NCBI GenBank assembly: GCA_035515795.1
Contig: DATJAY010000002.1
Coordinates: forward strand, 124,001-188,000
DNA length: 64,000 nucleotides
Direction of reading: 5' to 3'
DNA from: Candidatus Acidiferrales bacterium
GTDB lineage: Bacteria > Bacteroidota > Ignavibacteria > Kryptoniales > JAKASW01
The notes under the pieces were generated by a model. That model had not been told where the DNA came from. It saw only the letters and a program-made list of their open reading frames with translations, and did not search any database. A program made the translations under genes and the position numbers. Shown here piece by piece: positions 1 through 64,000 of this stretch (positions within the stretch are counted from its first letter, which is position 1; the number at the start of each line of letters is the position of its first letter).

Positions 1-1331
1 TGATATCATCAGAGGCAGTATTGAAATCGGAGATCTCTTATTACGACCAGCTCGAATCGGAGGAGGCAGTGAATCAGAACAGGTATTCATTTTTGTTCCA
101 CTCTGACAGTCTCCAGAACGACATCTTCTACAGAGATACAGTTAATCGTGGATATGACAATGACCTTAGGATCAAGACGTTAGAGTTCAGCTCGTCTTAC
201 GACATGCAGATGCTTCCTATCTACGGCATAAAGGCGGGAGCGAGCTATCAGCGGATCTTTTATTACCAGGATCAAGTAAATGAGCAAACCATCGCGGAGT
301 TTACCAACAACGGCAACCAGTACCCGGACACATCATACACGGTCCGCGGCGAAAATAGTATCTCTAACGAATTCGGCAGCATAGACGCGCAGTCATTTAA
401 AGTTGCCGGATATCTTGAGAACATATTCCAGATCGGGGAACAGACGATCCTCAATGTCGGAGGCAGGGTTGACTATTTCGATATCGATAAGGACCTGACA
501 TGGAGTCCGCGAATAAATCTCGCGTACAAGATGACTACCGACCTTACGCTTCGTGGGGCGTGGGGATACTACTATCAATCGCCGGTTTACGAGCAACTCG
601 AGTACTCGACTCCGTCGGATACCAATACAAAGTCGCAGCTCGCGATCCATTACGTGATCGGTGGAGACTACAGGATCATCTCCGACGAGGAAGACCGTGA
701 TTTCCTGACCCTGAAGGTACAATTATATCATAAGACATACAGCGATCTTATTTCATCAACTGTCTCACCCTCAGGGAGAGTGTATTATTCGAGGAAGAAC
801 GATGCGATGGGCAGAGCATCCGGCGCGGATTTATTTTTGATGTACTCGATCCCGGGATTCTCCGGATGGATAAGCTACAGTTACCTCAAAGCGGATCAGA
901 AGCTGACACTGAACGATACGTTGGGTTATTACTTCCCGAGAAACACCGATCAGCGCCACACGCTCGCCATAGTTGCCGACATCGATCTTGGAAAGGCATG
1001 GAGCATGAACGTCAGGGCTGTTTACGGCAGCGGGTATCCGTATACTCCGATGATCGCCGTTTACAACCAAACATATGATACGTGGACGTGGGAATTAGGA
1101 AATCCAAACTCGGCTTACTTGCCGGCTTATAAACGGATCGATGCCAGAGTAACCAAAGACTTTACACTCTTCGATTGTGCCTCTTCGGTATTTCTCGATG
1201 TGAGCAATCTTTTTGACTTCACAAATGTCCAATCGTATGATTACGGATTTGACAATAACGGATATCCGCAGATCCGCGCGGAGAAATTGTTTCCCACGCT
1301 GCCGTCGCTGGGATTCTCCGTGAAGTTCTGA
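1..1331 (+). CDS. TonB-dependent receptor, C-terminal part (5' end outside window)
   Basis: The reading frame is open from the first bases of the window, so the N-terminal plug domain lies upstream and only about 440 residues of the outer-membrane beta-barrel are seen. The protein shows alternating aromatic/polar strands, several TonB-receptor-like stretches (GGRVDYFD; SPRINLAYKMTTDLTLRGAWGYYYQSP region), and ends in Phe after GFSVKF, the usual C-terminal signal for BAM-dependent outer-membrane insertion. TonB receptors import siderophores, vitamins or oligosaccharides using the proton-motive force; the substrate cannot be told from this fragment. A strong hairpin follows the gene, and a membrane LytTR regulator lies 195 bases downstream. 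No frameshift is seen. Confidence 0.88.
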   Translation, partial: ISSEAVLKSEISYYDQLESEEAVNQNRYSFLFHSDSLQNDIFYRDTVNRGYDNDLRIKTLEFSSSYDMQMLPIYGIKAGASYQRIFYYQDQVNEQTIAEFTNNGNQYPDTSYTVRGENSISNEFGSIDAQSFKVAGYLENIFQIGEQTILNVGGRVDYFDIDKDLTWSPRINLAYKMTTDLTLRGAWGYYYQSPVYEQLEYSTPSDTNTKSQLAIHYVIGGDYRIISDEEDRDFLTLKVQLYHKTYSDLISSTVSPSGRVYYSRKNDAMGRASGADLFLMYSIPGFSGWISYSYLKADQKLTLNDTLGYYFPRNTDQRHTLAIVADIDLGKAWSMNVRAVYGSGYPYTPMIAVYNQTYDTWTWELGNPNSAYLPAYKRIDARVTKDFTLFDCASSVFLDVSNLFDFTNVQSYDYGFDNNGYPQIRAEKLFPTLPSLGFSVKF

Positions 1332-1341
1332 GCAAGCGATC

Positions 1342-1384
1342 GTGCGAAGGCTGCAAAGCTGGAGCAGAGCTACCTTCGCAAGGT
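1342..1384. repeat. Intergenic inverted-repeat element, copy A
   Basis: A degenerate left arm (gtgcgaagg) is separated by about 20 bases (containing ctggagcagagct) from a well-conserved right arm TACCTTCGCAAGGTA. The same arms and a similar spacer recur at 3890-3935, 5842-5888 and, as a half element, at 6746-6775. The arms are complementary to each other, so the element can fold into a hairpin. It lies just behind the TonB receptor stop codon. Confidence 0.7.
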
Positions 1385-1391
1385 AACCGTC

Positions 1392-1442
1392 AATTGGCGC
1401 CTTGCGCCATCCCGCAAGGCGGTGACTTGACGCCAATTTTTC
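1392..1442 (+). terminator. Probable terminator after the TonB receptor
   Basis: AATTGGCG (1392-1399) pairs with CGCCAATT (1431-1438), and inside it CCTTGCG (1400-1406) pairs with CGCAAGG (1413-1419). The outer arm runs into a short T tract (1437-1441). The long two-part stem followed by T residues fits a Rho-independent terminator for the receptor gene. Confidence 0.6.
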
Positions 1443-1526
1443 TCAGGCCGTCGCACCCTTGCAACCATGAAACTTTCAATCTCACTCGCTAAATTACTCC
1501 CGCAAACATTTCAGGCGGACTGCAAT

Positions 1527-2393
1527 ATGATTAAGAATCTTGTCACGTTTTTCTACCGTCCATACGATTTCCTGAAGGACAGGCGCGTCAAGGCGTTGTT
1601 ATCCTTCGGCACTACGGCGTTTGCGGGTGTCTTTCTATGGTTCTTCGGTCCCTTCGGTCTGATACTCTATCCAGCCGCCGTCCAATCGGAGCTGATATTA
1701 TATTATTGCACCTTCGGACTTATTATTTCTGTCGCAAATTTTTACCTTCTCCAGAACATTCTGATAAAAAACCATGTCGTCGGCACGACCATCCTGTGGC
1801 TGGTCTGGAATATGCTGGTCATCGGCTTGAGCAATTTCTTCGTGTTCGAAATAGTGGTCGGCAAGGGAGTATTTCACTGGAGAGGTCTGCACATCATGGA
1901 GTTACAGACGCTTCTCGTCGGCTCGCTCCCGGTCCTGTTCACGGTAGTGCTTTACAATTCATATTATCTGAAGAAGAGGATCAGGATCATCAATCAAATC
2001 AATTCCGACCTGTCGAGATTCAAAAGTGAAGGAGCATACGTAAATGGCGCGCTCACTTTATCCTCCTCGAGTCTTAGCGAGGTCATTACCGTGGACTCGC
2101 AGTCGTTATTGTACCTCGCTTCTGCGGACAACTATGTCGAAGTCTATCGTATTGAGAACGGACAGATGAGACACTCTCTTTTGAGAAACACTCTCTCCGA
2201 AGCGGAGAAACAGCTGGTCAGGCAATCACCGGCCGTCAGAAGGTGCCACAACAGCTACATCGTAAATCTCAACAGGGTAAAGACTGTCTCGGGGAATGAA
2301 GCCGGATACAAAATCATGCTGGAGGGTGTAGACTCCATGATACCGGTTTCCCGGAAGTATAAAGACAATGTCTTCGCCTATCTGAGGCGTTGA
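1527..2393 (+). CDS. Membrane-anchored LytTR-family DNA-binding regulator
   Basis: About 288 residues. The N-terminal half has four hydrophobic segments (for example LSFGTTAFAGVFLWFFGPFG and the stretch around LLVGSLPVLFTVVLY), followed by a short linker and a C-terminal LytTR DNA-binding domain of about 100 residues, recognisable by LLYLASADNYVEVY, VRRCHNSYIVNLNRV and IPVSRKYKDNV. There is no receiver domain, so signalling presumably comes through the membrane part rather than by phosphorylation. The frame is open from an ATG at 1467, but the ATG at 1527 (MIKNLVTFF) is where similarity to membrane LytTR proteins would be expected to begin; neither has a strong ribosome-binding site. The neighbouring TonB receptor is a plausible but unproven target. 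Confidence 0.85.
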   Translation: MIKNLVTFFYRPYDFLKDRRVKALLSFGTTAFAGVFLWFFGPFGLILYPAAVQSELILYYCTFGLIISVANFYLLQNILIKNHVVGTTILWLVWNMLVIGLSNFFVFEIVVGKGVFHWRGLHIMELQTLLVGSLPVLFTVVLYNSYYLKKRIRIINQINSDLSRFKSEGAYVNGALTLSSSSLSEVITVDSQSLLYLASADNYVEVYRIENGQMRHSLLRNTLSEAEKQLVRQSPAVRRCHNSYIVNLNRVKTVSGNEAGYKIMLEGVDSMIPVSRKYKDNVFAYLRR

Positions 2394-2492
2394 GAGTCTT
2401 GTAAACCGTCCCAACTTCTTTTCAGTTATCCCCTATAACTTGCGCTCGCCAGCACAGCGATACTAATTTATTGGAAAAAAGGAAGTTGTGCC

Positions 2493-3881
2493 ATGAAGTC
2501 AATTAAGATCTTTTTCCTTCTTGTTCTTTGCAGCAGCGCAGTTGTCACCGCGCAGAATGCGTCGCCGAAAAGATATGCGATCACCGATATTTCTATCGTA
2601 GACGTGGAGCAGAAGTGCATTCAAAGAAACAAAACGATATTCGTCGAAGATGGGCTGATCCGGAAGATCGTCTCAGCCGACAGCGGGATGCCCCTCTCAG
2701 ACTATGAAGTGGTTGCCGGCCGCGGCTTGTTCGTCATTCCGGGCCTGATCGATTCGCACGTGCATTACATCGACCCTGCCGGGTTCGGGCCGATGCTGAT
2801 CTCGCAGGGAGTTGTCTTCATGAGAGAGATGGGAAACAATACTGATGCTGCCGTCAAGGAGCGCAACTCGCTTAACGCGGGGAAAAAGTTCGGACCGGAA
2901 ATGATCACCACCGGCGATTATCTCGACGGCGATCCGCCATTCATCCCGCAAATAACACTCGCGTGCAGTTCGCCGGACGAAGGAAGAGCCAATGTCGACA
3001 AGCAAGTCAAAGCAGGCGTTGATGAAATCAAGACGTATAGTGGACTCAAAAAAGATGTTTTCCTTGCGATCATCGATGAATGCAGGAAGGAGGGTATCAA
3101 AGCGGTCGGACATGTGCCGGAGACTGTGTATATCGAAGATGCCGCGAGAGCCGGGTTGAGCAGCAGCGAACACCTTTTCGGATTTGGAAATGTGATAGCA
3201 AAAGCGTTGGGACAGCCTTTCAGTCTTAAGTCCGGCGGTATGGGAGCCGACCAGGTTTACTTCCTGAGCTATCCTAAAGTCGACAGTGAAAAATTGCAGG
3301 CGGAACTAAGGAAGATCGGGAGTTACGGGATGGCCGTTTGTCCGACGCTGGTCGAGATGAAAAGCGGGGCAAGTCTGAAAAAGATATTCGCAGGCGACTA
3401 TCCGAACCTTGATTATGTTTCTCCTTTTGTAAAAGGTTTTTGGAAAAACTTGTGGGGAGCGCAGGTGAATAATACAGAAATCGCCGGTCAGCTTTTTCCA
3501 TACTATAAAAGTTTCCTGAAAGATTTGTACGATGCGCATTTCACGCTCCTCGTAGGAACCGATCTGCTATTTCCCGGCGTCGTCCCCGGCTTTTCCGTTC
3601 ATGAAGAGATGGAAATATGGCAGGAAGCCGGGATACCGCAGATAGATATACTGCGAAGCGCTACAATTGTCCCCGCAAGGTTTTGCGGTGTCGATAAACG
3701 TCTTGGGAGCATCGAAGAGGGGAAAGAGGCATCGTTCGTGTTACTGCGCGCCAACCCGCTTGACGACATCCGAAACACGTCGAAGATCGATGGAGTTTTC
3801 TTTCGAGGACAATTCTTAGATCGTGGACGATTGGATACACTCATGGTCAAGGTGAAGGAAGCCGCCGCGTCGGGCCATTAA
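2493..3881 (+). CDS. Exported amidohydrolase-family metal-dependent hydrolase
   Basis: 462 residues with a signal peptide (residues 1-20, ending VVTAQ), so it acts outside the cytoplasm. It has the amidohydrolase (imidazolonepropionase/prolidase-like) TIM-barrel signature: HVH metal ligands at residues 89-91 in IDSHVHY, a probable carboxylated Lys180 in VDEIKTYSG, His207 in AVGHVPE, His227 in SSEHLFG and Asp357 in VGTDLLF. The C-terminal ERLGSIEEGKEA-like stretch (here KRLGSIEEGKEASF) is typical of the small beta-sandwich of this superfamily. The set of ligands points to a binuclear metal site and hydrolysis of a C-N bond in a cyclic amide or dipeptide; the substrate is not predictable. It stands alone, with a GGAAG-type ribosome-binding site at about 2480. 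Confidence 0.88.
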   Translation: MKSIKIFFLLVLCSSAVVTAQNASPKRYAITDISIVDVEQKCIQRNKTIFVEDGLIRKIVSADSGMPLSDYEVVAGRGLFVIPGLIDSHVHYIDPAGFGPMLISQGVVFMREMGNNTDAAVKERNSLNAGKKFGPEMITTGDYLDGDPPFIPQITLACSSPDEGRANVDKQVKAGVDEIKTYSGLKKDVFLAIIDECRKEGIKAVGHVPETVYIEDAARAGLSSSEHLFGFGNVIAKALGQPFSLKSGGMGADQVYFLSYPKVDSEKLQAELRKIGSYGMAVCPTLVEMKSGASLKKIFAGDYPNLDYVSPFVKGFWKNLWGAQVNNTEIAGQLFPYYKSFLKDLYDAHFTLLVGTDLLFPGVVPGFSVHEEMEIWQEAGIPQIDILRSATIVPARFCGVDKRLGSIEEGKEASFVLLRANPLDDIRNTSKIDGVFFRGQFLDRGRLDTLMVKVKEAAASGH

Positions 3882-3889
3882 AGCCGGCC

Positions 3890-3935
3890 ACCTTGCGAAG
3901 GTGTCTGAGCGAGGGGATAGTTACCTTCGCAAGGT
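3890..3935. repeat. Intergenic inverted-repeat element, copy B
   Basis: Perfect 13-base arms ACCTTGCGAAGGT (3890-3902) and ACCTTCGCAAGGT (3923-3935) enclose a 20-base spacer (gtctgagcgaggggatagtt). It is the best-preserved copy of the family and sits between two convergent genes, where the hairpin could also help end transcription from both sides, although there is no T tract. Confidence 0.75.
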
Positions 3936-3960
3936 TTCAATACAACCTATAGCCTATTTC

Positions 3961-4800
3961 TTACTGATTGGTATGCTGGGCTAAGTAAGAAGTAATCTGC
4001 GCTCCGGCGTCGTAATCATAGGCAACAAGCTCTCCGCCGGCCTCTTTGAAATATCGAGTCCAGAAATTCTTGATGTTATCTACCTGGACATTACTCTTGC
4101 CGGTTCTTCCATTTACGTATATGACGCATCCGTGCAGATCCGGGATCCTGTTTTCGGCTCGTAGTTTCCCGATGACGGAATCTGCCTGCGCATCGGTGCA
4201 TCCCTGGTCACCGGCAAATGATGTCTCGCTCGATTCCTGGATCATGTCGGAAAATAGGATGATGACATTTGTGGAAACGATCTTCTTCTTTCCGGTGATG
4301 AACCTTTCGACGCCGCCCCAGAATGTCTCGGCCTCGTTGTGCTCCTGAAGTACCGCGGCCTGTTCAATTGCGGAAAAGATATCAGAGTAGTAGGTATATT
4401 TCTCACGAATAGTTTTTTGTCGAAGAAGTTCAGATGCGACTTCTTTTCCGGTCTGATCCGCAAATTGCCTCAACCTCATGTCCAGGCTGTCTTTCGCATG
4501 CGCATAGCCGTCGGTGCTGAACGAAAATTTCTTTTCTGCCAGGTCTTCGTAAACCAGTTTGACAGCTACGGTTTTTGCACCCTCATCGATAGGAAGAACA
4601 ACCAACCTGTCTTTCTCTCTCAGCCGCTTCAAGATATCGGAGCTGATGATCTCTATATACCGGTGTAGTGTCTGCTCCGACAGACTTCCCGAGTAATCGA
4701 TGAGACAAATGCAGTTCATCCTTTGACGGGTTCCCGTATTGCATCCTCCCGCCGCGAGCAAGACAACGATCGAAAGGATTAGACCAATTCTCTTGTTCAT
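3961..4800 (-). CDS. Lipoprotein with von Willebrand factor A (VWA) domain
   Basis: 279 residues. A lipoprotein signal peptide ends LLAAGGC with Cys20 as the lipidated residue. The mature protein opens directly into a VWA fold: hydrophobic strand CICLID followed by the metal-ion-dependent adhesion site DYSGS (Asp35, Ser37, Ser39), then later strands RLVVLPI and NVIILFSDMIQ, whose Asp fits the third MIDAS position. The protein is therefore probably a membrane-tethered periplasmic or surface protein that binds a partner through a divalent cation. It is the second gene of a minus-strand pair, 17 bases after the coiled-coil membrane protein gene at 4818-5780. I do not recognise a characterised family for the pair. 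Confidence 0.8.
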   Translation of the reverse strand: MNKRIGLILSIVVLLAAGGCNTGTRQRMNCICLIDYSGSLSEQTLHRYIEIISSDILKRLREKDRLVVLPIDEGAKTVAVKLVYEDLAEKKFSFSTDGYAHAKDSLDMRLRQFADQTGKEVASELLRQKTIREKYTYYSDIFSAIEQAAVLQEHNEAETFWGGVERFITGKKKIVSTNVIILFSDMIQESSETSFAGDQGCTDAQADSVIGKLRAENRIPDLHGCVIYVNGRTGKSNVQVDNIKNFWTRYFKEAGGELVAYDYDAGAQITSYLAQHTNQ

Positions 4801-4817
4801 TGGATTGACTCCTTTCT

Positions 4818-5780
4818 CTACGCGCTTGCGGTTTTAGCCGGCAATTCCAGCTGCCCCAGTATGGCACCGTACCGCCGATCGGCCTCACTCTTAAAATTAT
4901 TGAACTCATCATAAAATTGGCCGGCGACGTTCTCGCTCATTCCTCTCCGCAGGTTATAATATTCTTTGTAAGACCGGAAATCGTTGAACCGATTCCACGC
5001 CTCGTTGAGTCTGACATTATAATAGTCTTCAAGCCGCTGCATGACAATTTTAATCTGTCGATCGACGGTGTCCCATGTGCGTTTGGCAACATTGTGTTTG
5101 CGAGTGTACTTATACGAATCGTAGACGTGGAGGAAGTCCCAGCTGAGACCCCCGGCGATGAGCGGCAACACCATGGAGAGAATGATAAAACCGAAATACA
5201 GGAGACCTCCCGTATGGCCGCCTTCGATGTCACGGGCGCGGGTTTCGGATACTCCTGCAATAGCAATCTCAACACCCACGAAAAGCACCGTCCAGAGAAC
5301 AACCATCAATATCGAACGCGGCTTCGATTCCGGATCGCTGTGCTTTCGAACGGGCATGATAGCCTCCATGAACCGCTCGGCCGAGGCGATCGCTCCCAAT
5401 GTCAATACAATTCCGATCAACCATCTTAGGAGTGAAAGTCCTAAGTCTTCACCGCTGATAAAGACGAGTGTGGAAAAATAATTCAGGAGTCCTTCGGTTA
5501 TTAAGATACCCATCACCAGGAAGGTACTGATTCTGATTTTTCTGCGGGCACTGAAGAACTCGTTATCCGATAAGAGATCGGCAGCGTCGACTTTATCGAG
5601 ATAAGACTTCGTGGCGTCGAGATCCCGCTGCATCTCCTGAATCCTTTGCCGCATTGAAGTGGATTTCTTCTTGACGTTGTCGATGAGTGCGCTCAGACAC
5701 CGTTCTGCGAACCTCTTGAGACCGTTGGGGTTTTTGAGGTCGGTTGAGTAAGCGCTGCGATAGTGTATGCCCTTGAACAT
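4818..5780 (-). CDS. Coiled-coil, four-helix membrane protein of unknown function
   Basis: 320 residues without a signal peptide. Residues 1 to about 75 are charged and helical (IDNVKKKSTSMRQRIQEMQ), likely a coiled coil. About four hydrophobic segments follow (STFLVMGILITEGLLNYF; LLRWLIGIVLTLGAIASA; ILMVVLWTVLFVGVEIAIAG; LLYFGFIILSMVLPLIAGG), then a long soluble C-terminal helical tail rich in aromatic and charged residues (DRQIKIVMQRLEDYYNVRL). The layout, with helical cytoplasmic ends around a membrane core, suggests a scaffold or transducer rather than an enzyme. It is the first gene of a two-gene unit with the VWA lipoprotein and has a GGAG-type site (gaaggagaacgtc) before its ATG. No known family recognised. 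Confidence 0.75.
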   Translation of the reverse strand: MFKGIHYRSAYSTDLKNPNGLKRFAERCLSALIDNVKKKSTSMRQRIQEMQRDLDATKSYLDKVDAADLLSDNEFFSARRKIRISTFLVMGILITEGLLNYFSTLVFISGEDLGLSLLRWLIGIVLTLGAIASAERFMEAIMPVRKHSDPESKPRSILMVVLWTVLFVGVEIAIAGVSETRARDIEGGHTGGLLYFGFIILSMVLPLIAGGLSWDFLHVYDSYKYTRKHNVAKRTWDTVDRQIKIVMQRLEDYYNVRLNEAWNRFNDFRSYKEYYNLRRGMSENVAGQFYDEFNNFKSEADRRYGAILGQLELPAKTASA

Positions 5781-5841
5781 GACGTTCTCCTTCTGACAGT
5801 TTAGAAAGTATACTTCGCAGTGATAAGAAAGTCAAGCGTCT

Positions 5842-5888
5842 ACCTTGCGAAGGTTCCTGGAGCCGAGGCGGAGTTACCTTCGCAAGCT
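5842..5888. repeat. Intergenic inverted-repeat element, copy C
   Basis: Left arm ACCTTGCGAAGGT (5842-5854), spacer tcctggagccgaggcggagtt, right arm ACCTTCGCAAGCT (5876-5888, one mismatch). It lies between the start of the coiled-coil membrane protein gene and the end of the DoxX-like gene, both on the minus strand. Confidence 0.72.
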
Positions 5889-5955
5889 AGCAAAGCTCCA
5901 CCACATCGACGCGTGTAGGCGCCCGATCTTCTCAGGACTTTTGCATAAGTGAATA

Positions 5956-6702
5956 TTAGAGAACGGCTTTAGCGGGGCGCTTCCCGCTGAGATAGTCGAA
6001 CACGATCCACGACGATCCGGCCATTGCAAGATTCGAAGAGTTTTCCACCCAATTACCCAATTCATGCGGATGGATAATGCATGCCGGCACCCATATCAAC
6101 ACGCCGAATAGGATGAGCATCGCTGTGAGCAGCCCCGTCGCCAAAAGAGCCGAGCGCCCCGAAAGTATAGCGAAAGCTGCGAGAGCAAATAATATCGTGG
6201 TAGCTACCGCCCAGAACATTTGACCGGGAGGAATCCACTTCGGAACCAGGCTTGCGGTATAGGTGAGGTAAAAAAGCTGATAAAGCGCAAATGAAATGAC
6301 GGCTATCCCGAAGCTTACGTACGCGGCACTTTCTATCTTTTCCTTTCTTTCCGGATGACTTTGGATGGTGGATGCAAAAACAAAAACGCCGCCAATGACG
6401 ATGGAAAATTGCTCGAAGAAATTTCCGTAGGGATCGAAGAGCAGGGGTGTCTTGATCATTTGCGGTATCCAGTAAAGTGAAAATACCGAAAAGCCAGCCG
6501 CAAGTATCAGGGCTCCGAGCCTCACCGTTTTCTGCCATTGAATCGCAATGCCCCCGATGAGTTCGACGATGCCAAAGATGTATACCAGAATTTCGGGATT
6601 TGAAATATTTCCGAGCTCGTCAATCTGATGCCAGACCAGAGTTATTATACCGAAAGCCATGGCAGCGAGACCAAACACGTAACGGCCTAGGCGAAGTTGC
6701 AT
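5956..6702 (-). CDS. DoxX-like multi-spanning membrane protein
   Basis: 248 residues with about seven hydrophobic segments. The first half (YVFGLAAMAFGIITLVW; YIFGIVELIGGIAIQW; ALILAAGFSVFSLYWIPQM) has the features of DoxX/DoxD-like membrane proteins, which are linked to redox and oxidative-stress functions, but I see no diagnostic catalytic motif and the assignment is by overall pattern only. It ends in a positively charged tail (SGKRPAKAVL). It stands between two copies of the repeat element and is probably transcribed alone. It could equally be placed in one of the small DUF families of four-to-seven-helix membrane proteins. Confidence 0.65.
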   Translation of the reverse strand: MQLRLGRYVFGLAAMAFGIITLVWHQIDELGNISNPEILVYIFGIVELIGGIAIQWQKTVRLGALILAAGFSVFSLYWIPQMIKTPLLFDPYGNFFEQFSIVIGGVFVFASTIQSHPERKEKIESAAYVSFGIAVISFALYQLFYLTYTASLVPKWIPPGQMFWAVATTILFALAAFAILSGRSALLATGLLTAMLILFGVLIWVPACIIHPHELGNWVENSSNLAMAGSSWIVFDYLSGKRPAKAVL

Positions 6703-6745
6703 GATGCTATCCTAACAACCATGACATTTCGCTGAGTTCCTGGTA

Positions 6746-6775
6746 ACCTTGCGAAGATTAGAAAGCTGAGGGATC
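6746..6775. repeat. Intergenic repeat element, half copy D
   Basis: ACCTTGCGAAGAT (6746-6758) matches the left arm of copies B and C with one mismatch, followed by tagaaagctgag; no matching right arm is seen. It lies between the DoxX-like gene and the lipoprotein gene behind it. Confidence 0.55.
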
Positions 6776-6779
6776 GTTT

Positions 6780-7913
6780 TTAAATCCCAAACGTCAGCCC
6801 GCATGTAAATCCAAAATCGCTCGGAAGCATCTTGGAGCCGAGCAACGCGCATTCGTATAATCCTGCTTCGAGGTACGCTCTCTTGTTGAACGAGATGCCA
6901 AGCGTCTCGCGCACAATTGGACCAAAGAAAAATGAACTTTCCTGGTGATCAGGGTATTTAATAGTCTCGCTGCCGAATACAAGTGTTCCTTGCAATCCTA
7001 AATAGGGTGAGTTAGTACTCTCACTGAAGAATTGACGCAGGGTGAAATTACCGCCATATACGACAAATGATCCTTTGATAGCCGCGGATTTGTTCGTGAC
7101 ACTCAGAATATTCAGATTCAGACCGAACCCTGTCATAGTATTACTGCTATCTTTTTGTGTCATGATATCGCCGTATATGCGTATTTCACTTGTTATTTTT
7201 CCGCCCACCGAGTAGCCGACTCCGAAGTCGTCGTAGAATTTTGCTTGCGGCGCCAGCGCGACCGCTTCAATGGTTCCGGAAGGCGTGCTCCCGGGGACCG
7301 AAGCAAACAACCGCGGAGTTGTATCGGATTTAGCGGGCGACAATTTGAGATCCAGCTTCCGAAGGGTCGCTGCAAATTGGCGGCCGCAATCGACGACGCT
7401 TTTATATATCATTGGTTCGAGCAAAGGAGTTGCGTGCGAGAAAGTCTCCTCGACTTCATTTGCGCGTGTGACAATGTAGAGCATCGAATCCGACGAAACG
7501 GGGATGCCGAAATTCATTTTGACATCCACTTTTGCAGATTCAGTGAAGATCGATTGAGGTGCACCTACGTCGAATGAATCGATGTAAACCACCGCTGACA
7601 CATTGCTGTCGGGAGGCGATGGAACGAGATCTGAATCAAGAACGCCGAGCACGAATTTGGTTAACGGCACTGAAAGCCTATACGGCACCTCTTTCTCGAA
7701 TAGTCCTACCCTTCCGGTCCCGATCGTCGTAGAATCAACATTCCTTCTGTCGACAACCTTGACGATCTTCACGTGAGAGTCGGCGATGCGTTGTGTGGTT
7801 ATGAGCTCCGTAGAATAGTCGGGTTTCATCACGATTTCGCTTCCTCCGCATCCGGCGAAGACAAACGAGACGAGCATGAAAGCCCCTGTGATGGATAGAT
7901 TTAGCTTGGTCAT
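6780..7913 (-). CDS. Lipoprotein of unknown function
   Basis: About 377 residues from the ATG at 7913, preceded by gcgggaatgca. The frame stays open to an ATG at 7976, but the shorter start puts a standard lipoprotein signal first (MTKLNLSITGAFML, lipobox FVFAGC). Residues up to about 190 form an alpha/beta domain reminiscent of lipoproteins with a conserved VDSFDV-type strand (VVYIDSFDVGAP); the second half is rich in Gly and aromatics in alternating pattern (YSVGGKITSEIRIYGD; YLGLQGTLVFGSE) and ends GLTFGI, as in small outer-membrane beta-barrels. So it may be a lipoprotein anchored in the outer membrane. No family recognised. It is divergent from the small exported protein gene at 8076. 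Confidence 0.72.
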   Translation of the reverse strand: MTKLNLSITGAFMLVSFVFAGCGGSEIVMKPDYSTELITTQRIADSHVKIVKVVDRRNVDSTTIGTGRVGLFEKEVPYRLSVPLTKFVLGVLDSDLVPSPPDSNVSAVVYIDSFDVGAPQSIFTESAKVDVKMNFGIPVSSDSMLYIVTRANEVEETFSHATPLLEPMIYKSVVDCGRQFAATLRKLDLKLSPAKSDTTPRLFASVPGSTPSGTIEAVALAPQAKFYDDFGVGYSVGGKITSEIRIYGDIMTQKDSSNTMTGFGLNLNILSVTNKSAAIKGSFVVYGGNFTLRQFFSESTNSPYLGLQGTLVFGSETIKYPDHQESSFFFGPIVRETLGISFNKRAYLEAGLYECALLGSKMLPSDFGFTCGLTFGI

Positions 7914-8075
7914 TGCATTCCCGCTTTTTGTTAAACTGACATCCCAAAAATTTAACATAGCATGTGGTTGATTCAAAGGAAGATTCTCAGATGCCCTTCC
8001 TTCTATGAAACTCTCCTTTGTAACTCCCTCGCTCGTTTCCCGTATGAATATACGTCGTCAAAAAGGATGGAGAAA

Positions 8076-8450
8076 ATGAAAAGAATCTATTTACTCTTCT
8101 TGATTTTTTCGGTGCTCCTTGTACAGCAAGGAAAAGCCCAGACAGCTTCACTCGGAAAATCTAAATCAAGCGAACCGTGCCGTATGGCTTCCGTATCTCA
8201 GAAGGGGAAGATCATACCTGAAAAGCCTGTAACGGATCAAAAGTCGAATGCGCCGGTGAAATCCGAATCGGGCTCTCAGCTCGACTCTCTCACGGAGCAG
8301 ATGACTGAGGCTGCTATCAAGGAGCTGTCGAGACAGGGAAGGATTTCTTTGGAAGCGGCGACCCGTAAGTTTATCGAGGATAACCTCGTTCAGGATCGCG
8401 ACATTACGGACACGTTGAGTGCCGAGAAGCACAATACAGCTACGTTTTAG
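8076..8450 (+). CDS. Small exported protein of unknown function
   Basis: 124 residues from the ATG at 8076, which has GGAG four bases upstream; in-frame starts at 7962 and 8067 lack a proper site and would bury the signal peptide. Residues 1-21 are a clear signal peptide (IYLLFLIFSVLLVQQGKAQ). The mature part is low-complexity and Ser/Lys-rich, with a predicted helical end (AIKELSRQGRISLEAATRKF). No family recognised. It shares its upstream region with the divergent lipoprotein gene at 6780-7913. Confidence 0.6.
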   Translation: MKRIYLLFLIFSVLLVQQGKAQTASLGKSKSSEPCRMASVSQKGKIIPEKPVTDQKSNAPVKSESGSQLDSLTEQMTEAAIKELSRQGRISLEAATRKFIEDNLVQDRDITDTLSAEKHNTATF

Positions 8451-8793
8451 GATAGCGACATATTTAGGTCAAGCCGCTCTCGATGATAACTCTGACCGGC
8501 AATCATGACCCTGGCTTGACTTAATGGATTTGATTGAGACAGCACGAATTAGAGCGTCTAAATAAAGACCTTTACCTGCGCGGCACCATTTGAACGCGCC
8601 CGGCAACATCCTCCTGCGTAAAGGGCTTTTGAAAAGAATCCGATTTGTTTTGAAAAACTACTCGCGGAGCCAGCATAACCGGAGTGCAATCCGGTGAGAA
8701 TCTGCCAAGCATCTCCAAAATAATTGCTGATCTTAGAATGGATTCCAGCCATTTTTCTACTTGCTGGAAATGGTTTGAGATGTAGCAACGAAT
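8451..8793. other. Spacer with two inverted repeats
   Basis: No convincing gene in these 343 bases, which lie between convergent genes. GTCAAGCC (8468-8475) is complementary to GGCTTGAC (8513-8520), a possible terminator stem for the small exported protein but with a long loop and no T tract. A compact hairpin ACCGGA-gtgcaa-TCCGGT lies at 8678-8695. A 76-codon frame on the minus strand (8558-8788) lacks a ribosome-binding site and a recognisable protein pattern. Confidence 0.5.
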
Positions 8794-9360
8794 CTATGAT
8801 TGAATCCGCTTCAGCTTGTTCCGATCTCTGTGTTCGAAGGGCTCTTTCTGGTCTTTAATTCGGATACTCGTTATCTCATCGTAGCTGAAACTGTCACGGT
8901 CGTGGAGAACCATTTCGAGCTCGAAACCAATAGTCTTGAATTCTTCATCTAGAAAAGGATTAGAACAAATCCCGAAACAAGACGAGCCTTGCTTGGCGGT
9001 TAGTTTAAAATGCTTCGCATCGGGCTCCACCGTTCCGCCGGCAATCACCGAAACGCCTCGCGGGATCAGGATGCATTTCATTACTTCCTTTGATCGCGCA
9101 TCCCAGAGCCAATATCCCATCTCATCGTGGAACGGATCGGATTCACCGATCCGCCATGCCTGGGTGTGGTATCTAAGACCATCGAGATTCTGTTCGTGGT
9201 TCTGCGTTAGCCCAATCGGCTCTATGACCATTCGCTCACGGTATTTATTCTGTTCGGTCCCGCGGTCATCAGAGGGGGCGGTGTCGTCTCCACTCGTTCC
9301 TTCCCACGTACCCGCCAGTGAGGCCAACGGCCCGAGGCCTTTAAATGTTTTTTCATCCAT
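8794..9360 (-). CDS. Nitrobindin-like heme-binding beta-barrel protein (FABP fold)
   Basis: About 188 residues. LASLAGTWEGTSGDD near the N-terminus matches the GxWxGxG-type opening of the nitrobindin/THAP4-C (DUF1794) beta-barrels, small lipocalin-like cytosolic proteins that bind heme and react with nitric oxide and peroxynitrite. The rest alternates as expected of a ten-strand barrel (YHTQAWRIGE; GYWLWDARSKEVMKCILIPRG; GTVEPDAKHFKLTAKQGS). The usual proximal His near the C-terminus cannot be assigned safely; candidate is the HRDRNK segment. The ATG at 9360 (or 9363) follows GGAG; the frame is open to 9441 but those starts have no site. It is 189 bases downstream of the KirBac gene on the same strand and could belong to its transcript. 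Confidence 0.65.
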   Translation of the reverse strand: MDEKTFKGLGPLASLAGTWEGTSGDDTAPSDDRGTEQNKYRERMVIEPIGLTQNHEQNLDGLRYHTQAWRIGESDPFHDEMGYWLWDARSKEVMKCILIPRGVSVIAGGTVEPDAKHFKLTAKQGSSCFGICSNPFLDEEFKTIGFELEMVLHDRDSFSYDEITSIRIKDQKEPFEHRDRNKLKRIQS

Positions 9361-9549
9361 CATGTTCTCCATCTTGGTCAGTGTTATCTCCAGCCGAACG
9401 CGGAAATTGAAGTGGAGGCCAAATAACTGTTTCCCACGCAAGCAGGCTGCATAAGAACATAATTCTTTTTGTTTGTGATTTCCATACCGGACTGGTCGAA
9501 GGAAACTTCATCAGAGATTCGGAAGGTGAGCGAAGCGATTTTTCTTACA

Positions 9550-10479
9550 TCAAATCTCCACCTCATAGACTTCATTCAGTTTGTTTAACTCAAGTGCCAT
9601 GTCTCCGTCCTTCGTTACGCTGAAGGCGGGGACAAACTTTGCTCCCCAGAGGATCTCGTCGAACCGATAAGAGTACCGCGAATGGACAAACTGACCAAAT
9701 GTATCGTCGAATGCCTTTATCAATATCAGGATCTCGGCCTGCGAATCGGAGAGATCGCTGAGCGTCTTTCCGAACAGCGGGCTCTGCTCGTCAATCGGGT
9801 GAACAACCGTCCAAGTCAGCGGAAGAAAATATACCGATGGTCGTTCCAGGTTTAGTACGTGGTACTTGCGCTTGTGGTTATCACCCGTCCCGGATACTGT
9901 CATGAGGAGCATCTTGGCTTCTATTTCCATCAGCGTGTTCGTCCGGCGATTGGCTATGCGGAACTGAAGGCTTGTCTTTCCACGGTACGGCGCGATGACC
10001 GCGCGGTCGCTGTACACTATTTTTGCCGACGGCCGCGAAAACCTCCCGTAGAGTAGCCCCGTAGCAAGTGCCAGCCCCATTAGTCCCGTCAAAGCCTCGA
10101 AGGAAGCAATTACATTTGTCCAGAAGTTGTTCGGTGCAATTGTCCCGTATCCAACAGTAGTGAATGTATGGACGCTAAGAAAGAATGTGCTGAGGAACGC
10201 CGACATCGGTGTTCTTGCATCGCCGCCCACTATGTTCTTGATTCCTGCCAGAAGGTAGAGGCAGGCAAAGAGCGAGTTGATGAGTATGTACCCCAATAGA
10301 ATCATGAGGAAGAACTGGGGCCAGGATAGATTTATGAGGAACCGGTAGAAGTGAAAATTATTCAGACCGGCGCCCGACATTCGGACGTTGAACGAGCCGT
10401 CCTTTTCAATTGCACGATGCAGCTCTCCGGTATATTTTTCGGTCAAACCGGGATCGAAGGAAGTCTGGTCAAGACTCAT
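9550..10479 (-). CDS. KirBac-type inward-rectifier potassium channel
   Basis: About 309 residues. Two transmembrane helices (residues about 60-85 and 125-150) frame a pore loop with the selectivity filter TVGYG in HTFTTVGYGTIAPNN. The second half is the cytoplasmic immunoglobulin-like domain of Kir channels (YRGKTSLQFRIANRR is the conserved opening, where Kir proteins read G-x-x-x-L-x-F-R-x-x-N-x-R). The protein is therefore expected to be a tetrameric K+ channel in the inner membrane. The ATG at 10479 is chosen because AGGAG lies eight bases upstream; the frame continues to 10539 without a site. The neighbouring genes do not suggest a role. Confidence 0.93.
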   Translation of the reverse strand: MSLDQTSFDPGLTEKYTGELHRAIEKDGSFNVRMSGAGLNNFHFYRFLINLSWPQFFLMILLGYILINSLFACLYLLAGIKNIVGGDARTPMSAFLSTFFLSVHTFTTVGYGTIAPNNFWTNVIASFEALTGLMGLALATGLLYGRFSRPSAKIVYSDRAVIAPYRGKTSLQFRIANRRTNTLMEIEAKMLLMTVSGTGDNHKRKYHVLNLERPSVYFLPLTWTVVHPIDEQSPLFGKTLSDLSDSQAEILILIKAFDDTFGQFVHSRYSYRFDEILWGAKFVPAFSVTKDGDMALELNKLNEVYEVEI

Positions 10480-10827
10480 GAGAAATACTCCTAAAAGTTT
10501 TTGAACAAGAGAAAGATATTCCCCTGGACCGGCGTCCACTGGGAGTTTTGGCAGCCGCGGGAATGGTTGCTACATTGTAAACAGAAAACAGTCGAGAGAA
10601 ATTCTCACAGGCACGCCAAACGGGTCACTGTAATTCATCGGATTCGTTTTTTGTTCGCTAAGATCGTCCGTCTGCTTATATAATCCATCGGCGTTCTTGC
10701 TAATCACAGAGTATTTGACCTAAATTGATCCCGTCGCGGGTATGCATCCAGATCGTATAAATACAGCTGCTGCCTCCGACCTTTAGACAGGATGACAGAA
10801 ATCATTCATAAATTGGAGGATGCAAAA

Positions 10828-11421
10828 ATGAAAACTAAACTCTTGTTATTATCGATCATATTTGTGTTTGCCGCCGGTGTCATCACGCAAGCTCAAATCA
10901 AGAAGTACGATATTAAGTCGGGCATTATTACTTTCCAGACGGACATGAAAATGGGAAGCATGCAATTGACAACAAAGTCGATAGTGTATTTCGACGACTA
11001 TGGTATGAAGGAATGCAAGGAAACGTACACTAACGATAAGTTGCGAACGTCTGTATTCAGCGACGGAAAAAATCTATATCTGCTCAACCACACTCAAAAG
11101 ACGGTAACGAATCAGGGACCTGCTTATCGTGGAACAGAAGTGAGGATGGAGAAGACAGAGTTCGGTTCGCAAAAGGACTGGGACGCAGGCAGCATCAAGG
11201 AAGCCCCAGCGATGACTGTTGCAGGGAAAACTTGCGAGGTAATCGTGACCGACGATGGAAAAGGGAGCGTTGCAACGTATGGAGGATGGGACAGAATCCT
11301 TTTGTATCTTGATGTTCAAACGCAAAGTGTCAGAAGCACCCAGCACGCAATGAAGGTTGAAGAGAATGCAAAGGTCCCCCCGGAGAAGTTTACAGTGCCT
11401 GCGGGATATAAAGTCCAGTAA
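10828..11421 (+). CDS. Exported protein of unknown function (DUF4412-like)
   Basis: About 197 residues from the ATG at 10828, which has GGAGG eight bases upstream. A signal peptide (LLLLSIIFVFAAGVITQAQ) is followed by a beta-rich mature domain with features of the small periplasmic DUF4412-type proteins: a first strand KYDIKSGIITFQ, a YFDDYG turn and a C-terminal KFTVPAGYKVQ, as found in periplasmic proteins of FCB bacteria that are related in shape to lipoprotein carrier LolA. Function unknown. Probably a single-gene unit. A hairpin follows it at 11467-11520. Confidence 0.65.
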   Translation: MKTKLLLLSIIFVFAAGVITQAQIKKYDIKSGIITFQTDMKMGSMQLTTKSIVYFDDYGMKECKETYTNDKLRTSVFSDGKNLYLLNHTQKTVTNQGPAYRGTEVRMEKTEFGSQKDWDAGSIKEAPAMTVAGKTCEVIVTDDGKGSVATYGGWDRILLYLDVQTQSVRSTQHAMKVEENAKVPPEKFTVPAGYKVQ

Positions 11422-11466
11422 CGGCTGCATCGTCGCAGAGTCCTTGCCTGCTGCTGGATTCCTAAT

Positions 11467-11520
11467 GGAGCTCTACTGCGTGACGCAAGCTTAAGGCCGA
11501 AGAGGCGGGGCTTCAGCTCC
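11467..11520. repeat. Inverted repeat between convergent genes
   Basis: GGAGCT (11467-11472) and AGCTCC (11515-11520) bracket a GC-rich core (gcgtgacgcaagc ... ccgaagaggcggggctt) that can pair further. Position between two convergent genes suits a bidirectional terminator or another small dispersed element; the core gccgaagaggcgg loosely recalls the spacer of copy C of the repeat family. Confidence 0.4.
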
Positions 11521-11541
11521 TATTTTCTCTTGAAAGTGACT

Positions 11542-12045
11542 TCAAAATCTTCGCTCGTCGGCCGAAGGTCCGTAAATCGAGGGAACCGGTATATCGTTCA
11601 AACGCATAAAGACAGTCAACTGACCGCGATGATGGACAAGATGGTTGATCGTGGACCCGATGCTGTCCCTCTTCGGAAGGCTCATCAGAACCTGTCCGCT
11701 GTTCTTGAGATAAAAGAGTTCCGATAGTTTTTCATCGGAGATATTTTGCAGAGCTCGCCTTGCCCCTTTCATGTTTTCATCAAAGTGGTTTACCAAGTCG
11801 GCAGTCTGCCCCGGCTCAAAATGTTTCCACGTTGCAAAATCAATTACGCCTGGATCGATTGTATGTTCTATCCATTTCGGCATTTCGGCGACCAGCAAGG
11901 ACAGGTAACCCAGCGTCATCGATTTTTCGTGAGGCTTCCAGTCAAACAATTTTTCCGGAATTCTTTCGAGACACTTGCGGCTCGCAGGTGCTTCAGCCTC
12001 CAGTTCCTTGAGGAATGCTGCGCCTAAGATGTTTTCACGTTCCAT
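11542..12045 (-). CDS. DinB-family protein (four-helix metal-binding fold)
   Basis: 167 residues with the DinB/YfiT pattern: an N-terminal helix with an acidic-hydrophobic face, KLFDWKPHEKSMTLGYL (the conserved W-x-P-x-x-K-S-x-x-x-G-x-L segment), a first metal-site region near EMPKWIEHT and the paired histidines of STINHLVHHRGQL near the C-terminus. The family binds a divalent metal through three His residues and often acts as a thiol S-transferase, including with bacillithiol; a bacillithiol gene (bshA) is present at 54523-55665. The ATG at 12045 has AGGAG before it. It is a single gene, divergent from the propeller sensor gene. Confidence 0.85.
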   Translation of the reverse strand: MERENILGAAFLKELEAEAPASRKCLERIPEKLFDWKPHEKSMTLGYLSLLVAEMPKWIEHTIDPGVIDFATWKHFEPGQTADLVNHFDENMKGARRALQNISDEKLSELFYLKNSGQVLMSLPKRDSIGSTINHLVHHRGQLTVFMRLNDIPVPSIYGPSADERRF

Positions 12046-12215
12046 GAATTCTCCTTCTAAACAGATTTAGAAAAAAACATATGTTCGTGAGATGATAACG
12101 TTATTTGGGAAGTTAAGGTTCTGGGAATTGACAACGAATTGATTTCAGGAAGATCTTGCCGGACCCAATGCAAATATAAAAATCAAACTATTTTTCTCAA
12201 TGCGTGATGTGTGCC

Positions 12216-12244
12216 TTGCCATGATTCTCGGGATATGCTATTAT
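12216..12244 (+). promoter_or_regulatory. Possible sigma-70-type promoter of the propeller gene
   Basis: TTGCCA (12216-12221) and TATTAT (12239-12244) are 17 bases apart, the ideal spacing for a housekeeping promoter. Transcription would begin near 12251, giving a leader of about 19 bases before the ATG at 12270. Consensus matching is by eye. Confidence 0.45.
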
Positions 12245-12269
12245 TGATTGTGAACAATGAGTTGCCGGT

Positions 12270-14876
12270 ATGCTAAAAATCATTGGACGAACAATTAAGC
12301 TCCCGACCTCAGCGTGGTATTGTTCGCTTACACTATCCATGATAGCAGTGAGCATGTCTTCACTTTTGTGCCCTGCGTTTGCTCTTGATCCACACAAATC
12401 TATCGACCAATACGGGCACAACGTCTGGCTCAGACAGAGCGGCTTGCCTGCGAACACCGTCACTGCCGCTTTGCAGACCCGCGACGGCCGGCTCTGGCTC
12501 GGAACGATGAACGGGCTGGTTCGCTTTGATGGTGTGGACTTCGATCCCGTAATCATGGATCCTTCGGATCCTAAGAATACAAAGCTCATCACCTGTCTTT
12601 GTCAAACTAAAGACGGAAGCCTATGGATAGGTACCATATTCAGCGGTCTGAGAAGGTTGAAAGACGACAGCGTTTCCAATTTCGGCTTGAATCAGGGCTT
12701 CTATGATACAGAGGTGTGGTCGATACTTGAAGACCATTCCGGGCATCTGCTGATCGGGACATCGATCGGTTTGTATTTGTACACCGGCTCTAAGTTCCGT
12801 GCCATTTTGGGAATGTCCAACTATGTGGCAAGCATTTGCGAGGATTCGATTGGCAGGATTTGGGTCGGTACACACAATGGGGTGCAGGTCTTTACCGAGA
12901 AATCGATTGAAGATGGATCGGACTTTGCTCCGGTAGAAAGCATTACTGCAAAAAACGGTTTGTCGAATGATGTCGTTACATATCTTCTGGCCGACCGACA
13001 GGGTGGTATCTGGATCGGAACATACAGCGGTCTCGCCTATTGGAAGAACGGGAAGATCTCCATTTACGATATGAACAATGGCTTGCCGGATTACCATATC
13101 AACTCTCTCTTTGAAGATAGAGACGGGAATATTTGGGTCGGAACTCGAAATGGACTCAGCCGTTTCCATGAAGGAAAGTGGGAGACATACGCGCAATCTG
13201 ATGGACTATCCGACAACAATGTTATTGCATTTGCTGAAGATGACGAGGGAAGCCTCTGGGTCTGTACGTCAAAGGGTCTGAATCAATTTGAGAATGCCAA
13301 TCTCACAACCTACACAACGAAGGAAGGTCTTGCAAACAACTATCTCTCAAGTGTCATCGGGACGCCGGACGGGAGTTTGTATTTCTTGAGTGACCAGGGT
13401 GCAAGTGTCACCAGGATGAGGAACGGCAGAGATACGGTTTACAATATACCAGTTGGGCCGGCTTTCGTTTCCCGCAACGGGAGTTTGTGGATCGGTCAGA
13501 CCGGTGCGCTATACCGTATCCGAAACGGTGTACTGACAACGTATGATTCAGGTGCAGGACTCCCGAAAAAATGGATATCGGCCATTACCGAAGACGACAA
13601 GAGCTTGATTCTTTTCGTTGACCACACGCAGATTTTCAGATTTGTTGAAGGGAGGCTGGCGCCGTATGTGTTGGGGGACGGCAGGCAATATCCGCCTGCG
13701 GGATACGTGTCCTTTTTCTTCCGGCAGCCTGACGGTGTGCTGTGGGTCGGGTCCGCCGATTCGCTTGTGAAAATTCAAAACGGTAAAATCACGAGCTACA
13801 AGACCGCGGACGGTCTGGCCGGCAACTGGACAAGCTCCATATATGATGATGGACAGGGAAATCTCTGGATCAGTTCACCACAGGGCGGCCTTAGCCGGTA
13901 CAGGGATGGCAAGTTCACTGCCTACAATACCAAAGTCGGCCTTTTCACTAATGCGATCTTCTGCGTCGTTGGGGACAGTAAGGGCGGATTGTGGTTGAGC
14001 AGTCCGAGGGGAATAGGATACCTGACTCTCAAGGAATTGAACGACTTCGCAGACGGCCGTGCTGCAAGCATACACACAAAGGTTTACGGTATCCTGGATG
14101 GTATGAAGACGGAAGAGTGTTTCGGCTTCTGGCAGCCGGCAGGTTGGAAGGGCCCTGACGGGCGTTTGTGGTTTGCGACAAGGATGGGTGCGGTGATCAT
14201 TGATGTCAATGCCATAAAAGAAAACAAGACTCCTCCTCCTGTAATGATTGAGCGGGTGACGGCAAATGACAGTACTATTTCTCCAGGACATTTTGTCAGC
14301 CTCAGACCCGGCACGAAGAATCTTGAGTTTCAGTATACTGCTCTGAGTTTTCTTGTTCCGGACAGAGTATTATTCAAATACAAACTCGAAGGATACGATC
14401 GCGATTGGGTTGATGCCGGCACGAGACGCACGGCTTTTTATACGAACCTCCCGCCTGGCAGCTACACCTTCATGGTCATTGCGTGCAACAATGACGGAGT
14501 GTGGAACAATGCCGGTGCGGCTTTTACTTTTGAATTGCGGCCGGAATTCTATCAGACATCCTGGTTTTATATTCTTTTTGGAGTTTTTCTTGCAGGAGTT
14601 GTCTTCGGCGTATACCGGTACCGAGTGTGGCAGTTACTGCAGAGAGAGAGGGAGCTGAACGCCCGGATAACGGAAGCCATGGCGAACATTAAAGTGCTGG
14701 GCGGCCTGATCCCGATTTGTTCCAGATGCAAGAAGATTCGCAACGACAAAGGTTATTGGGAGCATCTGGAAAAATACATCCAGACACATTCTGAAGCGCA
14801 GTTCTCTCATGGCATTTGCCCGGATTGTGCGGCGGACCTGTACCCCGATATGCATTTGAAGCAGGATGACAAATAG
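12270..14876 (+). CDS. Two-component-regulator propeller receptor with Y_Y_Y domain and Cys4 tail, no kinase
   Basis: 868 residues. After a signal-like hydrophobic N-terminus come many repeats of a roughly 40-50-residue blade (LWLGTMNGLVRF; IWIGTYSGLAYW; IWVGTRNGLSRF), forming two seven-bladed propellers to about residue 650, then a Y_Y_Y immunoglobulin-like domain (about 690-755, with YKLEGYDRDWVDAG), one transmembrane helix (about 765-785) and a short coiled coil. In this family the helix is normally followed by a histidine kinase, often with receiver and AraC domains. Here it ends instead in a short domain with two CxxC pairs (Cys817/Cys820 and Cys850/Cys853) around KKIRNDKGYWEHLEKYI, a motif known at the ends of some PAS and receiver proteins and suggestive of metal binding. 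So the periplasmic sensing part is complete, but the output is not a kinase. The start has no good ribosome-binding site. Confidence 0.88.
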   Translation: MLKIIGRTIKLPTSAWYCSLTLSMIAVSMSSLLCPAFALDPHKSIDQYGHNVWLRQSGLPANTVTAALQTRDGRLWLGTMNGLVRFDGVDFDPVIMDPSDPKNTKLITCLCQTKDGSLWIGTIFSGLRRLKDDSVSNFGLNQGFYDTEVWSILEDHSGHLLIGTSIGLYLYTGSKFRAILGMSNYVASICEDSIGRIWVGTHNGVQVFTEKSIEDGSDFAPVESITAKNGLSNDVVTYLLADRQGGIWIGTYSGLAYWKNGKISIYDMNNGLPDYHINSLFEDRDGNIWVGTRNGLSRFHEGKWETYAQSDGLSDNNVIAFAEDDEGSLWVCTSKGLNQFENANLTTYTTKEGLANNYLSSVIGTPDGSLYFLSDQGASVTRMRNGRDTVYNIPVGPAFVSRNGSLWIGQTGALYRIRNGVLTTYDSGAGLPKKWISAITEDDKSLILFVDHTQIFRFVEGRLAPYVLGDGRQYPPAGYVSFFFRQPDGVLWVGSADSLVKIQNGKITSYKTADGLAGNWTSSIYDDGQGNLWISSPQGGLSRYRDGKFTAYNTKVGLFTNAIFCVVGDSKGGLWLSSPRGIGYLTLKELNDFADGRAASIHTKVYGILDGMKTEECFGFWQPAGWKGPDGRLWFATRMGAVIIDVNAIKENKTPPPVMIERVTANDSTISPGHFVSLRPGTKNLEFQYTALSFLVPDRVLFKYKLEGYDRDWVDAGTRRTAFYTNLPPGSYTFMVIACNNDGVWNNAGAAFTFELRPEFYQTSWFYILFGVFLAGVVFGVYRYRVWQLLQRERELNARITEAMANIKVLGGLIPICSRCKKIRNDKGYWEHLEKYIQTHSEAQFSHGICPDCAADLYPDMHLKQDDK

Positions 14877-14882
14877 GCGGTC

Positions 14883-16079
14883 CTAAGCGAGCGGCTTTAC
14901 CGCAACCTCGATTATATTCTCGTCTTTTTGCATTTCGATCAGCATCTCATTTGACGGTGCACCATCAAGGAGCAGCGTGCAGCAGGCGGCTTTTGATGAT
15001 TCGAAAATTATGTTTGTCATTTCCTCGATGTTGATCCCGCCATTGCGCAGCTTATCTAAAATTCCCGCGAGAACTCCGACGTGGTTGTAATGCCGGACCA
15101 CGAGTGATTGTATCGCAGAGGATCGTGCCCTGATGTTGACCGTGTGGAGCGGCACGCCGGTTTCTTTGAATGACTTCACTATGTTTACGACTTCATCGGC
15201 AATGGCTTCAGATGATTGATCTGTCGATGCTCCGATGTGGGGGGTTCCTGCAACCATACCTGCAAATTCTTTGTCGGGAAATTCCCCCTCGCCGGCGGCG
15301 GGCTCGTTTTCGTAAACGTCGACACCAACACGAAGGCTTTTTGCTCTAATTGCCTCTTTCAACGCCTCTGTGTCGACAACCTCTCCTCTAGAGGTGTTTA
15401 TGAGTATCGCGCCGTTCCTCATGCAATCGAGAAACGATTTGCTGATTAGATGGTGAGTCTCTTTCGAATACGCAACGTGAATGCTTATTGCGTCCGACCG
15501 CTGTGCGAGCGCCTGAAGGTCTTCAACGTAAGTAACGCCGATTTGTTCCGCAATTTCTTTCGTCAGACTTCTCGACCACGCAGCCACCTTCATTTCGAGA
15601 CCCTGAGCACGTTTCGCGACAGCTTTCCCGATTGCTCCAAGCCCGATTATTCCGAGAGTGCGATGCTTCAGCCCACGGGCTTTGCCGTACTGTTTCTTCT
15701 TCCATAATCCGTTCCGCAAGTCGGAAGCTGCATTGGGTATTTGCCTGTCCGCCGAGATGAGGAGCCCGATTGCAAGCTCCGCTACCGCCTCAGTGTTTTT
15801 ACCCGGGCAGTTTGAGACATAAATGCCTCGCGCGTTTGCGGCGGCGATGTCTATCGTGTTTACTCCGGCACCTGCACGAATTATAAGAGAGAGGTTTGGT
15901 GCCGACTCGATCGTTTTTGAGGTGACTTTTGTCGACCGAACGACAAGGATGTCAGAATCCCCGATGGCCTGAGGGAGATTATCGGTGGTTAGATCAGGAT
16001 TCACCGAGACTTCCATCCCAAGCTTTTTCAGGTCAGACGTTGTCTTATCCGAAAGTTTATCCGCGATGAGGACTTTCAT
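14883..16079 (-). CDS. serA: D-3-phosphoglycerate dehydrogenase
   Basis: 398 residues. Oxidises 3-phosphoglycerate to 3-phosphohydroxypyruvate, the first step of serine synthesis, in the cytoplasm. The NAD-binding segment LGIIGLGAIGKAVAKRA (about residues 140-160), the catalytic Arg in INTSRGEVVD, the Glu of ENEPAAGEGE and the His of GTPHIGAST are in the order expected of the D-2-hydroxyacid dehydrogenase family. A C-terminal ACT domain (from about 320: HYNHVGVLAGILDKL) suits serine feedback. The ATG at 16079 follows AAGGAG by five bases; a longer frame to 16160 lacks support. Other members of the family (glyoxylate or hydroxypyruvate reductases) cannot be excluded, but the ACT domain favours SerA. 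Its stop lies six bases from that of the convergent propeller gene. Confidence 0.88.
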   Translation of the reverse strand: MKVLIADKLSDKTTSDLKKLGMEVSVNPDLTTDNLPQAIGDSDILVVRSTKVTSKTIESAPNLSLIIRAGAGVNTIDIAAANARGIYVSNCPGKNTEAVAELAIGLLISADRQIPNAASDLRNGLWKKKQYGKARGLKHRTLGIIGLGAIGKAVAKRAQGLEMKVAAWSRSLTKEIAEQIGVTYVEDLQALAQRSDAISIHVAYSKETHHLISKSFLDCMRNGAILINTSRGEVVDTEALKEAIRAKSLRVGVDVYENEPAAGEGEFPDKEFAGMVAGTPHIGASTDQSSEAIADEVVNIVKSFKETGVPLHTVNIRARSSAIQSLVVRHYNHVGVLAGILDKLRNGGINIEEMTNIIFESSKAACCTLLLDGAPSNEMLIEMQKDENIIEVAVKPLA

Positions 16080-16309
16080 AAATGCTCCTTTCATGCCTGT
16101 CTGCCTCTGGCAGAGTTGATGAAGGCTGAATTTACTGAGTTGCCTTTTGGGCCGACTCATGACGAAGCTGGTGTTGTGCCAGCCTTTCGAGAATTTAGTC
16201 TGTGGTTAGATGAGAAGCAAAGCCCGGAGAGGCATCCAGCAGCAGAGGTTGTGAACAGGATACAACGAAATTATTGAGGGATGTAACCTGAATAATTCTT
16301 ATGAGTCGT

Positions 16310-17551
16310 CTACTCGTATCTCAGCGATTCGACCGGGTTCACGCCTGCCGCGCGTCGTGCAGGGAAAACGCCCGCGAACAAACCTATCAGTGTCAGCACG
16401 ATCACCGTAAACAACATGATTCCGATGGAGAGTATCGGCCTCCCCAGAAACTGCATCGGTCCGCTGTCCGATTTGATGAAACCTACTCCGTATACTATGC
16501 CCCACGATAACAGAAGACCTGAGGTCCCTCCAATCAATGAAAGGAACAATGCTTCAAAAACAAACTGTGCCAGGATGTATGCCTTCCTCGCACCGACTGC
16601 CATCTTGATTCCAATCTCCCTTGTCCGCTCTTTGACTACGACATACATGACGTTCGCGACTCCGACGCCTGCAATCATCAATGTGAAAAATCCGACAATC
16701 CCCATGAAAATGGTAACGCCCAGGCTTACCTTCTGGATAATCTCATCTATTATCATAGTATCGAAAATGCCGACTGCACGCTCATCGGTGGGGTCGAACC
16801 TGTATTTCTGCCCCAGCACTCTCCTGATCTCAGTTATCATCTGAGTTTCCATATTCGGGCTGGCCGGTTTCAACAAGATTGTGTTGACATGCTCGTACCC
16901 ATATATCATTCTGAATGTTGAATATGGTATTATCGCGCGTCGCGAGTCGGGGCCGTTGTTCATGGAGGTCTGAAGCTTCTTCTCCATGATGCCGACTACT
17001 GTAAACGGCACGTTGTCAAGCAATACGGTTTTTCCAATCGGGTCTTCGCCCTTGAAGAGGTCATCGACAATCTCATTCCCGAGAAACAAGCTTCGCTTCT
17101 GGTATTTGATATCGTTTGCATCGATGAACCGCCCGCCCGCTTGTGGGTACATTGCGCGCATGACCTCGAAATCCGGGCCGGCTCCTTCGCATTCCGTCGT
17201 CAATCGTGTCTTGCCGTAGAACAGCTCCACGTTCTTCCTGTATTGCGGGCTGGACATGATAATGTTAGGCACGGTTGCCTTCAGAAGTTCTACATCGCTT
17301 TCTTCGAGACCAATGCCGCGTCCCTTTGGAAGACCCTGATACACTTTTCCCGTCTCGCCGCCGTATACGATTAAGACTCTGTTCCACGCGTTAACCATTC
17401 CTCTTCTCATCGCCGTCCCGAAGCCCTGTCCGAACGCAAGAAGTAGAACCACGGACATCGTTCCCCATGTAATCGCGATCAGAGTGAGTGCGGTCCGCAA
17501 TCTGTGGCTGTTCATGTCGTTGAGAAATTCTTTGACGAGCTGGATGACCAT
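16310..17551 (-). CDS. MacB/FtsX-type ABC transporter permease
   Basis: 413 residues. N-terminal transmembrane helix (LRTALTLIAITWGTMSVVLLL), a large periplasmic MacB core domain, then three C-terminal helices, the first of which precedes the family motif VKERTREIGIKMAVGARK. Such permeases do not move substrate through the inner membrane but transmit ATP-driven motion to the periplasm, exporting peptides, lipoproteins or antibiotics with an adaptor and an outer-membrane channel. It is the last gene of an operon of adaptor, permease and permease (18821-19933, 17576-18811, this gene). The ATPase is missing from the operon. Confidence 0.92.
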   Translation of the reverse strand: MVIQLVKEFLNDMNSHRLRTALTLIAITWGTMSVVLLLAFGQGFGTAMRRGMVNAWNRVLIVYGGETGKVYQGLPKGRGIGLEESDVELLKATVPNIIMSSPQYRKNVELFYGKTRLTTECEGAGPDFEVMRAMYPQAGGRFIDANDIKYQKRSLFLGNEIVDDLFKGEDPIGKTVLLDNVPFTVVGIMEKKLQTSMNNGPDSRRAIIPYSTFRMIYGYEHVNTILLKPASPNMETQMITEIRRVLGQKYRFDPTDERAVGIFDTMIIDEIIQKVSLGVTIFMGIVGFFTLMIAGVGVANVMYVVVKERTREIGIKMAVGARKAYILAQFVFEALFLSLIGGTSGLLLSWGIVYGVGFIKSDSGPMQFLGRPILSIGIMLFTVIVLTLIGLFAGVFPARRAAGVNPVESLRYE

Positions 17552-17575
17552 TTTATGAACCCGGCTTGATATACT

Positions 17576-18811
17576 TTAGTCTCGAAGGCATTCGACGACA
17601 TTAAGGTTTGCAGCGCGCTTCGCCGGCATCATCCCCGCGGAAAGTCCGACGATCGCAAGTATCGACATGGTGGTCAAGACAACCGGCAGGGAAATCTCCG
17701 GTGTTCCGATATAATCTTTCACCGGGATTAGCTGCATTACAGAAACGATTCCCCAGCCGATCAGGAATCCGATTCCGGCTCCGATTCCGACAATCATGAA
17801 AGTCTCCGAGAAGAATTGGAGTAGAATTGCCGACCTTCTTGCGCCGACGGCTCTCTTCACGCCGATCTCTTTGACACGCTCTCGCACAACTATGAACATT
17901 ATGTTTGCGACGCCAAGTCCCGCCACACCCAGAGTAAAACTTCCGATGATTCCCATGAAGAGTGTGAATCCAACGGTGATGTACAGAAGTATTTTGTCCA
18001 TGTCCGCAGTATTCCAGATGAAGATGGCATCCTTGTCTACAGGATCGAACCTGTATTTCTCTCCGAGCGCCCGGCGTACCTCCTGTTCGACTTCCTCGGT
18101 TTTCGACACCTCGTCAGCCTTGTACACCAGGTCTGTGATATAAGGAGTTACGAACATTGCGGTGTAGGTCGGCGCCGGAATGAAAATCCTGTCTTGATCC
18201 CGCATGTAATAGGATGAGTTTTGGTTCTTTTTCTTCATCACACCGATGACCGTGAACGGCGTCTGACCAACGTACACGATTTTCCCGATGGCGTCCTTAT
18301 CGCCGAAAAGATAGTTCTTTACTTCATTTCCAAGGACAGCAACACGTTTCCTATCCGCCACATCAAGGGTATCGATGAACCTCCCTCCCTCCGCCGGTAT
18401 GATGTTCCTCATATGTTCATAGATCGGATAAATTCCGGTTATGCCTGGATTGGTAATATTATTCCCATACCTCACGGGAGTACCCATACCAATATACTCA
18501 GGACAAATCGACTGGATGTCAGGGACCTTAGCGCGAATGATGGATGCAGCATCTTCGGTCAAATTTATTTGTCTTCCGATCCCGAATCCCTGGTAAGCTT
18601 TGGTCGTTTTGTTAGGAAACATTACCGAGATACTCTCACCCATGCCGTGCATGTTGATCATCGCTTGTGTTTTAAATCCTAGGCCGAACGAGATCAGGAC
18701 GATGATTGTCACCGTTCCCCAGATGATTCCGAACATGGTGAGAAACGCCCGCATCTTTTGCGCGCGGAGGTCGACAAAAAATTCAGAAATGAAATTAACG
18801 AGCTGTGTCAT
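17576..18811 (-). CDS. MacB/FtsX-type ABC transporter permease
   Basis: 411 residues with the same layout as its neighbour at 16310-17551, to which it is clearly related (a tandem duplication that has diverged): helix AFLTMFGIIWGTVTIIVLISFGLG, MacB periplasmic core with GGRFIDTLD, and three C-terminal helices around VVRERVKEIGVKRAVGARR. The two permeases probably form a heterodimer. It starts nine bases after the adaptor gene and ends 24 bases before the second permease gene. Start ATG at 18811. Confidence 0.92.
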   Translation of the reverse strand: MTQLVNFISEFFVDLRAQKMRAFLTMFGIIWGTVTIIVLISFGLGFKTQAMINMHGMGESISVMFPNKTTKAYQGFGIGRQINLTEDAASIIRAKVPDIQSICPEYIGMGTPVRYGNNITNPGITGIYPIYEHMRNIIPAEGGRFIDTLDVADRKRVAVLGNEVKNYLFGDKDAIGKIVYVGQTPFTVIGVMKKKNQNSSYYMRDQDRIFIPAPTYTAMFVTPYITDLVYKADEVSKTEEVEQEVRRALGEKYRFDPVDKDAIFIWNTADMDKILLYITVGFTLFMGIIGSFTLGVAGLGVANIMFIVVRERVKEIGVKRAVGARRSAILLQFFSETFMIVGIGAGIGFLIGWGIVSVMQLIPVKDYIGTPEISLPVVLTTMSILAIVGLSAGMMPAKRAANLNVVECLRD

Positions 18812-18820
18812 TATCGAAGC

Positions 18821-19933
18821 TCATTCGATTTTTGTGACAGGTTTCTCAAGTACCTTGTCGCCCTCTTTGAGTCCCGATTGAACTTCGATATTAATTGCAT
18901 CGCTCAGGCCCGTCTTTATGGCACGCTCCTCGGACTTGTTGTCCGCTGAAGCAAGCGTGACAAAGCTTGAGTCGTTTCTGAAGGTAACAACTCTCTCCGG
19001 AATGTAGAGCACGTTGGTTTTCTTCTGTATGATGATGTCGGCATTGGCAGAGTAACCGGCTCTCAGCGTTATCCTGCTCGTGGGAGTGATCGATATTTTG
19101 ATGGGAAACACAGACGCGTTCTCTTTCTTCTCGGCTTCAAGCCAGATCTTTGAAAGCTTGCCTGAGATGGTGTCTCCGGGGAGAGCTCCGATCCTGATTT
19201 CAGCCGGCATTCCTTCGCGCAGCTTGCCGACATCGATTTCATCTACCGTTCCCTTAAAAACCAAATTCTTCATGTCGGCCATTTTCATGAGGACGGTGCC
19301 TTCCTGGTACGGCGTGAGTGGTGTTACCGGATCTCCGACCTCGACCGAACGTGTCAGCACATAGCCGTCGATGGGCGCATAGATGATAGATTCAATCTTC
19401 GTGTTATCTATTGTAACCGTTCCGCTTTGCATGAGGTCCAACTTCTCCCGTGCGATCTTGACGTGAAGCTCCGACTCGCTATACTCCTTCTGAATATTTT
19501 CAAAGTCCTGATCGGAGATTAGAGATCGATCGTGAAGAAGCTTCTGGCGGCTCAGCTCTTTTTTCGTGTTGTCGAAGTCGACGGCCGCCAGCTCCAGCTG
19601 ACGTTTTGCATCCGCCAAATCCGCGGGAGCCGGATCTGGTTTGACTTCAAGAAGCGGATCCCCCGCGTGTACGTATGCACCGACATCCACGAAAAGTTTC
19701 TTAACGGCGCCGCTGATTTGAGATTTAATTGATATCTCGTTCTCGGGTTCAATCGTTCCGATCGCGAGCGCTTTTTCCATGATTGTGCCTGACACAACTT
19801 TTATTTCGGCGGTTTTGTCAGGATCGTCACTTTTCTTTGATTTCACAATGACGAAAGCAACGATTCCAAATATTACGATGATTGCCGCGAGGACAATGAC
19901 TTTTTTCCGTTTTCCTTTTTTCTTAATAGGCAT
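18821..19933 (-). CDS. Efflux periplasmic adaptor (membrane fusion protein, MacA/HlyD type)
   Basis: 370 residues. A Lys/Arg-rich start (KKKGKRKK) precedes one membrane anchor helix (VIVLAAIIVIFGIVAFVIV). The biotinyl-lipoyl domain appears as ISGAVKKLFVDVGAYVHAGDPLLEV, followed by an alpha-helical hairpin (about residues 110-165) and beta-barrel and proximal domains ending with a GLKEGDKVLEKP tail. It links the inner-membrane permeases to an outer-membrane factor of the TolC type. It is the first gene of the three-gene operon; no TolC-like protein is in the operon, the nearest being in the Cus cluster at 57232. Confidence 0.92.
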   Translation of the reverse strand: MPIKKKGKRKKVIVLAAIIVIFGIVAFVIVKSKKSDDPDKTAEIKVVSGTIMEKALAIGTIEPENEISIKSQISGAVKKLFVDVGAYVHAGDPLLEVKPDPAPADLADAKRQLELAAVDFDNTKKELSRQKLLHDRSLISDQDFENIQKEYSESELHVKIAREKLDLMQSGTVTIDNTKIESIIYAPIDGYVLTRSVEVGDPVTPLTPYQEGTVLMKMADMKNLVFKGTVDEIDVGKLREGMPAEIRIGALPGDTISGKLSKIWLEAEKKENASVFPIKISITPTSRITLRAGYSANADIIIQKKTNVLYIPERVVTFRNDSSFVTLASADNKSEERAIKTGLSDAINIEVQSGLKEGDKVLEKPVTKIE

Positions 19934-20178
19934 GTTGCCAGACCTTTGGTTTAAGTTCTATTTCTTTTTGAGATTACGGGGGTGGATTGCTTTAGTTTCG
20001 GTAAAGCGCAGACCTTTCGCATCCGGATGCTTGGTTGAACGCACAGAAGATGCGATATCCGGAATCAGCTCGATGAAGATTCGAGTCAAGGGTTCCGGCG
20101 GATGGGTGGAAGGGCTTTCAGTTGCAGATCCCCTGGATTCCAGAGAACGCTGAAAAAGCAAGAGATGTGTACAGGATG

Positions 20179-20252
20179 TGCGCCTGGAGGGACTCGAACC
20201 CCCAACCGATAGATCCGAAGTCTATTGCTCTATCCAATTGAGCTACAGGCGC
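20179..20252 (-). tRNA. tRNA-Arg (anticodon TCG)
   Basis: Acceptor arms GCGCCTG and CAGGCGC pair over seven bases. Anticodon stem ATAGA/TCTAT surrounds the loop CTTCGGA, giving anticodon TCG (reads CGA). D-arm GCTC/GAGC and a T-arm with GGTTCGAGTCC are present. Discriminator A; the CCA end is not encoded. Confidence 0.95.
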
Positions 20253-20359
20253 TTTGCACTGGTAATTTAGTTGTTGATTAACTCGAATTCCAATTACTTC
20301 TTATTTAACGCAAAGGGCTGTTTGGAATTGAAAACTTACAGGGATTACCTAACGGAAAT

Positions 20360-20388
20360 TTGCAATTATCAATGTAATATGTTATACT
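20360..20388 (+). promoter_or_regulatory. Probable promoter giving a leaderless mRNA for the MerR-type gene
   Basis: TTGCAA (20360-20365) and TATACT (20383-20388) are exactly 17 bases apart. Initiation seven bases downstream would fall at about 20395, within two bases of the ATG at 20397, and no Shine-Dalgarno sequence precedes that ATG, so the message may be leaderless. Confidence 0.5.
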
Positions 20389-20396
20389 TTCGACAG

Positions 20397-20768
20397 ATGA
20401 AGGATTTCGAGTTCAAGAAACTTTACTACTCCATCTCCGAAGTGAGTCGCATAACAGGACTTGAACAGCATGTTTTGCGGTACTGGGAGTCTCAATTTCC
20501 AGATCTGAATCCCTCCAAGAACAGAGCGGGCAATAGGATTTATACTAACAAGGACATCAGCCTCATTTTTGAGATAAAACGACTCGTACGGGATGAAGGC
20601 TTCACAATTGAGGGTGCTAAGAAAGTTCTGAGCGCAAAGTCAAACGGAAGTACTGGGCAGCTTGACGCAACTAATGGAAAAGCTTCGCCTGAGGACCTGA
20701 AGCAGACTTTGCTTGAAGCACGTGCGTTCTTGGATGATCTCGTTCACCGCCTCTCTGACAAGCACTGA
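20397..20768 (+). CDS. MerR-family transcriptional regulator
   Basis: About 123 residues. A winged helix-turn-helix of the MerR type fills the first 75 residues: YYSISEVSRITGLEQHVLRYWE is reflected as ISEVSRITGL then VLRYWESQFPDL, and the wing reads NRIYTNKDISLI. The rest is a short helix for dimerisation (QTLLEARAFLDDLVHRL). No cysteine effector site is seen, unlike metal-sensing MerR proteins. This short form, with Lys- and Asn-rich wing, is common in FCB genomes, where one copy often sits near housekeeping genes; targets are not known to me. The frame extends upstream to 20271, but the domain begins just after the ATG at 20397. It lies between two tRNA genes. Confidence 0.88.
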   Translation: MKDFEFKKLYYSISEVSRITGLEQHVLRYWESQFPDLNPSKNRAGNRIYTNKDISLIFEIKRLVRDEGFTIEGAKKVLSAKSNGSTGQLDATNGKASPEDLKQTLLEARAFLDDLVHRLSDKH

Positions 20769-21070
20769 AGCAGTTTTTATTGAAGGTTTTCTCCATCTCG
20801 CGGTCTCATCGAAACAAATCGTCCAGTCTTCTGCAAATCACAGCGCACCACGCCATTATTTATCCACGTGTTGGGATGGTGTAAAGCAGAGAGTGCGTCG
20901 GTTGAGGCGTTGCGATCAGCCGGGGAATTCCATCAATGGTTCGGGGAATCCGCTGATCGATTTCAATGAGAGTCAAGATTGCATATAGCTTCATCGGTTG
21001 GAAGCAGCGACGGGATGAGGTTTGATAGATGAGAATGTTTTGCGTAAATTATTCTTGTCAAAATGATACA
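20769..21070 (+). other. Spacer with an inverted repeat before tRNA-Pro
   Basis: No convincing gene in these 302 bases. CGATCAGC (20913-20920) is complementary to GCTGATCG (20952-20959); the 31-base loop holds two copies of cggggaat. It may be the terminator of the MerR-type gene or a small structured RNA. A 91-codon frame (20713-20988) overlaps the MerR-type gene and has no protein-like pattern. Confidence 0.4.
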
Positions 21071-21144
21071 CGGAACGTAGCGCAGCCCGGTAGCGCACTT
21101 GCTTGGGGTGCAAGGGGTCGCGGGTTCAAATCCCGCCGTTCCGA
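21071..21144 (+). tRNA. tRNA-Pro (anticodon GGG)
   Basis: Acceptor arms CGGAACG and CGTTCCG pair. Anticodon stem CTTGC/GCAAG holds the loop TTGGGGT, anticodon GGG (reads CCC). T-arm GCGGGTTCAAATCCCGC is standard and the D-arm GCGC/GCGC is present. Discriminator A; CCA is not encoded. Confidence 0.95.
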
Positions 21145-21269
21145 CAAACAAGGTTAAAACTTGAGGAGCTTTCAAAAGGTAAATCGTTCTGGCGGCAACT
21201 GCTGACCCGGGAAAATGATGAAATTGGGATGTAGGTATTTATGCTTTTTGTGAGCTTATAAAAAATATA

Positions 21270-22088
21270 ATGGAAGGTCTGAAGCTACTTCAGAAAATCT
21301 TTGAATCCCACCTTGAAAAAAAATCTCTGAAGGATTTTTATCTTTCCGATCCGGTTTGTTTTCCAAAACGCTTTAGAAACAAAAACGATATAGAAACTGC
21401 GGCATTTGTTTCGGCTATGTTTGCTATCGGTCCGCGTTATGCGATACTCAGATCACTCGAAAAAATATTCTCTATACTCGGGGATTCACCGTATCATGCG
21501 ATCCATGATCTCGACGGAGCCGAACTCGCAAAAAAATTGAATGGGCATATCCAGTTCGCGTATAAGAATATCACCGGCACCGACGTTGTCCAGATCCTTC
21601 TTGCGACAAAATCCATACTTAATAGGTATGTTACAATTGAAAATGCCTTGCTGAGCGGGCGCAACGGGAGTGAAAATCTGGTCTCGCAAATGCTTACACG
21701 ACTTCTTGAAGAAATGAAGTCCGTAAGACTGGACCGGAAGACCGGCCGGGAATTGACTCCGCGGGCTAGGGCATTGCTTGCAAGTCCGAAGGATGGGAGC
21801 GCGTGCAAGAGAATGAATATGTTTTTGCGGTGGATGACGAGAGATGACGAAATAGATTTCGGTTTTTACAACTGGCTCGGCAAACAGAATCTTGTAATTC
21901 CGTTAGATGTTAATGTATCAAGAGCAGCAAGAAAGCTGAAGCTCACGAAAAGGAAAACGGACAACTGGAAAACAGCACTGGAGGTCACGGACAGACTTCG
22001 ATCGCTCGATCCGCTGGATCCCGTCAAGTATGACGTGCCGCTTTTTCTCTATGGTATGGAATTAAGAAAATCGAACAGCAAATTGTAA
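21270..22088 (+). CDS. TIGR02757/DUF2400 family protein
   Basis: 272 residues, matching the family in length and in its key segments: DPVCFPKRF near the N-terminus, a central NMFLRWMTRDDEIDFGFY, then PLDVNVSRAARKLKLTKRK and a closing DPVKYDVPLFLYGM. The family is widespread in Bacteroidota and Epsilonproteobacteria and is distantly like helix-hairpin-helix DNA glycosylases, but no activity has been shown. It is the first gene of a co-directional run and starts at the ATG 21270; the GTG of the amidase gene follows ten bases after its stop. Confidence 0.9.
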   Translation: MEGLKLLQKIFESHLEKKSLKDFYLSDPVCFPKRFRNKNDIETAAFVSAMFAIGPRYAILRSLEKIFSILGDSPYHAIHDLDGAELAKKLNGHIQFAYKNITGTDVVQILLATKSILNRYVTIENALLSGRNGSENLVSQMLTRLLEEMKSVRLDRKTGRELTPRARALLASPKDGSACKRMNMFLRWMTRDDEIDFGFYNWLGKQNLVIPLDVNVSRAARKLKLTKRKTDNWKTALEVTDRLRSLDPLDPVKYDVPLFLYGMELRKSNSKL

Positions 22089-22098
22089 GTGACGCAGA

Positions 22099-23676
22099 GT
22101 GGTAACCGAAAAACATATAAAGTCTTCAGAATTGATATTTAAGATTACAAATGTCCTTTTTCTCTCTCTTTCATTTCTAACTCTTCACTCTTCGCTATTA
22201 TTCGCGCAACCTAAGGTGGTGACACTGATAAAAGGGGCGGACACCACGTACATCGGCGGCTTCGTGGAGCTCAACCACATTTATATTTCCATTGAACAAC
22301 TGTCCAAAAGTCTGGGTCTAAGCACTGTTGTTTTGCAATCAAGCGGGAAACTCGGCGTTTATTCGAATTATGGCAGTCTCCTTTTCACGCGCGATAATAG
22401 TTTTGTCGTCTTCTCGAAAACCGGTAGCAGGCTCTTTCAGTTGGCGCTCCCGATCCTTTCAGCAAATGAGAAACTCTATATTCCTTTAAACTATGCCGGT
22501 GAGTATTTCTCTATGCTCACTCGCGGCAACTTCTCCTACGATGCGCAAAAAACCGAGCTTGTTTTTTCGCGTGTAGATACTCTCACTCCGGCCGTAGCGG
22601 ACATAATGGGACAGGAGAAAGCGAACGGAGCAATAATTCAAGTCGCAATGACAAAACTTCCGAAGAATCTCGAGGCCGCAATAGGACAGGACAATTCGTT
22701 ATATCTCACGCTTCTTCCGGCAATTGCAGATACTCTTGCGGTGGATTCGCTGCCGCCGTCTGAGGTTTACTCAAATGTTCTTGCAATTCAAAACCCTAAC
22801 TCTGTCCAACTGGTCTTCAAGTTGAAACAGAATTATCTTTCCAAGCAAATATTCGTAGACAGTGCTCAGAATTCTATTCTGGTCGCACTTTACTCGGAGG
22901 CCGATGTAAAAAAAGTTGTTGCCGAAGAAATCAAGAAGCGACTGGAGGATGAGAAGAAAAACTGGAAGCTGGATGTTGTCGTCATAGATCCGGGACACGG
23001 AGGGAAAGACCCCGGTGCGACCGGCGTCAAGGGAACAATGGAGAAAAATGTTACGCTTGCCATTGCAAAAGACCTAAAAAAAATATTAAATCAAAAGCTG
23101 CCGAAAATTAAAGTTGTCTTGACCCGGGATGACGATGAGTTTGTCGAGTTGGATAAGCGGGGGGAAATTGCAAACAATGCCAGCGGAAAACTTTTCATAA
23201 GCATTCACTGCAATTCCATGCCTCGCAAACCAAATTCGATGAAAGGACTTGAGACGTATTTCCTCCGCCCGGGGAGAACCGACGAAGCGATCAGGATCGC
23301 AGCACAGGAAAATGCTGCCGTGAAATATGAAAACGATTACGAGAAGAAATATCAGTCTTACGACGAAGATAATATTATTTTAACCACCATGGCACACAGC
23401 GCATATGTGAAATATTCGGAGCAGTTAGCGCAATTAATCGAAGATGATGTGACTTCGACAGCGTCCCTTTCCGACGACGGAGTGAGCCAGGCGGGTTTCT
23501 ACGTGCTGGTGGGAGCTTCGATGCCGGCGGTCCTCATAGAGACAGGGTATCTTTCCAACAAAAAGGAAGAGAGATATTTGAAGAACAAGGCTGGACAAAG
23601 CGCCATAGCTCGAGGGATCGCAAACGCCGTGGTGCAATTCAAAGAGGAATATGAAAAGAACTTCACTCAAAACTAA
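22099..23676 (+). CDS. N-acetylmuramoyl-L-alanine amidase (Amidase_3)
   Basis: 525 residues starting with GTG. A signal peptide (VLFLSLSFLTLHSSLLFAQ) directs it to the periplasm. Residues about 40-270 form beta-rich copper-amine-oxidase-like/AMIN-type domains for positioning; the catalytic domain begins near 290 with VVIDPGHGGKDPGATG (Zn-binding His), followed by the Glu of MEKNVTLAIA, SIHCNS (second His) and the catalytic Glu of LIETGYLSN. It cleaves the bond between N-acetylmuramic acid and L-alanine during cell separation. The stop codon overlaps the RNase R start by 26 bases, so the two are co-translated. Confidence 0.93.
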   Translation: MVTEKHIKSSELIFKITNVLFLSLSFLTLHSSLLFAQPKVVTLIKGADTTYIGGFVELNHIYISIEQLSKSLGLSTVVLQSSGKLGVYSNYGSLLFTRDNSFVVFSKTGSRLFQLALPILSANEKLYIPLNYAGEYFSMLTRGNFSYDAQKTELVFSRVDTLTPAVADIMGQEKANGAIIQVAMTKLPKNLEAAIGQDNSLYLTLLPAIADTLAVDSLPPSEVYSNVLAIQNPNSVQLVFKLKQNYLSKQIFVDSAQNSILVALYSEADVKKVVAEEIKKRLEDEKKNWKLDVVVIDPGHGGKDPGATGVKGTMEKNVTLAIAKDLKKILNQKLPKIKVVLTRDDDEFVELDKRGEIANNASGKLFISIHCNSMPRKPNSMKGLETYFLRPGRTDEAIRIAAQENAAVKYENDYEKKYQSYDEDNIILTTMAHSAYVKYSEQLAQLIEDDVTSTASLSDDGVSQAGFYVLVGASMPAVLIETGYLSNKKEERYLKNKAGQSAIARGIANAVVQFKEEYEKNFTQN

Positions 23677-25792
23677 ACCGACCAAAGTTAAAGATATCGC
23701 CGGGGAGATTCAGAGTTTCCTGAAGCAAAATCCGCTGGCTAACTTCAAGAAACGGCAATTGGCGAAAGTGCTGGGATATACCTCCGCTCATGAGTACGCA
23801 AGGTTTAAACAAGCACTCAGAACGCTTGAGCAGAATGGTGATATCCGTCAGAGCAGTCGCAGAAAATTAGGTGCAGCGATGACTCCGGACATTGCGAGAG
23901 GGATCATTCGCATCGACCGTGACGGGAATTTTTTGTTCATGCCCGATAATGGAAAAACCAATGAGGATACAAAAATTCGCTTTGTGGTTTCACCAAGCGA
24001 ATTGGGCGGCGCTGTTCCCGGCGATAAGGTCTCCGTAAAGGCCGTCGGTGGAAAGGGAAAAGTCGTAGTCGTAAAGGTTACTGAAATACTCGAGCATGAG
24101 GATAGGAAAGTCGTAGGGACGATCGAAAGGATCGGCGGTTCGTATAGGATTTTGTTGCGCGACAGAGATCTTCCGCCATCGATAGACATTTCACGGAAGA
24201 AACTCAACGGGGCGAAGGAGGGCGACAAGATCCTGGCGAAGCTGGTCGTGGATAGGTATGCGGGCTATTCCGGCGAGGTGATTTCCGTTTTTGGAGATGC
24301 CGGCGACCCATCGGTCGAATTAGAAAGCATAGCTGCACAGTTCAGCCTTAGAAAAGATTTTCCGTCCGAGGTTTTGAGGGAGGCGGATTCAATTCGAGAA
24401 CAAATTCCCGCAAAAGAACTTGCGCAGCGGCTCGATCTGAGACACGAGGAAGTGTTTACGATCGATCCTGAGGATGCCCGTGACTTCGATGACGCGGTCT
24501 CTATGAAGAAAATTTCAGACGATACATTTGAGGTCGGCGTTCATATTGCCGATGTGAGCCACTATGTCAAATCCGGAAGCCCTCTCGACGTTGAAGCGTA
24601 CAAAAGAGGGACAAGTGTTTATTTGACTAACGGAGTGATTCCAATGCTCCCTCACAAACTGTCGAACGAAATCTGCAGCTTGAATCCGGGCGTCGATAGG
24701 CTGACATACTCCGTGATTATGAAAGTCGAATCGACGGGGAGAGTTAAGGATTACAGGTTCGCGAAGTCGGTGATTTGCAGCAAACGGAGATTCACCTATG
24801 AGGAAGTTCAGAAAATAATTGAAACCGGCACGGGAGATTTTGCGGAGACTATCCGTATCATGAATCAACTGGCGCACACTCTATCGAAACTGCGAAGCCG
24901 TGCCGGGAGCATCGACTTCGATCTGCCGGAAGCGAAGTTCGTGTTTGATGAGCTTGGCAGACCTATTGAAATCATCAAAAAATCCCGGCTCGACAGCCAT
25001 CGCCTGGTAGAAGAATTTATGCTGCTTGCAAACAAGACCGTTGCAGCCCACATCGGCCGGCACGGCGTAAAGGCAAAGCCGTTTCTATACAGAGTCCATG
25101 ATGTACCCGACCCGGACCGGATTCGCGAGGTTGCGGTCTTTGTCTCTCATTTTGGATACAGCTTGAACTATGATGGTACAGTCGGCCAGAGGCAACTGCA
25201 GAAACTTCTCCAGTCCGTCGAAGGAAAGCCGGAGGAGTATCTGATAAACGATATAATGCTGAGGTCGATGGCGAAAGCAATTTATTCGGAAAAAAATATC
25301 GGCCATTACGGACTTGCATTCAAATACTATACACACTTTACTTCTCCCATAAGGAGATACCCTGATCTGGTGGTACACCGGCTTTTGCATGACTATGAAA
25401 ATGGTGATCGACCTCTCGACCTGCAAAAACTCAAGAAGATGGTTGCAGAGGTCAGTGAATTCTCGAGCGAAGCAGAAAGGCGCGCCGTGGAGGCCGAGCG
25501 TGAATCGGTCAAGATAAAACAGGTGCAGTACATGTCCGAGCATATCGGAGATGAGTTTGAAGGAACTGTTTCGGGCGTCACAAGTTTCGGAATGTTTGTC
25601 GAAGTCGACAACTTATTAGTTGAGGGACTTGTTCATGTTAGAGAGATGGATGATTATTATGACTTTGTTCAAGGACGGTTTCAATTGAAAGGCAGGCGGA
25701 CCGGAAAGGTGCATCAGCTTGGCGACAGAGTTAACGTCAAGGTCTCACGGGTCAACATGGAGCGCCACGAAATTGATTTTGTGCTCTGTTAA
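23651..25792 (+). CDS. rnr: Ribonuclease R (3'-5' exoribonuclease)
   Basis: 713 residues, the usual size. An N-terminal helix-turn-helix (QLAKVLGYTSAHEYARF) and two cold-shock OB domains come first, then the RNB catalytic domain with the four metal-binding aspartates of IDPEDARDFDDAVS (about residues 275-288) and the ending TSPIRRYPDLVVHR, and lastly an S1 RNA-binding domain (EFEGTVSGVTSFGMFVEV). It degrades structured RNA hydrolytically in the cytoplasm. The tail after S1 is short, without the Lys-rich extension of the Escherichia coli enzyme. It overlaps the amidase gene upstream. Confidence 0.95.
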   Translation: MKRTSLKTKPTKVKDIAGEIQSFLKQNPLANFKKRQLAKVLGYTSAHEYARFKQALRTLEQNGDIRQSSRRKLGAAMTPDIARGIIRIDRDGNFLFMPDNGKTNEDTKIRFVVSPSELGGAVPGDKVSVKAVGGKGKVVVVKVTEILEHEDRKVVGTIERIGGSYRILLRDRDLPPSIDISRKKLNGAKEGDKILAKLVVDRYAGYSGEVISVFGDAGDPSVELESIAAQFSLRKDFPSEVLREADSIREQIPAKELAQRLDLRHEEVFTIDPEDARDFDDAVSMKKISDDTFEVGVHIADVSHYVKSGSPLDVEAYKRGTSVYLTNGVIPMLPHKLSNEICSLNPGVDRLTYSVIMKVESTGRVKDYRFAKSVICSKRRFTYEEVQKIIETGTGDFAETIRIMNQLAHTLSKLRSRAGSIDFDLPEAKFVFDELGRPIEIIKKSRLDSHRLVEEFMLLANKTVAAHIGRHGVKAKPFLYRVHDVPDPDRIREVAVFVSHFGYSLNYDGTVGQRQLQKLLQSVEGKPEEYLINDIMLRSMAKAIYSEKNIGHYGLAFKYYTHFTSPIRRYPDLVVHRLLHDYENGDRPLDLQKLKKMVAEVSEFSSEAERRAVEAERESVKIKQVQYMSEHIGDEFEGTVSGVTSFGMFVEVDNLLVEGLVHVREMDDYYDFVQGRFQLKGRRTGKVHQLGDRVNVKVSRVNMERHEIDFVLC

Positions 25793-25875
25793 GTTATTCT
25801 TCAGTTTATGATCTGCTGCTGATGGCTAACAGCTGATATCTATTTGAAGTATATTTTAACGAGGAGTTTCAATAG

Positions 25876-26208
25876 ATGAATGATTTCGGAAATATGCAAA
25901 AAATGATCTCCGAGTTACAGAAGACTCTGGAAAAAGCGATGGGCGAACTTGAGAACATGAGCGTGATCGGAGAAGCGGGCGGGGGAATGGTAAAAGTCAC
26001 GGCAAACGGCAAGAGGGAAATTCTCAGTGTTGATATCGAGCCGGATCTCGTTAAGTCTCAAGACAAAGAGATGATTGAGGACCTCGTTGCTGCAGCGAGC
26101 AACAACGCGCTGCAAAAGGCGGAAAAGATGGCAACCGAGCATTTGGGCGCGAGTGCCGGCGGACTTCTAACTATGCTTCCAGGTTTTAAATTCGGCGGGA
26201 TTTCCTGA
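25876..26208 (+). CDS. YbaB/EbfC family nucleoid-associated protein
   Basis: 110 residues with a helix-beta-helix layout typical of this DNA-binding dimer: MQKMISELQKTLEKAMGEL, the beta segment GMVKVTANGKREILSVDIEP, and the helix EDLVAAASNNALQKAEKM. The gene sits immediately before recR (their codons adjoin, 26208/26209), the same ybaB-recR order as in many bacteria, which supports both calls. GAGGAG lies before the ATG. Confidence 0.95.
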   Translation: MNDFGNMQKMISELQKTLEKAMGELENMSVIGEAGGGMVKVTANGKREILSVDIEPDLVKSQDKEMIEDLVAAASNNALQKAEKMATEHLGASAGGLLTMLPGFKFGGIS

Positions 26209-26808
26209 ATGATTTATACTTCTCAAGCACTCGAGGTTCTGATCGGCGAGTTGAGCAAGCTCCCCGGAATCGGCAGAAAGACCGCTCAGCGGCTCGCATT
26301 GCATCTGTTGAAAGCCGACAACGATGATGCGAATCGACTTGCTAATGCCATCCTTGAAGTGAAACGAAAAATCCGGTATTGCTCCGTATGCTGGAACATC
26401 ACTGAGAAAGATCCCTGTTCGATTTGCGCAGATGGAAATAGGGATCATGCCTCCATTTGCGTCGTCGAGGACCCGAGCGATGTCCTCGCGATCGAGAAAA
26501 CCAATGAGTTCCACGGAGTATATCATGTGCTCGGTGGTGCATTGAGCCCGCTTGAAGGAATCGGCCCCGATCAAATAAAAACAAAAGAGCTGTTGAGTCG
26601 GCTCAACGGGAAGATTAACGAAGTTATTCTTGCTATGAACCCGGATGTCGAAGGTGAAGCCACGACAATCTATCTGGCAAATTTATTGAAGCCGCTTGGA
26701 GTTAAAGTGACTCGGATTGCGCGGGGGGTGCCGGTCGGAGGCGACCTCGAGTTTGCCGACGAGGCGACCCTGGTGAGAGCTCTGGAAGGGCGGATCGCCG
26801 TTGGGTGA
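26209..26808 (+). CDS. recR: Recombination protein RecR
   Basis: 199 residues. Helix-hairpin-helix ([20 protein letters not shown]), a Cys4 zinc finger ([16 protein letters not shown]), a Toprim domain ([15 protein letters not shown]) and a Walker-B-like C-terminal segment are in canonical order. RecR loads RecA on gapped DNA together with RecO or RecF. Directly follows the ybaB gene. Confidence 0.97.
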
Positions 26809-26869
26809 AACGTCAAGCACGGAAGGGCTAAAGACAGGAGGTAAAAGGATCGGGAGAGTAAGAGAAAAA

Positions 26870-27478
26870 ATGGCAGATTTAACCCTTACCATCAGCCTTT
26901 TGTCGTCAACATTTTGTTTTACTTTTCTATCCGGCTGCAACATTTTTCAGACTCGTACACCGCAACAGCCGCAGCAGGGCCAGTCAGATTTTATTCCGCC
27001 GACATCATCTGACATCGTCATACAGAACTTGAAGAGCGCAGTTGCGGAAAAAAATGTCGATAATTATTTGTCGTGTCTCTCTGACACGAACTTCGGAGGA
27101 AGAAAATTTACTTTTGTGCCGGCGGTCAACATTTCGAGCCAGTATGCGCAAATTTTCGCGAACTGGGACAAGGATTATTCCGAACGTACGTATTTCAGCA
27201 ATCTTGCGGTTTATTCTTCCGCGACCGCAAGTCCGGCACTTACACTTTCTTCTGAAAACTATACATCGCTGAGTAGCGACTCTGTCAAATACACTGCGAA
27301 CTACATTCTCCTTTGGCCGAATAGTGCAAGCGGCAGCCCTCAGCAGGCAGAAGGGAACCTTCAATTTTTCCTGGGAGTGGACCGAAATCAGAATTGGTCC
27401 GTTTATCGATGGATCGATACAAAACTCACGGATAGCTTGCCGACATGGAGCGAAATGAAAGCGAAGTTCAGCCAGTGA
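26870..27478 (+). CDS. Lipoprotein, NTF2-like, first of a related pair
   Basis: About 202 residues from the ATG at 26870; the frame is open from 26801, overlapping recR by eight bases, but the signal peptide (LTISLLSSTFCFTFLSGC) begins at the later ATG. After the lipidated Cys comes a Gln/Pro-rich linker and a domain of about 150 residues opening with a helix (IVQNLKSAVAEKNVDNYLSCL is represented by NLKSAVAEKNVDNYL), then FTFVPAV and a beta-sheet region ending SVYRWIDTK, consistent with an NTF2/SnoaL-like fold. The next gene encodes a related protein, so they arose by duplication. No function known. Confidence 0.7.
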   Translation: MADLTLTISLLSSTFCFTFLSGCNIFQTRTPQQPQQGQSDFIPPTSSDIVIQNLKSAVAEKNVDNYLSCLSDTNFGGRKFTFVPAVNISSQYAQIFANWDKDYSERTYFSNLAVYSSATASPALTLSSENYTSLSSDSVKYTANYILLWPNSASGSPQQAEGNLQFFLGVDRNQNWSVYRWIDTKLTDSLPTWSEMKAKFSQ

Positions 27479-27978
27479 AATGGTTGCTGGTTTCTTCTGC
27501 CCTTTTATTCCTGAGCTGCGTAAATCCGTTCGCGCCGAAGCTGGCAACCCAGCAGATTGCAGCGACAAGTTTTCTCTCGGATCAAAAAAATATCGACGGC
27601 GTTTTCCAAAATTTTATTTATGCTTACACGTTCAGAGATACCAGCGTCTACTCGCAGCTCATCGGACCCAATTTCACCTTCGTCTATCGCGATTATGACA
27701 ATTCTCAGGATGTAGCGTGGGGAAGAGATGTGGAAATGAGATCGACGAGCATGATGTTCCAGTTAGTGAACCAATTTACCTTGACATGGGATAACACTTA
27801 TTATCCTGCAGACACCACGAGCACCCACGCCGTTGTCACGCGGGGATTTAATCTAACCGTTGCGTTTAACCCGGCGGATATTGAAGACGTGGCGGGCAAA
27901 GCATATTTTGTATTGGATCGCACCACTTCATCGGATCCTTGGAAGATTTCAATGTGGAAGGATGAGTCAAATTTCTAA
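27475..27978 (+). CDS. Lipoprotein, NTF2-like, second of a related pair
   Basis: About 167 residues from the GTG at 27475, which overlaps the previous stop in the classic GTGA arrangement and places the lipoprotein signal (WLLVSSALLFLSC) at the N-terminus; an ATG at 27445 would add ten residues. The domain resembles that of the preceding lipoprotein: QNFIYAYTFRDTSVYSQLIG aligns with the helix there, then NFTFVYRDYD with FTFVPAV, and the ending SDPWKISMWKDE with WSVYRWIDTK. The two products probably act together in the envelope. No known function. Confidence 0.7.
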   Translation: MKWLLVSSALLFLSCVNPFAPKLATQQIAATSFLSDQKNIDGVFQNFIYAYTFRDTSVYSQLIGPNFTFVYRDYDNSQDVAWGRDVEMRSTSMMFQLVNQFTLTWDNTYYPADTTSTHAVVTRGFNLTVAFNPADIEDVAGKAYFVLDRTTSSDPWKISMWKDESNF

Positions 27979-28034
27979 AGATGGATATAAACTTACAGTT
28001 TGAATTTCGTAACCTGCGGATCGGCAGGTAATCG

Positions 28035-28868
28035 ATGAAAAAATATCTGGTTTCTTTCCAGGGAGAGAAGGGCGCATATAGCGAGATTGCCGCCAAGCAT
28101 TTTTTTAGAAGAAAAAATCTCGACCTGGTTCCGTATAACACGTTTGCAGATGCGATCCATGCAGTTGCGAAACGAAAAGTTGACGCCGGTATAGTCCCCG
28201 TTGAGAATACCCTCGGAGGCGGTATAAGAGAGGTCTTTAACCTGCTCGATGAAGAGCCGGTATACGGTGTCGGAGAGATCAAGCTAAAAATTTCGCATTC
28301 GCTTCTCGCCTTGCGCGGTGCAAAATTATCGGCGATTAAGAAAGTCTATTCCCATCCGCAGGCATTGCTTCAGTGCAGAAAATTTATTCGCGACATGAAG
28401 TTGACCCGGATCGAATATTATGACACAGCCGGCGCGGCAAAGTTCATCTCCGATAATGATGATATGAGTCTGGCGGCGATCGCAAGTGAAGCGGCTGCGG
28501 ATGACTATGGACTGATCGTATTAAAAAAACATCTTGAGAGCGACGGCCGCAACTTTACAAGGTTCATGATTATTTCTAAGAAGTATCTTATCGCCCGCGA
28601 TGCGGACAAAACGTCGGTCGTTTTTGGATTAAGGAACCGTCCGGGTGAACTGCACAGGGTGCTGAGCGTGTTTGCGATAAGGGATATAGATATTCTATCG
28701 ATCGATTCGATCCCCGTTGTGCGTAAACCGTGGGATTACGAATTTTTTGTCGAGTTTCGAGGGAGCTTGCTGGGCGGAAAAGAGTCGAATGCGATCAGTC
28801 ACCTTCGTGAACTCTGCCCGCACGTCAAAGTGATCGGAAGCTTCAAATCGGGGAGGACAATCCATTGA
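28035..28868 (+). CDS. pheA: Prephenate dehydratase
   Basis: 277 residues. Converts prephenate to phenylpyruvate in phenylalanine synthesis. The catalytic domain shows VSFQGEKGAYSE at the start, VPVENTLGG (the ENT/S loop of the active site), YSHPQALLQC and the NFTRFMIISK stretch with the catalytic Thr-Arg-Phe. An ACT domain follows from about residue 195 (RPGELHRVLSVFAIRDIDI). The usual ACT motif Glu-Ser-Arg-Pro is here DSIP, and the GALV motif is GELH, so phenylalanine feedback may be altered. The stop TGA overlaps the TTG start of ftsX by four bases. Confidence 0.93.
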   Translation: MKKYLVSFQGEKGAYSEIAAKHFFRRKNLDLVPYNTFADAIHAVAKRKVDAGIVPVENTLGGGIREVFNLLDEEPVYGVGEIKLKISHSLLALRGAKLSAIKKVYSHPQALLQCRKFIRDMKLTRIEYYDTAGAAKFISDNDDMSLAAIASEAAADDYGLIVLKKHLESDGRNFTRFMIISKKYLIARDADKTSVVFGLRNRPGELHRVLSVFAIRDIDILSIDSIPVVRKPWDYEFFVEFRGSLLGGKESNAISHLRELCPHVKVIGSFKSGRTIH

Positions 28869-29743
28869 GCAGATTTTGGTTTCTCCTAAAAGAAGCGTTC
28901 AGTGGTCTGGGCCGCGCAAAACTCAGCGCTTTCTTTTCCATCTTGATGGTTATTTTGTCGTTCACACTGCTTGGTGGTTTTTATTTGACGTCGATGCAGG
29001 CTCAGAAAGTATTGGAATATGTTAGAGGGAAAGTTGAGCTCGAAGTATTCTTGACGGATTCGCTATCCGATACTAGTGTGCAGGAATTGAAGAGCCAACT
29101 GACAGCGATGAGGGCGGTCAAGAGTGTCCAGTTCGTCAGCAAGGACGAGGCGGCAGAAAAATTCAAGAACGATTTCGGGCAGGACATTAAGTCCGTTTTG
29201 GATTTCAACCCGCTCCCTGCGTCGTTCAGAGTTTTTATCAAGGATGAAAGCAAAAATTCTCGCGACGTCGCCGCTTTGGCGGCCAGAATAGAGAAAATGC
29301 CCGGTATAGAATCGGTAAGCTACAGGAAAATTTTATTGACGCTGATAGACAAGAGGGTGAAACTTTTTTACGAAGTAATGAGTGCGTTCGGCGGGGCGCT
29401 CATGTTGTTGTCGATTTTTCTGGTCTATAATTCGATGCGGCTTGCGATTTCGCACAAAAGGAAGATAATTGAAGCGATGAAGCTTGTCGGGGCTTCGCGT
29501 GGATTTGTCAGACTCCCTTTCCTCTTCGGCGGAATAATTCAGGGATTTACCGGAGGGCTTCTAGCTTCGGTAATTATTTATGGTCTTATCAAAGCGGCGA
29601 CCTTTTTGATTCAAGAGAGCGCAAAAATTGAATTGCTTCCTCCGCCGGGATTTTACGGCGCGATCGTCGGAGTTGCTTCGCTCCTTGGGCTACTGTCAAC
29701 TATGTTTGCGACGAGCCGGTATATCAAGGAAGGTCTGGTTTGA
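28865..29743 (+). CDS. ftsX: Cell-division ABC permease FtsX
   Basis: 292 residues from a TTG start that overlaps the pheA stop. One N-terminal transmembrane helix (FFSILMVILSFTLLGGFYL), an extracytoplasmic loop domain (FLTDSLSDTSVQELKSQL; SYRKILLTLIDKRVK) and three C-terminal helices identify FtsX, which with FtsE activates septal peptidoglycan hydrolases. In most bacteria ftsE directly precedes ftsX; here it does not. The amidase gene 5 kb upstream could be a target but this is inference. Confidence 0.9.
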   Translation: MSRFWFLLKEAFSGLGRAKLSAFFSILMVILSFTLLGGFYLTSMQAQKVLEYVRGKVELEVFLTDSLSDTSVQELKSQLTAMRAVKSVQFVSKDEAAEKFKNDFGQDIKSVLDFNPLPASFRVFIKDESKNSRDVAALAARIEKMPGIESVSYRKILLTLIDKRVKLFYEVMSAFGGALMLLSIFLVYNSMRLAISHKRKIIEAMKLVGASRGFVRLPFLFGGIIQGFTGGLLASVIIYGLIKAATFLIQESAKIELLPPPGFYGAIVGVASLLGLLSTMFATSRYIKEGLV

Positions 29744-29808
29744 ATGAAGGGAAGTGAAACTAGTCGTGAACGGAACCAAGTCTTCAGGTGCGAACTGTCG
29801 GCTTTTTT

Positions 29809-31071
29809 ATGTATAAATTTTTAGTCAAGGGCGGTAAGAAACTTTCCGGGAGCGTAGAAATCAGCGGCGCGAAGAACGCCTCGCTGGCCCTGATGCCGGC
29901 ATCACTCCTTGCAAAGGGGATTTTTAGAATTGACAACACACCCGATCTCCGCGATGTCGCGACCATGGCACAGCTCATGGAAGAGCTCGGCGCAAAAACA
30001 CAGTTGGAAGGGAAACTGCAAACTCTAGATACGACGTGTATCGGCACTTTCGAGGCGCCGTATGAGCTCGTGAAAAAAATGCGCGCCTCTTTCTATGTGC
30101 TGGGACCTCTTTTGAGCCGTTACGGTTATGCGAAAGTCTCCCTGCCGGGCGGATGTGCATGGGGACCAAGACCGGTCAATTTGCACATCGAAGGGATGGA
30201 GAAGCTCGGGGCGGAAATAAAACTCGACTCAGGTTATGTGATCGCAAGAGCAAAACGGCTTGTGGGAGCACGAATAGACTTTGACGTATCGAGCGTCGGC
30301 GCGACCGTAAATGTAATGATGGCGGCCTGCCTGGCGAAGGGAACCACCGTTATTGGAAACGCCGCCCTGGAGCCCGAGGTGACAGCTCTTGGTGAGTTTT
30401 TGAAAAAGATGGGCGCGCGTATAGACGGATTGGGAACGTCGACAATTACGGTTGAAGGAGTCGATGATTTACATTCCACGGATTTCTCTAACATTCCGGA
30501 CCGTATCGAAGCGGGAACATTTCTAATTGCCGGTGCGATGGCGGGTGGAAAGGTTGCCGTCAAGAATTGCCGGCCTGACCATGTTACAGCACTTCTTTCG
30601 AAACTTGGACAGGCGGGTGCGATGTTGAAAGCATCAGATGACTCGATAGTGATTGAAGGTCAGGGCAATATCAATCCTGTCGATGTTTCCACGGCGCCAT
30701 ATCCGGGATTTCCAACCGACCTCCAAGCTCAATGGATAGCCATGATGACGCGCGCTTCAGGTTCGTCTATCATAACCGAGACGATCTACTTCGACCGCTT
30801 CAAGCACGTGCCCGAGCTTGTGCGGCTCGGTGCAGACATAGAAGTGAAGGAGAACGTTGCGGTGGTCAAAGGCGTTGCATCGCTCAAAGGGGCGAAGGTG
30901 ATGTCAACGGATTTGCGCGCGAGCGCGTCGCTGCTTCTTGCCGGACTGGTTGCCGAAGGAACTACCGAAGTTCTGCGTGTTTACCACATGGATCGTGGTT
31001 ATGAAAGCATCGAAAAAAAATTGAGAGGACTTGGTGCGGATATCGAGCGTGTCGAGAGCGACGAATTCTAA
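29809..31071 (+). CDS. murA: UDP-N-acetylglucosamine 1-carboxyvinyltransferase
   Basis: About 420 residues. First committed step of peptidoglycan synthesis: transfers enolpyruvate to UDP-GlcNAc. Substrate-binding Lys-Asn occurs in ISGAKNASLALMPA, and the flexible loop carries the catalytic Cys116 in PGGCAWGPRPV (fosfomycin-reactive Cys rather than Asp). PTDLQAQWIAMM and the closing DRGYESIEKKL are family hallmarks. The ATG at 29809 gives the canonical N-terminus (MYKFLVKGGKKLSG); a GTG at 29788 is possible. Confidence 0.96.
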   Translation: MYKFLVKGGKKLSGSVEISGAKNASLALMPASLLAKGIFRIDNTPDLRDVATMAQLMEELGAKTQLEGKLQTLDTTCIGTFEAPYELVKKMRASFYVLGPLLSRYGYAKVSLPGGCAWGPRPVNLHIEGMEKLGAEIKLDSGYVIARAKRLVGARIDFDVSSVGATVNVMMAACLAKGTTVIGNAALEPEVTALGEFLKKMGARIDGLGTSTITVEGVDDLHSTDFSNIPDRIEAGTFLIAGAMAGGKVAVKNCRPDHVTALLSKLGQAGAMLKASDDSIVIEGQGNINPVDVSTAPYPGFPTDLQAQWIAMMTRASGSSIITETIYFDRFKHVPELVRLGADIEVKENVAVVKGVASLKGAKVMSTDLRASASLLLAGLVAEGTTEVLRVYHMDRGYESIEKKLRGLGADIERVESDEF

Positions 31072-31168
31072 AAACTCCTCCGAAAATTCTGCCAGCAGGA
31101 AAAGGGCTGCTGATAAGAGACCTGAGATGCTGCTTTGTACCGGCTCGTATTTCGGTTATGGCTGGATA

Positions 31169-32602
31169 ATGCGCGGGAGAATTTTTCGATATTTAGTATT
31201 GAGTGCACTTGTATTTTTCGTGGCTTCCTTTTCAGAATGCAGTTCGAGTAGTCAGTCTGAAACAACTCCGTCATATCAGTGTTACTATGATTATGTAAAT
31301 ACGAAAGTCGCACTGCCGCAATTTGATGCCAGGTTATTCTGGTCTCCCGATTCGTCCGATTTCCGTTTGGATGCATACGTGAGTGTGAAAGAATCGCGGT
31401 TGAGGTATGACAGAGACAGTAATTTGTTCGTTGCGTCATACACCTGTTCGATTCGGCTTACCGGGAAAGAAGAATCGGCGACTTCGAAGGAGATAGATCG
31501 AAAAGTAGTTCTCCAGAATTATCCGAAACCCGACCAGAATTCCTATGATGCTTTTCTTGTCTCTTTCCCGATTAAAAGTGGAAATCACGAAGTCCAGATA
31601 GGCATCGTGGACAATGAAAGCAAGGCAAGATCATCGAGGACATATTCTGTTGAAGTGCCGGAAATGTCGAACAAGCCGCTCGTGCTTAGCGATATCATGC
31701 TCCTTGCCCGGATGGATCCTGCCGGGACAAGATCCGACAGCGCCGGTCAGGGAAGGAAGATAACGCCGTTCATCCTGTCCAACGTCGGACTCCTTCCCGA
31801 CACGCTGAAGTTTTTCACGATATTGTCCCAAAAAAACGGCGCGGACGATTCTCTTTCCATTTACGTTTACCGGCTCCGAAGCAGGGAAATAAACCTGCCG
31901 ACTTTCAACGTCCAGATGTTTGCATATCAGTCGACACCCTACAACCCGTGCGGAGAAGATATGGATACAATGCTAGTGTACCAGCATGCGGCGTCCTCGG
32001 CTTTTAAGGCAGGCACTTCGTACATTTTCGGCAGCGTGCCGAAGCCTGCTTCGGGAAATTACCTGTTGAAAGTTGTCGTGAGTGACAATGGAGGTGATTC
32101 GGCGACTTCAACAATGAAATTTCAGGTGCATGACAAAAATTTTCCGCAGATTGCAGATGATTTTCCCACAATGATCAATTCTCTTAATTATATCGCTGCG
32201 AGCAGCGATATAAAAAACATTGTTGCGGGGAGGACGGATTCGTCGATCAAGGCAAATTTGGTGACATTTTGGAAAGAACATGGGGGACTCAACAAGATGG
32301 TACAGTATTACCAGAGGGTTAGCCAGGCGAACCAGCTATTCACGAGCTGCATTGAAGGATGGAGAACGCCGATGGGGATATATTTTATCGTATGCGGTGC
32401 GCCGGACGATGTCGAATGTGAGGGAGCGTGGGACGAAAAATGGAGCTATTATCAGTCGTCGACTCAGGCATCGATGACCATAGTTTTTAGGCTCGCGCAG
32501 GAGACAGCAAATATCGAGGATAGGTTCTACAGGATCGATCAGGTTTATTCAAACGCCGATCTTTGGGATTATTATATCAATCAGTGGCGGACGTCTTATT
32601 GA
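31169..32602 (+). CDS. GWxTD-domain exported protein (variant motif)
   Basis: About 477 residues. A signal peptide or lipoprotein signal (YLVLSALVFFVASFSEC) starts after the ATG at 31169; the frame extends back to 31031 inside murA without a site. Two beta-sandwich-like regions (about 50-300) are followed by a C-terminal GWxTD-type domain with EGWRTPMGIYFIVCGAPDDVE, where the signature Asp is replaced by Pro. The family is typical of Ignavibacteriota, Calditrichota and related phyla and has no known function. It is coupled by a TTGA overlap to the glycosyltransferase gene that follows. Confidence 0.78.
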   Translation: MRGRIFRYLVLSALVFFVASFSECSSSSQSETTPSYQCYYDYVNTKVALPQFDARLFWSPDSSDFRLDAYVSVKESRLRYDRDSNLFVASYTCSIRLTGKEESATSKEIDRKVVLQNYPKPDQNSYDAFLVSFPIKSGNHEVQIGIVDNESKARSSRTYSVEVPEMSNKPLVLSDIMLLARMDPAGTRSDSAGQGRKITPFILSNVGLLPDTLKFFTILSQKNGADDSLSIYVYRLRSREINLPTFNVQMFAYQSTPYNPCGEDMDTMLVYQHAASSAFKAGTSYIFGSVPKPASGNYLLKVVVSDNGGDSATSTMKFQVHDKNFPQIADDFPTMINSLNYIAASSDIKNIVAGRTDSSIKANLVTFWKEHGGLNKMVQYYQRVSQANQLFTSCIEGWRTPMGIYFIVCGAPDDVECEGAWDEKWSYYQSSTQASMTIVFRLAQETANIEDRFYRIDQVYSNADLWDYYINQWRTSY

Positions 32603-33639
32603 AAATTCTCGTAAGCCGGCTGAGATTTATCGGTGACATCGTCCTTACCACGCCTGTGCTTGAGATCCTGCGGGAGAAATTTCCCGATGCAACGATAGAC
32701 TACTTGGGCGATAGTGAAGGTGTCACCCTTTTGTATCGTAATCCCAACTTGAGTGAAATAATTCCTTACAATTTCTCGGCGCCTGAGGTGATAGAACAAT
32801 TCCGCGTTGCGTCTCTATTGCGAAGAAGAAAATATGATGTGGCGATCGACCTATTCGGCAATCCCAGAAGTGCGGTTGAAATTTTTCTTTCCGGGGCGAA
32901 AATGAGAATCGGCGGCGACTTCGGCTGGCGCGGAAGACTATTTACGCATCCTGTGGCCGTCAAAGAAAGAATTACCGCCGTTGATTTTCATCTTCGATAT
33001 CTTCTTCCACTCGGAATCCATGAAGGTTACAGACAACCGAGGATTTTTCTCGATGACAACGAGATCCGCGACGCCGAAGAGTTTCTGGAACAGGTCGGAG
33101 TCGGAGATACTCAGCGGAAGGCTGTCGAGTCTTCGGCTCGAAAACTAATGATCGGTTTGCATATCGGTGCCACCTGGCCCGCGAAGGTTTGGATGCCGGA
33201 ATATTTTGCCCGACTCGCGGAATTGATCGCCGGAGATCTCGACGCGCAGGTTGTGGTAACCTACGGCCCCCGAGACTCCGGCTATCTAGAGAGATTTTTG
33301 TCGTCGACTCAGGCAAGAGTTGTCGTAATTCCGCCTCGGGATTTGAGGCGACTCGCCGCGATAATTTCCCGGTGCGGTGCTTATGTTTCGAACGACGCTG
33401 CGCCCATGCATATCTCAACGGCGGTCGGAACTCGGACGATCGGGATTTTCGGGCCTGGCGAGCCGGACATCTGGTTTCCATATGAGAAGAGTCTCGGCCA
33501 CGTTGCACTGCACAAGGATGTCCAGTGTTGTCATAGTGATCGTTGCGACATGAGTGGCGAAGACTATATGAAATGCATGAAGGCAATAAAACCGGAAGAA
33601 GTATTTGAAACCCTGAAACAAATTTTGGAAATAGGATAG
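32599..33639 (+). CDS. Glycosyltransferase family 9 (heptosyltransferase-like)
   Basis: About 346 residues from the TTG at 32599, overlapping the previous stop (TTGA) and giving the canonical start MKILVSRLRFIGD; a longer frame from 32563 adds unrelated residues. The GT-B fold shows SRLRFIGDIVLTTPVLEIL at the acceptor side and, in the nucleotide-sugar domain, GLHIGATWPAKVWMPEYFA and SNDAAPMHISTAVGTRTIG. Family 9 enzymes add heptose or similar sugars to the lipopolysaccharide core at the cytoplasmic face. A Cys cluster (VQCCHSDRCDM) near the C-terminus is typical. Heptose activation genes are at 48491-49995. Confidence 0.9.
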   Translation: MKILVSRLRFIGDIVLTTPVLEILREKFPDATIDYLGDSEGVTLLYRNPNLSEIIPYNFSAPEVIEQFRVASLLRRRKYDVAIDLFGNPRSAVEIFLSGAKMRIGGDFGWRGRLFTHPVAVKERITAVDFHLRYLLPLGIHEGYRQPRIFLDDNEIRDAEEFLEQVGVGDTQRKAVESSARKLMIGLHIGATWPAKVWMPEYFARLAELIAGDLDAQVVVTYGPRDSGYLERFLSSTQARVVVIPPRDLRRLAAIISRCGAYVSNDAAPMHISTAVGTRTIGIFGPGEPDIWFPYEKSLGHVALHKDVQCCHSDRCDMSGEDYMKCMKAIKPEEVFETLKQILEIG

Positions 33640-33645
33640 AACGCC

Positions 33646-34416
33646 ATGACGAAAATTGAAGATGAATCTTTGAAAGAGTTTCTGGATGTAGTGAGAAAAC
33701 TGAGGAAGGAATGTCCGTGGGATAAGATTCAAACGAACAAATCGATAAGGCATTATACAATAGAAGAAGTTTACGAGCTTGCCGAGGCGATCGATCAAGA
33801 GAACTGGCCGGAGGTGAAGAGCGAGCTCGGAGATATCCTGCTGAATGTTTTTCTTCACACCCAGATAGCCGAAGACGAAGGGAAATTTACTTTCAGCGAG
33901 ATGGTTAGGGAAGAGACAAAGAAAATGATAGTTCGGCACCCGCATGTTTTCGGAGATGTTGAGGCCGATACGCCGGAGCAGGTGAAAAAGAACTGGGAGA
34001 GAATAAAGACAGATGCGGGAAGAGAATCTATCTTTGACGGAATACCGGTCGCTTTTCCCGCGCTTGCACGTGCCTTTAAAATTCAGGACAGGGCCGCAAA
34101 GGTCGGATTCGATTGGGGAAGTGCCGACGAAGTCCTGCCGAAAGTTACGGAAGAAGTGGAAGAACTTCGAGAGGAAGTGGAGAAGGGAAACCGCGATAAG
34201 ATAGAAGAAGAACTCGGAGATCTCCTTTTTTCGCTGGTCAATTATGCCCGTCATATCAATGTTCATCCTGAGAGCGCGCTGAGAAGCGCCACCGAAAAGT
34301 TTCAAAAAAGATTTCTTTACGTGGAAAGCGAGCTGTCAAAGAAAAACATTTCGCTCCATGATGCGAGCCTCGATGAGATGAATGAAATTTGGGAAGAAAG
34401 TAAAGGCAGAGAATAG
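33646..34416 (+). CDS. mazG: Nucleoside triphosphate pyrophosphohydrolase MazG
   Basis: 256 residues with two MazG domains. The first has LRKECPWDKIQTNKSIRHY, then EEVYELAEAID and SELGDILLNVFLH (EExxE and ExxD metal-binding motifs); the second repeats the pattern with TEEVEELREEVEKG and EEELGDLLFSLVNYAR. Hydrolyses NTPs to NMP and pyrophosphate, cleansing nucleotide pools and moderating the stringent response. Six bases behind the glycosyltransferase stop. Confidence 0.95.
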   Translation: MTKIEDESLKEFLDVVRKLRKECPWDKIQTNKSIRHYTIEEVYELAEAIDQENWPEVKSELGDILLNVFLHTQIAEDEGKFTFSEMVREETKKMIVRHPHVFGDVEADTPEQVKKNWERIKTDAGRESIFDGIPVAFPALARAFKIQDRAAKVGFDWGSADEVLPKVTEEVEELREEVEKGNRDKIEEELGDLLFSLVNYARHINVHPESALRSATEKFQKRFLYVESELSKKNISLHDASLDEMNEIWEESKGRE

Positions 34417-34477
34417 CGATTTCTTGAATCAACACCGAGGAGTAATATTTGCGGAGCGAGGAAAGGAGAACCATCAG

Positions 34478-34885
34478 ATGGCCGCCGTTCAGGTTCGATA
34501 CATTGTTAACGATGTTGAGGATGCAATCTCGTTTTACTGCAAGCACCTTGAGTTTAAGGAAGTCATGCATCCGGCACCGACGTTCGCCATGCTTTCTCGC
34601 GGTGACTTGCGTCTTGTATTGAGCAAGCCGGGAGGCGGACCCGGTGGCGGTCAGGCTATGTCGGACGGCAGATTGCCGATGCCGGGTGGATGGAACCGAT
34701 TCGCGATTGAAGTTGAGGATATAGAAGCCACAGTTGCGAAGCTCCGTAAAGCCGGAGTTCACTTTAGAAATGACATCATAACCGGCGTCGGAGGGAAGCA
34801 GTGCCTGTTCGACGATCCATCGGGAAATCCGATAGAATTGTTTCAGCCGATCATACCCGAGGCCCGTCTCAAGCCGGGCTCGTGA
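34478..34885 (+). CDS. VOC-superfamily (glyoxalase/bleomycin-resistance fold) protein
   Basis: About 135 residues from the ATG at 34478, preceded by AAGGAG; an open frame from 34382 overlaps mazG and lacks support. Two beta-alpha-beta-beta-beta modules: VRYIVNDVEDAISFYCKHL opens the first and RFAIEVEDIEATVAKLRKAG the second; the end FDDPSGNPIELFQP is the standard VOC close with a metal-binding Glu. A Gly-rich loop (GGGPGGGQA) lies between them. Substrate unknown. Confidence 0.88.
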   Translation: MAAVQVRYIVNDVEDAISFYCKHLEFKEVMHPAPTFAMLSRGDLRLVLSKPGGGPGGGQAMSDGRLPMPGGWNRFAIEVEDIEATVAKLRKAGVHFRNDIITGVGGKQCLFDDPSGNPIELFQPIIPEARLKPGS

Positions 34886-34944
34886 TTTTTCCTTCCGGTT
34901 GATATCTGGAAATGAAAACTTGTCGGAGCGGCAGGGTCAGGTGC

Positions 34945-35412
34945 TTACCTGATTTTTATTTCCATAAACTTGCGCGACGGGCTTTCGTTCAGAATGTAAT
35001 CGTTCACCACACTAATCGCCTCTTTCTGACCCGGCCAAACGAGGAGTGAGATCGCATCTTCTTTTTTCAGCCACTGAAATTCCTTATGCTCCCCAGACAA
35101 CTTCACTTTTGTACTGCCATCGACTTCGGCCGCAAAAACCGGGCTTAGATTGACCGCATCGTTCGTAAAAAAATAAAAAGTGTTTGTGAGAGGAGTGTTG
35201 TAAAATCTCTTCGGCTTAACTCCGATTTCTTCGTTTACCTCGCGTATGGCGGCTTCGTGCGCTTTCTCGCCCCGCTTGATTCCTCCGCTCACAAGCTGCC
35301 ATAGCCCAGGATAAATCCGGTCATTATCGGCCCTCTTTAGTACGAGGAATTCGGGAACATCCTTTTTTCTGAAAATAACGACTTCGACAATCTTAGAACT
35401 TATCCTTGGCAT
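34945..35412 (-). CDS. Nudix hydrolase
   Basis: 155 residues. The Nudix box reads GIKRGEKAHEAAIREVNEE followed by IG, giving the REVNEE catalytic helix. The family cleaves nucleoside diphosphates linked to another group; the sequence resembles dihydroneopterin-triphosphate-type and general NTP-cleaning members, so substrate is unclear. Its ATG overlaps the stop of the pseudouridine synthase gene by one base (TGATG). Confidence 0.92.
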   Translation of the reverse strand: MPRISSKIVEVVIFRKKDVPEFLVLKRADNDRIYPGLWQLVSGGIKRGEKAHEAAIREVNEEIGVKPKRFYNTPLTNTFYFFTNDAVNLSPVFAAEVDGSTKVKLSGEHKEFQWLKKEDAISLLVWPGQKEAISVVNDYILNESPSRKFMEIKIR

Positions 35413-36128
35413 CAGTTCAAGATTAATTTAATTTCTTCATCTGTCAGTTTCCGCCATGCCCCTTCAGGGACATCTAACTCCAGGCCTCCAATTGCCGTTC
35501 GGTGCAATCTTGAAACTTTTTTCCCAATTGCGTCCAGCATTCGCCTGATCTCTCTGTTCTTCCCTTCATGGATCCTAATTCTCAATCGAGTCTTAGACAG
35601 CTCCGTTTCTACTATCTCACAATCATCTGCTCTGCAAATAACTCCATCTCGAATTTCGACGCCTTTCATGAGCTTGCCGATTTGCTCACCGGTTACCTTC
35701 CCGTTGACGGTAACGATGTAGGTTTTGGCGATCTCATTTTCCGGAGAGAGAATTTTATCTTGAAGTGTGCCGTCGTTCGTGAAGAGAAGAAGCCCGGTTG
35801 TGTCTATGTCCAGCCTCCCGACGGAGAAAAGGTGGAGATCGTTCGGTATAAGACCGTAAACTGTCTTCCGCGAGAACTCATCACTCGAAGTGGTCACGAA
35901 GCCGCGAGGTTTATGAAGCATTATGACGACCCTCACCGGTCTCGAGAGGCGGTTCCTGTCGACTGCAATAATGTCTCTATCCAAATCTACGCGCGACGAG
36001 AGAAGCCTGGTCACTTCTCCGTTGACCGAAACTCTTCCGCTTTTTATATAGTCGGCAGCCCTCGACCGCGAACAATACCCTAACTTCGTCAACGCTCTGG
36101 ACAAAGGAATCAGTTCTGGAGTCATCAA
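35412..36128 (-). CDS. 16S/23S rRNA pseudouridine synthase (RsuA/RluB family)
   Basis: 238 residues. An N-terminal S4 RNA-binding domain (SRALTKLGYCSRSRAADYI) is followed by the catalytic domain with VGRLDIDTTGLLLFTNDG, in which the Asp of GRLD is the nucleophile, and the family element KNREIRRMLDAIGKKV. Isomerises a specific uridine in rRNA; RsuA and RluB/E/F members cannot be distinguished here. Middle gene of a DedA, pseudouridine synthase, Nudix unit with a four-base overlap at its start. Confidence 0.92.
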   Translation of the reverse strand: MMTPELIPLSRALTKLGYCSRSRAADYIKSGRVSVNGEVTRLLSSRVDLDRDIIAVDRNRLSRPVRVVIMLHKPRGFVTTSSDEFSRKTVYGLIPNDLHLFSVGRLDIDTTGLLLFTNDGTLQDKILSPENEIAKTYIVTVNGKVTGEQIGKLMKGVEIRDGVICRADDCEIVETELSKTRLRIRIHEGKNREIRRMLDAIGKKVSRLHRTAIGGLELDVPEGAWRKLTDEEIKLILN

Positions 36129-36742
36129 GTCGGATTCTTAGCGCTCAAACGCTTGAGATGACGATATATGAAATAACCTAGTCCGAAAATCAGAAAGACG
36201 ACGACCACGATATCCATAATCTGGCTGTAATGCCTGATCGTTTCCCAATGACTCTTCAGCCTGAAGCCGGCATATGCTAAGAAAGAATTCCAGATGCCCG
36301 CTCCGATTGCCGTGTAAATCAAGAATTTGCCGAGCTTCATTTCCCCGATGCCGGCTGGAATCGAGATAAGATGCCTGACCACCGGTATGAACCTGCTGAA
36401 GAAGATTGTCTTGTCGCCGTATTTGTTGAAAAACTTTTCTGTGAGGTCAAGATCGCGGGAGTCCAACAGTAAATATTTTCCGAAGCGGGTAACGAACGGC
36501 CTCCCGCCGTAGAGTCCCGCATAGTAAGACATAACCGAGCCTATTATGCTTCCGAGCAGGCTGAAGAATATTACTTCGTGAAACGAAAATCTCCCTTCAA
36601 ATATCAGGAATCCGGCAAAAGGCATCACTGCCTCACTCGGCAGAGGTGCCACCATGCTTTCCAGCGCCATTAGTATGACCAGTCCGGCATAGCCGGAGAT
36701 CCCGATCCAGTTGACCACGTGATTGATTAGTAATTCAGTCAT
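36125..36742 (-). CDS. DedA-family membrane protein
   Basis: About 205 residues from the ATG at 36742, which has cgggga upstream; the frame runs on to 36889 without a site. The SNARE-associated/DedA pattern is plain: E(S)xxPxPSE in ESMVAPLPSEAVMPFAGFL, the re-entrant YYAGLYGGRPFVTRFGKY and the FFSRFIPVVRHLISIPAGIG motif with its essential Arg. DedA proteins are proton-coupled phospholipid or undecaprenyl-phosphate flippases of the inner membrane. First gene of the unit. Confidence 0.93.
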   Translation of the reverse strand: MTELLINHVVNWIGISGYAGLVILMALESMVAPLPSEAVMPFAGFLIFEGRFSFHEVIFFSLLGSIIGSVMSYYAGLYGGRPFVTRFGKYLLLDSRDLDLTEKFFNKYGDKTIFFSRFIPVVRHLISIPAGIGEMKLGKFLIYTAIGAGIWNSFLAYAGFRLKSHWETIRHYSQIMDIVVVVFLIFGLGYFIYRHLKRLSAKNPT

Positions 36743-36912
36743 AGAAATTCCCCGAAGGAGCTCTTCGGATAATGAATTTAGGCGAAAATGGAGACATTTG
36801 CCAGACAAGAAAAGCTCTCGGTTTTTTCCCCGGTCATGTTCCATGGTAGTATTTTCTAAAGAAGAAATAATCAATCTTCTCGTGAACATTCTTGCCGTCG
36901 AAAGTGTTGATT

Positions 36913-38781
36913 ATGAAAAAGACAGATCTTAAAATGACTCGTCAACTGTTGCTAGACAAGAATTCCGGAGTCAAGATGGACAGGCCGTTAACGCTCTGCG
37001 AATTGCTGGAAAAATCGGTTAAGCGCTTTCATAATCCGCAGACTCTAAACTGTAAGATTGGCGGCGAGTGGAAATCATTTTCATCTGATTGCGTTCATGA
37101 GACCGTAAAATATATTTCTCTCGGCCTGCACTCACTCGGAATCGTCCGAGGCGACCATGTTGCCCTATACGCGGACAGCTCGGCATACTGGACGATGAGC
37201 GACCTCGGAATTATTCACACCGGCGCGGCGGATGTTCCTCTTTATGTCACGCAAGCCGTTCATCAAATCGAATTCATTCTAAATAATTCCGAATCGAAAG
37301 GAATATTCGTCGGTTCAAAAAAACTATTTGAAAGAGCCAAGGACGCAATTAGAAAATCCTGCTGTAAATTTGTCATAAGTATTTCGGACGAGAAACTTGA
37401 TTTGCTCCAGGATGGAGAAGATGGCTGCGGCATCGAGTTTATTACCTGGAATGAATTGCTCGAAAAGGGGAGAGCTGCGGCTTCCGTGAATCCAGAATTT
37501 TTCGACAAGATGAAAAACTTCGTGAAAGAGGACGATCTGGCCACGATAATTTACACGAGCGGAACAACCGGTGAGCCGAAAGGCGTGATGCTTTCTCATG
37601 AAAACCTTGTCTCCAATGCCGTAGATTGTGCGGAAATATTCACGTTCCATCCGCTTGACGACATCGCCCTGAGTTATCTTCCTCCGTCGCATGTGTTCGA
37701 ACGGATGATACTTTACCACTATATTGATGTCGGGATACGGATATTCTTTGCAGACTCGATAGAGAATCTACCGCAAAATCTTGTCGAGGTAAAACCGAAT
37801 CTGATGACGACCGTTCCGCGAATGCTCGAGAAGGCTTTTGAAAAAGCGCAAGCCGTGGTCGAGAATCTTCCTTGGTACAAACGGTTTGTATTCAGGTGGG
37901 CGATCAATCTTGCACTTCGCTTCGACGTCGAAAAGAAAATGACGTTTGCCTACAAGATGAAACATATGTTCGCGAGTCTTCTGGTCTATAAAAACCTCCG
38001 CAGAGCCTTCGGCGGAAGGATAAGATTTATCATCAGCGGCGGTGCACCGCTAAGTCCGGACCTTGCGAGAATTTTTTCAGCTGCAGGATTGACAATACTT
38101 CAGGGATACGGACTAACGGAGACTTCTCCAGTGATCGCGGTGAACAGGCTCGAGAGGAACCGGATCGGTTCGGTTGGACCGATTATCCCGAACGTATCCG
38201 TGAAGATCGCGGCTGATGGAGAGATATTGGTCGACGGTCCGAATGTCATGATGGGATACTACAAAGATGCTGCGTTGACGTTTGCTGCGTTTTATGCGTC
38301 ATGGTTTAGGACGGGAGATATCGGATATATTGATAAGGACGGATTCCTGTTCGTGACGGATCGAAAGAAGGACTTGTTTAAAACCAGCGGCGGGAAGTAC
38401 ATCGCGCCTCAGGTCATCGAGGCGGCATTGGCGGAAAATGTTTACGTTGAAAAAGCGATCGTTATCGGGGAACACCGTAAGTTTGCTTCCGCATTGATTT
38501 TTCCGAATTGGGATGCACTGAAGAATTTTGCTCATAAGAATCAGATCCGGTTCAATTCTAATCGTGAACTGGCTGAGAATGAAAAAGTCAATGAATTATA
38601 TCAAAGTGTAATCGATGAAATGAACAAGAATTTGTCCCAATGGGAAACGATAAAGAGGTTTGCGGTTCTGGACGGCGAATTGACTATCGAGGAGGATTAT
38701 TTGACACCTACCCTCAAGATGAAGAGGCGGAATGTAGAGAATAGATATAGAGAATTGATTGACAGCTTCTACCAAGAATGA
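36913..38781 (+). CDS. Long-chain-fatty-acid-CoA ligase (AMP-forming)
   Basis: About 622 residues. The AMP-binding P-loop IIYTSGTTGEPKGVMLSHEN is followed by GYGLTETSPV, the FRTGDIGYIDKDGF segment with the ribose-binding Asp, and the hinge and lysine of the C-terminal subdomain (RKKDLFKTSGGKYIAPQ). It activates fatty acids to acyl-CoA at the inner face of the membrane. Start is ATG at 36913; a TTG at 36892 is possible and no clear ribosome-binding site is visible for either. It stands first in the beta-oxidation cluster. Confidence 0.93.
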   Translation: MKKTDLKMTRQLLLDKNSGVKMDRPLTLCELLEKSVKRFHNPQTLNCKIGGEWKSFSSDCVHETVKYISLGLHSLGIVRGDHVALYADSSAYWTMSDLGIIHTGAADVPLYVTQAVHQIEFILNNSESKGIFVGSKKLFERAKDAIRKSCCKFVISISDEKLDLLQDGEDGCGIEFITWNELLEKGRAAASVNPEFFDKMKNFVKEDDLATIIYTSGTTGEPKGVMLSHENLVSNAVDCAEIFTFHPLDDIALSYLPPSHVFERMILYHYIDVGIRIFFADSIENLPQNLVEVKPNLMTTVPRMLEKAFEKAQAVVENLPWYKRFVFRWAINLALRFDVEKKMTFAYKMKHMFASLLVYKNLRRAFGGRIRFIISGGAPLSPDLARIFSAAGLTILQGYGLTETSPVIAVNRLERNRIGSVGPIIPNVSVKIAADGEILVDGPNVMMGYYKDAALTFAAFYASWFRTGDIGYIDKDGFLFVTDRKKDLFKTSGGKYIAPQVIEAALAENVYVEKAIVIGEHRKFASALIFPNWDALKNFAHKNQIRFNSNRELAENEKVNELYQSVIDEMNKNLSQWETIKRFAVLDGELTIEEDYLTPTLKMKRRNVENRYRELIDSFYQE

Positions 38782-38842
38782 ATGCCGGAATCAAGCGAGG
38801 CTCACTGGTGTTTAATGCCCGTGGGTTTTCAATGAGGGAAAA

Positions 38843-41248
38843 ATGAAAAACATTCGAAAGGCGGCAGTACTCGGTGCAGGCGTGATGGGTGCACAGATTG
38901 CCGCGCATCTTGCGAACGCGGGAATCAGTTCGTATTTGTTCGACGTCGTTCCGAAGGAACTTAATGACGAAGAGACGAAAAAAGGTTTGATGCTTTCCGA
39001 CATGGAAGTCAGAAACAGGGTTGCTTCCATGGGATTGAAGCGTGCCCTTGATTTGAAGCCTGCGCCATTCTTTACGATAGAAAAATCGAATTACATAACG
39101 CTCGGTAATTTCGATGACGATCTGAAGAAAATCGGAGAAGTCGATTGGATCATTGAGGTGATCGTAGAGAGCCTCGAACCGAAACGGGAGCTGATGAAAA
39201 AAATAGAAGAGTTTAGAAAACCTGGAACGATCGTCAGCTCGAACACGAGCGGAATCCCGATTTCAAAAATTGCGGAAGGCCTGTCGGACGATCTCAGAAA
39301 GAATTTTTTGGGAACCCACTTCTTCAACCCGCCGCGCTATCTTCATTTACTCGAACTGATCCCGACCGAAGATACGCTTCCCGAAGTTGTTGCTTTTATG
39401 AAAGGTTTTGCCGAGGAAACCCTCGGCAAAGGAGTTGTGCTCTGCAGGGATACGCCGAACTTCATTGCGAACCGCATTGGCGTCGCTGCGATGATGTATA
39501 TCCTTCACAGGATGGTCGAGTGTGATCTCACGATCGAAGAGGTTGATGCGGTAACCGGTCCTGCATCGGGAAAGCCTAAAAGCGCGACATTCCGTACCGC
39601 GGATATCGTCGGGCTCGATACTTTGATCCACGTTGCAACCAATCTATATGAAGCAGCACCCGAAGATGAAATGCGAAATTATTTCAAGTGCCCCGAATTC
39701 ATTTTGGAGATGCAGAAACGGGGCTGGCTCGGCGAGAAAACCAGGACGGGCTTCTACAAACGTATTAAAAATGAGAAAGGGGAAACGGAAATACTTGCCC
39801 TCGATCGAGGCAAGATGGAACATCGACGACGGCAGAGACCTTCTTTCCAATCGATCGAATTGGGAAAGAATATCGAAGATGTCCGGGAGCGCATCAGAAA
39901 TCTTGCTTACTCGAAAGATCGCGCCGGAGAATTTTTCTGGGACACGACCGCAGCTCTCCTCATTTATAGCGCGAACAGAATTCCGGAGATCGCCGACAAT
40001 ATCGTCAGCGTCGACGACGCGATGAAGTGGGGCTTCGGGTGGAGTTTGGGCCCGTTTGAAATGTGGGATGCAATCGGACTTGAAAAATCCATCCAGAGAA
40101 TGAAGGCGGAAGGGAGGCTGGTACCTGCAAAGGTTCTAGACATGCTTGCGGGAGGTGCGGATAGTTTTTATAAGGAGGAAAACGGAGCGATACTCTTTTA
40201 TGATTTTGTTTCGAAAGGTTACAGGCAGGTTCCGATCTCCAGAAAATTCGTCAACCTTGCCATTGAGAAGAGGAATGGGAAGATCATCAGGGAAAATTCA
40301 GGCGCGTCTCTGGTTGATCTCGGAGATTCGGTTGCTTGCATAGAATTTCATTCCAAGGCTAATTCTATCGGAGAAGATGTGAGCCAGATCGTCGATTTAG
40401 GTTTGAAAAAACTTGAGACCGACTATGATGCATTAGTCATTGCAAATCAGGGGAAATATTTTTCCGCGGGCGCAAATTTGATGCTTCTTCTTATGATGGC
40501 ACAGGAAGGCGAATTCGATGAGCTTGACCGCGCCATAAGGATGTTCCAATCGATGGATATGAGAATCAAGTATGCGCCGAAGCCGGTAGTGGTGGCGCCG
40601 TTCAACATGACGCTCGGCGGCGGGACAGAGATGGTCCTTCATGCTCCCAGAGTTCGCGCCTCTGCAGAGACGTACATGGGCCTCGTCGAAATCGGAGTAG
40701 GTGTCATACCGGCGGGCGGCGGAACGAAGGAAATGCTAGCGCGGAGTCTCGCGAGAGCGCCTAGAGTTCCGGATGCCGATCTTATGCCGTTTGTTCGCGA
40801 GGTGCTTGAGACAATCGGGCAGGCGAAGGTGTCCGCGAGCGCCGACGACGCGAAAAATCTGGGGTACCTGCGTCCGACTGACGACATTTCGATGAATGAA
40901 AAGTTTTTAATCCATGATGCAAAATCTACGGCGCTTGCCATGGTACAAGAAGGTTATCGTCCGCCGGAGAGGCAAAAAATAATCGCACTCGGCCAATCGG
41001 TTCTTTCGGGGTTGACGCTCGGATTGTATCTGTGGAAAGAAGCCGGGCGGATCACCGATTACGAATTCAATATCGGGAAAAAACTGGCCTACGTATTGTG
41101 CGGCGGTGACTTCACCTCACCGCAGGAAGTCGACGAAGAATATTTCCTCGGCCTTGAACGGGAGGCATTTCTGAGTTTGTGCGGTGAAAGAAAGACTCAG
41201 GAACGAATGCAATACATGTTGAAGAACAATAAGGCGCTGAGAAACTGA
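38843..41248 (+). CDS. fadN: 3-hydroxyacyl-CoA dehydrogenase/enoyl-CoA hydratase (FadN type)
   Basis: 801 residues. The dehydrogenase domain comes first (NAD site AAVLGAGVMGAQIAAHL at residues 7-23; catalytic His in LGTHFFNPPRYLHLLE), its C-terminal dimer domains run to about 460, and an enoyl-CoA hydratase domain follows (ANQGKYFSAGANLMLL for the oxyanion hole; GLVEIGVGVIPAGGGTKE with the catalytic Glu). This order is opposite to proteobacterial FadB/FadJ and matches Bacillus FadN. It performs the second and third steps of beta-oxidation in the cytoplasm. Confidence 0.95.
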   Translation: MKNIRKAAVLGAGVMGAQIAAHLANAGISSYLFDVVPKELNDEETKKGLMLSDMEVRNRVASMGLKRALDLKPAPFFTIEKSNYITLGNFDDDLKKIGEVDWIIEVIVESLEPKRELMKKIEEFRKPGTIVSSNTSGIPISKIAEGLSDDLRKNFLGTHFFNPPRYLHLLELIPTEDTLPEVVAFMKGFAEETLGKGVVLCRDTPNFIANRIGVAAMMYILHRMVECDLTIEEVDAVTGPASGKPKSATFRTADIVGLDTLIHVATNLYEAAPEDEMRNYFKCPEFILEMQKRGWLGEKTRTGFYKRIKNEKGETEILALDRGKMEHRRRQRPSFQSIELGKNIEDVRERIRNLAYSKDRAGEFFWDTTAALLIYSANRIPEIADNIVSVDDAMKWGFGWSLGPFEMWDAIGLEKSIQRMKAEGRLVPAKVLDMLAGGADSFYKEENGAILFYDFVSKGYRQVPISRKFVNLAIEKRNGKIIRENSGASLVDLGDSVACIEFHSKANSIGEDVSQIVDLGLKKLETDYDALVIANQGKYFSAGANLMLLLMMAQEGEFDELDRAIRMFQSMDMRIKYAPKPVVVAPFNMTLGGGTEMVLHAPRVRASAETYMGLVEIGVGVIPAGGGTKEMLARSLARAPRVPDADLMPFVREVLETIGQAKVSASADDAKNLGYLRPTDDISMNEKFLIHDAKSTALAMVQEGYRPPERQKIIALGQSVLSGLTLGLYLWKEAGRITDYEFNIGKKLAYVLCGGDFTSPQEVDEEYFLGLEREAFLSLCGERKTQERMQYMLKNNKALRN

Positions 41249-41369
41249 GAAATGATGCAAGGCGGCAGGATGCAACAGCACAAGTGAAAAGACATGATGC
41301 GAATGAATTTGTTTACTCGTGTCTCCGCTCCTTCTATAGGTTAATGTTTAAGCAGGAGGTTGTCCTAAA

Positions 41370-42548
41370 ATGCACGATGCAGTAATTGTAACATCTCTCA
41401 GAACCGCCGTCGGGAAAGCACTTCGTGGTACACTGCGGGAGGCTCGACCCGACGAGATGGCGGCTGCTGTAATCAAGGCGGCGATTGAGAGAACGCGTGG
41501 TCTTCAGCCCGAGTCCATCGATGACGTTCTGATGGGTTGCGCGATGCCGGAGGGTGAGCAGGGGATGAACGTCGCGCGGATCGCCGCTCTGCGGGCCGGC
41601 GTGCCAGTATCGGTACCGGCAGCGACTGTCAACAGGTTCTGTTCATCAGGCTTACAGACGATAGCGATGGCTTCGGAAAGGATCATGGTGGGTTCTGCAG
41701 ATGTAATTGTTGCCGGCGGAACCGAAACAATGAGCCTGGTTCCCATGGGCGGCCGAAAAGTTCTCCCGAATCCGCAGCTTATCGATAATCAGCCTGAGAC
41801 ATATCTCAACATGGGATTAACAGCCGAGCGGGTGGCGGCACAATATAAAATATCACGCGAAGACCAGGATAAATTTTCGCTGCGAAGTCACCAAAGGGCC
41901 GTCACAGCTATCAGAGCAGGAAACTTCATCGACGAAATTGTTCCCTTGAAGGTGAAAAGGAAATTTACGAAGAGCGGGACGACTGTTTCCGAGGAAACGA
42001 CCTTCTGCGTCGACGAGGGACCAAGAGAAGATACGTCACTCGATAAGCTTTCTAAGCTAAAACCGGCTTTCATGGAAGGTGGTACGGTGACTGCAGGGAA
42101 TTCTTCCCAGATGAGCGACGGCGCAGCCGCTTCAATCGTGATGAGCGCAGAAAGAGCAAGTGAGCTTGGACTGAAGCCGCTTGCGAAATTTGTCTCGTTT
42201 GCCGTGGCCGGAGTACCGCCCGAAATCATGGGGATTGGACCGGTCAAAGCTGTTCCAAAAGCATTGAAGCTTGCCGGACTCAAACTTGATGACATCGACT
42301 TGATCGAGTTGAACGAGGCGTTCGCTTCTCAGGCGATTGCTGTCATAAGAGAGCTCGGGATGGATGAGAGCAAAGTTAATGTTAACGGCGGTGCGGTAGC
42401 TCTTGGTCATCCTCTCGGCTGTACCGGGGCGAAGCTAACTGCAACTCTGCTCCACGAAATGAAAAGACGAGAAGCGAGATACGGCATGGTTACGATGTGC
42501 ATCGGCGGGGGAATGGGTGCCGCAGGAATTTTTGAAAATATAAACTAA
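41370..42548 (+). CDS. fadA: Acetyl-CoA acyltransferase (3-ketoacyl-CoA thiolase)
   Basis: 392 residues. Nucleophilic Cys in [15 protein letters not shown], His in [12 protein letters not shown] and second Cys in [11 protein letters not shown] are all in place, and NEAFA is conserved. It removes acetyl-CoA in the last step of beta-oxidation. AGGAGG precedes the ATG by ten bases. The 121-base gap from fadN holds weak promoter-like hexamers (TTGTTT at 41309, TTCTAT at 41332), so a second promoter is possible. Confidence 0.96.
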
Positions 42549-42582
42549 AGAAAAGTTTTACGTCCCTACCAGGAGATCCAAA

Positions 42583-44391
42583 ATGGAAACGACACAAAAG
42601 CTGAGCTACAAAAAAGGCGGCAGCTTCCTTATCGAGGAAACGAAGCCCGAAGAAGTATTCACTCCCGAAGATTTCACTGAGCAGCATAAGATGATTGCCG
42701 ATACGACAAGAGATTTTGTCGATAACGAGGTAATGCCAAACTTGGGAAAGTTGGAGGAGCTGGACTATGATCTTACAGTGAAGCTCCTCCGGAAAGCAGG
42801 GGAGATAGGACTTCTATCGGTCGATATCCCGGAAGAATACGGCGGACTTGGACTCGACAAAACAAGCTCGATGCTTGTGGCGGAGAATCTCGGCAAGACG
42901 GGATCGTTTGCAGTAAGTCATGGCGCACATGCCGGGATCGGGACGTTACCAATTGTCTATTTCGGGACGGAAAATCAGAAACAAAAATATCTTCCGAAGT
43001 TCGGGACGGGGGAGATGATATCTTCGTATTCGCTTTCCGAGCCGGGTTCCGGCAGCGATGCGCTGTCCGCCAAAGCGACGGCGATGTTGTCCGTCGACGG
43101 AAAGTCCTTTTCCCTCAACGGGACAAAGATGTGGCTTTCTAATGCCGGCTTTGCGGATGTGTATATAACCTTCGCTCAGGTCGACGGCGATAAGTTCACT
43201 TCGTTTATTCTTGAAAAACATTACAGAGGCATTTCGCTCGGCAAGGAAGAGAAAAAGATGGGGATCAAGGGTTCATCGACGCGTGCTCTTAATCTTGACA
43301 ATGTGCAGGTGCCTGCAGAAAACGTTGTCGGCGAAATTGGAAAGGGGCATCGGGTCGCTTTGAACATACTTAATATTGGAAGGTTCAAGCTCGGAGCCGG
43401 TGTGATCGGCGGAGCGAAGTCCATAATAACAGAAGCGGTGAAATACGCGAAGACACGGAAACAGTTTAATGCTCCAATTATTTCGTTCGGGCTGATTAAA
43501 AATAAGCTCGGCGAAATGGCGATAAGAACTTTTGCAGGTGAATCCATGGTGTATCGAACCGCCGGATTGATAGACTCCATACTGCAGCACATCGATAAGA
43601 AAATGCCCGACGCGAATACGCTGGCATTGAAAGGTATCGAAGAATACGCCGTCGAGTGCAGCATCATAAAGGTTTACGCATCCGAAATCTTGAATTACGT
43701 TGCCGATGAAGGCGTACAAATCTTTGGCGGCTATGGATTTACCGAAGAATACCCGGTAGCGAGACCTTATCGTGATTCGAGAATCAACAGGATATTTGAA
43801 GGTACAAACGAAATCAATCGTCTCCTCATCCCATCCATGCTTATTCGCCGTGCCATGAAAGGAGAATTGCCTCTGATGGCGGCGAGTCAAAAATTGACGG
43901 ATGAACTTATCTCATTCTCCGTAAATGAATCATCATACGATGGTGTATTGGCCGGTGAAATGGCGCTTGCTGCAAATGCCAAGAAAGTCGGGTTGCTCGC
44001 TGCAGGTGTTGCATTTCAAAAATACATGAATAATCTAGAACACGAACAGGAAGTGATCTGGCATATAAGCGACATCGCCATGGAATCCTACGCAATGGAA
44101 AGCGTGTTATTGAGGGTGAAAAAGATGTCGGAACCGATCCCTTCGGGGCAGACGAAAGTCAAGAGAGACGCATCGCTATACGTAGACATCGCGAGGGCTT
44201 TCGTTTATGACGCACTTGAAAGAGTGGAGAGCCACGCGAAGGCTGCGCTTGCGATCATTGCGGACGGCGATATGCTGCGTACGTACCTCACTGCTGTTCG
44301 CCGTCTGTTGAAATATGTGCCGATAAATTCGGCTTATATCCGTCGTACCGTCACAGATAAGCTTGCAGAAGCTGATAAGTATAGCTTGTAG
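42583..44391 (+). CDS. fadE: Acyl-CoA dehydrogenase (FadE type of fadNAE)
   Basis: 602 residues, longer than the 380-residue core because of a C-terminal extension of about 170 residues, as in Bacillus FadE and the very-long-chain enzymes. The FAD-binding stretch SLSEPGSGSDALSAKATA, the catalytic Glu in RIFEGTNEINRLLIP and GGYGFTEEYPVARPYRDS are diagnostic. Oxidises acyl-CoA to trans-2-enoyl-CoA, passing electrons to an ETF that is not in this window. AGGAG precedes the ATG. Last gene of the cluster. Confidence 0.96.
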   Translation: METTQKLSYKKGGSFLIEETKPEEVFTPEDFTEQHKMIADTTRDFVDNEVMPNLGKLEELDYDLTVKLLRKAGEIGLLSVDIPEEYGGLGLDKTSSMLVAENLGKTGSFAVSHGAHAGIGTLPIVYFGTENQKQKYLPKFGTGEMISSYSLSEPGSGSDALSAKATAMLSVDGKSFSLNGTKMWLSNAGFADVYITFAQVDGDKFTSFILEKHYRGISLGKEEKKMGIKGSSTRALNLDNVQVPAENVVGEIGKGHRVALNILNIGRFKLGAGVIGGAKSIITEAVKYAKTRKQFNAPIISFGLIKNKLGEMAIRTFAGESMVYRTAGLIDSILQHIDKKMPDANTLALKGIEEYAVECSIIKVYASEILNYVADEGVQIFGGYGFTEEYPVARPYRDSRINRIFEGTNEINRLLIPSMLIRRAMKGELPLMAASQKLTDELISFSVNESSYDGVLAGEMALAANAKKVGLLAAGVAFQKYMNNLEHEQEVIWHISDIAMESYAMESVLLRVKKMSEPIPSGQTKVKRDASLYVDIARAFVYDALERVESHAKAALAIIADGDMLRTYLTAVRRLLKYVPINSAYIRRTVTDKLAEADKYSL

Positions 44392-44392
44392 A

Positions 44393-44409
44393 TTTTTTCG
44401 CCGAAAAAA
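44393..44409. terminator. Short palindrome behind fadE
   Basis: TTTTTTCG (44393-44400) and CGAAAAAA (44402-44409) are perfect complements around one base, just behind the fadE stop and before a convergent gene. The stem is AT-rich with no usable loop, so a role as terminator is uncertain. Confidence 0.3.
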
Positions 44410-44497
44410 ATTTAAAGCCCCACAGGATAAAATAGGACCGCGATAGAAAACTGTGAGTTCTCATCGTCCCCTGCAGCATGAATTTATTTCGCCGAGT

Positions 44498-45082
44498 CTA
44501 CTTGAAGTATTTGGAAAGACTTGGTTTTATTTTTGAAAAGTCACCTTTAGTCATTCCGTAAATATTATGATCCAGGTAATGTTCTCTCAACCGTTCGTTC
44601 TCTCGGAGAACTCCTTCATGTTTGAAGCCCAATTTTTGAATCACGCGATTGCTGGGAGCATTTCCAGTTGCGGCTTGAATATAGATTCTGTGCAGGTTTA
44701 ACTTTTCGAAGACATATTCCATCACTACCGCGGTCGATTCCGTAATTATGCCCTTATTTGCCATCCCCGCTTTGATCCAATATCCTATGCTTGTCCGCTG
44801 GTTCATCCAGTCGATCTGATGCGTGCTGACCAGCCCAGCAGTCTGGCTCTCGGCGTTTATACAAAAATGTATTGCGGTTTTCATTTGCATCTCGTATGTC
44901 CATTGTTCCACGATATGGCTTTCGTCGTCGACGGAACGGATGTAATCGACCCATGGCAGCCATCTTTCGAGATGTTCACGGGATTCTGTTATGATTCTGA
45001 AAAGCTCGTTTGCATCCTCCAATCGAACCGAGCGGAGTGTGACTCTTCTTCCTTCGAGGATCAACGAGTTGAAATTGTCCAT
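44498..45082 (-). CDS. GNAT-family N-acetyltransferase (RimJ/RimL type)
   Basis: About 194 residues from the ATG at 45082; the frame reaches 45130 but no site supports it. RVTLRSVRLEDANELFRI starts the fold, and the acetyl-CoA loop region reads IGYWIKAGMANKGI with YVFEKLNLHRIYI and NAPSNRVIQKLGFKHEG, as in RimL-like ribosomal-protein or small-molecule acetyltransferases. Substrate unknown. Single gene, convergent with fadE. Confidence 0.92.
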   Translation of the reverse strand: MDNFNSLILEGRRVTLRSVRLEDANELFRIITESREHLERWLPWVDYIRSVDDESHIVEQWTYEMQMKTAIHFCINAESQTAGLVSTHQIDWMNQRTSIGYWIKAGMANKGIITESTAVVMEYVFEKLNLHRIYIQAATGNAPSNRVIQKLGFKHEGVLRENERLREHYLDHNIYGMTKGDFSKIKPSLSKYFK

Positions 45083-45374
45083 GGAGCTTAAGATAAGTTC
45101 ATGACGAGCACAATAAAAATGCTGCTGCACATCGGCGCGAAAAATATTTTGTGTCGCTCAGATTATTGTTGACTATGATTTTTCGGCCTTTGGTTATAAC
45201 TTATAGCCGAAGTTTCATTCGAGTCTGGGTGATCGGTTTTTTGTGTGTTTAAGCCGGCTTACGGAATTTTGGGAGACAGTCCGCGTCGGTCTCGCGTTGA
45301 TGGATAAAACTTTGCAGCGGTTGACGGCTGCGGGTCGGATCGGAAATTTTAATATAAATTTATGGAGGCATTAA

Positions 45375-48300
45375 ATGCTATATGAGTATGTTTCCATCGG
45401 TTACTCTGCGACGAATTTATTGCTTGCGGTCATCATATACCTCAAAGCCACCAGAAGTCTAATCGTAAAGTTTTACCTTTTTCTTGTGAGCTGCTTGATT
45501 GTGTTCGGCGCGTGTGGTTTCCTATCAACCGTTATTACTTCGAATTATGCAATCGCCGTGACAGGTGCATTGAGTTCTTTTCTTTTCGCGCTGTTTCCTT
45601 TTTTCTTCCTCCATTTTATGATAATCATGGTGCGCCGGGAGGAACTACTGCAGTCTCCGCTTACTGTCGCTGCTGTCTATTTTGCAGGTCTCTTTAGCTA
45701 CACGCTGGAGCTGATAGGCCTGATTCCTAAACCGACCGTTATCGGCGTAGGCCTTTCATCGATCGGCTACGTGTTTCTTGTGACGTGGATGTCCGTCGCA
45801 TTCAGCATTGGCATCGCGATACTGTTCACGTTTCTGAAGGGGTTCAGCGAAAAGGGGACGAAGTCGAATCTCATTGTGGGTGGGTTTGCATGTCTGCTGC
45901 TGCTGCTCCCAGGACCTTTTACGGAATCGATATTCAATGCTTTTTTTCCGAAGAACATGGAATTGTACATCTTCACGTCTCTTCTCTCCTTGGTCGTGGC
46001 TCTGTACTTCGTGTTCCGGCACAAAATAATTATCAACACTCTTTACGATGCCATGAAATCTGCGCTGACGTTCATGAGTGATGTCCTGTTCCGGATGGAT
46101 GATGACCTTAATATTCAGTTTGTCCGCGGCGGGTCGTTGGCGGTTCTTGGTTATCAAGAGAGTGAGCTTTTGGGAAAAAATCTTCTGGCGTTTACTCAGC
46201 AGGGAGAAGCCATTCGGACATACAAGGAAAATGCCATCGGCGGGAAAGAGGACGAGGTCGTGGTCGATGTGGATTTTGTTTCGAAGAGCGGCAACACCGT
46301 GCCCATGAATTTGTCGCTAACCATCGTGCTTGAGGCAGGACAGACTGTAGGTTTTGTCGGAGTGGGAAGGGATATCACGGAGCGGCGCCGTTCGGAGCTG
46401 CTGCAGGCTGCGCTCGTCAGACTTGCCGAAATTACCCGCGTTACCGACAACCTAAATGAATTCTGCAAAGCGATACACGAAGTTGTTGCGCACCTTATAC
46501 CGGCAAAAAACTTCTACATCGCCCTGCGCGATTCCCTTAGCAATAGTTTATTTTATCCTTATTACGTAAACGAAGTTTTTGACGGACCGGAGAAGCAGCC
46601 GGGGCTTGATGCCTTTAACGAACAGGCGGCATTAAGCGGCAGTCCATCGATTCTAACGGTGAACGAGAGCAGCGACATGGATACGAAGGAGGCAGGCAAT
46701 GCGGTCCGGAAAATGCCGGTTGATTGGCTTGGCGTCCCCCTGAAGACTGCTTCGGGTACGATCGGAGTACTGGGGATACAGAATTTTACCACTATGACGA
46801 GATTCAGCGATCGGGAAAAGAATTTGTTGTCATTGTTGTCCGGGCAGATTGCTGCAGCGATCGAGAGAAAACGATCCGACGAAAAAATCCGTGAACAGGC
46901 AACTCTGTTGGACAAATCTCAGGACGCAATCACGCTGGAGACACTGGATGGTATAATAACTTATTGGAACGAAGGCGCGACGAAGATTTTCGGATGGAAG
47001 AGCGAAGATGCGATAGGAAAGAAATTGGAATCGCTTATGAAAGACAAAATGCCGCAAGGCTCGAGCGCGGCGCGCAACAAGACTCTGAAGGAAAGCGAAT
47101 GGGCCGGTGAGATGACCTCATTCAACCGGAGCGGTGATGAGTTAATTCTGGATTGCAGATGGAAGCTGCTGACAGACATCGAAGGCAATCCGAGAACAAT
47201 AATGACAATATGCACCGACATAACTGATCGGAAAAAACTTGAATCGCAGTTCATGCGCGCACAACGACTGGAAAGCATAGGCACGCTCGCGGGCGGCATT
47301 GCGCACGATCTCAACAATGTTTTATCGCCCATCATGATGTCAGTGAGGGCATTGAAACGCCGCCTTAACGACGATCAGAGCGAGAAAATTTTGCAGGCGA
47401 TCGAGTCGAGCGCAAAACGCGGCGCAGATATGGTACGACAGGTCCTTATGTTTGGAAGGGGCGCTAAGGGCGAGCGCGTCATACTCCAGCCTCGCCATGT
47501 CGTGAGGGAAATAGTGAGCATCGCGAACGAGACTTTGCCGAAGTCGATACGCGTCGATCAGTATATCCCTAAAGATTTATGGACGATCCTGGGAGACGCA
47601 ACTCAGCTTCACCAGGTTCTTCTTAATCTCTGTGTAAACGCTCGAGACGCGATGTCCGAGGGTGGAGTTCTGACATTAAGCGCGGAGAATACAATTCTCA
47701 ATGAAGAGTCCGCCAAGATGAACATAGATGCGAAACCGGGGAAATATGTTTTGATTGCGGTTAGTGATACCGGTGTCGGAATACCGCCGGGACTGCTGGA
47801 TAAAATCTTCGAGCCTTTCTTTACTACCAAGGAAGTTGGCAAGGGAACCGGACTCGGTTTGTCGACTGCGCTGGCGATTGTGAAAGCACATGGCGGATTC
47901 ATAAACGTTTTCAGCGAAATCAACAAAGGAACTTCTTTCAAGATCTATTTGCCTGCAACTGAGCTTGAAGAGGTTTCGACTGCCGTGGAGACCGATCTTG
48001 ATCAGTACGTCGGACATGGTGAAATGATACTCGTCGTTGATGATGAATCGTCCATAAGAGAAATTGCACGGGCCACTCTCGAGGCATATCATTATCAAGT
48101 GGTTCTGGCGGGCGACGGTGCCGAAGCGATAGCTGTGTTTGTCAAGAACATGGAAGAGGTAAGAGCCGTCATCATAGACAATATGATGCCGATCCTGGAT
48201 GGCAAGTCGGCAGTGTCTGCACTTAAACGAATGGAAACGGAAGTGAAGATAATTGCGACAAGCGGTTTGCAGGAAGAAGCTTCTGCAGGCTTCGCGGGTC

Positions 48301-48380
48301 AGATCGATGCATTCATCAGTAAACCTTTTACCGGAGAAAAACTTCTTAAGACGGTGTACGAGGTTCTGAACGAGGATTGA
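45375..48380 (+). CDS. Hybrid sensor histidine kinase
   Basis: 1001 residues. About seven transmembrane helices (1-220) make a membrane sensor, then PAS (about 230-340), GAF (about 345-500) and a second PAS (about 510-625). The HisKA domain carries His644 in GIAHDLNNVLSP, the ATPase domain has NLCVNARDAM, DTGVGIPPG and GKGTGLGLST, and a C-terminal receiver has its phosphoacceptor Asp935 in VIIDNMMPILDG. No DNA-binding output or separate response regulator is adjacent, so the phosphate must pass on through a remote partner. GGAGG precedes the ATG by seven to eight bases. Confidence 0.95.
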   Translation: MLYEYVSIGYSATNLLLAVIIYLKATRSLIVKFYLFLVSCLIVFGACGFLSTVITSNYAIAVTGALSSFLFALFPFFFLHFMIIMVRREELLQSPLTVAAVYFAGLFSYTLELIGLIPKPTVIGVGLSSIGYVFLVTWMSVAFSIGIAILFTFLKGFSEKGTKSNLIVGGFACLLLLLPGPFTESIFNAFFPKNMELYIFTSLLSLVVALYFVFRHKIIINTLYDAMKSALTFMSDVLFRMDDDLNIQFVRGGSLAVLGYQESELLGKNLLAFTQQGEAIRTYKENAIGGKEDEVVVDVDFVSKSGNTVPMNLSLTIVLEAGQTVGFVGVGRDITERRRSELLQAALVRLAEITRVTDNLNEFCKAIHEVVAHLIPAKNFYIALRDSLSNSLFYPYYVNEVFDGPEKQPGLDAFNEQAALSGSPSILTVNESSDMDTKEAGNAVRKMPVDWLGVPLKTASGTIGVLGIQNFTTMTRFSDREKNLLSLLSGQIAAAIERKRSDEKIREQATLLDKSQDAITLETLDGIITYWNEGATKIFGWKSEDAIGKKLESLMKDKMPQGSSAARNKTLKESEWAGEMTSFNRSGDELILDCRWKLLTDIEGNPRTIMTICTDITDRKKLESQFMRAQRLESIGTLAGGIAHDLNNVLSPIMMSVRALKRRLNDDQSEKILQAIESSAKRGADMVRQVLMFGRGAKGERVILQPRHVVREIVSIANETLPKSIRVDQYIPKDLWTILGDATQLHQVLLNLCVNARDAMSEGGVLTLSAENTILNEESAKMNIDAKPGKYVLIAVSDTGVGIPPGLLDKIFEPFFTTKEVGKGTGLGLSTALAIVKAHGGFINVFSEINKGTSFKIYLPATELEEVSTAVETDLDQYVGHGEMILVVDDESSIREIARATLEAYHYQVVLAGDGAEAIAVFVKNMEEVRAVIIDNMMPILDGKSAVSALKRMETEVKIIATSGLQEEASAGFAGQIDAFISKPFTGEKLLKTVYEVLNED

Positions 48381-48490
48381 AAACAGGTCGTTGATCGATT
48401 GATGGCATGACCAGGGTCTCCATTGCGTCACCGTCATAAATTGCTCTTCACGTCAACCGGGTGTAAATTAATGTAAAGTGGAGAATCTCA

Positions 48491-49522
48491 TTGAGAGGCT
48501 TTGAAATCAAAAGGCTGAAGGACCTTTTTGACAATTTTAACGGTCAGCGAATTGCGGTAGTCGGCGATTTAATGCTGGACAAATACATTTGGGGAAGTGT
48601 ATCAAGGATATCGCCCGAGGCTCCGGTGCCCGTGCTGGAAGTCGAGAGCGAGTCTGCCCGCCTTGGCGGAGCGGCGAACGTAGCGAACAATATCAAATCG
48701 CTGGGAGCAGAACCTATTCTGTTTGGAATCGTCGGAGATGATGAGGCGGGAGAGAGAATCTCGCATATCGTTGCTGAGATGCAAATGACAAGAGAAGGAA
48801 TCATTAAAGTTGACGACAGGCCGACCACCGTGAAAACACGCGTCATAGCCCACAATCAGCACGTGGTCAGAATGGACCATGAAGTCAGAAGAGACATAGA
48901 TCGGAAAATTGCAGACCACATTCTGGAAGTCATGCGGTCTTTGAGAAAAGATATCGATGCAATTATTCTTGAGGATTATAACAAAGGAATCCTGACCGGG
49001 GAATTATTGTCGGAAGTCATCAGGTTTGCTAAAGAGAATGACAAAATAGTGAGCGTCGATCCAAAGCAGAATAATTTTTTTGAATATAAACACGTTACCG
49101 TCTTCAAGCCCAACAGGAAGGAAGCGGAAAATGCACTTAGGGTGACTATCGCATCGGACGAGCAGGCGGTAACGGCGTCCAAGGAACTGATGAATCGTCT
49201 CGATTGTAAGAGCATTCTCCTGACTCGCGGAGAAAAAGGGATGACGTTATTTTCTAAAGACGGAAGTTATGCCCATTTTCCGACGAAGGCGAGAGAAGTG
49301 GCCGATGTTTCGGGAGCCGGTGACACCGTGATCTCCACTTTTACCGTGGCTCTCATTTCGGGTGCGACGATCTCTGAAGCCGTCGCAATAGCCAATCATG
49401 CCGGCGGAATTGTGTGCAGTGAGGTCGGTATCGTTCCGGTTGACAAGGAAAAATTGTTTGCCGAAGTTGCAGGAGACTCAAGATCCATAGCCGAAAGCGT
49501 CGCCTCAGGAGAAGTCGGATGA
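48491..49522 (+). CDS. rfaE1: D-glycero-beta-D-manno-heptose-7-phosphate kinase
   Basis: 343 residues from a TTG start with GGAG seven bases upstream. PfkB/ribokinase fold: VVGDLMLDKYIWG near the start, LGGAANVANNIKSLGA for substrate binding and the catalytic GAGDT in VADVSGAGDTVISTF. Makes heptose-1,7-bisphosphate for the lipopolysaccharide core. In Escherichia coli this domain is fused to the adenylyltransferase (HldE); here the two are separate genes overlapping by four bases. Confidence 0.94.
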   Translation: MRGFEIKRLKDLFDNFNGQRIAVVGDLMLDKYIWGSVSRISPEAPVPVLEVESESARLGGAANVANNIKSLGAEPILFGIVGDDEAGERISHIVAEMQMTREGIIKVDDRPTTVKTRVIAHNQHVVRMDHEVRRDIDRKIADHILEVMRSLRKDIDAIILEDYNKGILTGELLSEVIRFAKENDKIVSVDPKQNNFFEYKHVTVFKPNRKEAENALRVTIASDEQAVTASKELMNRLDCKSILLTRGEKGMTLFSKDGSYAHFPTKAREVADVSGAGDTVISTFTVALISGATISEAVAIANHAGGIVCSEVGIVPVDKEKLFAEVAGDSRSIAESVASGEVG

Positions 49523-49995
49523 CAGGTATCTTCTCACGCGAAGAACTATCGGGAATGATTAGAAATCTTCAAAACGACGGGAAGAAGATCGTTTTTACGA
49601 ATGGCGTCTTTGATATTGTTCATCGAGGACACGTGGAATATTTGAACAAGGCGAGGAAGCTAGGCGACATCCTGGTCGTCGGGATAAACTCCGACGCGAG
49701 TGTTAGAAGAATCAAGGGAGACAAGCGACCGATCGTTCCTGAATCGGACCGCGCTTATGTGGTTTCTAACTTGAAGAGCGTTGACTATGTCTGCATTTTC
49801 GATGAAGACACGCCTTATGAAACTATAAAATTGGTCCAGCCGGATTTTCTCGTAAAGGGAGCCGATTGGAAAATTGGCGACGTGGTCGGACGTGATGTAG
49901 TAGAGGGCCGGGGGGGAAAAGTCATCACTATTGAATTTGTCGACGGCAGATCGACGACCAACATCATAAAAAAGATTCTCGAAGTCATGCAATAG
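49519..49995 (+). CDS. rfaE2: Heptose-1-phosphate adenylyltransferase
   Basis: 158 residues. Nucleotidyltransferase with the HxGH motif in FTNGVFDIVHRGHVEYL and VVGINSDASVRRIKGDKRP; the KMSK-like loop lies near RSTTNIIKKI. Converts heptose-1-phosphate to ADP-heptose. Its ATG overlaps the kinase stop by four bases (ATGA). Confidence 0.95.
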   Translation: MTGIFSREELSGMIRNLQNDGKKIVFTNGVFDIVHRGHVEYLNKARKLGDILVVGINSDASVRRIKGDKRPIVPESDRAYVVSNLKSVDYVCIFDEDTPYETIKLVQPDFLVKGADWKIGDVVGRDVVEGRGGKVITIEFVDGRSTTNIIKKILEVMQ

Positions 49996-52900
49996 TGGCG
50001 TCAGCCATGCGCAAAAGATTTCTTATCCCAATTTTTACCGCCCTGATCTTCTTTCCGTTCGTAATTCTTATTTTATCATACACTCGTTTCTTCAATGATG
50101 AGGTCGGGGACCTGCTCACGACCATCGTGGACAATCAGACCAATGCGCGGCTCTATTTAGGGAAAATTCACGGCAGCATACTCGGTTCCTTTCAGATAGA
50201 CGGCGCCGCATTGATGTACGACGACAAGCCGATCGCCCTGATTGACACGATCAAGATCTCTCACCTTCCACTGTCTATCATTGCCAAGACATTCGACGTT
50301 CTTCAATGTGATCTCTTCAATCCGCGGTTTTATCTCACTCGATACAAGGATGGAACGTTCAATGTTGATCATATTTCGAAGGCCTCAACCAAACCCGGTG
50401 GGAAATTCGATTGGCTTATTGTTTTGAGGAACCTTGATATTCATGGAGGGGAATTTACTTATTTTGATTCCACCAAAATCAGTTCTGTTCGTCCAACCGA
50501 GTCGACCCACCGTTTTGTTCCGTATGATTTTGAGTTGAAGAATATCGACGTCATCGGATCGGGGAACATATCGAACGGCAATTTGACGGCGAGCATTAAA
50601 GATGTTTCATTCTATGTAGAGCCTGCAGGTTTGAAAATCGGTTCCTTGAAATTTGACTTCTTTGCCTCAAGCGTCGGAACGGAAGTTTCCAGCCTCAAGC
50701 TAAAATCCGATGCAGCAAATGTCGAAGGTGATTTTACTCTGACTGGTCAGAACATCCTAGACGCAATTGATATAACAACCTTTCGGCAAAAACACCTCAC
50801 GGCAAGTCTGGAAGCTAAAGGCATCGATATAAAGCAGGTCGAGAAATTTTTTGATCTTCCCATTTATCCAGTTTCAAAAGTGGGTGTGAATTGTTATGCG
50901 AGCGGGGATTTGGATACTCTATATATCAAACACCTCGATATCAGAACCGATAGTTCGTTCGTTCCGTTATCTGCAACTTTTTACAATCTGACCGATTCTT
51001 CTATTGCGATGCGTGTCGAGTCCCATGGAGCGTCGGTTAACTCAGCAGAATTGTCTGCTTTGTTAAATCCTGCGGGGATACCGGGTATTAGCCGGCTCAA
51101 GCCATTGCTGATAAATGCCGTTGCCGAAGGGATGCCGAACAATCTCAGAGTTAACGTCCAGTTGAGAAGCGGCGAAACCGAGTTTATCGGTGGTGCTGAT
51201 TCTCACGGCGGATTATACAACGGTGAATTTAAATTTAGCAACGTGCACCTCGGCGAGATACTCAACAGTAATGGTTTGAATTCGACATTCAATGGGGAAG
51301 CGAGTTTCACTTTGAAGAATTCCAGAGGCTCATTTCCTGAAGGTGGAATTGTAGTTCAAATAGATTCATCGACGATAGACCAAGCATCGATACGGCACGG
51401 CACGGTCAATATTGCGTCTGTTTCAGACAGTCTGCATTTTGGCCTGAAATTTTTGACATCGGAAGGCAATATCGATGGAAGAGCATCGGTTGCCATCCGT
51501 TCAAAGGCATACCAATCCGATATTCTCTTCAGCGGATTGGATATATCCTCATTTATTCATGTCCCTTCCCTGAACGGAGTATCGACAGGACATCTTACGT
51601 TATCAGGAAGCGGATTTAATGTCGATTCACTGGACAGCAGGCTTTCAATTGTGCTGGATCGTTCTACCCTGGGAGGGGAACCGATCGACAGCTCGACTTT
51701 CACCCTTATCGCTGATACCAGGGAGGCAGATAAAAACCTGAGTTTGAAGTCGCCTTTTGCAGACGTGAGCGTCAACGGAAGTTTCATGCTGGACAAACTC
51801 CCGTCACAAATGTCGAAGTTGTTCTCCATGCTGGCGGATAGCTTTGACTGCAAAGTAACCGGCAAGGAGAGCGCATCGCAAAAGGACTCGATCGATATCG
51901 CGGGTCTGAGCGCGTCGATTGACATTAGAGTGAAGAATGCACGTTTCATCGGAAAGCTGCTAGGCATTTCAAAGATTTTCGGAAACCCTGAAGGTCAGAT
52001 TAATATTTCATCGAGTGAAAAAGGAATCTCTTTCAACGCATCGGTCGATGCGGACACTTTCGGCTATTCGAAAGATTCCCTCCAAATCCGTACCTCTCGA
52101 TTGAATGCCGAATTCAATTTGAACGGCGACAACAATTTGTCTGTGTGGAATTCGGGCAGCTGGTCCCTGAACACGAACTTCCGTGCGTTGGATATCAACC
52201 GGACTCACATCTCGGCGAAGATCTTGAAGGTCGGTTATATCTCGTCGCCCGATCCAGAAAAAGATTCGCTTTCTATCTTGGCATTTGGTGAAGTGGATTC
52301 CCTCGGAGAATTCTATGTGGACGCTTCGGGGAATATGCGCGGTGACTCGATTGATTTAGCTGCAAATACGCTCATGGGCAAACTCTACGGTGCTTCGCTT
52401 ACGAGCCGCGCACCGGTCCATATTACATATTTTCCCGAGCTATTTGTGATTTCTCCTGCGACTTTTCTTGCGGAGGTTGACGGGAACTCATCCGAACCAG
52501 ATTCGAGAATATCAGTGGAAGGAAAATATTCGCTCTTGAATGGCCCGGATCTCAGGTTTGATTTTGATAATATTGCACTAGCGGCACTACAGAAAATTGG
52601 ACACCTGGATACGAACTCGCTAAAACTTAAAGGTGAAGTCAACGGGGACGCCAATCTTTCCGGGTCTCCGTCAGGAACGACGGTATCTATCGGTTTCAAC
52701 GGAGAAAATATCGATTACAACGGATCGAAATCGAAACTTGTGAATGGGACTCTCAAAATATTCGGTGACTATCTTGAAATGTCGGCGAAATTGTCTAAGC
52801 CGGACGACTCATCGTGGTACGCATTACGTGTGGACGGAACTGTTCCATTTTCCGATAGTTCATCGCGAGGGATGCAGTTGAAGGTCGATGCCGATTCATT

Positions 52901-54383
52901 GAATGTCTCGTTCCTCGGTCCACTCTTGTCTGGAGTCGATGATCTGGAAGGAATGGCATCTGGCGAAATGACCGTTTCCGGGAAATATTCCTTGCCTGAG
53001 TTCAAGGGCGCGTTGAAAATCTCAGACGGAAAGGTCAGACTTGCTGTAAATCAGATTACCAATCATTTTGACGGAACGATTGACGGGCAAGGAAACAAAC
53101 TTGTACTTAATCCTGTTGTGATTGAGAATTCGACCCGACAATCCAGCACCAAGATGATCGCCGGCGGATCACTCGAGATAAGAAATAACACCATTGCAGA
53201 ATTTGATATCGATCTGAATGGATCGCTGTTAGTTCTGAACTCGACCTCCAGAAAGAGCGATCAGGGGATATACGGTACGGCAATCGCCGGATCGGAAGAA
53301 CAGGGGCTCAAGCTGAAAGGGAGTTTATCGAGACCGTTTCTTGAAGGTTCCGGAATCGTGCAGAATACATCACTGACGCTTCTTCCGCTGCAAAACAAGC
53401 AAAGTACCCAGGTTGAGAATGTTATCTACCGGTTTCCTTCAGATTCAGAAAACACGTTGATGATTTCTCAAAAGCCGGAATCATATGAAAAAGAAGTCGC
53501 GTCGGGAAGTTTCATCGACAGCTTGAGATACGATTTGAATGTTGAGACCAAGGACAACGTAAATTTTAGAATGATTTTTAATCCGGCAACAAACGAAGAA
53601 TTGGACGCAATCTTGGGCGGCAAGCTGCACCTATCAAATCTTTCCGGTGGTATGGACCTTACCGGTGACGTCAATATCTTGCCGGGATCCAGTTATAACT
53701 TTTACAACAAGCAATTTTCTGCGAGCGGGAAACTCAGGTTTACGGGAGATCCACTGAATCCCATCCTCGACGTAACCGGAATTTATCAGGGGATTGATAC
53801 TTCCGAAACGGGGACTGGAAAACCTCAGAATGTAGTTGTGCAGTTAAAAATTACCGGGACGTTTAATCAGCCTAACGTCAACATATCTATGACTGTCGAC
53901 AATGTTCCTTATCCATATGACCAACAGACAAATGCAGTGTCTTTTATACTCACCGATCATTTCGAGAACGAGTTAACCGATCCACAGAAACAAGGTGAGG
54001 CTAACATCTTATGGTCGCAATATGGGGCCGGGGCAATAGGAAGTTTTGGATCGTCTTATCTGTCGGGGCTATTAACGAACTTTCTTGGCAAGCAATTCGA
54101 CTTCATACAAAGTGTCGCGCTGCAATATAATCCCAATTCCAGTTTCACGGATCCGAATGTGCAGATTACTTCAAAAATAGGTCCGGCGACTCTCAAAGTT
54201 CAAACACCTGTAATCACGACGGATATTGCCAGCACTGGATTCAGTTTTAATTATCCGCTCACTCTTCTGTTCAGCAACATGATATATCTTGAAGCTTCGA
54301 GAAATGTCGCTGTCAACAACCGCGTTTTGGGACAACGTGAGACGACGGACATGCTCCGATTGTTTTACCAGATAAGCTTCTGA
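49995..54383 (+). CDS. tamB: Translocation and assembly module protein TamB (AsmA-like lipid transfer protein)
   Basis: 1462 residues. One N-terminal membrane anchor (FLIPIFTALIFFPFVILIL) is followed by an extremely long beta-strand-rich region, as in proteins that form a hydrophobic groove across the periplasm for lipid transport, and the C-terminal DUF490 domain (about 1100-1462, with GDVNILPGSSYNFYNKQF and ending FYQISF). The terminal Phe and DUF490 support the call. The GTG at 49995 overlaps the rfaE2 stop; an ATG at 50007 is an alternative. No tamA is adjacent, but it may be elsewhere. Cotranscription with the heptose genes fits outer-membrane biogenesis. Confidence 0.88.
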   Translation: MASAMRKRFLIPIFTALIFFPFVILILSYTRFFNDEVGDLLTTIVDNQTNARLYLGKIHGSILGSFQIDGAALMYDDKPIALIDTIKISHLPLSIIAKTFDVLQCDLFNPRFYLTRYKDGTFNVDHISKASTKPGGKFDWLIVLRNLDIHGGEFTYFDSTKISSVRPTESTHRFVPYDFELKNIDVIGSGNISNGNLTASIKDVSFYVEPAGLKIGSLKFDFFASSVGTEVSSLKLKSDAANVEGDFTLTGQNILDAIDITTFRQKHLTASLEAKGIDIKQVEKFFDLPIYPVSKVGVNCYASGDLDTLYIKHLDIRTDSSFVPLSATFYNLTDSSIAMRVESHGASVNSAELSALLNPAGIPGISRLKPLLINAVAEGMPNNLRVNVQLRSGETEFIGGADSHGGLYNGEFKFSNVHLGEILNSNGLNSTFNGEASFTLKNSRGSFPEGGIVVQIDSSTIDQASIRHGTVNIASVSDSLHFGLKFLTSEGNIDGRASVAIRSKAYQSDILFSGLDISSFIHVPSLNGVSTGHLTLSGSGFNVDSLDSRLSIVLDRSTLGGEPIDSSTFTLIADTREADKNLSLKSPFADVSVNGSFMLDKLPSQMSKLFSMLADSFDCKVTGKESASQKDSIDIAGLSASIDIRVKNARFIGKLLGISKIFGNPEGQINISSSEKGISFNASVDADTFGYSKDSLQIRTSRLNAEFNLNGDNNLSVWNSGSWSLNTNFRALDINRTHISAKILKVGYISSPDPEKDSLSILAFGEVDSLGEFYVDASGNMRGDSIDLAANTLMGKLYGASLTSRAPVHITYFPELFVISPATFLAEVDGNSSEPDSRISVEGKYSLLNGPDLRFDFDNIALAALQKIGHLDTNSLKLKGEVNGDANLSGSPSGTTVSIGFNGENIDYNGSKSKLVNGTLKIFGDYLEMSAKLSKPDDSSWYALRVDGTVPFSDSSSRGMQLKVDADSLNVSFLGPLLSGVDDLEGMASGEMTVSGKYSLPEFKGALKISDGKVRLAVNQITNHFDGTIDGQGNKLVLNPVVIENSTRQSSTKMIAGGSLEIRNNTIAEFDIDLNGSLLVLNSTSRKSDQGIYGTAIAGSEEQGLKLKGSLSRPFLEGSGIVQNTSLTLLPLQNKQSTQVENVIYRFPSDSENTLMISQKPESYEKEVASGSFIDSLRYDLNVETKDNVNFRMIFNPATNEELDAILGGKLHLSNLSGGMDLTGDVNILPGSSYNFYNKQFSASGKLRFTGDPLNPILDVTGIYQGIDTSETGTGKPQNVVVQLKITGTFNQPNVNISMTVDNVPYPYDQQTNAVSFILTDHFENELTDPQKQGEANILWSQYGAGAIGSFGSSYLSGLLTNFLGKQFDFIQSVALQYNPNSSFTDPNVQITSKIGPATLKVQTPVITTDIASTGFSFNYPLTLLFSNMIYLEASRNVAVNNRVLGQRETTDMLRLFYQISF

Positions 54384-54481
54384 AATCCCAAATTCCAAAT
54401 CCGAAATTCAAGTATCCGAAGCAGGGAAGATCATGGCGAGTCGACGTCGGAACTTTATCTATGTCCGGGAAATTGTGCTTA

Positions 54482-54512
54482 GAGTTGTGGCTTTTTTACG
54501 ATGGGACAACTC
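54482..54512. terminator. Inverted repeat between tamB and bshA
   Basis: GAGTTGT (54482-54488) pairs with ACAACTC (54506-54512), with a loop holding a run of six T. Located between convergent genes, it may end transcription of bshA or of tamB; the T run lies inside the loop, so it is not a standard terminator. Confidence 0.35.
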
Positions 54513-54522
54513 CGGAATGGAT

Positions 54523-55665
54523 TTATTTTACGCTGACACCGGTCTGACTGAGAGCTTCTTCGTATAGCTTTTCGTACAGTGGTACAATTGAATTGACATT
54601 GAACTTTTCCACAGCCCGTTTCCTTGAGTTCTGACTGAATAATTCCCATTTCCTGTCGTCACTCAACAGCTCGATCGCATACTTTGCCATCCTCTGAACG
54701 TCACCAAGCTCGGCGATATATCCCGTCTCGCCGTGAGTAATCAATTCCGGCAAACCCCCGGTGCTGGACGACACGACCGGTACGCTGCACGACATCGCCT
54801 CAAGGGCAGAAAGGCCGAAGCTTTCAGATTGACTTGGCATCAGCATCAAGTCCGATGATGAAAGAATTTCGGAGAGGAGTATTTGCTTTCCGAGAAACTT
54901 GACGTCTTCGAAGATACCTAATTCCCGCGCAAGGTGCTCGGATTCCGATCTATCGGGCCCGTCGCCGACAAGAACAAGCTTGCTCGGTATCGTTTTCCTT
55001 ATGATGTCGAAAATTCTGATCACATCCGGAACTCGTTTCACGGCCCTGAAATTTGAGACGTGGACGATTATTTTTTCCCCGCCCTGGGCGATCCGCGGTT
55101 TGAATTGGCAATCTTTTTTTCGCTGAAATTTTTCCGTATCGACAAAGTTAGGAATGACTTGGATTTCTTTTTCGATGTTGTACATCGTATTTGTTTTCAT
55201 CTGGAGGAATCTCGAGACCGAGGTGACGTAATCACTTTGTTCTATCGAAAACTTTACGAGCGGGAGAAAACTCGGCTCGAGTCCGACGAGAGTAACATCT
55301 GTACCATGAAGCGTGGTGATTACCTTTATGTCTTTTGTAGGTGCCAGAATTTGTTTTGCGATGAACGCGCTTGTGGCGTGCGGGATTGCATAGTGAACGT
55401 GCAGAATATCGAGGTCGTGATACTTCGCAACATCGACCATCTTGCTCGCGAGGGAGTCGGTATAAAGCGGGAAGTCGAACAATGGATACTGGGACATTTC
55501 GACTTCATGATAAAACACGTCCCCGACGAAATTGTCGAGCCGTGCGGGCAGCGAATAGCTAATGAAATGGATTTGATGTCCTCTCAAAGCGAGCGCTTTC
55601 CCGAGCTCGGTGGCTACTACCCCGCTTCCGCCGTAAGTCGGGTAACAGGTAATTCCTATTTTCAC
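54523..55665 (-). CDS. bshA: N-acetyl-alpha-D-glucosaminyl L-malate synthase
   Basis: 380 residues. A family 4 glycosyltransferase that joins UDP-GlcNAc to L-malate in the first step of bacillithiol synthesis. The N-terminus KIGITCYPTYGGSGVVATEL and the region LHVHYAIPHATSAF are diagnostic of BshA; the donor side has ESFGLSALEAMSCSVPVV. Full length. The thiol-dependent DinB-like gene at 11542 could use this cofactor. GGAG lies before the ATG (aaggagaaaatttcgtg). Confidence 0.95.
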   Translation of the reverse strand: MKIGITCYPTYGGSGVVATELGKALALRGHQIHFISYSLPARLDNFVGDVFYHEVEMSQYPLFDFPLYTDSLASKMVDVAKYHDLDILHVHYAIPHATSAFIAKQILAPTKDIKVITTLHGTDVTLVGLEPSFLPLVKFSIEQSDYVTSVSRFLQMKTNTMYNIEKEIQVIPNFVDTEKFQRKKDCQFKPRIAQGGEKIIVHVSNFRAVKRVPDVIRIFDIIRKTIPSKLVLVGDGPDRSESEHLARELGIFEDVKFLGKQILLSEILSSSDLMLMPSQSESFGLSALEAMSCSVPVVSSSTGGLPELITHGETGYIAELGDVQRMAKYAIELLSDDRKWELFSQNSRKRAVEKFNVNSIVPLYEKLYEEALSQTGVSVK

Positions 55666-55730
55666 GAAATTTTCTCCTTAGGAAAAATTAGTCTTGCCGG
55701 CTCTTATAAACAATGCGGGATCGTATAATT

Positions 55731-56474
55731 CTAGAATGTATGGTATAGGCCGATGTAATATGAGAAATGTTTGTAGGCAGCGATGCCGTTGCCCGCATCG
55801 CAGGACCAGAGGACCTGAGTATTCCTAACTAACGGAATTCCTCCTCCAATATGGAGTCCTGTATTATCCGAAACGTAAACCGACGACGGCGTTTGATGAA
55901 ACAGTTCTGCGCCGAGAAAGAAGTCATCGGAAAAGTTGTACTGAACAAGAATGCCTGAGAAATCCCAATTCCTGTTTCCATTTCCCGGGTTAATCCAGTA
56001 TCCTGCGCCGCCATATATTGTCCAATTGCCGATGTCCTTTTGCAGCCACAGCGGAAGGTAAAGCTGGGCTTTGCCGTTGCCGAGGCCTCTTGATGCGCTT
56101 CCCGTTGGGAGTTCCAGAATTGGAAAGGTCGCGACATCCGGTATGATTTCACCTTGATCGACGAATCTAAATTTTACCCCAAGCTCAGTATCGCCGTATC
56201 CCAATTGTGCTGCAGTCCCTTTCGGTGCATTGAATGAAAGAGGGAGCACCAGATGAAATTGAATATTGGGGAAAACGCCATAGTTGAATTCAACTGCCGG
56301 CCCAATCCCTGACGTTCCTCTTGCGTCAAGAGTCCCCGTTGAAAAAAGGTACAGTTCACCGTGCAGATATGGAACAGGCACCGGGTCGTCTGTGCGGAAA
56401 GGCGGACCGGCAAAAATCTTCCCTGCTGATAATAGGAACGCCGCTAAAAGTGCTAAGTGGATTTTTTTTACCAT
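55731..56474 (-). CDS. Outer-membrane beta-barrel protein (transporter-like)
   Basis: 247 residues with a signal peptide (LALLAAFLLSAGKIFA). The mature part is a run of amphipathic strands with many aromatics and Gly, e.g. FNYGVFPNIQFHLVLPLSF and GYGDTELGVKFRF, and the ending IGLYHTF has the terminal Phe of outer-membrane proteins. It resembles the MetA-pathway/transporter-type small barrels (COG4313-like) often near metal or aromatic export genes. Its start is about 230 bases from the divergent start of the Cus cluster. Substrate unknown. Confidence 0.7.
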   Translation of the reverse strand: MVKKIHLALLAAFLLSAGKIFAGPPFRTDDPVPVPYLHGELYLFSTGTLDARGTSGIGPAVEFNYGVFPNIQFHLVLPLSFNAPKGTAAQLGYGDTELGVKFRFVDQGEIIPDVATFPILELPTGSASRGLGNGKAQLYLPLWLQKDIGNWTIYGGAGYWINPGNGNRNWDFSGILVQYNFSDDFFLGAELFHQTPSSVYVSDNTGLHIGGGIPLVRNTQVLWSCDAGNGIAAYKHFSYYIGLYHTF

Positions 56475-56706
56475 AGTAGTGATTTACTCTAAGAACGATA
56501 TCATCAATCCTATTGTTCCACCTTGAGCTGCAGAAGGCCGAGGCATTGTGCCGCACAGATCGGCGCGATTTCTCAGTCGAAATTGAGGACGAGTCTTTAA
56601 ATCAATGATTATGTTTCGGAAATTCCGTCCTAATCTTCACAAAGTCGTGCGGCATCATATTTGTGGAACTATTTGGCATGAGTTTCGTTAAATGATTTGA
56701 TATCGA

Positions 56707-57129
56707 ATGCCAGAAAGACTCAAATATCTGAATATCATTGTGTTGCTGACTTTCCTTGTGGGTCAGGTTCAGTACGCTTATGCATGGTACTTCTGCACGA
56801 TGAATCGCGCACCAGTGAGTTCCACTTCTAATGTAATGATGATGGATAACTCAAATGAGAATTCTTGCGCTGAGTGCGGCGTGCAACAGGTTTCAGCCGA
56901 ACAGAGTCTGAAGTCGAATTGTATGCAAGCTCGTCTGCAAGAGAAATCGGTCGTGGATAGTTTTACGAGTTCGCAGAAGCTGGTCCAGCATTTTGCTCAA
57001 TCTATAATGCTCGGCCATGTTTCGGAGTCGTTCGGTAATCAACTTTTTCCCTTTAATCATAAGCCTTTCACTTCAACCGATCCTCCTCCTTTAGATATAC
57101 CCACCTCAAGCGGTAATCTCCGCATCTAA
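56707..57129 (+). CDS. Small exported Cys/Met-containing protein ahead of the Cus operon
   Basis: 140 residues. A signal peptide (IIVLLTFLVGQVQYAYA) is followed at once by WYFCTMNRA, then MMMDNS and NSCAECGV, giving three or four cysteines with neighbouring Met and His. Such residues can bind copper or silver, fitting its place 100 bases before the TolC/CusB/CusA genes, but no family is recognised. Its upstream region has no clear ribosome-binding site. Function is inferred from context only. Confidence 0.6.
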   Translation: MPERLKYLNIIVLLTFLVGQVQYAYAWYFCTMNRAPVSSTSNVMMMDNSNENSCAECGVQQVSAEQSLKSNCMQARLQEKSVVDSFTSSQKLVQHFAQSIMLGHVSESFGNQLFPFNHKPFTSTDPPPLDIPTSSGNLRI

Positions 57130-57135
57130 GACATT

Positions 57136-57190
57136 TTCCCGAACATGACGTTCGGGAAGCCGATCATCACAGGCGTGATAGAGATCGGCT
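57136..57190 (+). other. Two adjacent stem-loops in the leader of the Cus efflux genes
   Basis: First stem: TTCCCGAAC (57136-57144) with GTTCGGGAA (57150-57158), nine perfect pairs and a five-base loop. Second stem: AGCCGATC (57158-57165) with GATCGGCT (57183-57190), and inside it ATCAC (57166-57170) with GTGAT (57175-57179), loop aggc. They fill most of the gap between the small exported protein gene and the TolC-like gene. No T tract follows, so a plain terminator is unlikely. Confidence 0.6.
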
Positions 57191-57231
57191 CGCCTTTAGT
57201 AATTCACTAACTTTTAACTAAAAGGTGAAGT

Positions 57232-58527
57232 ATGTCTTTGCCAAACTTCAAGTTCTCATTTCTAAATTTTCAATTTGTCGCCGCGATTGTTTCAATCGCT
57301 GGGGCAACTGCTGTCGGACAAACGCAGTTGGATAGCCTGGTGACAATTGCCTTGAGGAATAATTTCAGGATCCGGATGGCGCGTTACGAGTCTAGCGCCG
57401 CCGAGGCGCGTGTAAGTCCAGCCGGAACACTCCAGGATCCTCAACTGACGATTATGGCGGAAAACGTACCGTCAAATTTTAAGCTGAACTCGGATGAGAT
57501 GACGATGTTTCCGCAGTTCACGTTAATGCAAATGTTCCCGTGGTTCGGGAAATTGAGTGCTGCGGGTGATGCTCAAAAATACGGCTATGAAGCTTCGTTA
57601 AACAGGTCTGCGAGCACGACTCTCGAAGTCATGTCGAGTCTCAGGAAGGTGTATGGCGATATATATCGCCTCCAAGCATCGATTCGATACGTGGAGTATA
57701 AGCGGACTCTTCTCGGAAGTGTAGTCAGAGTTGCTGAGCAGCTTTTCGCCACCGGACAAGTTCCCCAGCAGGATGTGTTCCGTGCGACCGCCGAGGTGAC
57801 GATGGCCCGATCGGATATCATAAATATGAATTCGATGTTGAGTGATTCTTATGCACAGCTTGGAGCACTTCTTGGTCAAAGTACCCCGTATGAGATACAG
57901 GTGGACACTCTAATACTTCCGTCTCTTCAACCGCCCGCCAGTCTCAAAGTGCGGCTTGATGCGAAAAATCCTGAGCTGAGTCAGATGCGCAACTCGGAAT
58001 CTGCCGCCAACGCAGGCGCAGCATTTGCAAGAAAGGATGCTGTGCCTGACTTTGATGTCGGCTTTTCTTATGGCTATCGTGGTGCATCGATGCCCGATGG
58101 AACGAAGGCGCTGAACATGATGAACTTCGAAGTAGGGTTTAGAATCCCGATCTTTTACGGCGCAAGGCAGGAGAAAATGATCGACGAAGCGGATTTCATG
58201 AAACAGGCTGCGGAGTCAGAATACAGCTCGGTGGAAGTTGAATTATCGGCTCAACTTCGTTCGGCATATGCAGATGCACAGGCTCAACTACAATTGATGC
58301 CACTTTACGCCAGAGAGTTGATTCCACAATACGAAGCGACATACAATTCATCGTTGTCGGCATATTCAGTCGGGAGGACAACATTTGCGATGGTGGTCGA
58401 TAATCTGACAGCTTTGATAAATACAAAAATTGAGCTGGTGAAAATAGAAGCAGCTTATTTTTCGGCTTCGGCTGATATATCGAAGCTCATCGGAGAAGAT
58501 ATTGAAAAATACGGGGGAGGAAAATGA
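57232..58527 (+). CDS. TolC-family outer-membrane efflux channel (CusC-like)
   Basis: 431 residues with a signal peptide (VAAIVSIAGATAVGQ). Two tandem outer-membrane efflux protein repeats with long helices (SLVTIALRNNFRIRMARYESS; PQQDVFRATAEVTMARSDI; AELIPQY-like RELIPQYEATYNSSL) form the trimeric channel-tunnel. It does not carry a lipobox. Start ATG at 57232 follows aaaggtgaagt. First main gene of the efflux operon; its stop overlaps the ATG of the adaptor gene (ATGA). Confidence 0.93.
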   Translation: MSLPNFKFSFLNFQFVAAIVSIAGATAVGQTQLDSLVTIALRNNFRIRMARYESSAAEARVSPAGTLQDPQLTIMAENVPSNFKLNSDEMTMFPQFTLMQMFPWFGKLSAAGDAQKYGYEASLNRSASTTLEVMSSLRKVYGDIYRLQASIRYVEYKRTLLGSVVRVAEQLFATGQVPQQDVFRATAEVTMARSDIINMNSMLSDSYAQLGALLGQSTPYEIQVDTLILPSLQPPASLKVRLDAKNPELSQMRNSESAANAGAAFARKDAVPDFDVGFSYGYRGASMPDGTKALNMMNFEVGFRIPIFYGARQEKMIDEADFMKQAAESEYSSVEVELSAQLRSAYADAQAQLQLMPLYARELIPQYEATYNSSLSAYSVGRTTFAMVVDNLTALINTKIELVKIEAAYFSASADISKLIGEDIEKYGGGK

Positions 58528-60191
58528 AGAGGGACAAAATGCGGGAAGTCAGAGCCATGAACAGCATGCCGGGTTCTAATCGGGACGGCACAATTCGCAG
58601 AAATCAGACAGATGAAATTTTGAAACCCGGAAAGAGACAAATGAGAAATACGACTTTATTATTTATCCTGGTTCCGTTGATAGGATTAATCGCGGCGGGG
58701 TGCGGCAGCACATCGAAAAACAAAAATGCGAAAGGCGATTCAACGGTGATTACATCGGGCAAAGGCGAAAGGAAAGTTCTGTACTGGTACGACCCGATGA
58801 GCCCAACTACGCATTTTGATCACGCGGGCAAATCGCCGATGATGGACATGGATCTCGTGCCGAAATACGCGGATGAAGATGAGTCTTTGAATGGATCTCC
58901 TCGGGGCAATCCCAACATTATCAAAGTCGACCCTGCCATGGTACAGAACATCGGCGTCGTGACGGCACCAGCGGAGTATCGCAAGTTGACGCGTACAATC
59001 AACGCGTACGGTGTCGTGGCACCGGACGAGAAAGAAATGAGCGACATCAACACGCGCGTGAGCGGCTGGATCGAACAATTATATTTTGACTACACCGGGA
59101 TGAACGTAGACAAGGGGCAGCCGATGGCAGTAATCTACAGCCCCGACCTCATAGCCGCCGAACAGGAGTTTCTCCAGTCCGTTAATTTTGCTGAAGCAAG
59201 CTCGACCGGCGGCACAGCTGGCGGAAACAGTGTTGCACAGTCAAACAATCTTGTCATAAGCGCACGCGAACGTCTTGCTTTCTTCGGCATGAGCGACAAA
59301 CAGATTGATGAACTTCAATCAACCGGAAGGGTAATCGAGAAGGTGGTAATCCACTCACCAAGCGACGGAGTAATTCTCGAGAAAGATGTTTTTGAAGGAC
59401 AGAAAATCTCCGCGGGGCAAACTCTGTTCAGAGTCGCGAACCTGCATCGTGTATGGATACTGGCAGATGTTTTCAAGATCGACATGCCTTTCTTGAAATC
59501 GGGATCTCCAGCTGCAATTGAGTACGATAATTCCCAATCTTATGAAGGTAGAGTTGATTTTATTTATCCTGAGGTAGATCCGACCGCCAGAAGTGTCACA
59601 GCGAGAATTTCTCTCAGCAATCCCCGAATGATGATGAAGGTTGGACAATATGTAAACGTTGCAATTCATTCGCCGATCAGCTATAACGGACTTGCGGTAC
59701 CGGCTCAAGCGGTTATTAACACCGGGCTCAGACAAGTCGTCGCGGTCGCACTCGGCAAAGGCAGATTCGAAATACGGGATGTGAAGTTGGGAGTCTATGC
59801 TGATGGATACTATGAGATTACCGGTGGGCTTGAAACGGGAGAGACAATCGTAACATCCGGACAATTCCTCATCGATTCCGACGCCAATCTCAAAAATGCT
59901 GGTGCGTCGTTGATGGCTAGCACGTCCGGAATGAATGCGGGAAATGGTGGAACGGAACAAGGAACGTGGCACACGCAGAGTCAGGGGATTGAGAATATAC
60001 CCGGCATGAAGATGAATGTTCCGCAAAAGAAAGCGGTGCCGAAGAAAAAGATAGTGACTCCGAAAAAGAATTCTCTGGATGGAATGGATATGAATGTACC
60101 TGGGATGAACATGGGCGGAAAGAAAGATCCAATTAAAACTCCGACCACATCTCTCCGGGGAAAAATCGACACAACGGGACAGGAGAACTGA
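58524..60191 (+). CDS. cusB: CusB-type periplasmic adaptor with heavy-metal-binding domain
   Basis: 555 residues. The ATG at 58524 follows GGGGGAGG and overlaps the TolC gene stop, yet the lipoprotein signal (LLFILVPLIGLIAAGC) starts at an ATG at 58641, after GGAAAGAG; the true start may be the later one. A metal-binding domain (YWYDPMSPTTHFDHAGK then MMDMDLVPKYADE) of the CusB type precedes the barrel-sandwich hybrid (RVSGWIEQLYFDYTGMNV), helical hairpin and beta-barrel parts. The C-terminal 90 residues are Met- and Lys-rich (GMKMNVP; MDMNVPGMNM), suggesting extra Cu(I)/Ag(I) binding. The next gene starts one base after its stop. Confidence 0.93.
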   Translation: MKRDKMREVRAMNSMPGSNRDGTIRRNQTDEILKPGKRQMRNTTLLFILVPLIGLIAAGCGSTSKNKNAKGDSTVITSGKGERKVLYWYDPMSPTTHFDHAGKSPMMDMDLVPKYADEDESLNGSPRGNPNIIKVDPAMVQNIGVVTAPAEYRKLTRTINAYGVVAPDEKEMSDINTRVSGWIEQLYFDYTGMNVDKGQPMAVIYSPDLIAAEQEFLQSVNFAEASSTGGTAGGNSVAQSNNLVISARERLAFFGMSDKQIDELQSTGRVIEKVVIHSPSDGVILEKDVFEGQKISAGQTLFRVANLHRVWILADVFKIDMPFLKSGSPAAIEYDNSQSYEGRVDFIYPEVDPTARSVTARISLSNPRMMMKVGQYVNVAIHSPISYNGLAVPAQAVINTGLRQVVAVALGKGRFEIRDVKLGVYADGYYEITGGLETGETIVTSGQFLIDSDANLKNAGASLMASTSGMNAGNGGTEQGTWHTQSQGIENIPGMKMNVPQKKAVPKKKIVTPKKNSLDGMDMNVPGMNMGGKKDPIKTPTTSLRGKIDTTGQEN

Positions 60192-60192
60192 A

Positions 60193-63100
60193 ATGCTTGC
60201 GAGTATAATTGAATGGTCGATAAAGAATCGCTTCATAGTCATTATCCTTTTTCTCTTTGTAATCGCGGCCGGATTCTATTCTCTCACCTCAAGCCCTGTA
60301 GATGCGATTCCGGACTTGAGCGATGTTCAAGTGATCGTTTACACGGAGTATCCCGGTCAGTCTCCTACAGTAGTCCAGGATCAAGTGACATACCCGCTTA
60401 CGTCTTCGTTGATTTCGCTTCCGCACGCCAAGGCGGTAAGAGGATATTCTTATTTCGGTTTTTCACTTGTCTATATAGTTTTCGACGATGGCACCGACCT
60501 TTATTGGGCGCGAAGCCGCGTTCTCGAATATTTGAATTACGCTGCGAACCGTCTGCCACAAGGCGTTACGCCAACTCTCGGTCCGGATGCAACTCCCGTC
60601 GGCTGGGTTTATGAGTACGCTCTGAGATCGGATAAGAGAAGTCTTGCAGATCTGAGGTCGATTCAGGATTTCTATTTGAAGTACGGTTTGTCAACTGTTC
60701 CGGGCGTTTCGGAAGTCGCGAGCGTTGGTGGTTTTGTGAAGGAATGGAGGGCGACGCTGGATCCGAGAAAGCTTCTTGCGTACCATATTTCACCTATGCA
60801 GGTGATGAGCGCGATCAAGCAGAGCAACAACGATGTTGGCGGCGAGATCGTCGATCAGGCTGGTTACGAGCTGATGATAAGAGGACTTGGATACATAAAG
60901 TCTGTCGACGATATGAAGAAGATTCCGCTTGGTATGTCATCTGGAGATAAGTCTTTTTCGGTCGGCACTAAAACATCGAGTCGGCTTCAAACGTCCGACG
61001 AGCCGATGGGCTCCGGAATGTCCAGCGGGGAGTCTTCATCGCAGAGTCCGACCCCCGGTCCCGAGCCTCCCGTCTCCGGTTTCTCCACCGGTACTCCCAT
61101 CCTTCTCGGCGACGTCGCCGACGTGAACATTGTCGCTGCCGCCCGTCGAGGAGTTGCCGATCTGAATGGTGAAGGAGATGTCGTCGGCGGAATCGTCGAA
61201 ATGAGATACGGGCAGAATGCGCTGCGGGTGATAAACGGTGTGAAAGAAAAACTTAATGAGCTCAAGCAAGGTTTGCCGCCCGACGTGCAGATAGTTACTG
61301 TTTATGATCGCTCCGTATTGATTACCCGCGCGATCAATAATTTGCAGAGCAAGCTCATTGAGGAATCAATTATCGTCGCACTTGTTTGCCTCCTTTTCCT
61401 GTTCCATTTAAGAAGCGGGTTTGTGGCAATCCTGACACTTCCCACCGCGATACTCATGGCATTTATCGTCATGAGATGGCAAGGGATAAACGCTAACATT
61501 ATGTCGCTGGCAGGGATTGCGGTCGCGATTGGTGCCATGGTTGATTCGGCGATAATCATGATTGAAAACGCTCATAAGCACATTGAAGCGGATGACGGAA
61601 CGAGCGACCGATGGAAGCTGATTGCCGAATCATCGAAGGAAGTAGGGCCTTCACTTTTCTATTCGCTTCTCGTGATCACCGTCTCGTTCGTCCCGGTCTT
61701 TGCTCTGACAGATCAATCGGGAAGATTGTTCAAGCCGCTCGCATTCACGAAAACTTACTCCATCGCTGCTGCTGCTTTGCTCGGTGTTACTGCTGTCCCG
61801 ATCCTCATGGGATACTTCATTCGAGGAAAAATTCCACGCGAGGAGAAGAATCCAATCAACCGGATCCTGATAAAACTTTATTCTCCTTTACTCGATTTCG
61901 TGTTGAAATACCGCAAGTATGTCCTTATCGCGGTGGTCCTGATCCTCGCGATCACTGTCTATCCTTACATGAGATTGGGATCGGAATTCATGCCGCCGCT
62001 TTGGGAAGGAACTCTTCTTTACATGCCGTCTGCATTTCCGGGGGTTTCCGTCACTCAGGCAAGACAGACTCTTGAGATGACTGATAAGATCATCAAACAA
62101 TTCCCGGAGGTCGAGAACGTATTCGGCAAGGCCGGCAGAGCCAACACTGCGCTCGATCCTGCGGGCTTCGACATGTTTGAGACGACGGTGAATCTTAAAC
62201 CCGAATCTGAATGGCCAAAAGGGATGACGCCCGAAAAACTCAAGACTGTTCTCGACGATGCCCTTCAGGTACCGGGCCTTTCAAATGTCTGGACGATGCC
62301 GATAAAGAACCGGGTTGATATGACCAGCACCGGCATCAAGAGCCAGATTGGCATCAAGGTTTCGGGCCCCAACCTGGATTCTCTCCAGTTCATCGGAGGA
62401 AAAATAGAAGCCTTGCTCAAACAACTGCCTGAGACTTTAAGCGCGTTCGCAGAGCGGGTCGGGAACGGCAACTATATCGACTTCGCCGTCAACCGCGATG
62501 AGGCTGCGCGGTACGGAGTCACAGTGCAGGATATTGAGGATGTGCTGCAGGGCGCGGTCGGTGGAATGCCAATCGGACAAATCGTTTCCGGCGTTGAGCG
62601 ATATCCGATTACGGTGAGGTATGCGCTCGAGATGCGTGATAATCCGGAAGAGCTGAAGCGTGTTTTGATACCGACCTCGTCCGGCGGGCAGATTCCTCTT
62701 GGAGAAGTCGCTGACCTATCCATCCACCAGGGGCCGATGTTTGTCAGGACCGAGGGAGTCGTGCCGACAATTTATGTCTTCATTGATGCCAATACTTCGG
62801 ACATCGGCGGATATGTAAGCGAGGCGAAGCAATATCTTTCCGAGAACCTCAACCTTCCAGACGGCTACTTCGTGACATGGAGCGGCCAGTTCGAATTCAT
62901 GCAGGAAGCCGCAAGAACCATGATGTATATTATTCCTGCCACGCTCGTGCTTATTTTCCTCATAATTTATTTGAACACCAGGTCAATGACGAAGACGTTG
63001 ATCGTCATGCTTGCTGTGCCATTCTCGCTGGTGGGAGCGATCTGGTTTCTTTATCTGCTTGGCTACAACATAAGTGTCGCGGTTGCCGTCGGGATGATTG

Positions 63101-63465
63101 CGCTCGCCGGACTCGATGCCGAAACGGGCGTCGTCATGCTTCTTTATCTCGATATTGCATTCGACAAACTCAAGGCTGCAGGGAAGTCGCTGACATTGGA
63201 GAATCTCAAAGAAGCAATCTATGAAGGTGCGGTCAGGAGAGTGCGGCCCAAGATGATGACGGCGTCCGCAATTCTGGCCGGTCTAATCCCGATAATGTGG
63301 AGCACAGGTTCCGGTGCAGATGTAATGAAGCGGATTGCAGCACCGATGGTCGGCGGAGTTGTCACCAGCGTTCTTCTCGAGCTTGCAGTATATCCTGTTA
63401 TTTACTATTTGTGGAGAAGAAGGGAACTGGAACGGAATAGTGGAGGGAAGTCGCCTTCCTTATGA
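60193..63465 (+). CDS. cusA: Cus-type RND efflux pump (Cu(I)/Ag(I))
   Basis: 1090 residues, twelve transmembrane helices. Proton-relay and heavy-metal RND motifs are GAMVDSAIIMIENAHKH and ALAGLDAETGVVMLLYLD, which belong to the CusA (monovalent metal) rather than the CzcA class; SEFMPPLWEGTLLYMP has Met residues at the metal-entry region. Between about residues 248 and 299 lies an insertion rich in Ser, Gly and Pro (SSQSPTPGPEPPVSGFSTG) that normal CusA proteins lack; it sits just before GTPILLGDVADV in the first periplasmic loop. The gene begins with AGGAG upstream, one base after cusB. Confidence 0.95.
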   Translation: MLASIIEWSIKNRFIVIILFLFVIAAGFYSLTSSPVDAIPDLSDVQVIVYTEYPGQSPTVVQDQVTYPLTSSLISLPHAKAVRGYSYFGFSLVYIVFDDGTDLYWARSRVLEYLNYAANRLPQGVTPTLGPDATPVGWVYEYALRSDKRSLADLRSIQDFYLKYGLSTVPGVSEVASVGGFVKEWRATLDPRKLLAYHISPMQVMSAIKQSNNDVGGEIVDQAGYELMIRGLGYIKSVDDMKKIPLGMSSGDKSFSVGTKTSSRLQTSDEPMGSGMSSGESSSQSPTPGPEPPVSGFSTGTPILLGDVADVNIVAAARRGVADLNGEGDVVGGIVEMRYGQNALRVINGVKEKLNELKQGLPPDVQIVTVYDRSVLITRAINNLQSKLIEESIIVALVCLLFLFHLRSGFVAILTLPTAILMAFIVMRWQGINANIMSLAGIAVAIGAMVDSAIIMIENAHKHIEADDGTSDRWKLIAESSKEVGPSLFYSLLVITVSFVPVFALTDQSGRLFKPLAFTKTYSIAAAALLGVTAVPILMGYFIRGKIPREEKNPINRILIKLYSPLLDFVLKYRKYVLIAVVLILAITVYPYMRLGSEFMPPLWEGTLLYMPSAFPGVSVTQARQTLEMTDKIIKQFPEVENVFGKAGRANTALDPAGFDMFETTVNLKPESEWPKGMTPEKLKTVLDDALQVPGLSNVWTMPIKNRVDMTSTGIKSQIGIKVSGPNLDSLQFIGGKIEALLKQLPETLSAFAERVGNGNYIDFAVNRDEAARYGVTVQDIEDVLQGAVGGMPIGQIVSGVERYPITVRYALEMRDNPEELKRVLIPTSSGGQIPLGEVADLSIHQGPMFVRTEGVVPTIYVFIDANTSDIGGYVSEAKQYLSENLNLPDGYFVTWSGQFEFMQEAARTMMYIIPATLVLIFLIIYLNTRSMTKTLIVMLAVPFSLVGAIWFLYLLGYNISVAVAVGMIALAGLDAETGVVMLLYLDIAFDKLKAAGKSLTLENLKEAIYEGAVRRVRPKMMTASAILAGLIPIMWSTGSGADVMKRIAAPMVGGVVTSVLLELAVYPVIYYLWRRRELERNSGGKSPSL

Positions 63466-63846
63466 AATTTCCGTCATGAAGATGAAAGCCAGAAAGTCAA
63501 TGCAATTCAGGAATGGGTACTGGCCCGGTTCGAATGTTCCGGACGAGATAATAATTGTCATGGCAGCGTAAGCTGGTATCCAGAACCGAAGCTGGATTCC
63601 TGTTTTTGCCGGATCACCCGGGATCGAAACTGAGCCATTACCCCGAAACATAGTTGCAGAATGGCGCAGATTGCATTAACTTAGTCAGGGAAAGCGTCCA
63701 CTTTAAGAGACGATAGTTTTTCTTGGGTCGATACTTGCGTCATCTTTTCTTAATAGAGCAAAATTTTATTTCGATAAGGAACAGTTCGCTAAACTCGAGA
63801 CTTTGGACTAATCAGGAAAGTGACAAGTAAAGCGGAGGCTGCATTC
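63466..63846. other. Spacer after cusA with a dispersed-repeat remnant
   Basis: These 381 bases contain no supported gene. From about 63550 to 63640 the minus strand, if translated, reads GIQLRFWIPAYAAMT, the signature of a widespread family of small intergenic repeats whose translations look like WIPAYAGMT. Two partial direct copies of aagctgg(t)atcc lie within it. The rest (63660-63846) is plain, and the GGAGG of the next gene is at its end. Confidence 0.55.
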
Positions 63847-64000
63847 ATGGACGGAAGAAATCGGAAAACGGTATTATCTCCCTGGGTGCGGGGGATATTG
63901 CTGGCACTCATCAGCATCGGCCTCATCATTTGCGGAATTTTGTATTACCTGGCAGAAAGAAGCCAGATCAGGAGCCAGCGGTACGAGGAAATCGCTGCCA
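63847..64000 (+). CDS. N-terminal fragment of a membrane protein (runs off window)
   Basis: 51 codons are open to the window end from an ATG preceded by GGAGG nine bases upstream. A cytoplasmic basic start (MDGRNRKTVLSPWVRG) is followed by one transmembrane helix (ILLALISIGLIICGILYYL) and a charged stretch (ERSQIRSQRYEEIAA), as at the start of sensor kinases with a periplasmic or PAS domain. The rest of the gene is needed to tell. Confidence 0.7.
   Translation, partial: MDGRNRKTVLSPWVRGILLALISIGLIICGILYYLAERSQIRSQRYEEIAA

What the first reader, a model, noticed from the sequence alone, without database searches (positions are those of the whole stretch)
3961..5780. Two-gene unit: coiled-coil membrane protein plus VWA lipoprotein
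The 320-residue protein has cytoplasmic coiled-coil ends around about four membrane helices; 17 bases behind it is a lipoprotein whose mature part is a VWA domain with an intact MIDAS (DYSGS, Asp35/Ser37/Ser39). VWA domains bind partners through a metal ion, so the pair could link an extracytoplasmic adhesion event to a cytoplasmic helical module. I do not recognise either partner as a named system. The gene spacing is seen in the sequence; the shared function is inference.
Basis: partly seen in the sequence, partly recalled or inferred. Interest (0 to 1): 0.6.

Follow-up and report, generated by a model that had tools for sequence, protein, structure and literature searches.

The report
Paired membrane and periplasmic VWA proteins
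Two neighbouring genes encode a four-helix membrane protein and a metal-binding protein outside the inner membrane that are found together in at least seven bacterial phyla, often inside type III CRISPR antiviral loci, so they probably form a small membrane switch used in defence, although this particular copy stands alone.

Summary
On the minus strand, 4818-5780 encodes a 320-aa protein with four membrane helices and long helical cytoplasmic ends; 17 nt later, 3961-4800 encodes a VWA lipoprotein with a complete MIDAS. Neither reaches a Pfam, NCBIfam, PADLOC or PHROGs family. The "no named system" claim holds; the adhesion reading is unsupported. The two are an obligate pair: a profile of the membrane protein finds nine strong loci in 391 class genomes, all nine with the VWA gene directly downstream; all 21 distinct core VWA homologues examined have the same four-helix gene directly upstream, against 1 of 160 background gene pairs. 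About half (10 of 21) lie in or beside CRISPR loci, mostly type III (Cas10, RAMPs, Cas6, RT-Cas1, CARF, arrays). In the window's own clade, three of six copies have a csx3-type gene next door, in one case in the order csx3, TM, VWA, cas10. The window copy belongs to the sister, stand-alone branch: no array in the window, no Cas1 or Cas10 in its genome. Best explanation: a membrane output module repeatedly adopted by type III CRISPR and other signalling systems. Mechanism is inferred. A 2023 survey noted CRISPR-linked vWA/TM genes in passing.

The parts
4818..5780 (-). Gene 1: 320-aa four-helix inner-membrane protein with long helical cytoplasmic N- and C-terminal parts
   Evidence: the 4-TM partners of the two main clades are homologous by hhalign, Prob 97.8, E 8e-13
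5463..5519 (-). TM1 (residues 88-106), contains E96 (codon 5493-5495), acidic in 21 of 21 core homologues
5388..5444 (-). TM2 (residues 113-131)
5256..5312 (-). TM3 (residues 157-175)
5154..5210 (-). TM4 (residues 191-209)
5238..5240 (-). R181, invariant in 21 of 21 core homologues, near the predicted periplasmic end of TM3
5785..5792 (-). Shine-Dalgarno-like site of gene 1 (AAGGAGAA)
   Evidence: Read directly from sequence
3961..4800 (-). Gene 2: 279-aa VWA-domain lipoprotein
4741..4800 (-). Lipoprotein signal peptide with lipobox, Cys20
   Evidence: N-terminal signal-like segments in the homologues listed, most with a lipobox Cys
4684..4698 (-). MIDAS motif 1 (DYSGS, residues 35-39)
4384..4386 (-). 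S139, position of the MIDAS Thr (T or S in 21 of 21)
4246..4248 (-). MIDAS Asp185 in the SDM motif
4048..4065 (-). Family-defining FWxxYF motif (residues 246-251)
   Evidence: also kept in the distant 5-6 helix clade
4809..4815 (-). Shine-Dalgarno-like AAAGGAG of gene 2, inside the 17-nt intergenic gap 4801-4817
   Evidence: Read directly from sequence

Best explanation
The pair is one module: an inner-membrane protein (N-in, C-in, four helices, long cytoplasmic helical stalks) and a periplasm-facing VWA protein that docks on it through its metal site. Intracellular alarm signals reach the cytoplasmic helices; the change passes through the four helices (with a conserved acid in TM1 and an Arg at the outer end of TM3) and is gated or anchored by the VWA protein, giving a membrane output such as permeability change and growth arrest. 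Type III CRISPR (Cas10, Csx3), TerY-P-type kinase/phosphatase sets and receiver-domain proteins have each adopted it; the window copy is a stand-alone accessory unit with an unknown input. SHOWN: obligate pairing, architecture, MIDAS conservation, distribution, CRISPR linkage in part of the family. INFERRED: physical complex, direction of signal, permeability output, antiviral role of the window copy.
For: Obligate pair: TM profile, 9 of 9 strong loci next to VWA; VWA loci with the 4-TM gene upstream (background 1 of 160); partner distances correlate, Mantel r 0.86, 0 of 5000 permutations (expected for linked genes, so it shows no partner swapping rather than function). CRISPR linkage: RAMPs and CARF, RT-Cas1, Cas6, RAMPs, arrays, Csx3, Cas10 with a GGDD motif directly after the pair. 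In 12 pair-bearing genomes, 4 of 15 pair loci lie within about 10 kb of a Cas10 gene, where about 0.5% is expected from 8 Cas10 hits in about 41 Mb. Window's clade: 6 rows, support 100/99, three with a csx3-type gene adjacent. Other inputs: TerY-like VWA, PP2C-like, kinase, REC, TCAD9. Accessory: absent from 12 congeners.
Against: The window pair, G087 (its 60-63% relative) and L062 show no cas genes in the neighbourhoods examined, and the window genome has no Cas1 or Cas10 by profile. The TM protein carries no recognisable nucleotide-sensing domain; its structure model is weak and matches nothing in the PDB. CRISPR linkage needs six changes on the tree, so it is a frequent association, not a defining trait. 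No complex could be modelled.
Confidence: 0.5

Rival explanations
1. Outside-in sensor: the VWA lipoprotein binds an extracytoplasmic partner or senses envelope damage and the four-helix protein passes this to the cytoplasm.
For: Periplasm-facing VWA with complete, conserved MIDAS; long cytoplasmic helices; receiver-domain and kinase/phosphatase neighbours in two relatives.
Against: The most frequent neighbours are type III CRISPR genes, which sense RNA inside the cell; no adhesin or cell-contact genes recur in the neighbourhoods read.
Confidence: 0.2
2. Housekeeping or envelope-maintenance pair (for example membrane-protein assembly or stress response) that only hitch-hikes in defence islands.
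For: Stand-alone copies exist, including the window's; the distant 5-6 helix clade has an OmpA/glycine-zipper lipoprotein gene upstream, suggesting cell-wall anchoring.
Against: Patchy accessory distribution (4 of 100 and 11 of 391 genomes); in G250 and G221 the pair is in line with csx3 with a 1-nt gap or a 4-nt overlap and, in G250, directly before cas10, tighter than island hitch-hiking.
Confidence: 0.22
3. Two unrelated genes that happen to be adjacent.
For: None beyond the lack of annotation.
Against: Adjacency in all distinct core loci across phyla; 9 of 9 strong TM-profile loci paired.
Confidence: 0.01

Closest known systems
CRISPR-associated vWA systems with transmembrane, kinase or phosphatase genes (UAS-7, UAS-87, UAS-91 and others; Altae-Tran 2023, PMC10910872)
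   Same: vWA and transmembrane genes linked to CRISPR loci; the same survey lists (p)ppGpp hydrolase plus RelA systems, which resemble the CARF-RelA and HD genes in G250
   Different: Mentioned in passing in the main text, without architecture, pairing, periplasmic location, Csx3 linkage or CRISPR-free copies; the supplement could not be read, so identity with these clusters is untested
Type III CRISPR membrane effectors Cam1, Csx23, CorA, Cam3 (PMC10808066, PMC11229360)
   Same: Membrane proteins encoded in type III loci, some without a CARF domain; membrane output shown for Cam1
   Different: The passages read describe no VWA partner; the pair shows no CARF, SAVED or CorA match and many copies are outside CRISPR loci
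TerY-P triad (TerY-like vWA, PP2C, kinase; described in PMC11090510)
   Same: One relative (L011) lies directly beside such a set; uses a vWA protein
   Different: The TerY-like vWA there is a separate gene detected by Pfam; the pair's VWA is exported and paired with a 4-TM protein
vWA-MoxR-VMAP ternary systems (PMC7159879)
   Same: vWA in conflict systems; a TCAD9 protein lies near one relative (L051)
   Different: No MoxR or VMAP gene recognised beside the pairs examined; different architecture
Integrin I / VWF A domains
   Same: VWA fold and MIDAS
   Different: Only fold-level similarity, 9-17% identity

Membership tests
VWA domain superfamily | Alternating alpha/beta VWA fold | tested here: met
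   Model pLDDT 77, pTM 0.75; Foldseek to integrin I and VWF A1, E 2.5e-5
VWA domain superfamily | MIDAS DxSxS...T/S...D | tested here: met
   D35, S37, S39, S139, D185; kept in 21 of 21 with S/T at 39 and 139
VWA domain superfamily | Match to a curated VWA profile | tested here: not met
   No Pfam VWA match at E<1; a diagnostic aid rather than a defining trait, so it marks a divergent member
Type III CRISPR ancillary membrane effector | Encoded in a type III CRISPR locus | tested here: not met
   Window copy: no array in window, no Cas1 or Cas10 in genome. Met for relatives in G250, G168 and G063
Type III CRISPR ancillary membrane effector | Recognisable second-messenger-binding domain (CARF or SAVED) | tested here: not met
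   None in window proteins or L061 proteins
Type III CRISPR ancillary membrane effector | Membrane depolarisation or growth arrest on activation | not testable with these tools
   Needs experiment
SLATT 2TM effectors | Match to SLATT profiles | tested here: not met
   No SLATT match in the Pfam scan; four, not two, helices
TerY-P triad | PP2C and kinase genes adjacent | tested here: not met
   Window neighbours include an amidohydrolase and a DoxX-like gene; met only beside relative L011
vWA-MoxR-VMAP ternary system | MoxR AAA ATPase and VMAP genes adjacent | tested here: not met
   None among the window neighbours scanned

The most novel reading that the evidence does not exclude
A two-protein relay that carries the type III CRISPR alarm (Cas10 messenger, tuned by the adjacent Csx3-type gene) across the inner membrane to a metal-dependent VWA protein in the periplasm, i.e. 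a CRISPR output with an extracytoplasmic component, of which the window copy is a CRISPR-independent sister.
Probability: 0.3. Interest if true: 0.8.

Novelty: new variant of a known kind. Interest (0 to 1): 0.6.

Why it matters
It defines an unnamed, widely spread pair with clear signatures (acidic TM1 residue, Arg after TM3, MIDAS plus SDM and FWxxYF in the partner) that no profile library used here recognises, and it points to a periplasmic partner for a CRISPR-linked membrane protein. That makes a concrete question testable: whether type III CRISPR signalling can act through a two-part membrane and periplasm module. It also shows the module outside CRISPR contexts, so annotation by neighbourhood alone would miss copies such as this one.

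Tried and rejected
Close-relative scan of genome contigs with the TM protein alone found nothing; an alignment-based search was needed. Plasmid tblastn with the window proteins and the viral-contig scan were empty; phage tblastn with a relative's VWA was empty; a TM-alignment viral scan was not possible. Fold search of the TM model gave no credible match and was discarded because the model is weak. PDB sequence search gave only coiled-coil-type chance hits for the TM family. The direct repeats flanking the pair were considered as cassette borders and rejected: copies also occur in other intergenic gaps and at several places in congener G007. Empty-site comparison in congeners failed because the region is not syntenic. 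Five weak TM-profile hits (E 1e-3 to 1e-6) were treated as coiled-coil noise without follow-up. Three papers on earlier CRISPR-associated protein surveys were not held.

Full report
Observation. Gene 1 (4818-5780) is a 320-aa membrane protein; gene 2 (3961-4800) follows after 17 nt with its own Shine-Dalgarno-like site in the gap. Hydropathy gives four membrane segments; charge distribution puts both long ends in the cytoplasm. Gene 2 has a lipobox at Cys20 and a VWA fold by prediction (pLDDT 77) that matches integrin I and VWF A1 domains. Pfam does not see the VWA domain, and PADLOC, NCBIfam and PHROGs have no model for either window protein.

An obligate pair. Neither gene occurs in 12 congeners, but both occur side by side in G087, 63% and 60% identical. 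Three distant VWA hits, one of them elsewhere in the window's own genome (contig C11), also have a four-helix gene directly upstream. A profile of the VWA protein finds the family in 11 of 391 class genomes and 18 of 395 phylum genomes, and in 17 named contigs from several phyla. A profile of the membrane proteins, used independently, gives nine strong loci in the class and all nine are the pair. All 21 distinct core pairs share four helices with N-terminal parts of 80-140 residues and C-terminal parts of 104-161; only 1 of 160 other close gene pairs in the same loci has such an upstream gene. The membrane partners of the two main clades are homologous (hhalign Prob 97.8, E 8e-13). A more distant clade with mostly 5-6 helices (Arcobacter, Aeromonas, Caballeronia, family f37) has a homologous VWA (Prob 99.5, E 1e-22), a partially matching membrane protein and, in several loci, an OmpA/glycine-zipper lipoprotein gene before it (by sequence appearance also).

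Conserved features. In the core VWA proteins D35, S37, D185, M186 and the FW of FWxxYF are invariant, S39 is S or T and residue 139 is T or S in all, so the MIDAS is under strong constraint. In the membrane proteins residue 96 in TM1 is Glu or Asp in 21 of 21 and R181 is invariant. These suggest a charged element within or at the edge of the membrane; that it forms a pore or gate is inference.

Neighbourhoods. Ten of 21 core loci are in or next to CRISPR or CRISPR-type (CARF) loci, nine of them independent: G063 (RAMP and CARF genes, Cas10 7 kb away, and Cas6 beside the near-identical L041 pair), G168 (RT-Cas1, Cas6, RAMPs, array, Cas10 4 kb away), G165 (RT-Cas1, array), G170 (RT-Cas1, array), a Bryobacteraceae contig (array, Cas1), a Nitrospirota contig (CARF-HD protein, no array seen), G221 C95 (Csx3-AAA, array), G619 and two near-identical genomes (array; Csx3-type AAA gene recognised by motif; Cas10 about 10 kb away in G619), and G250, which has one pair on each side of a single locus. 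In G250 the order is csx3-AAA, TM, VWA, cas10 (with GGDD), several RAMP-sized genes (identity by size and position only), CARF-RelA, a Cas2-sized gene, RT-Cas1 and a 59-repeat array. In 12 pair-bearing genomes 4 of 15 pair loci lie within about 10 kb of Cas10, while 8 Cas10 hits in about 41 Mb predict about 0.5%; this estimate ignores clustering of accessory genes in islands. Other relatives lie beside a TerY-like VWA, PP2C-like and kinase set with receiver-domain genes (G017), receiver-domain proteins (own genome C11) or TCAD9.

Where the window copy fits. On the VWA tree it is in a six-member clade (support 100/99) that splits into a Csx3/CRISPR-linked half (99/94) and a half with the window, G087 and a copy with a sigma-54 activator neighbour (96/84), in which no cas gene was seen. 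The window genome has no Cas1 or Cas10 by profile. CRISPR linkage needs six changes on the tree (only two are forced by well-supported branches), so the pair looks like a module that is repeatedly plugged into signalling systems. Nothing at the window locus identifies its input.

Mechanism and its limits. The anatomy (cytoplasmic helices, four membrane helices, exported metal-site protein) and the company it keeps fit a membrane output driven from inside the cell. What is shown is pairing, topology by sequence, MIDAS conservation and genomic association. That the two proteins bind each other, that the membrane protein changes permeability, and that the window copy is antiviral are inferences. 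The membrane model is low confidence and no complex could be predicted here.

Prior knowledge. Altae-Tran et al. [quoted passage not shown] the supplement listing them was not readable here, so some of these pairs may be among their clusters. A word search of the 2024 survey of type III effectors (PMC11229360) found no mention of VWA. I therefore rate this a new variant of a known kind rather than categorically new.

Noticed in passing
window 1331-1385, 3882-3936, 5840-5890, about 6746: Roughly 50-bp imperfect palindromic repeat (ACCTTGCGAAGGT...ACCTTCGCAAGGT), whole or in part, in successive intergenic gaps; also at several places in congener G007, so a dispersed REP-like element, possibly serving as terminator.
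   Followed up: partly
L073 10101-11351; L052 2060-4399 and 7520-9115: The pair co-occurs in two distant loci with CARF proteins and RelA/SpoT-type domains (CARF-RelA fusion in G250; CARF-HD plus CYTH-RelA in a Nitrospirota contig).
   Followed up: partly
L054 4567-8558, L066 4230-8146, L127 2397-6384, L128 2244-6324: Distant 5-6 helix relatives appear to form a three-gene set (OmpA/glycine-zipper lipoprotein, TM protein, VWA protein) in Campylobacterota, Bacteroidota-type f37, Gamma- and Betaproteobacteria; the Arcobacter TM protein ends in zinc-ribbon-like CxxC motifs.
   Followed up: partly
L095 5756-18351 (window genome contig C11): Second pair in the same genome sits behind a 1181-aa protein without any family match and two receiver-domain-type proteins; one of these resembles a gene near the G017 pair by eye.
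   Followed up: partly
L042 4563-4850, L047 134-454, L052 4656-4955: Small 2-3 helix membrane proteins directly upstream of the pair in Nitrospirota loci; possible extra component.
   Followed up: no
L057 5291-7831, L074 1516-3969: HerA/TrwB-like ATPase genes of about 820-850 aa near two CRISPR-linked pairs.
   Followed up: no
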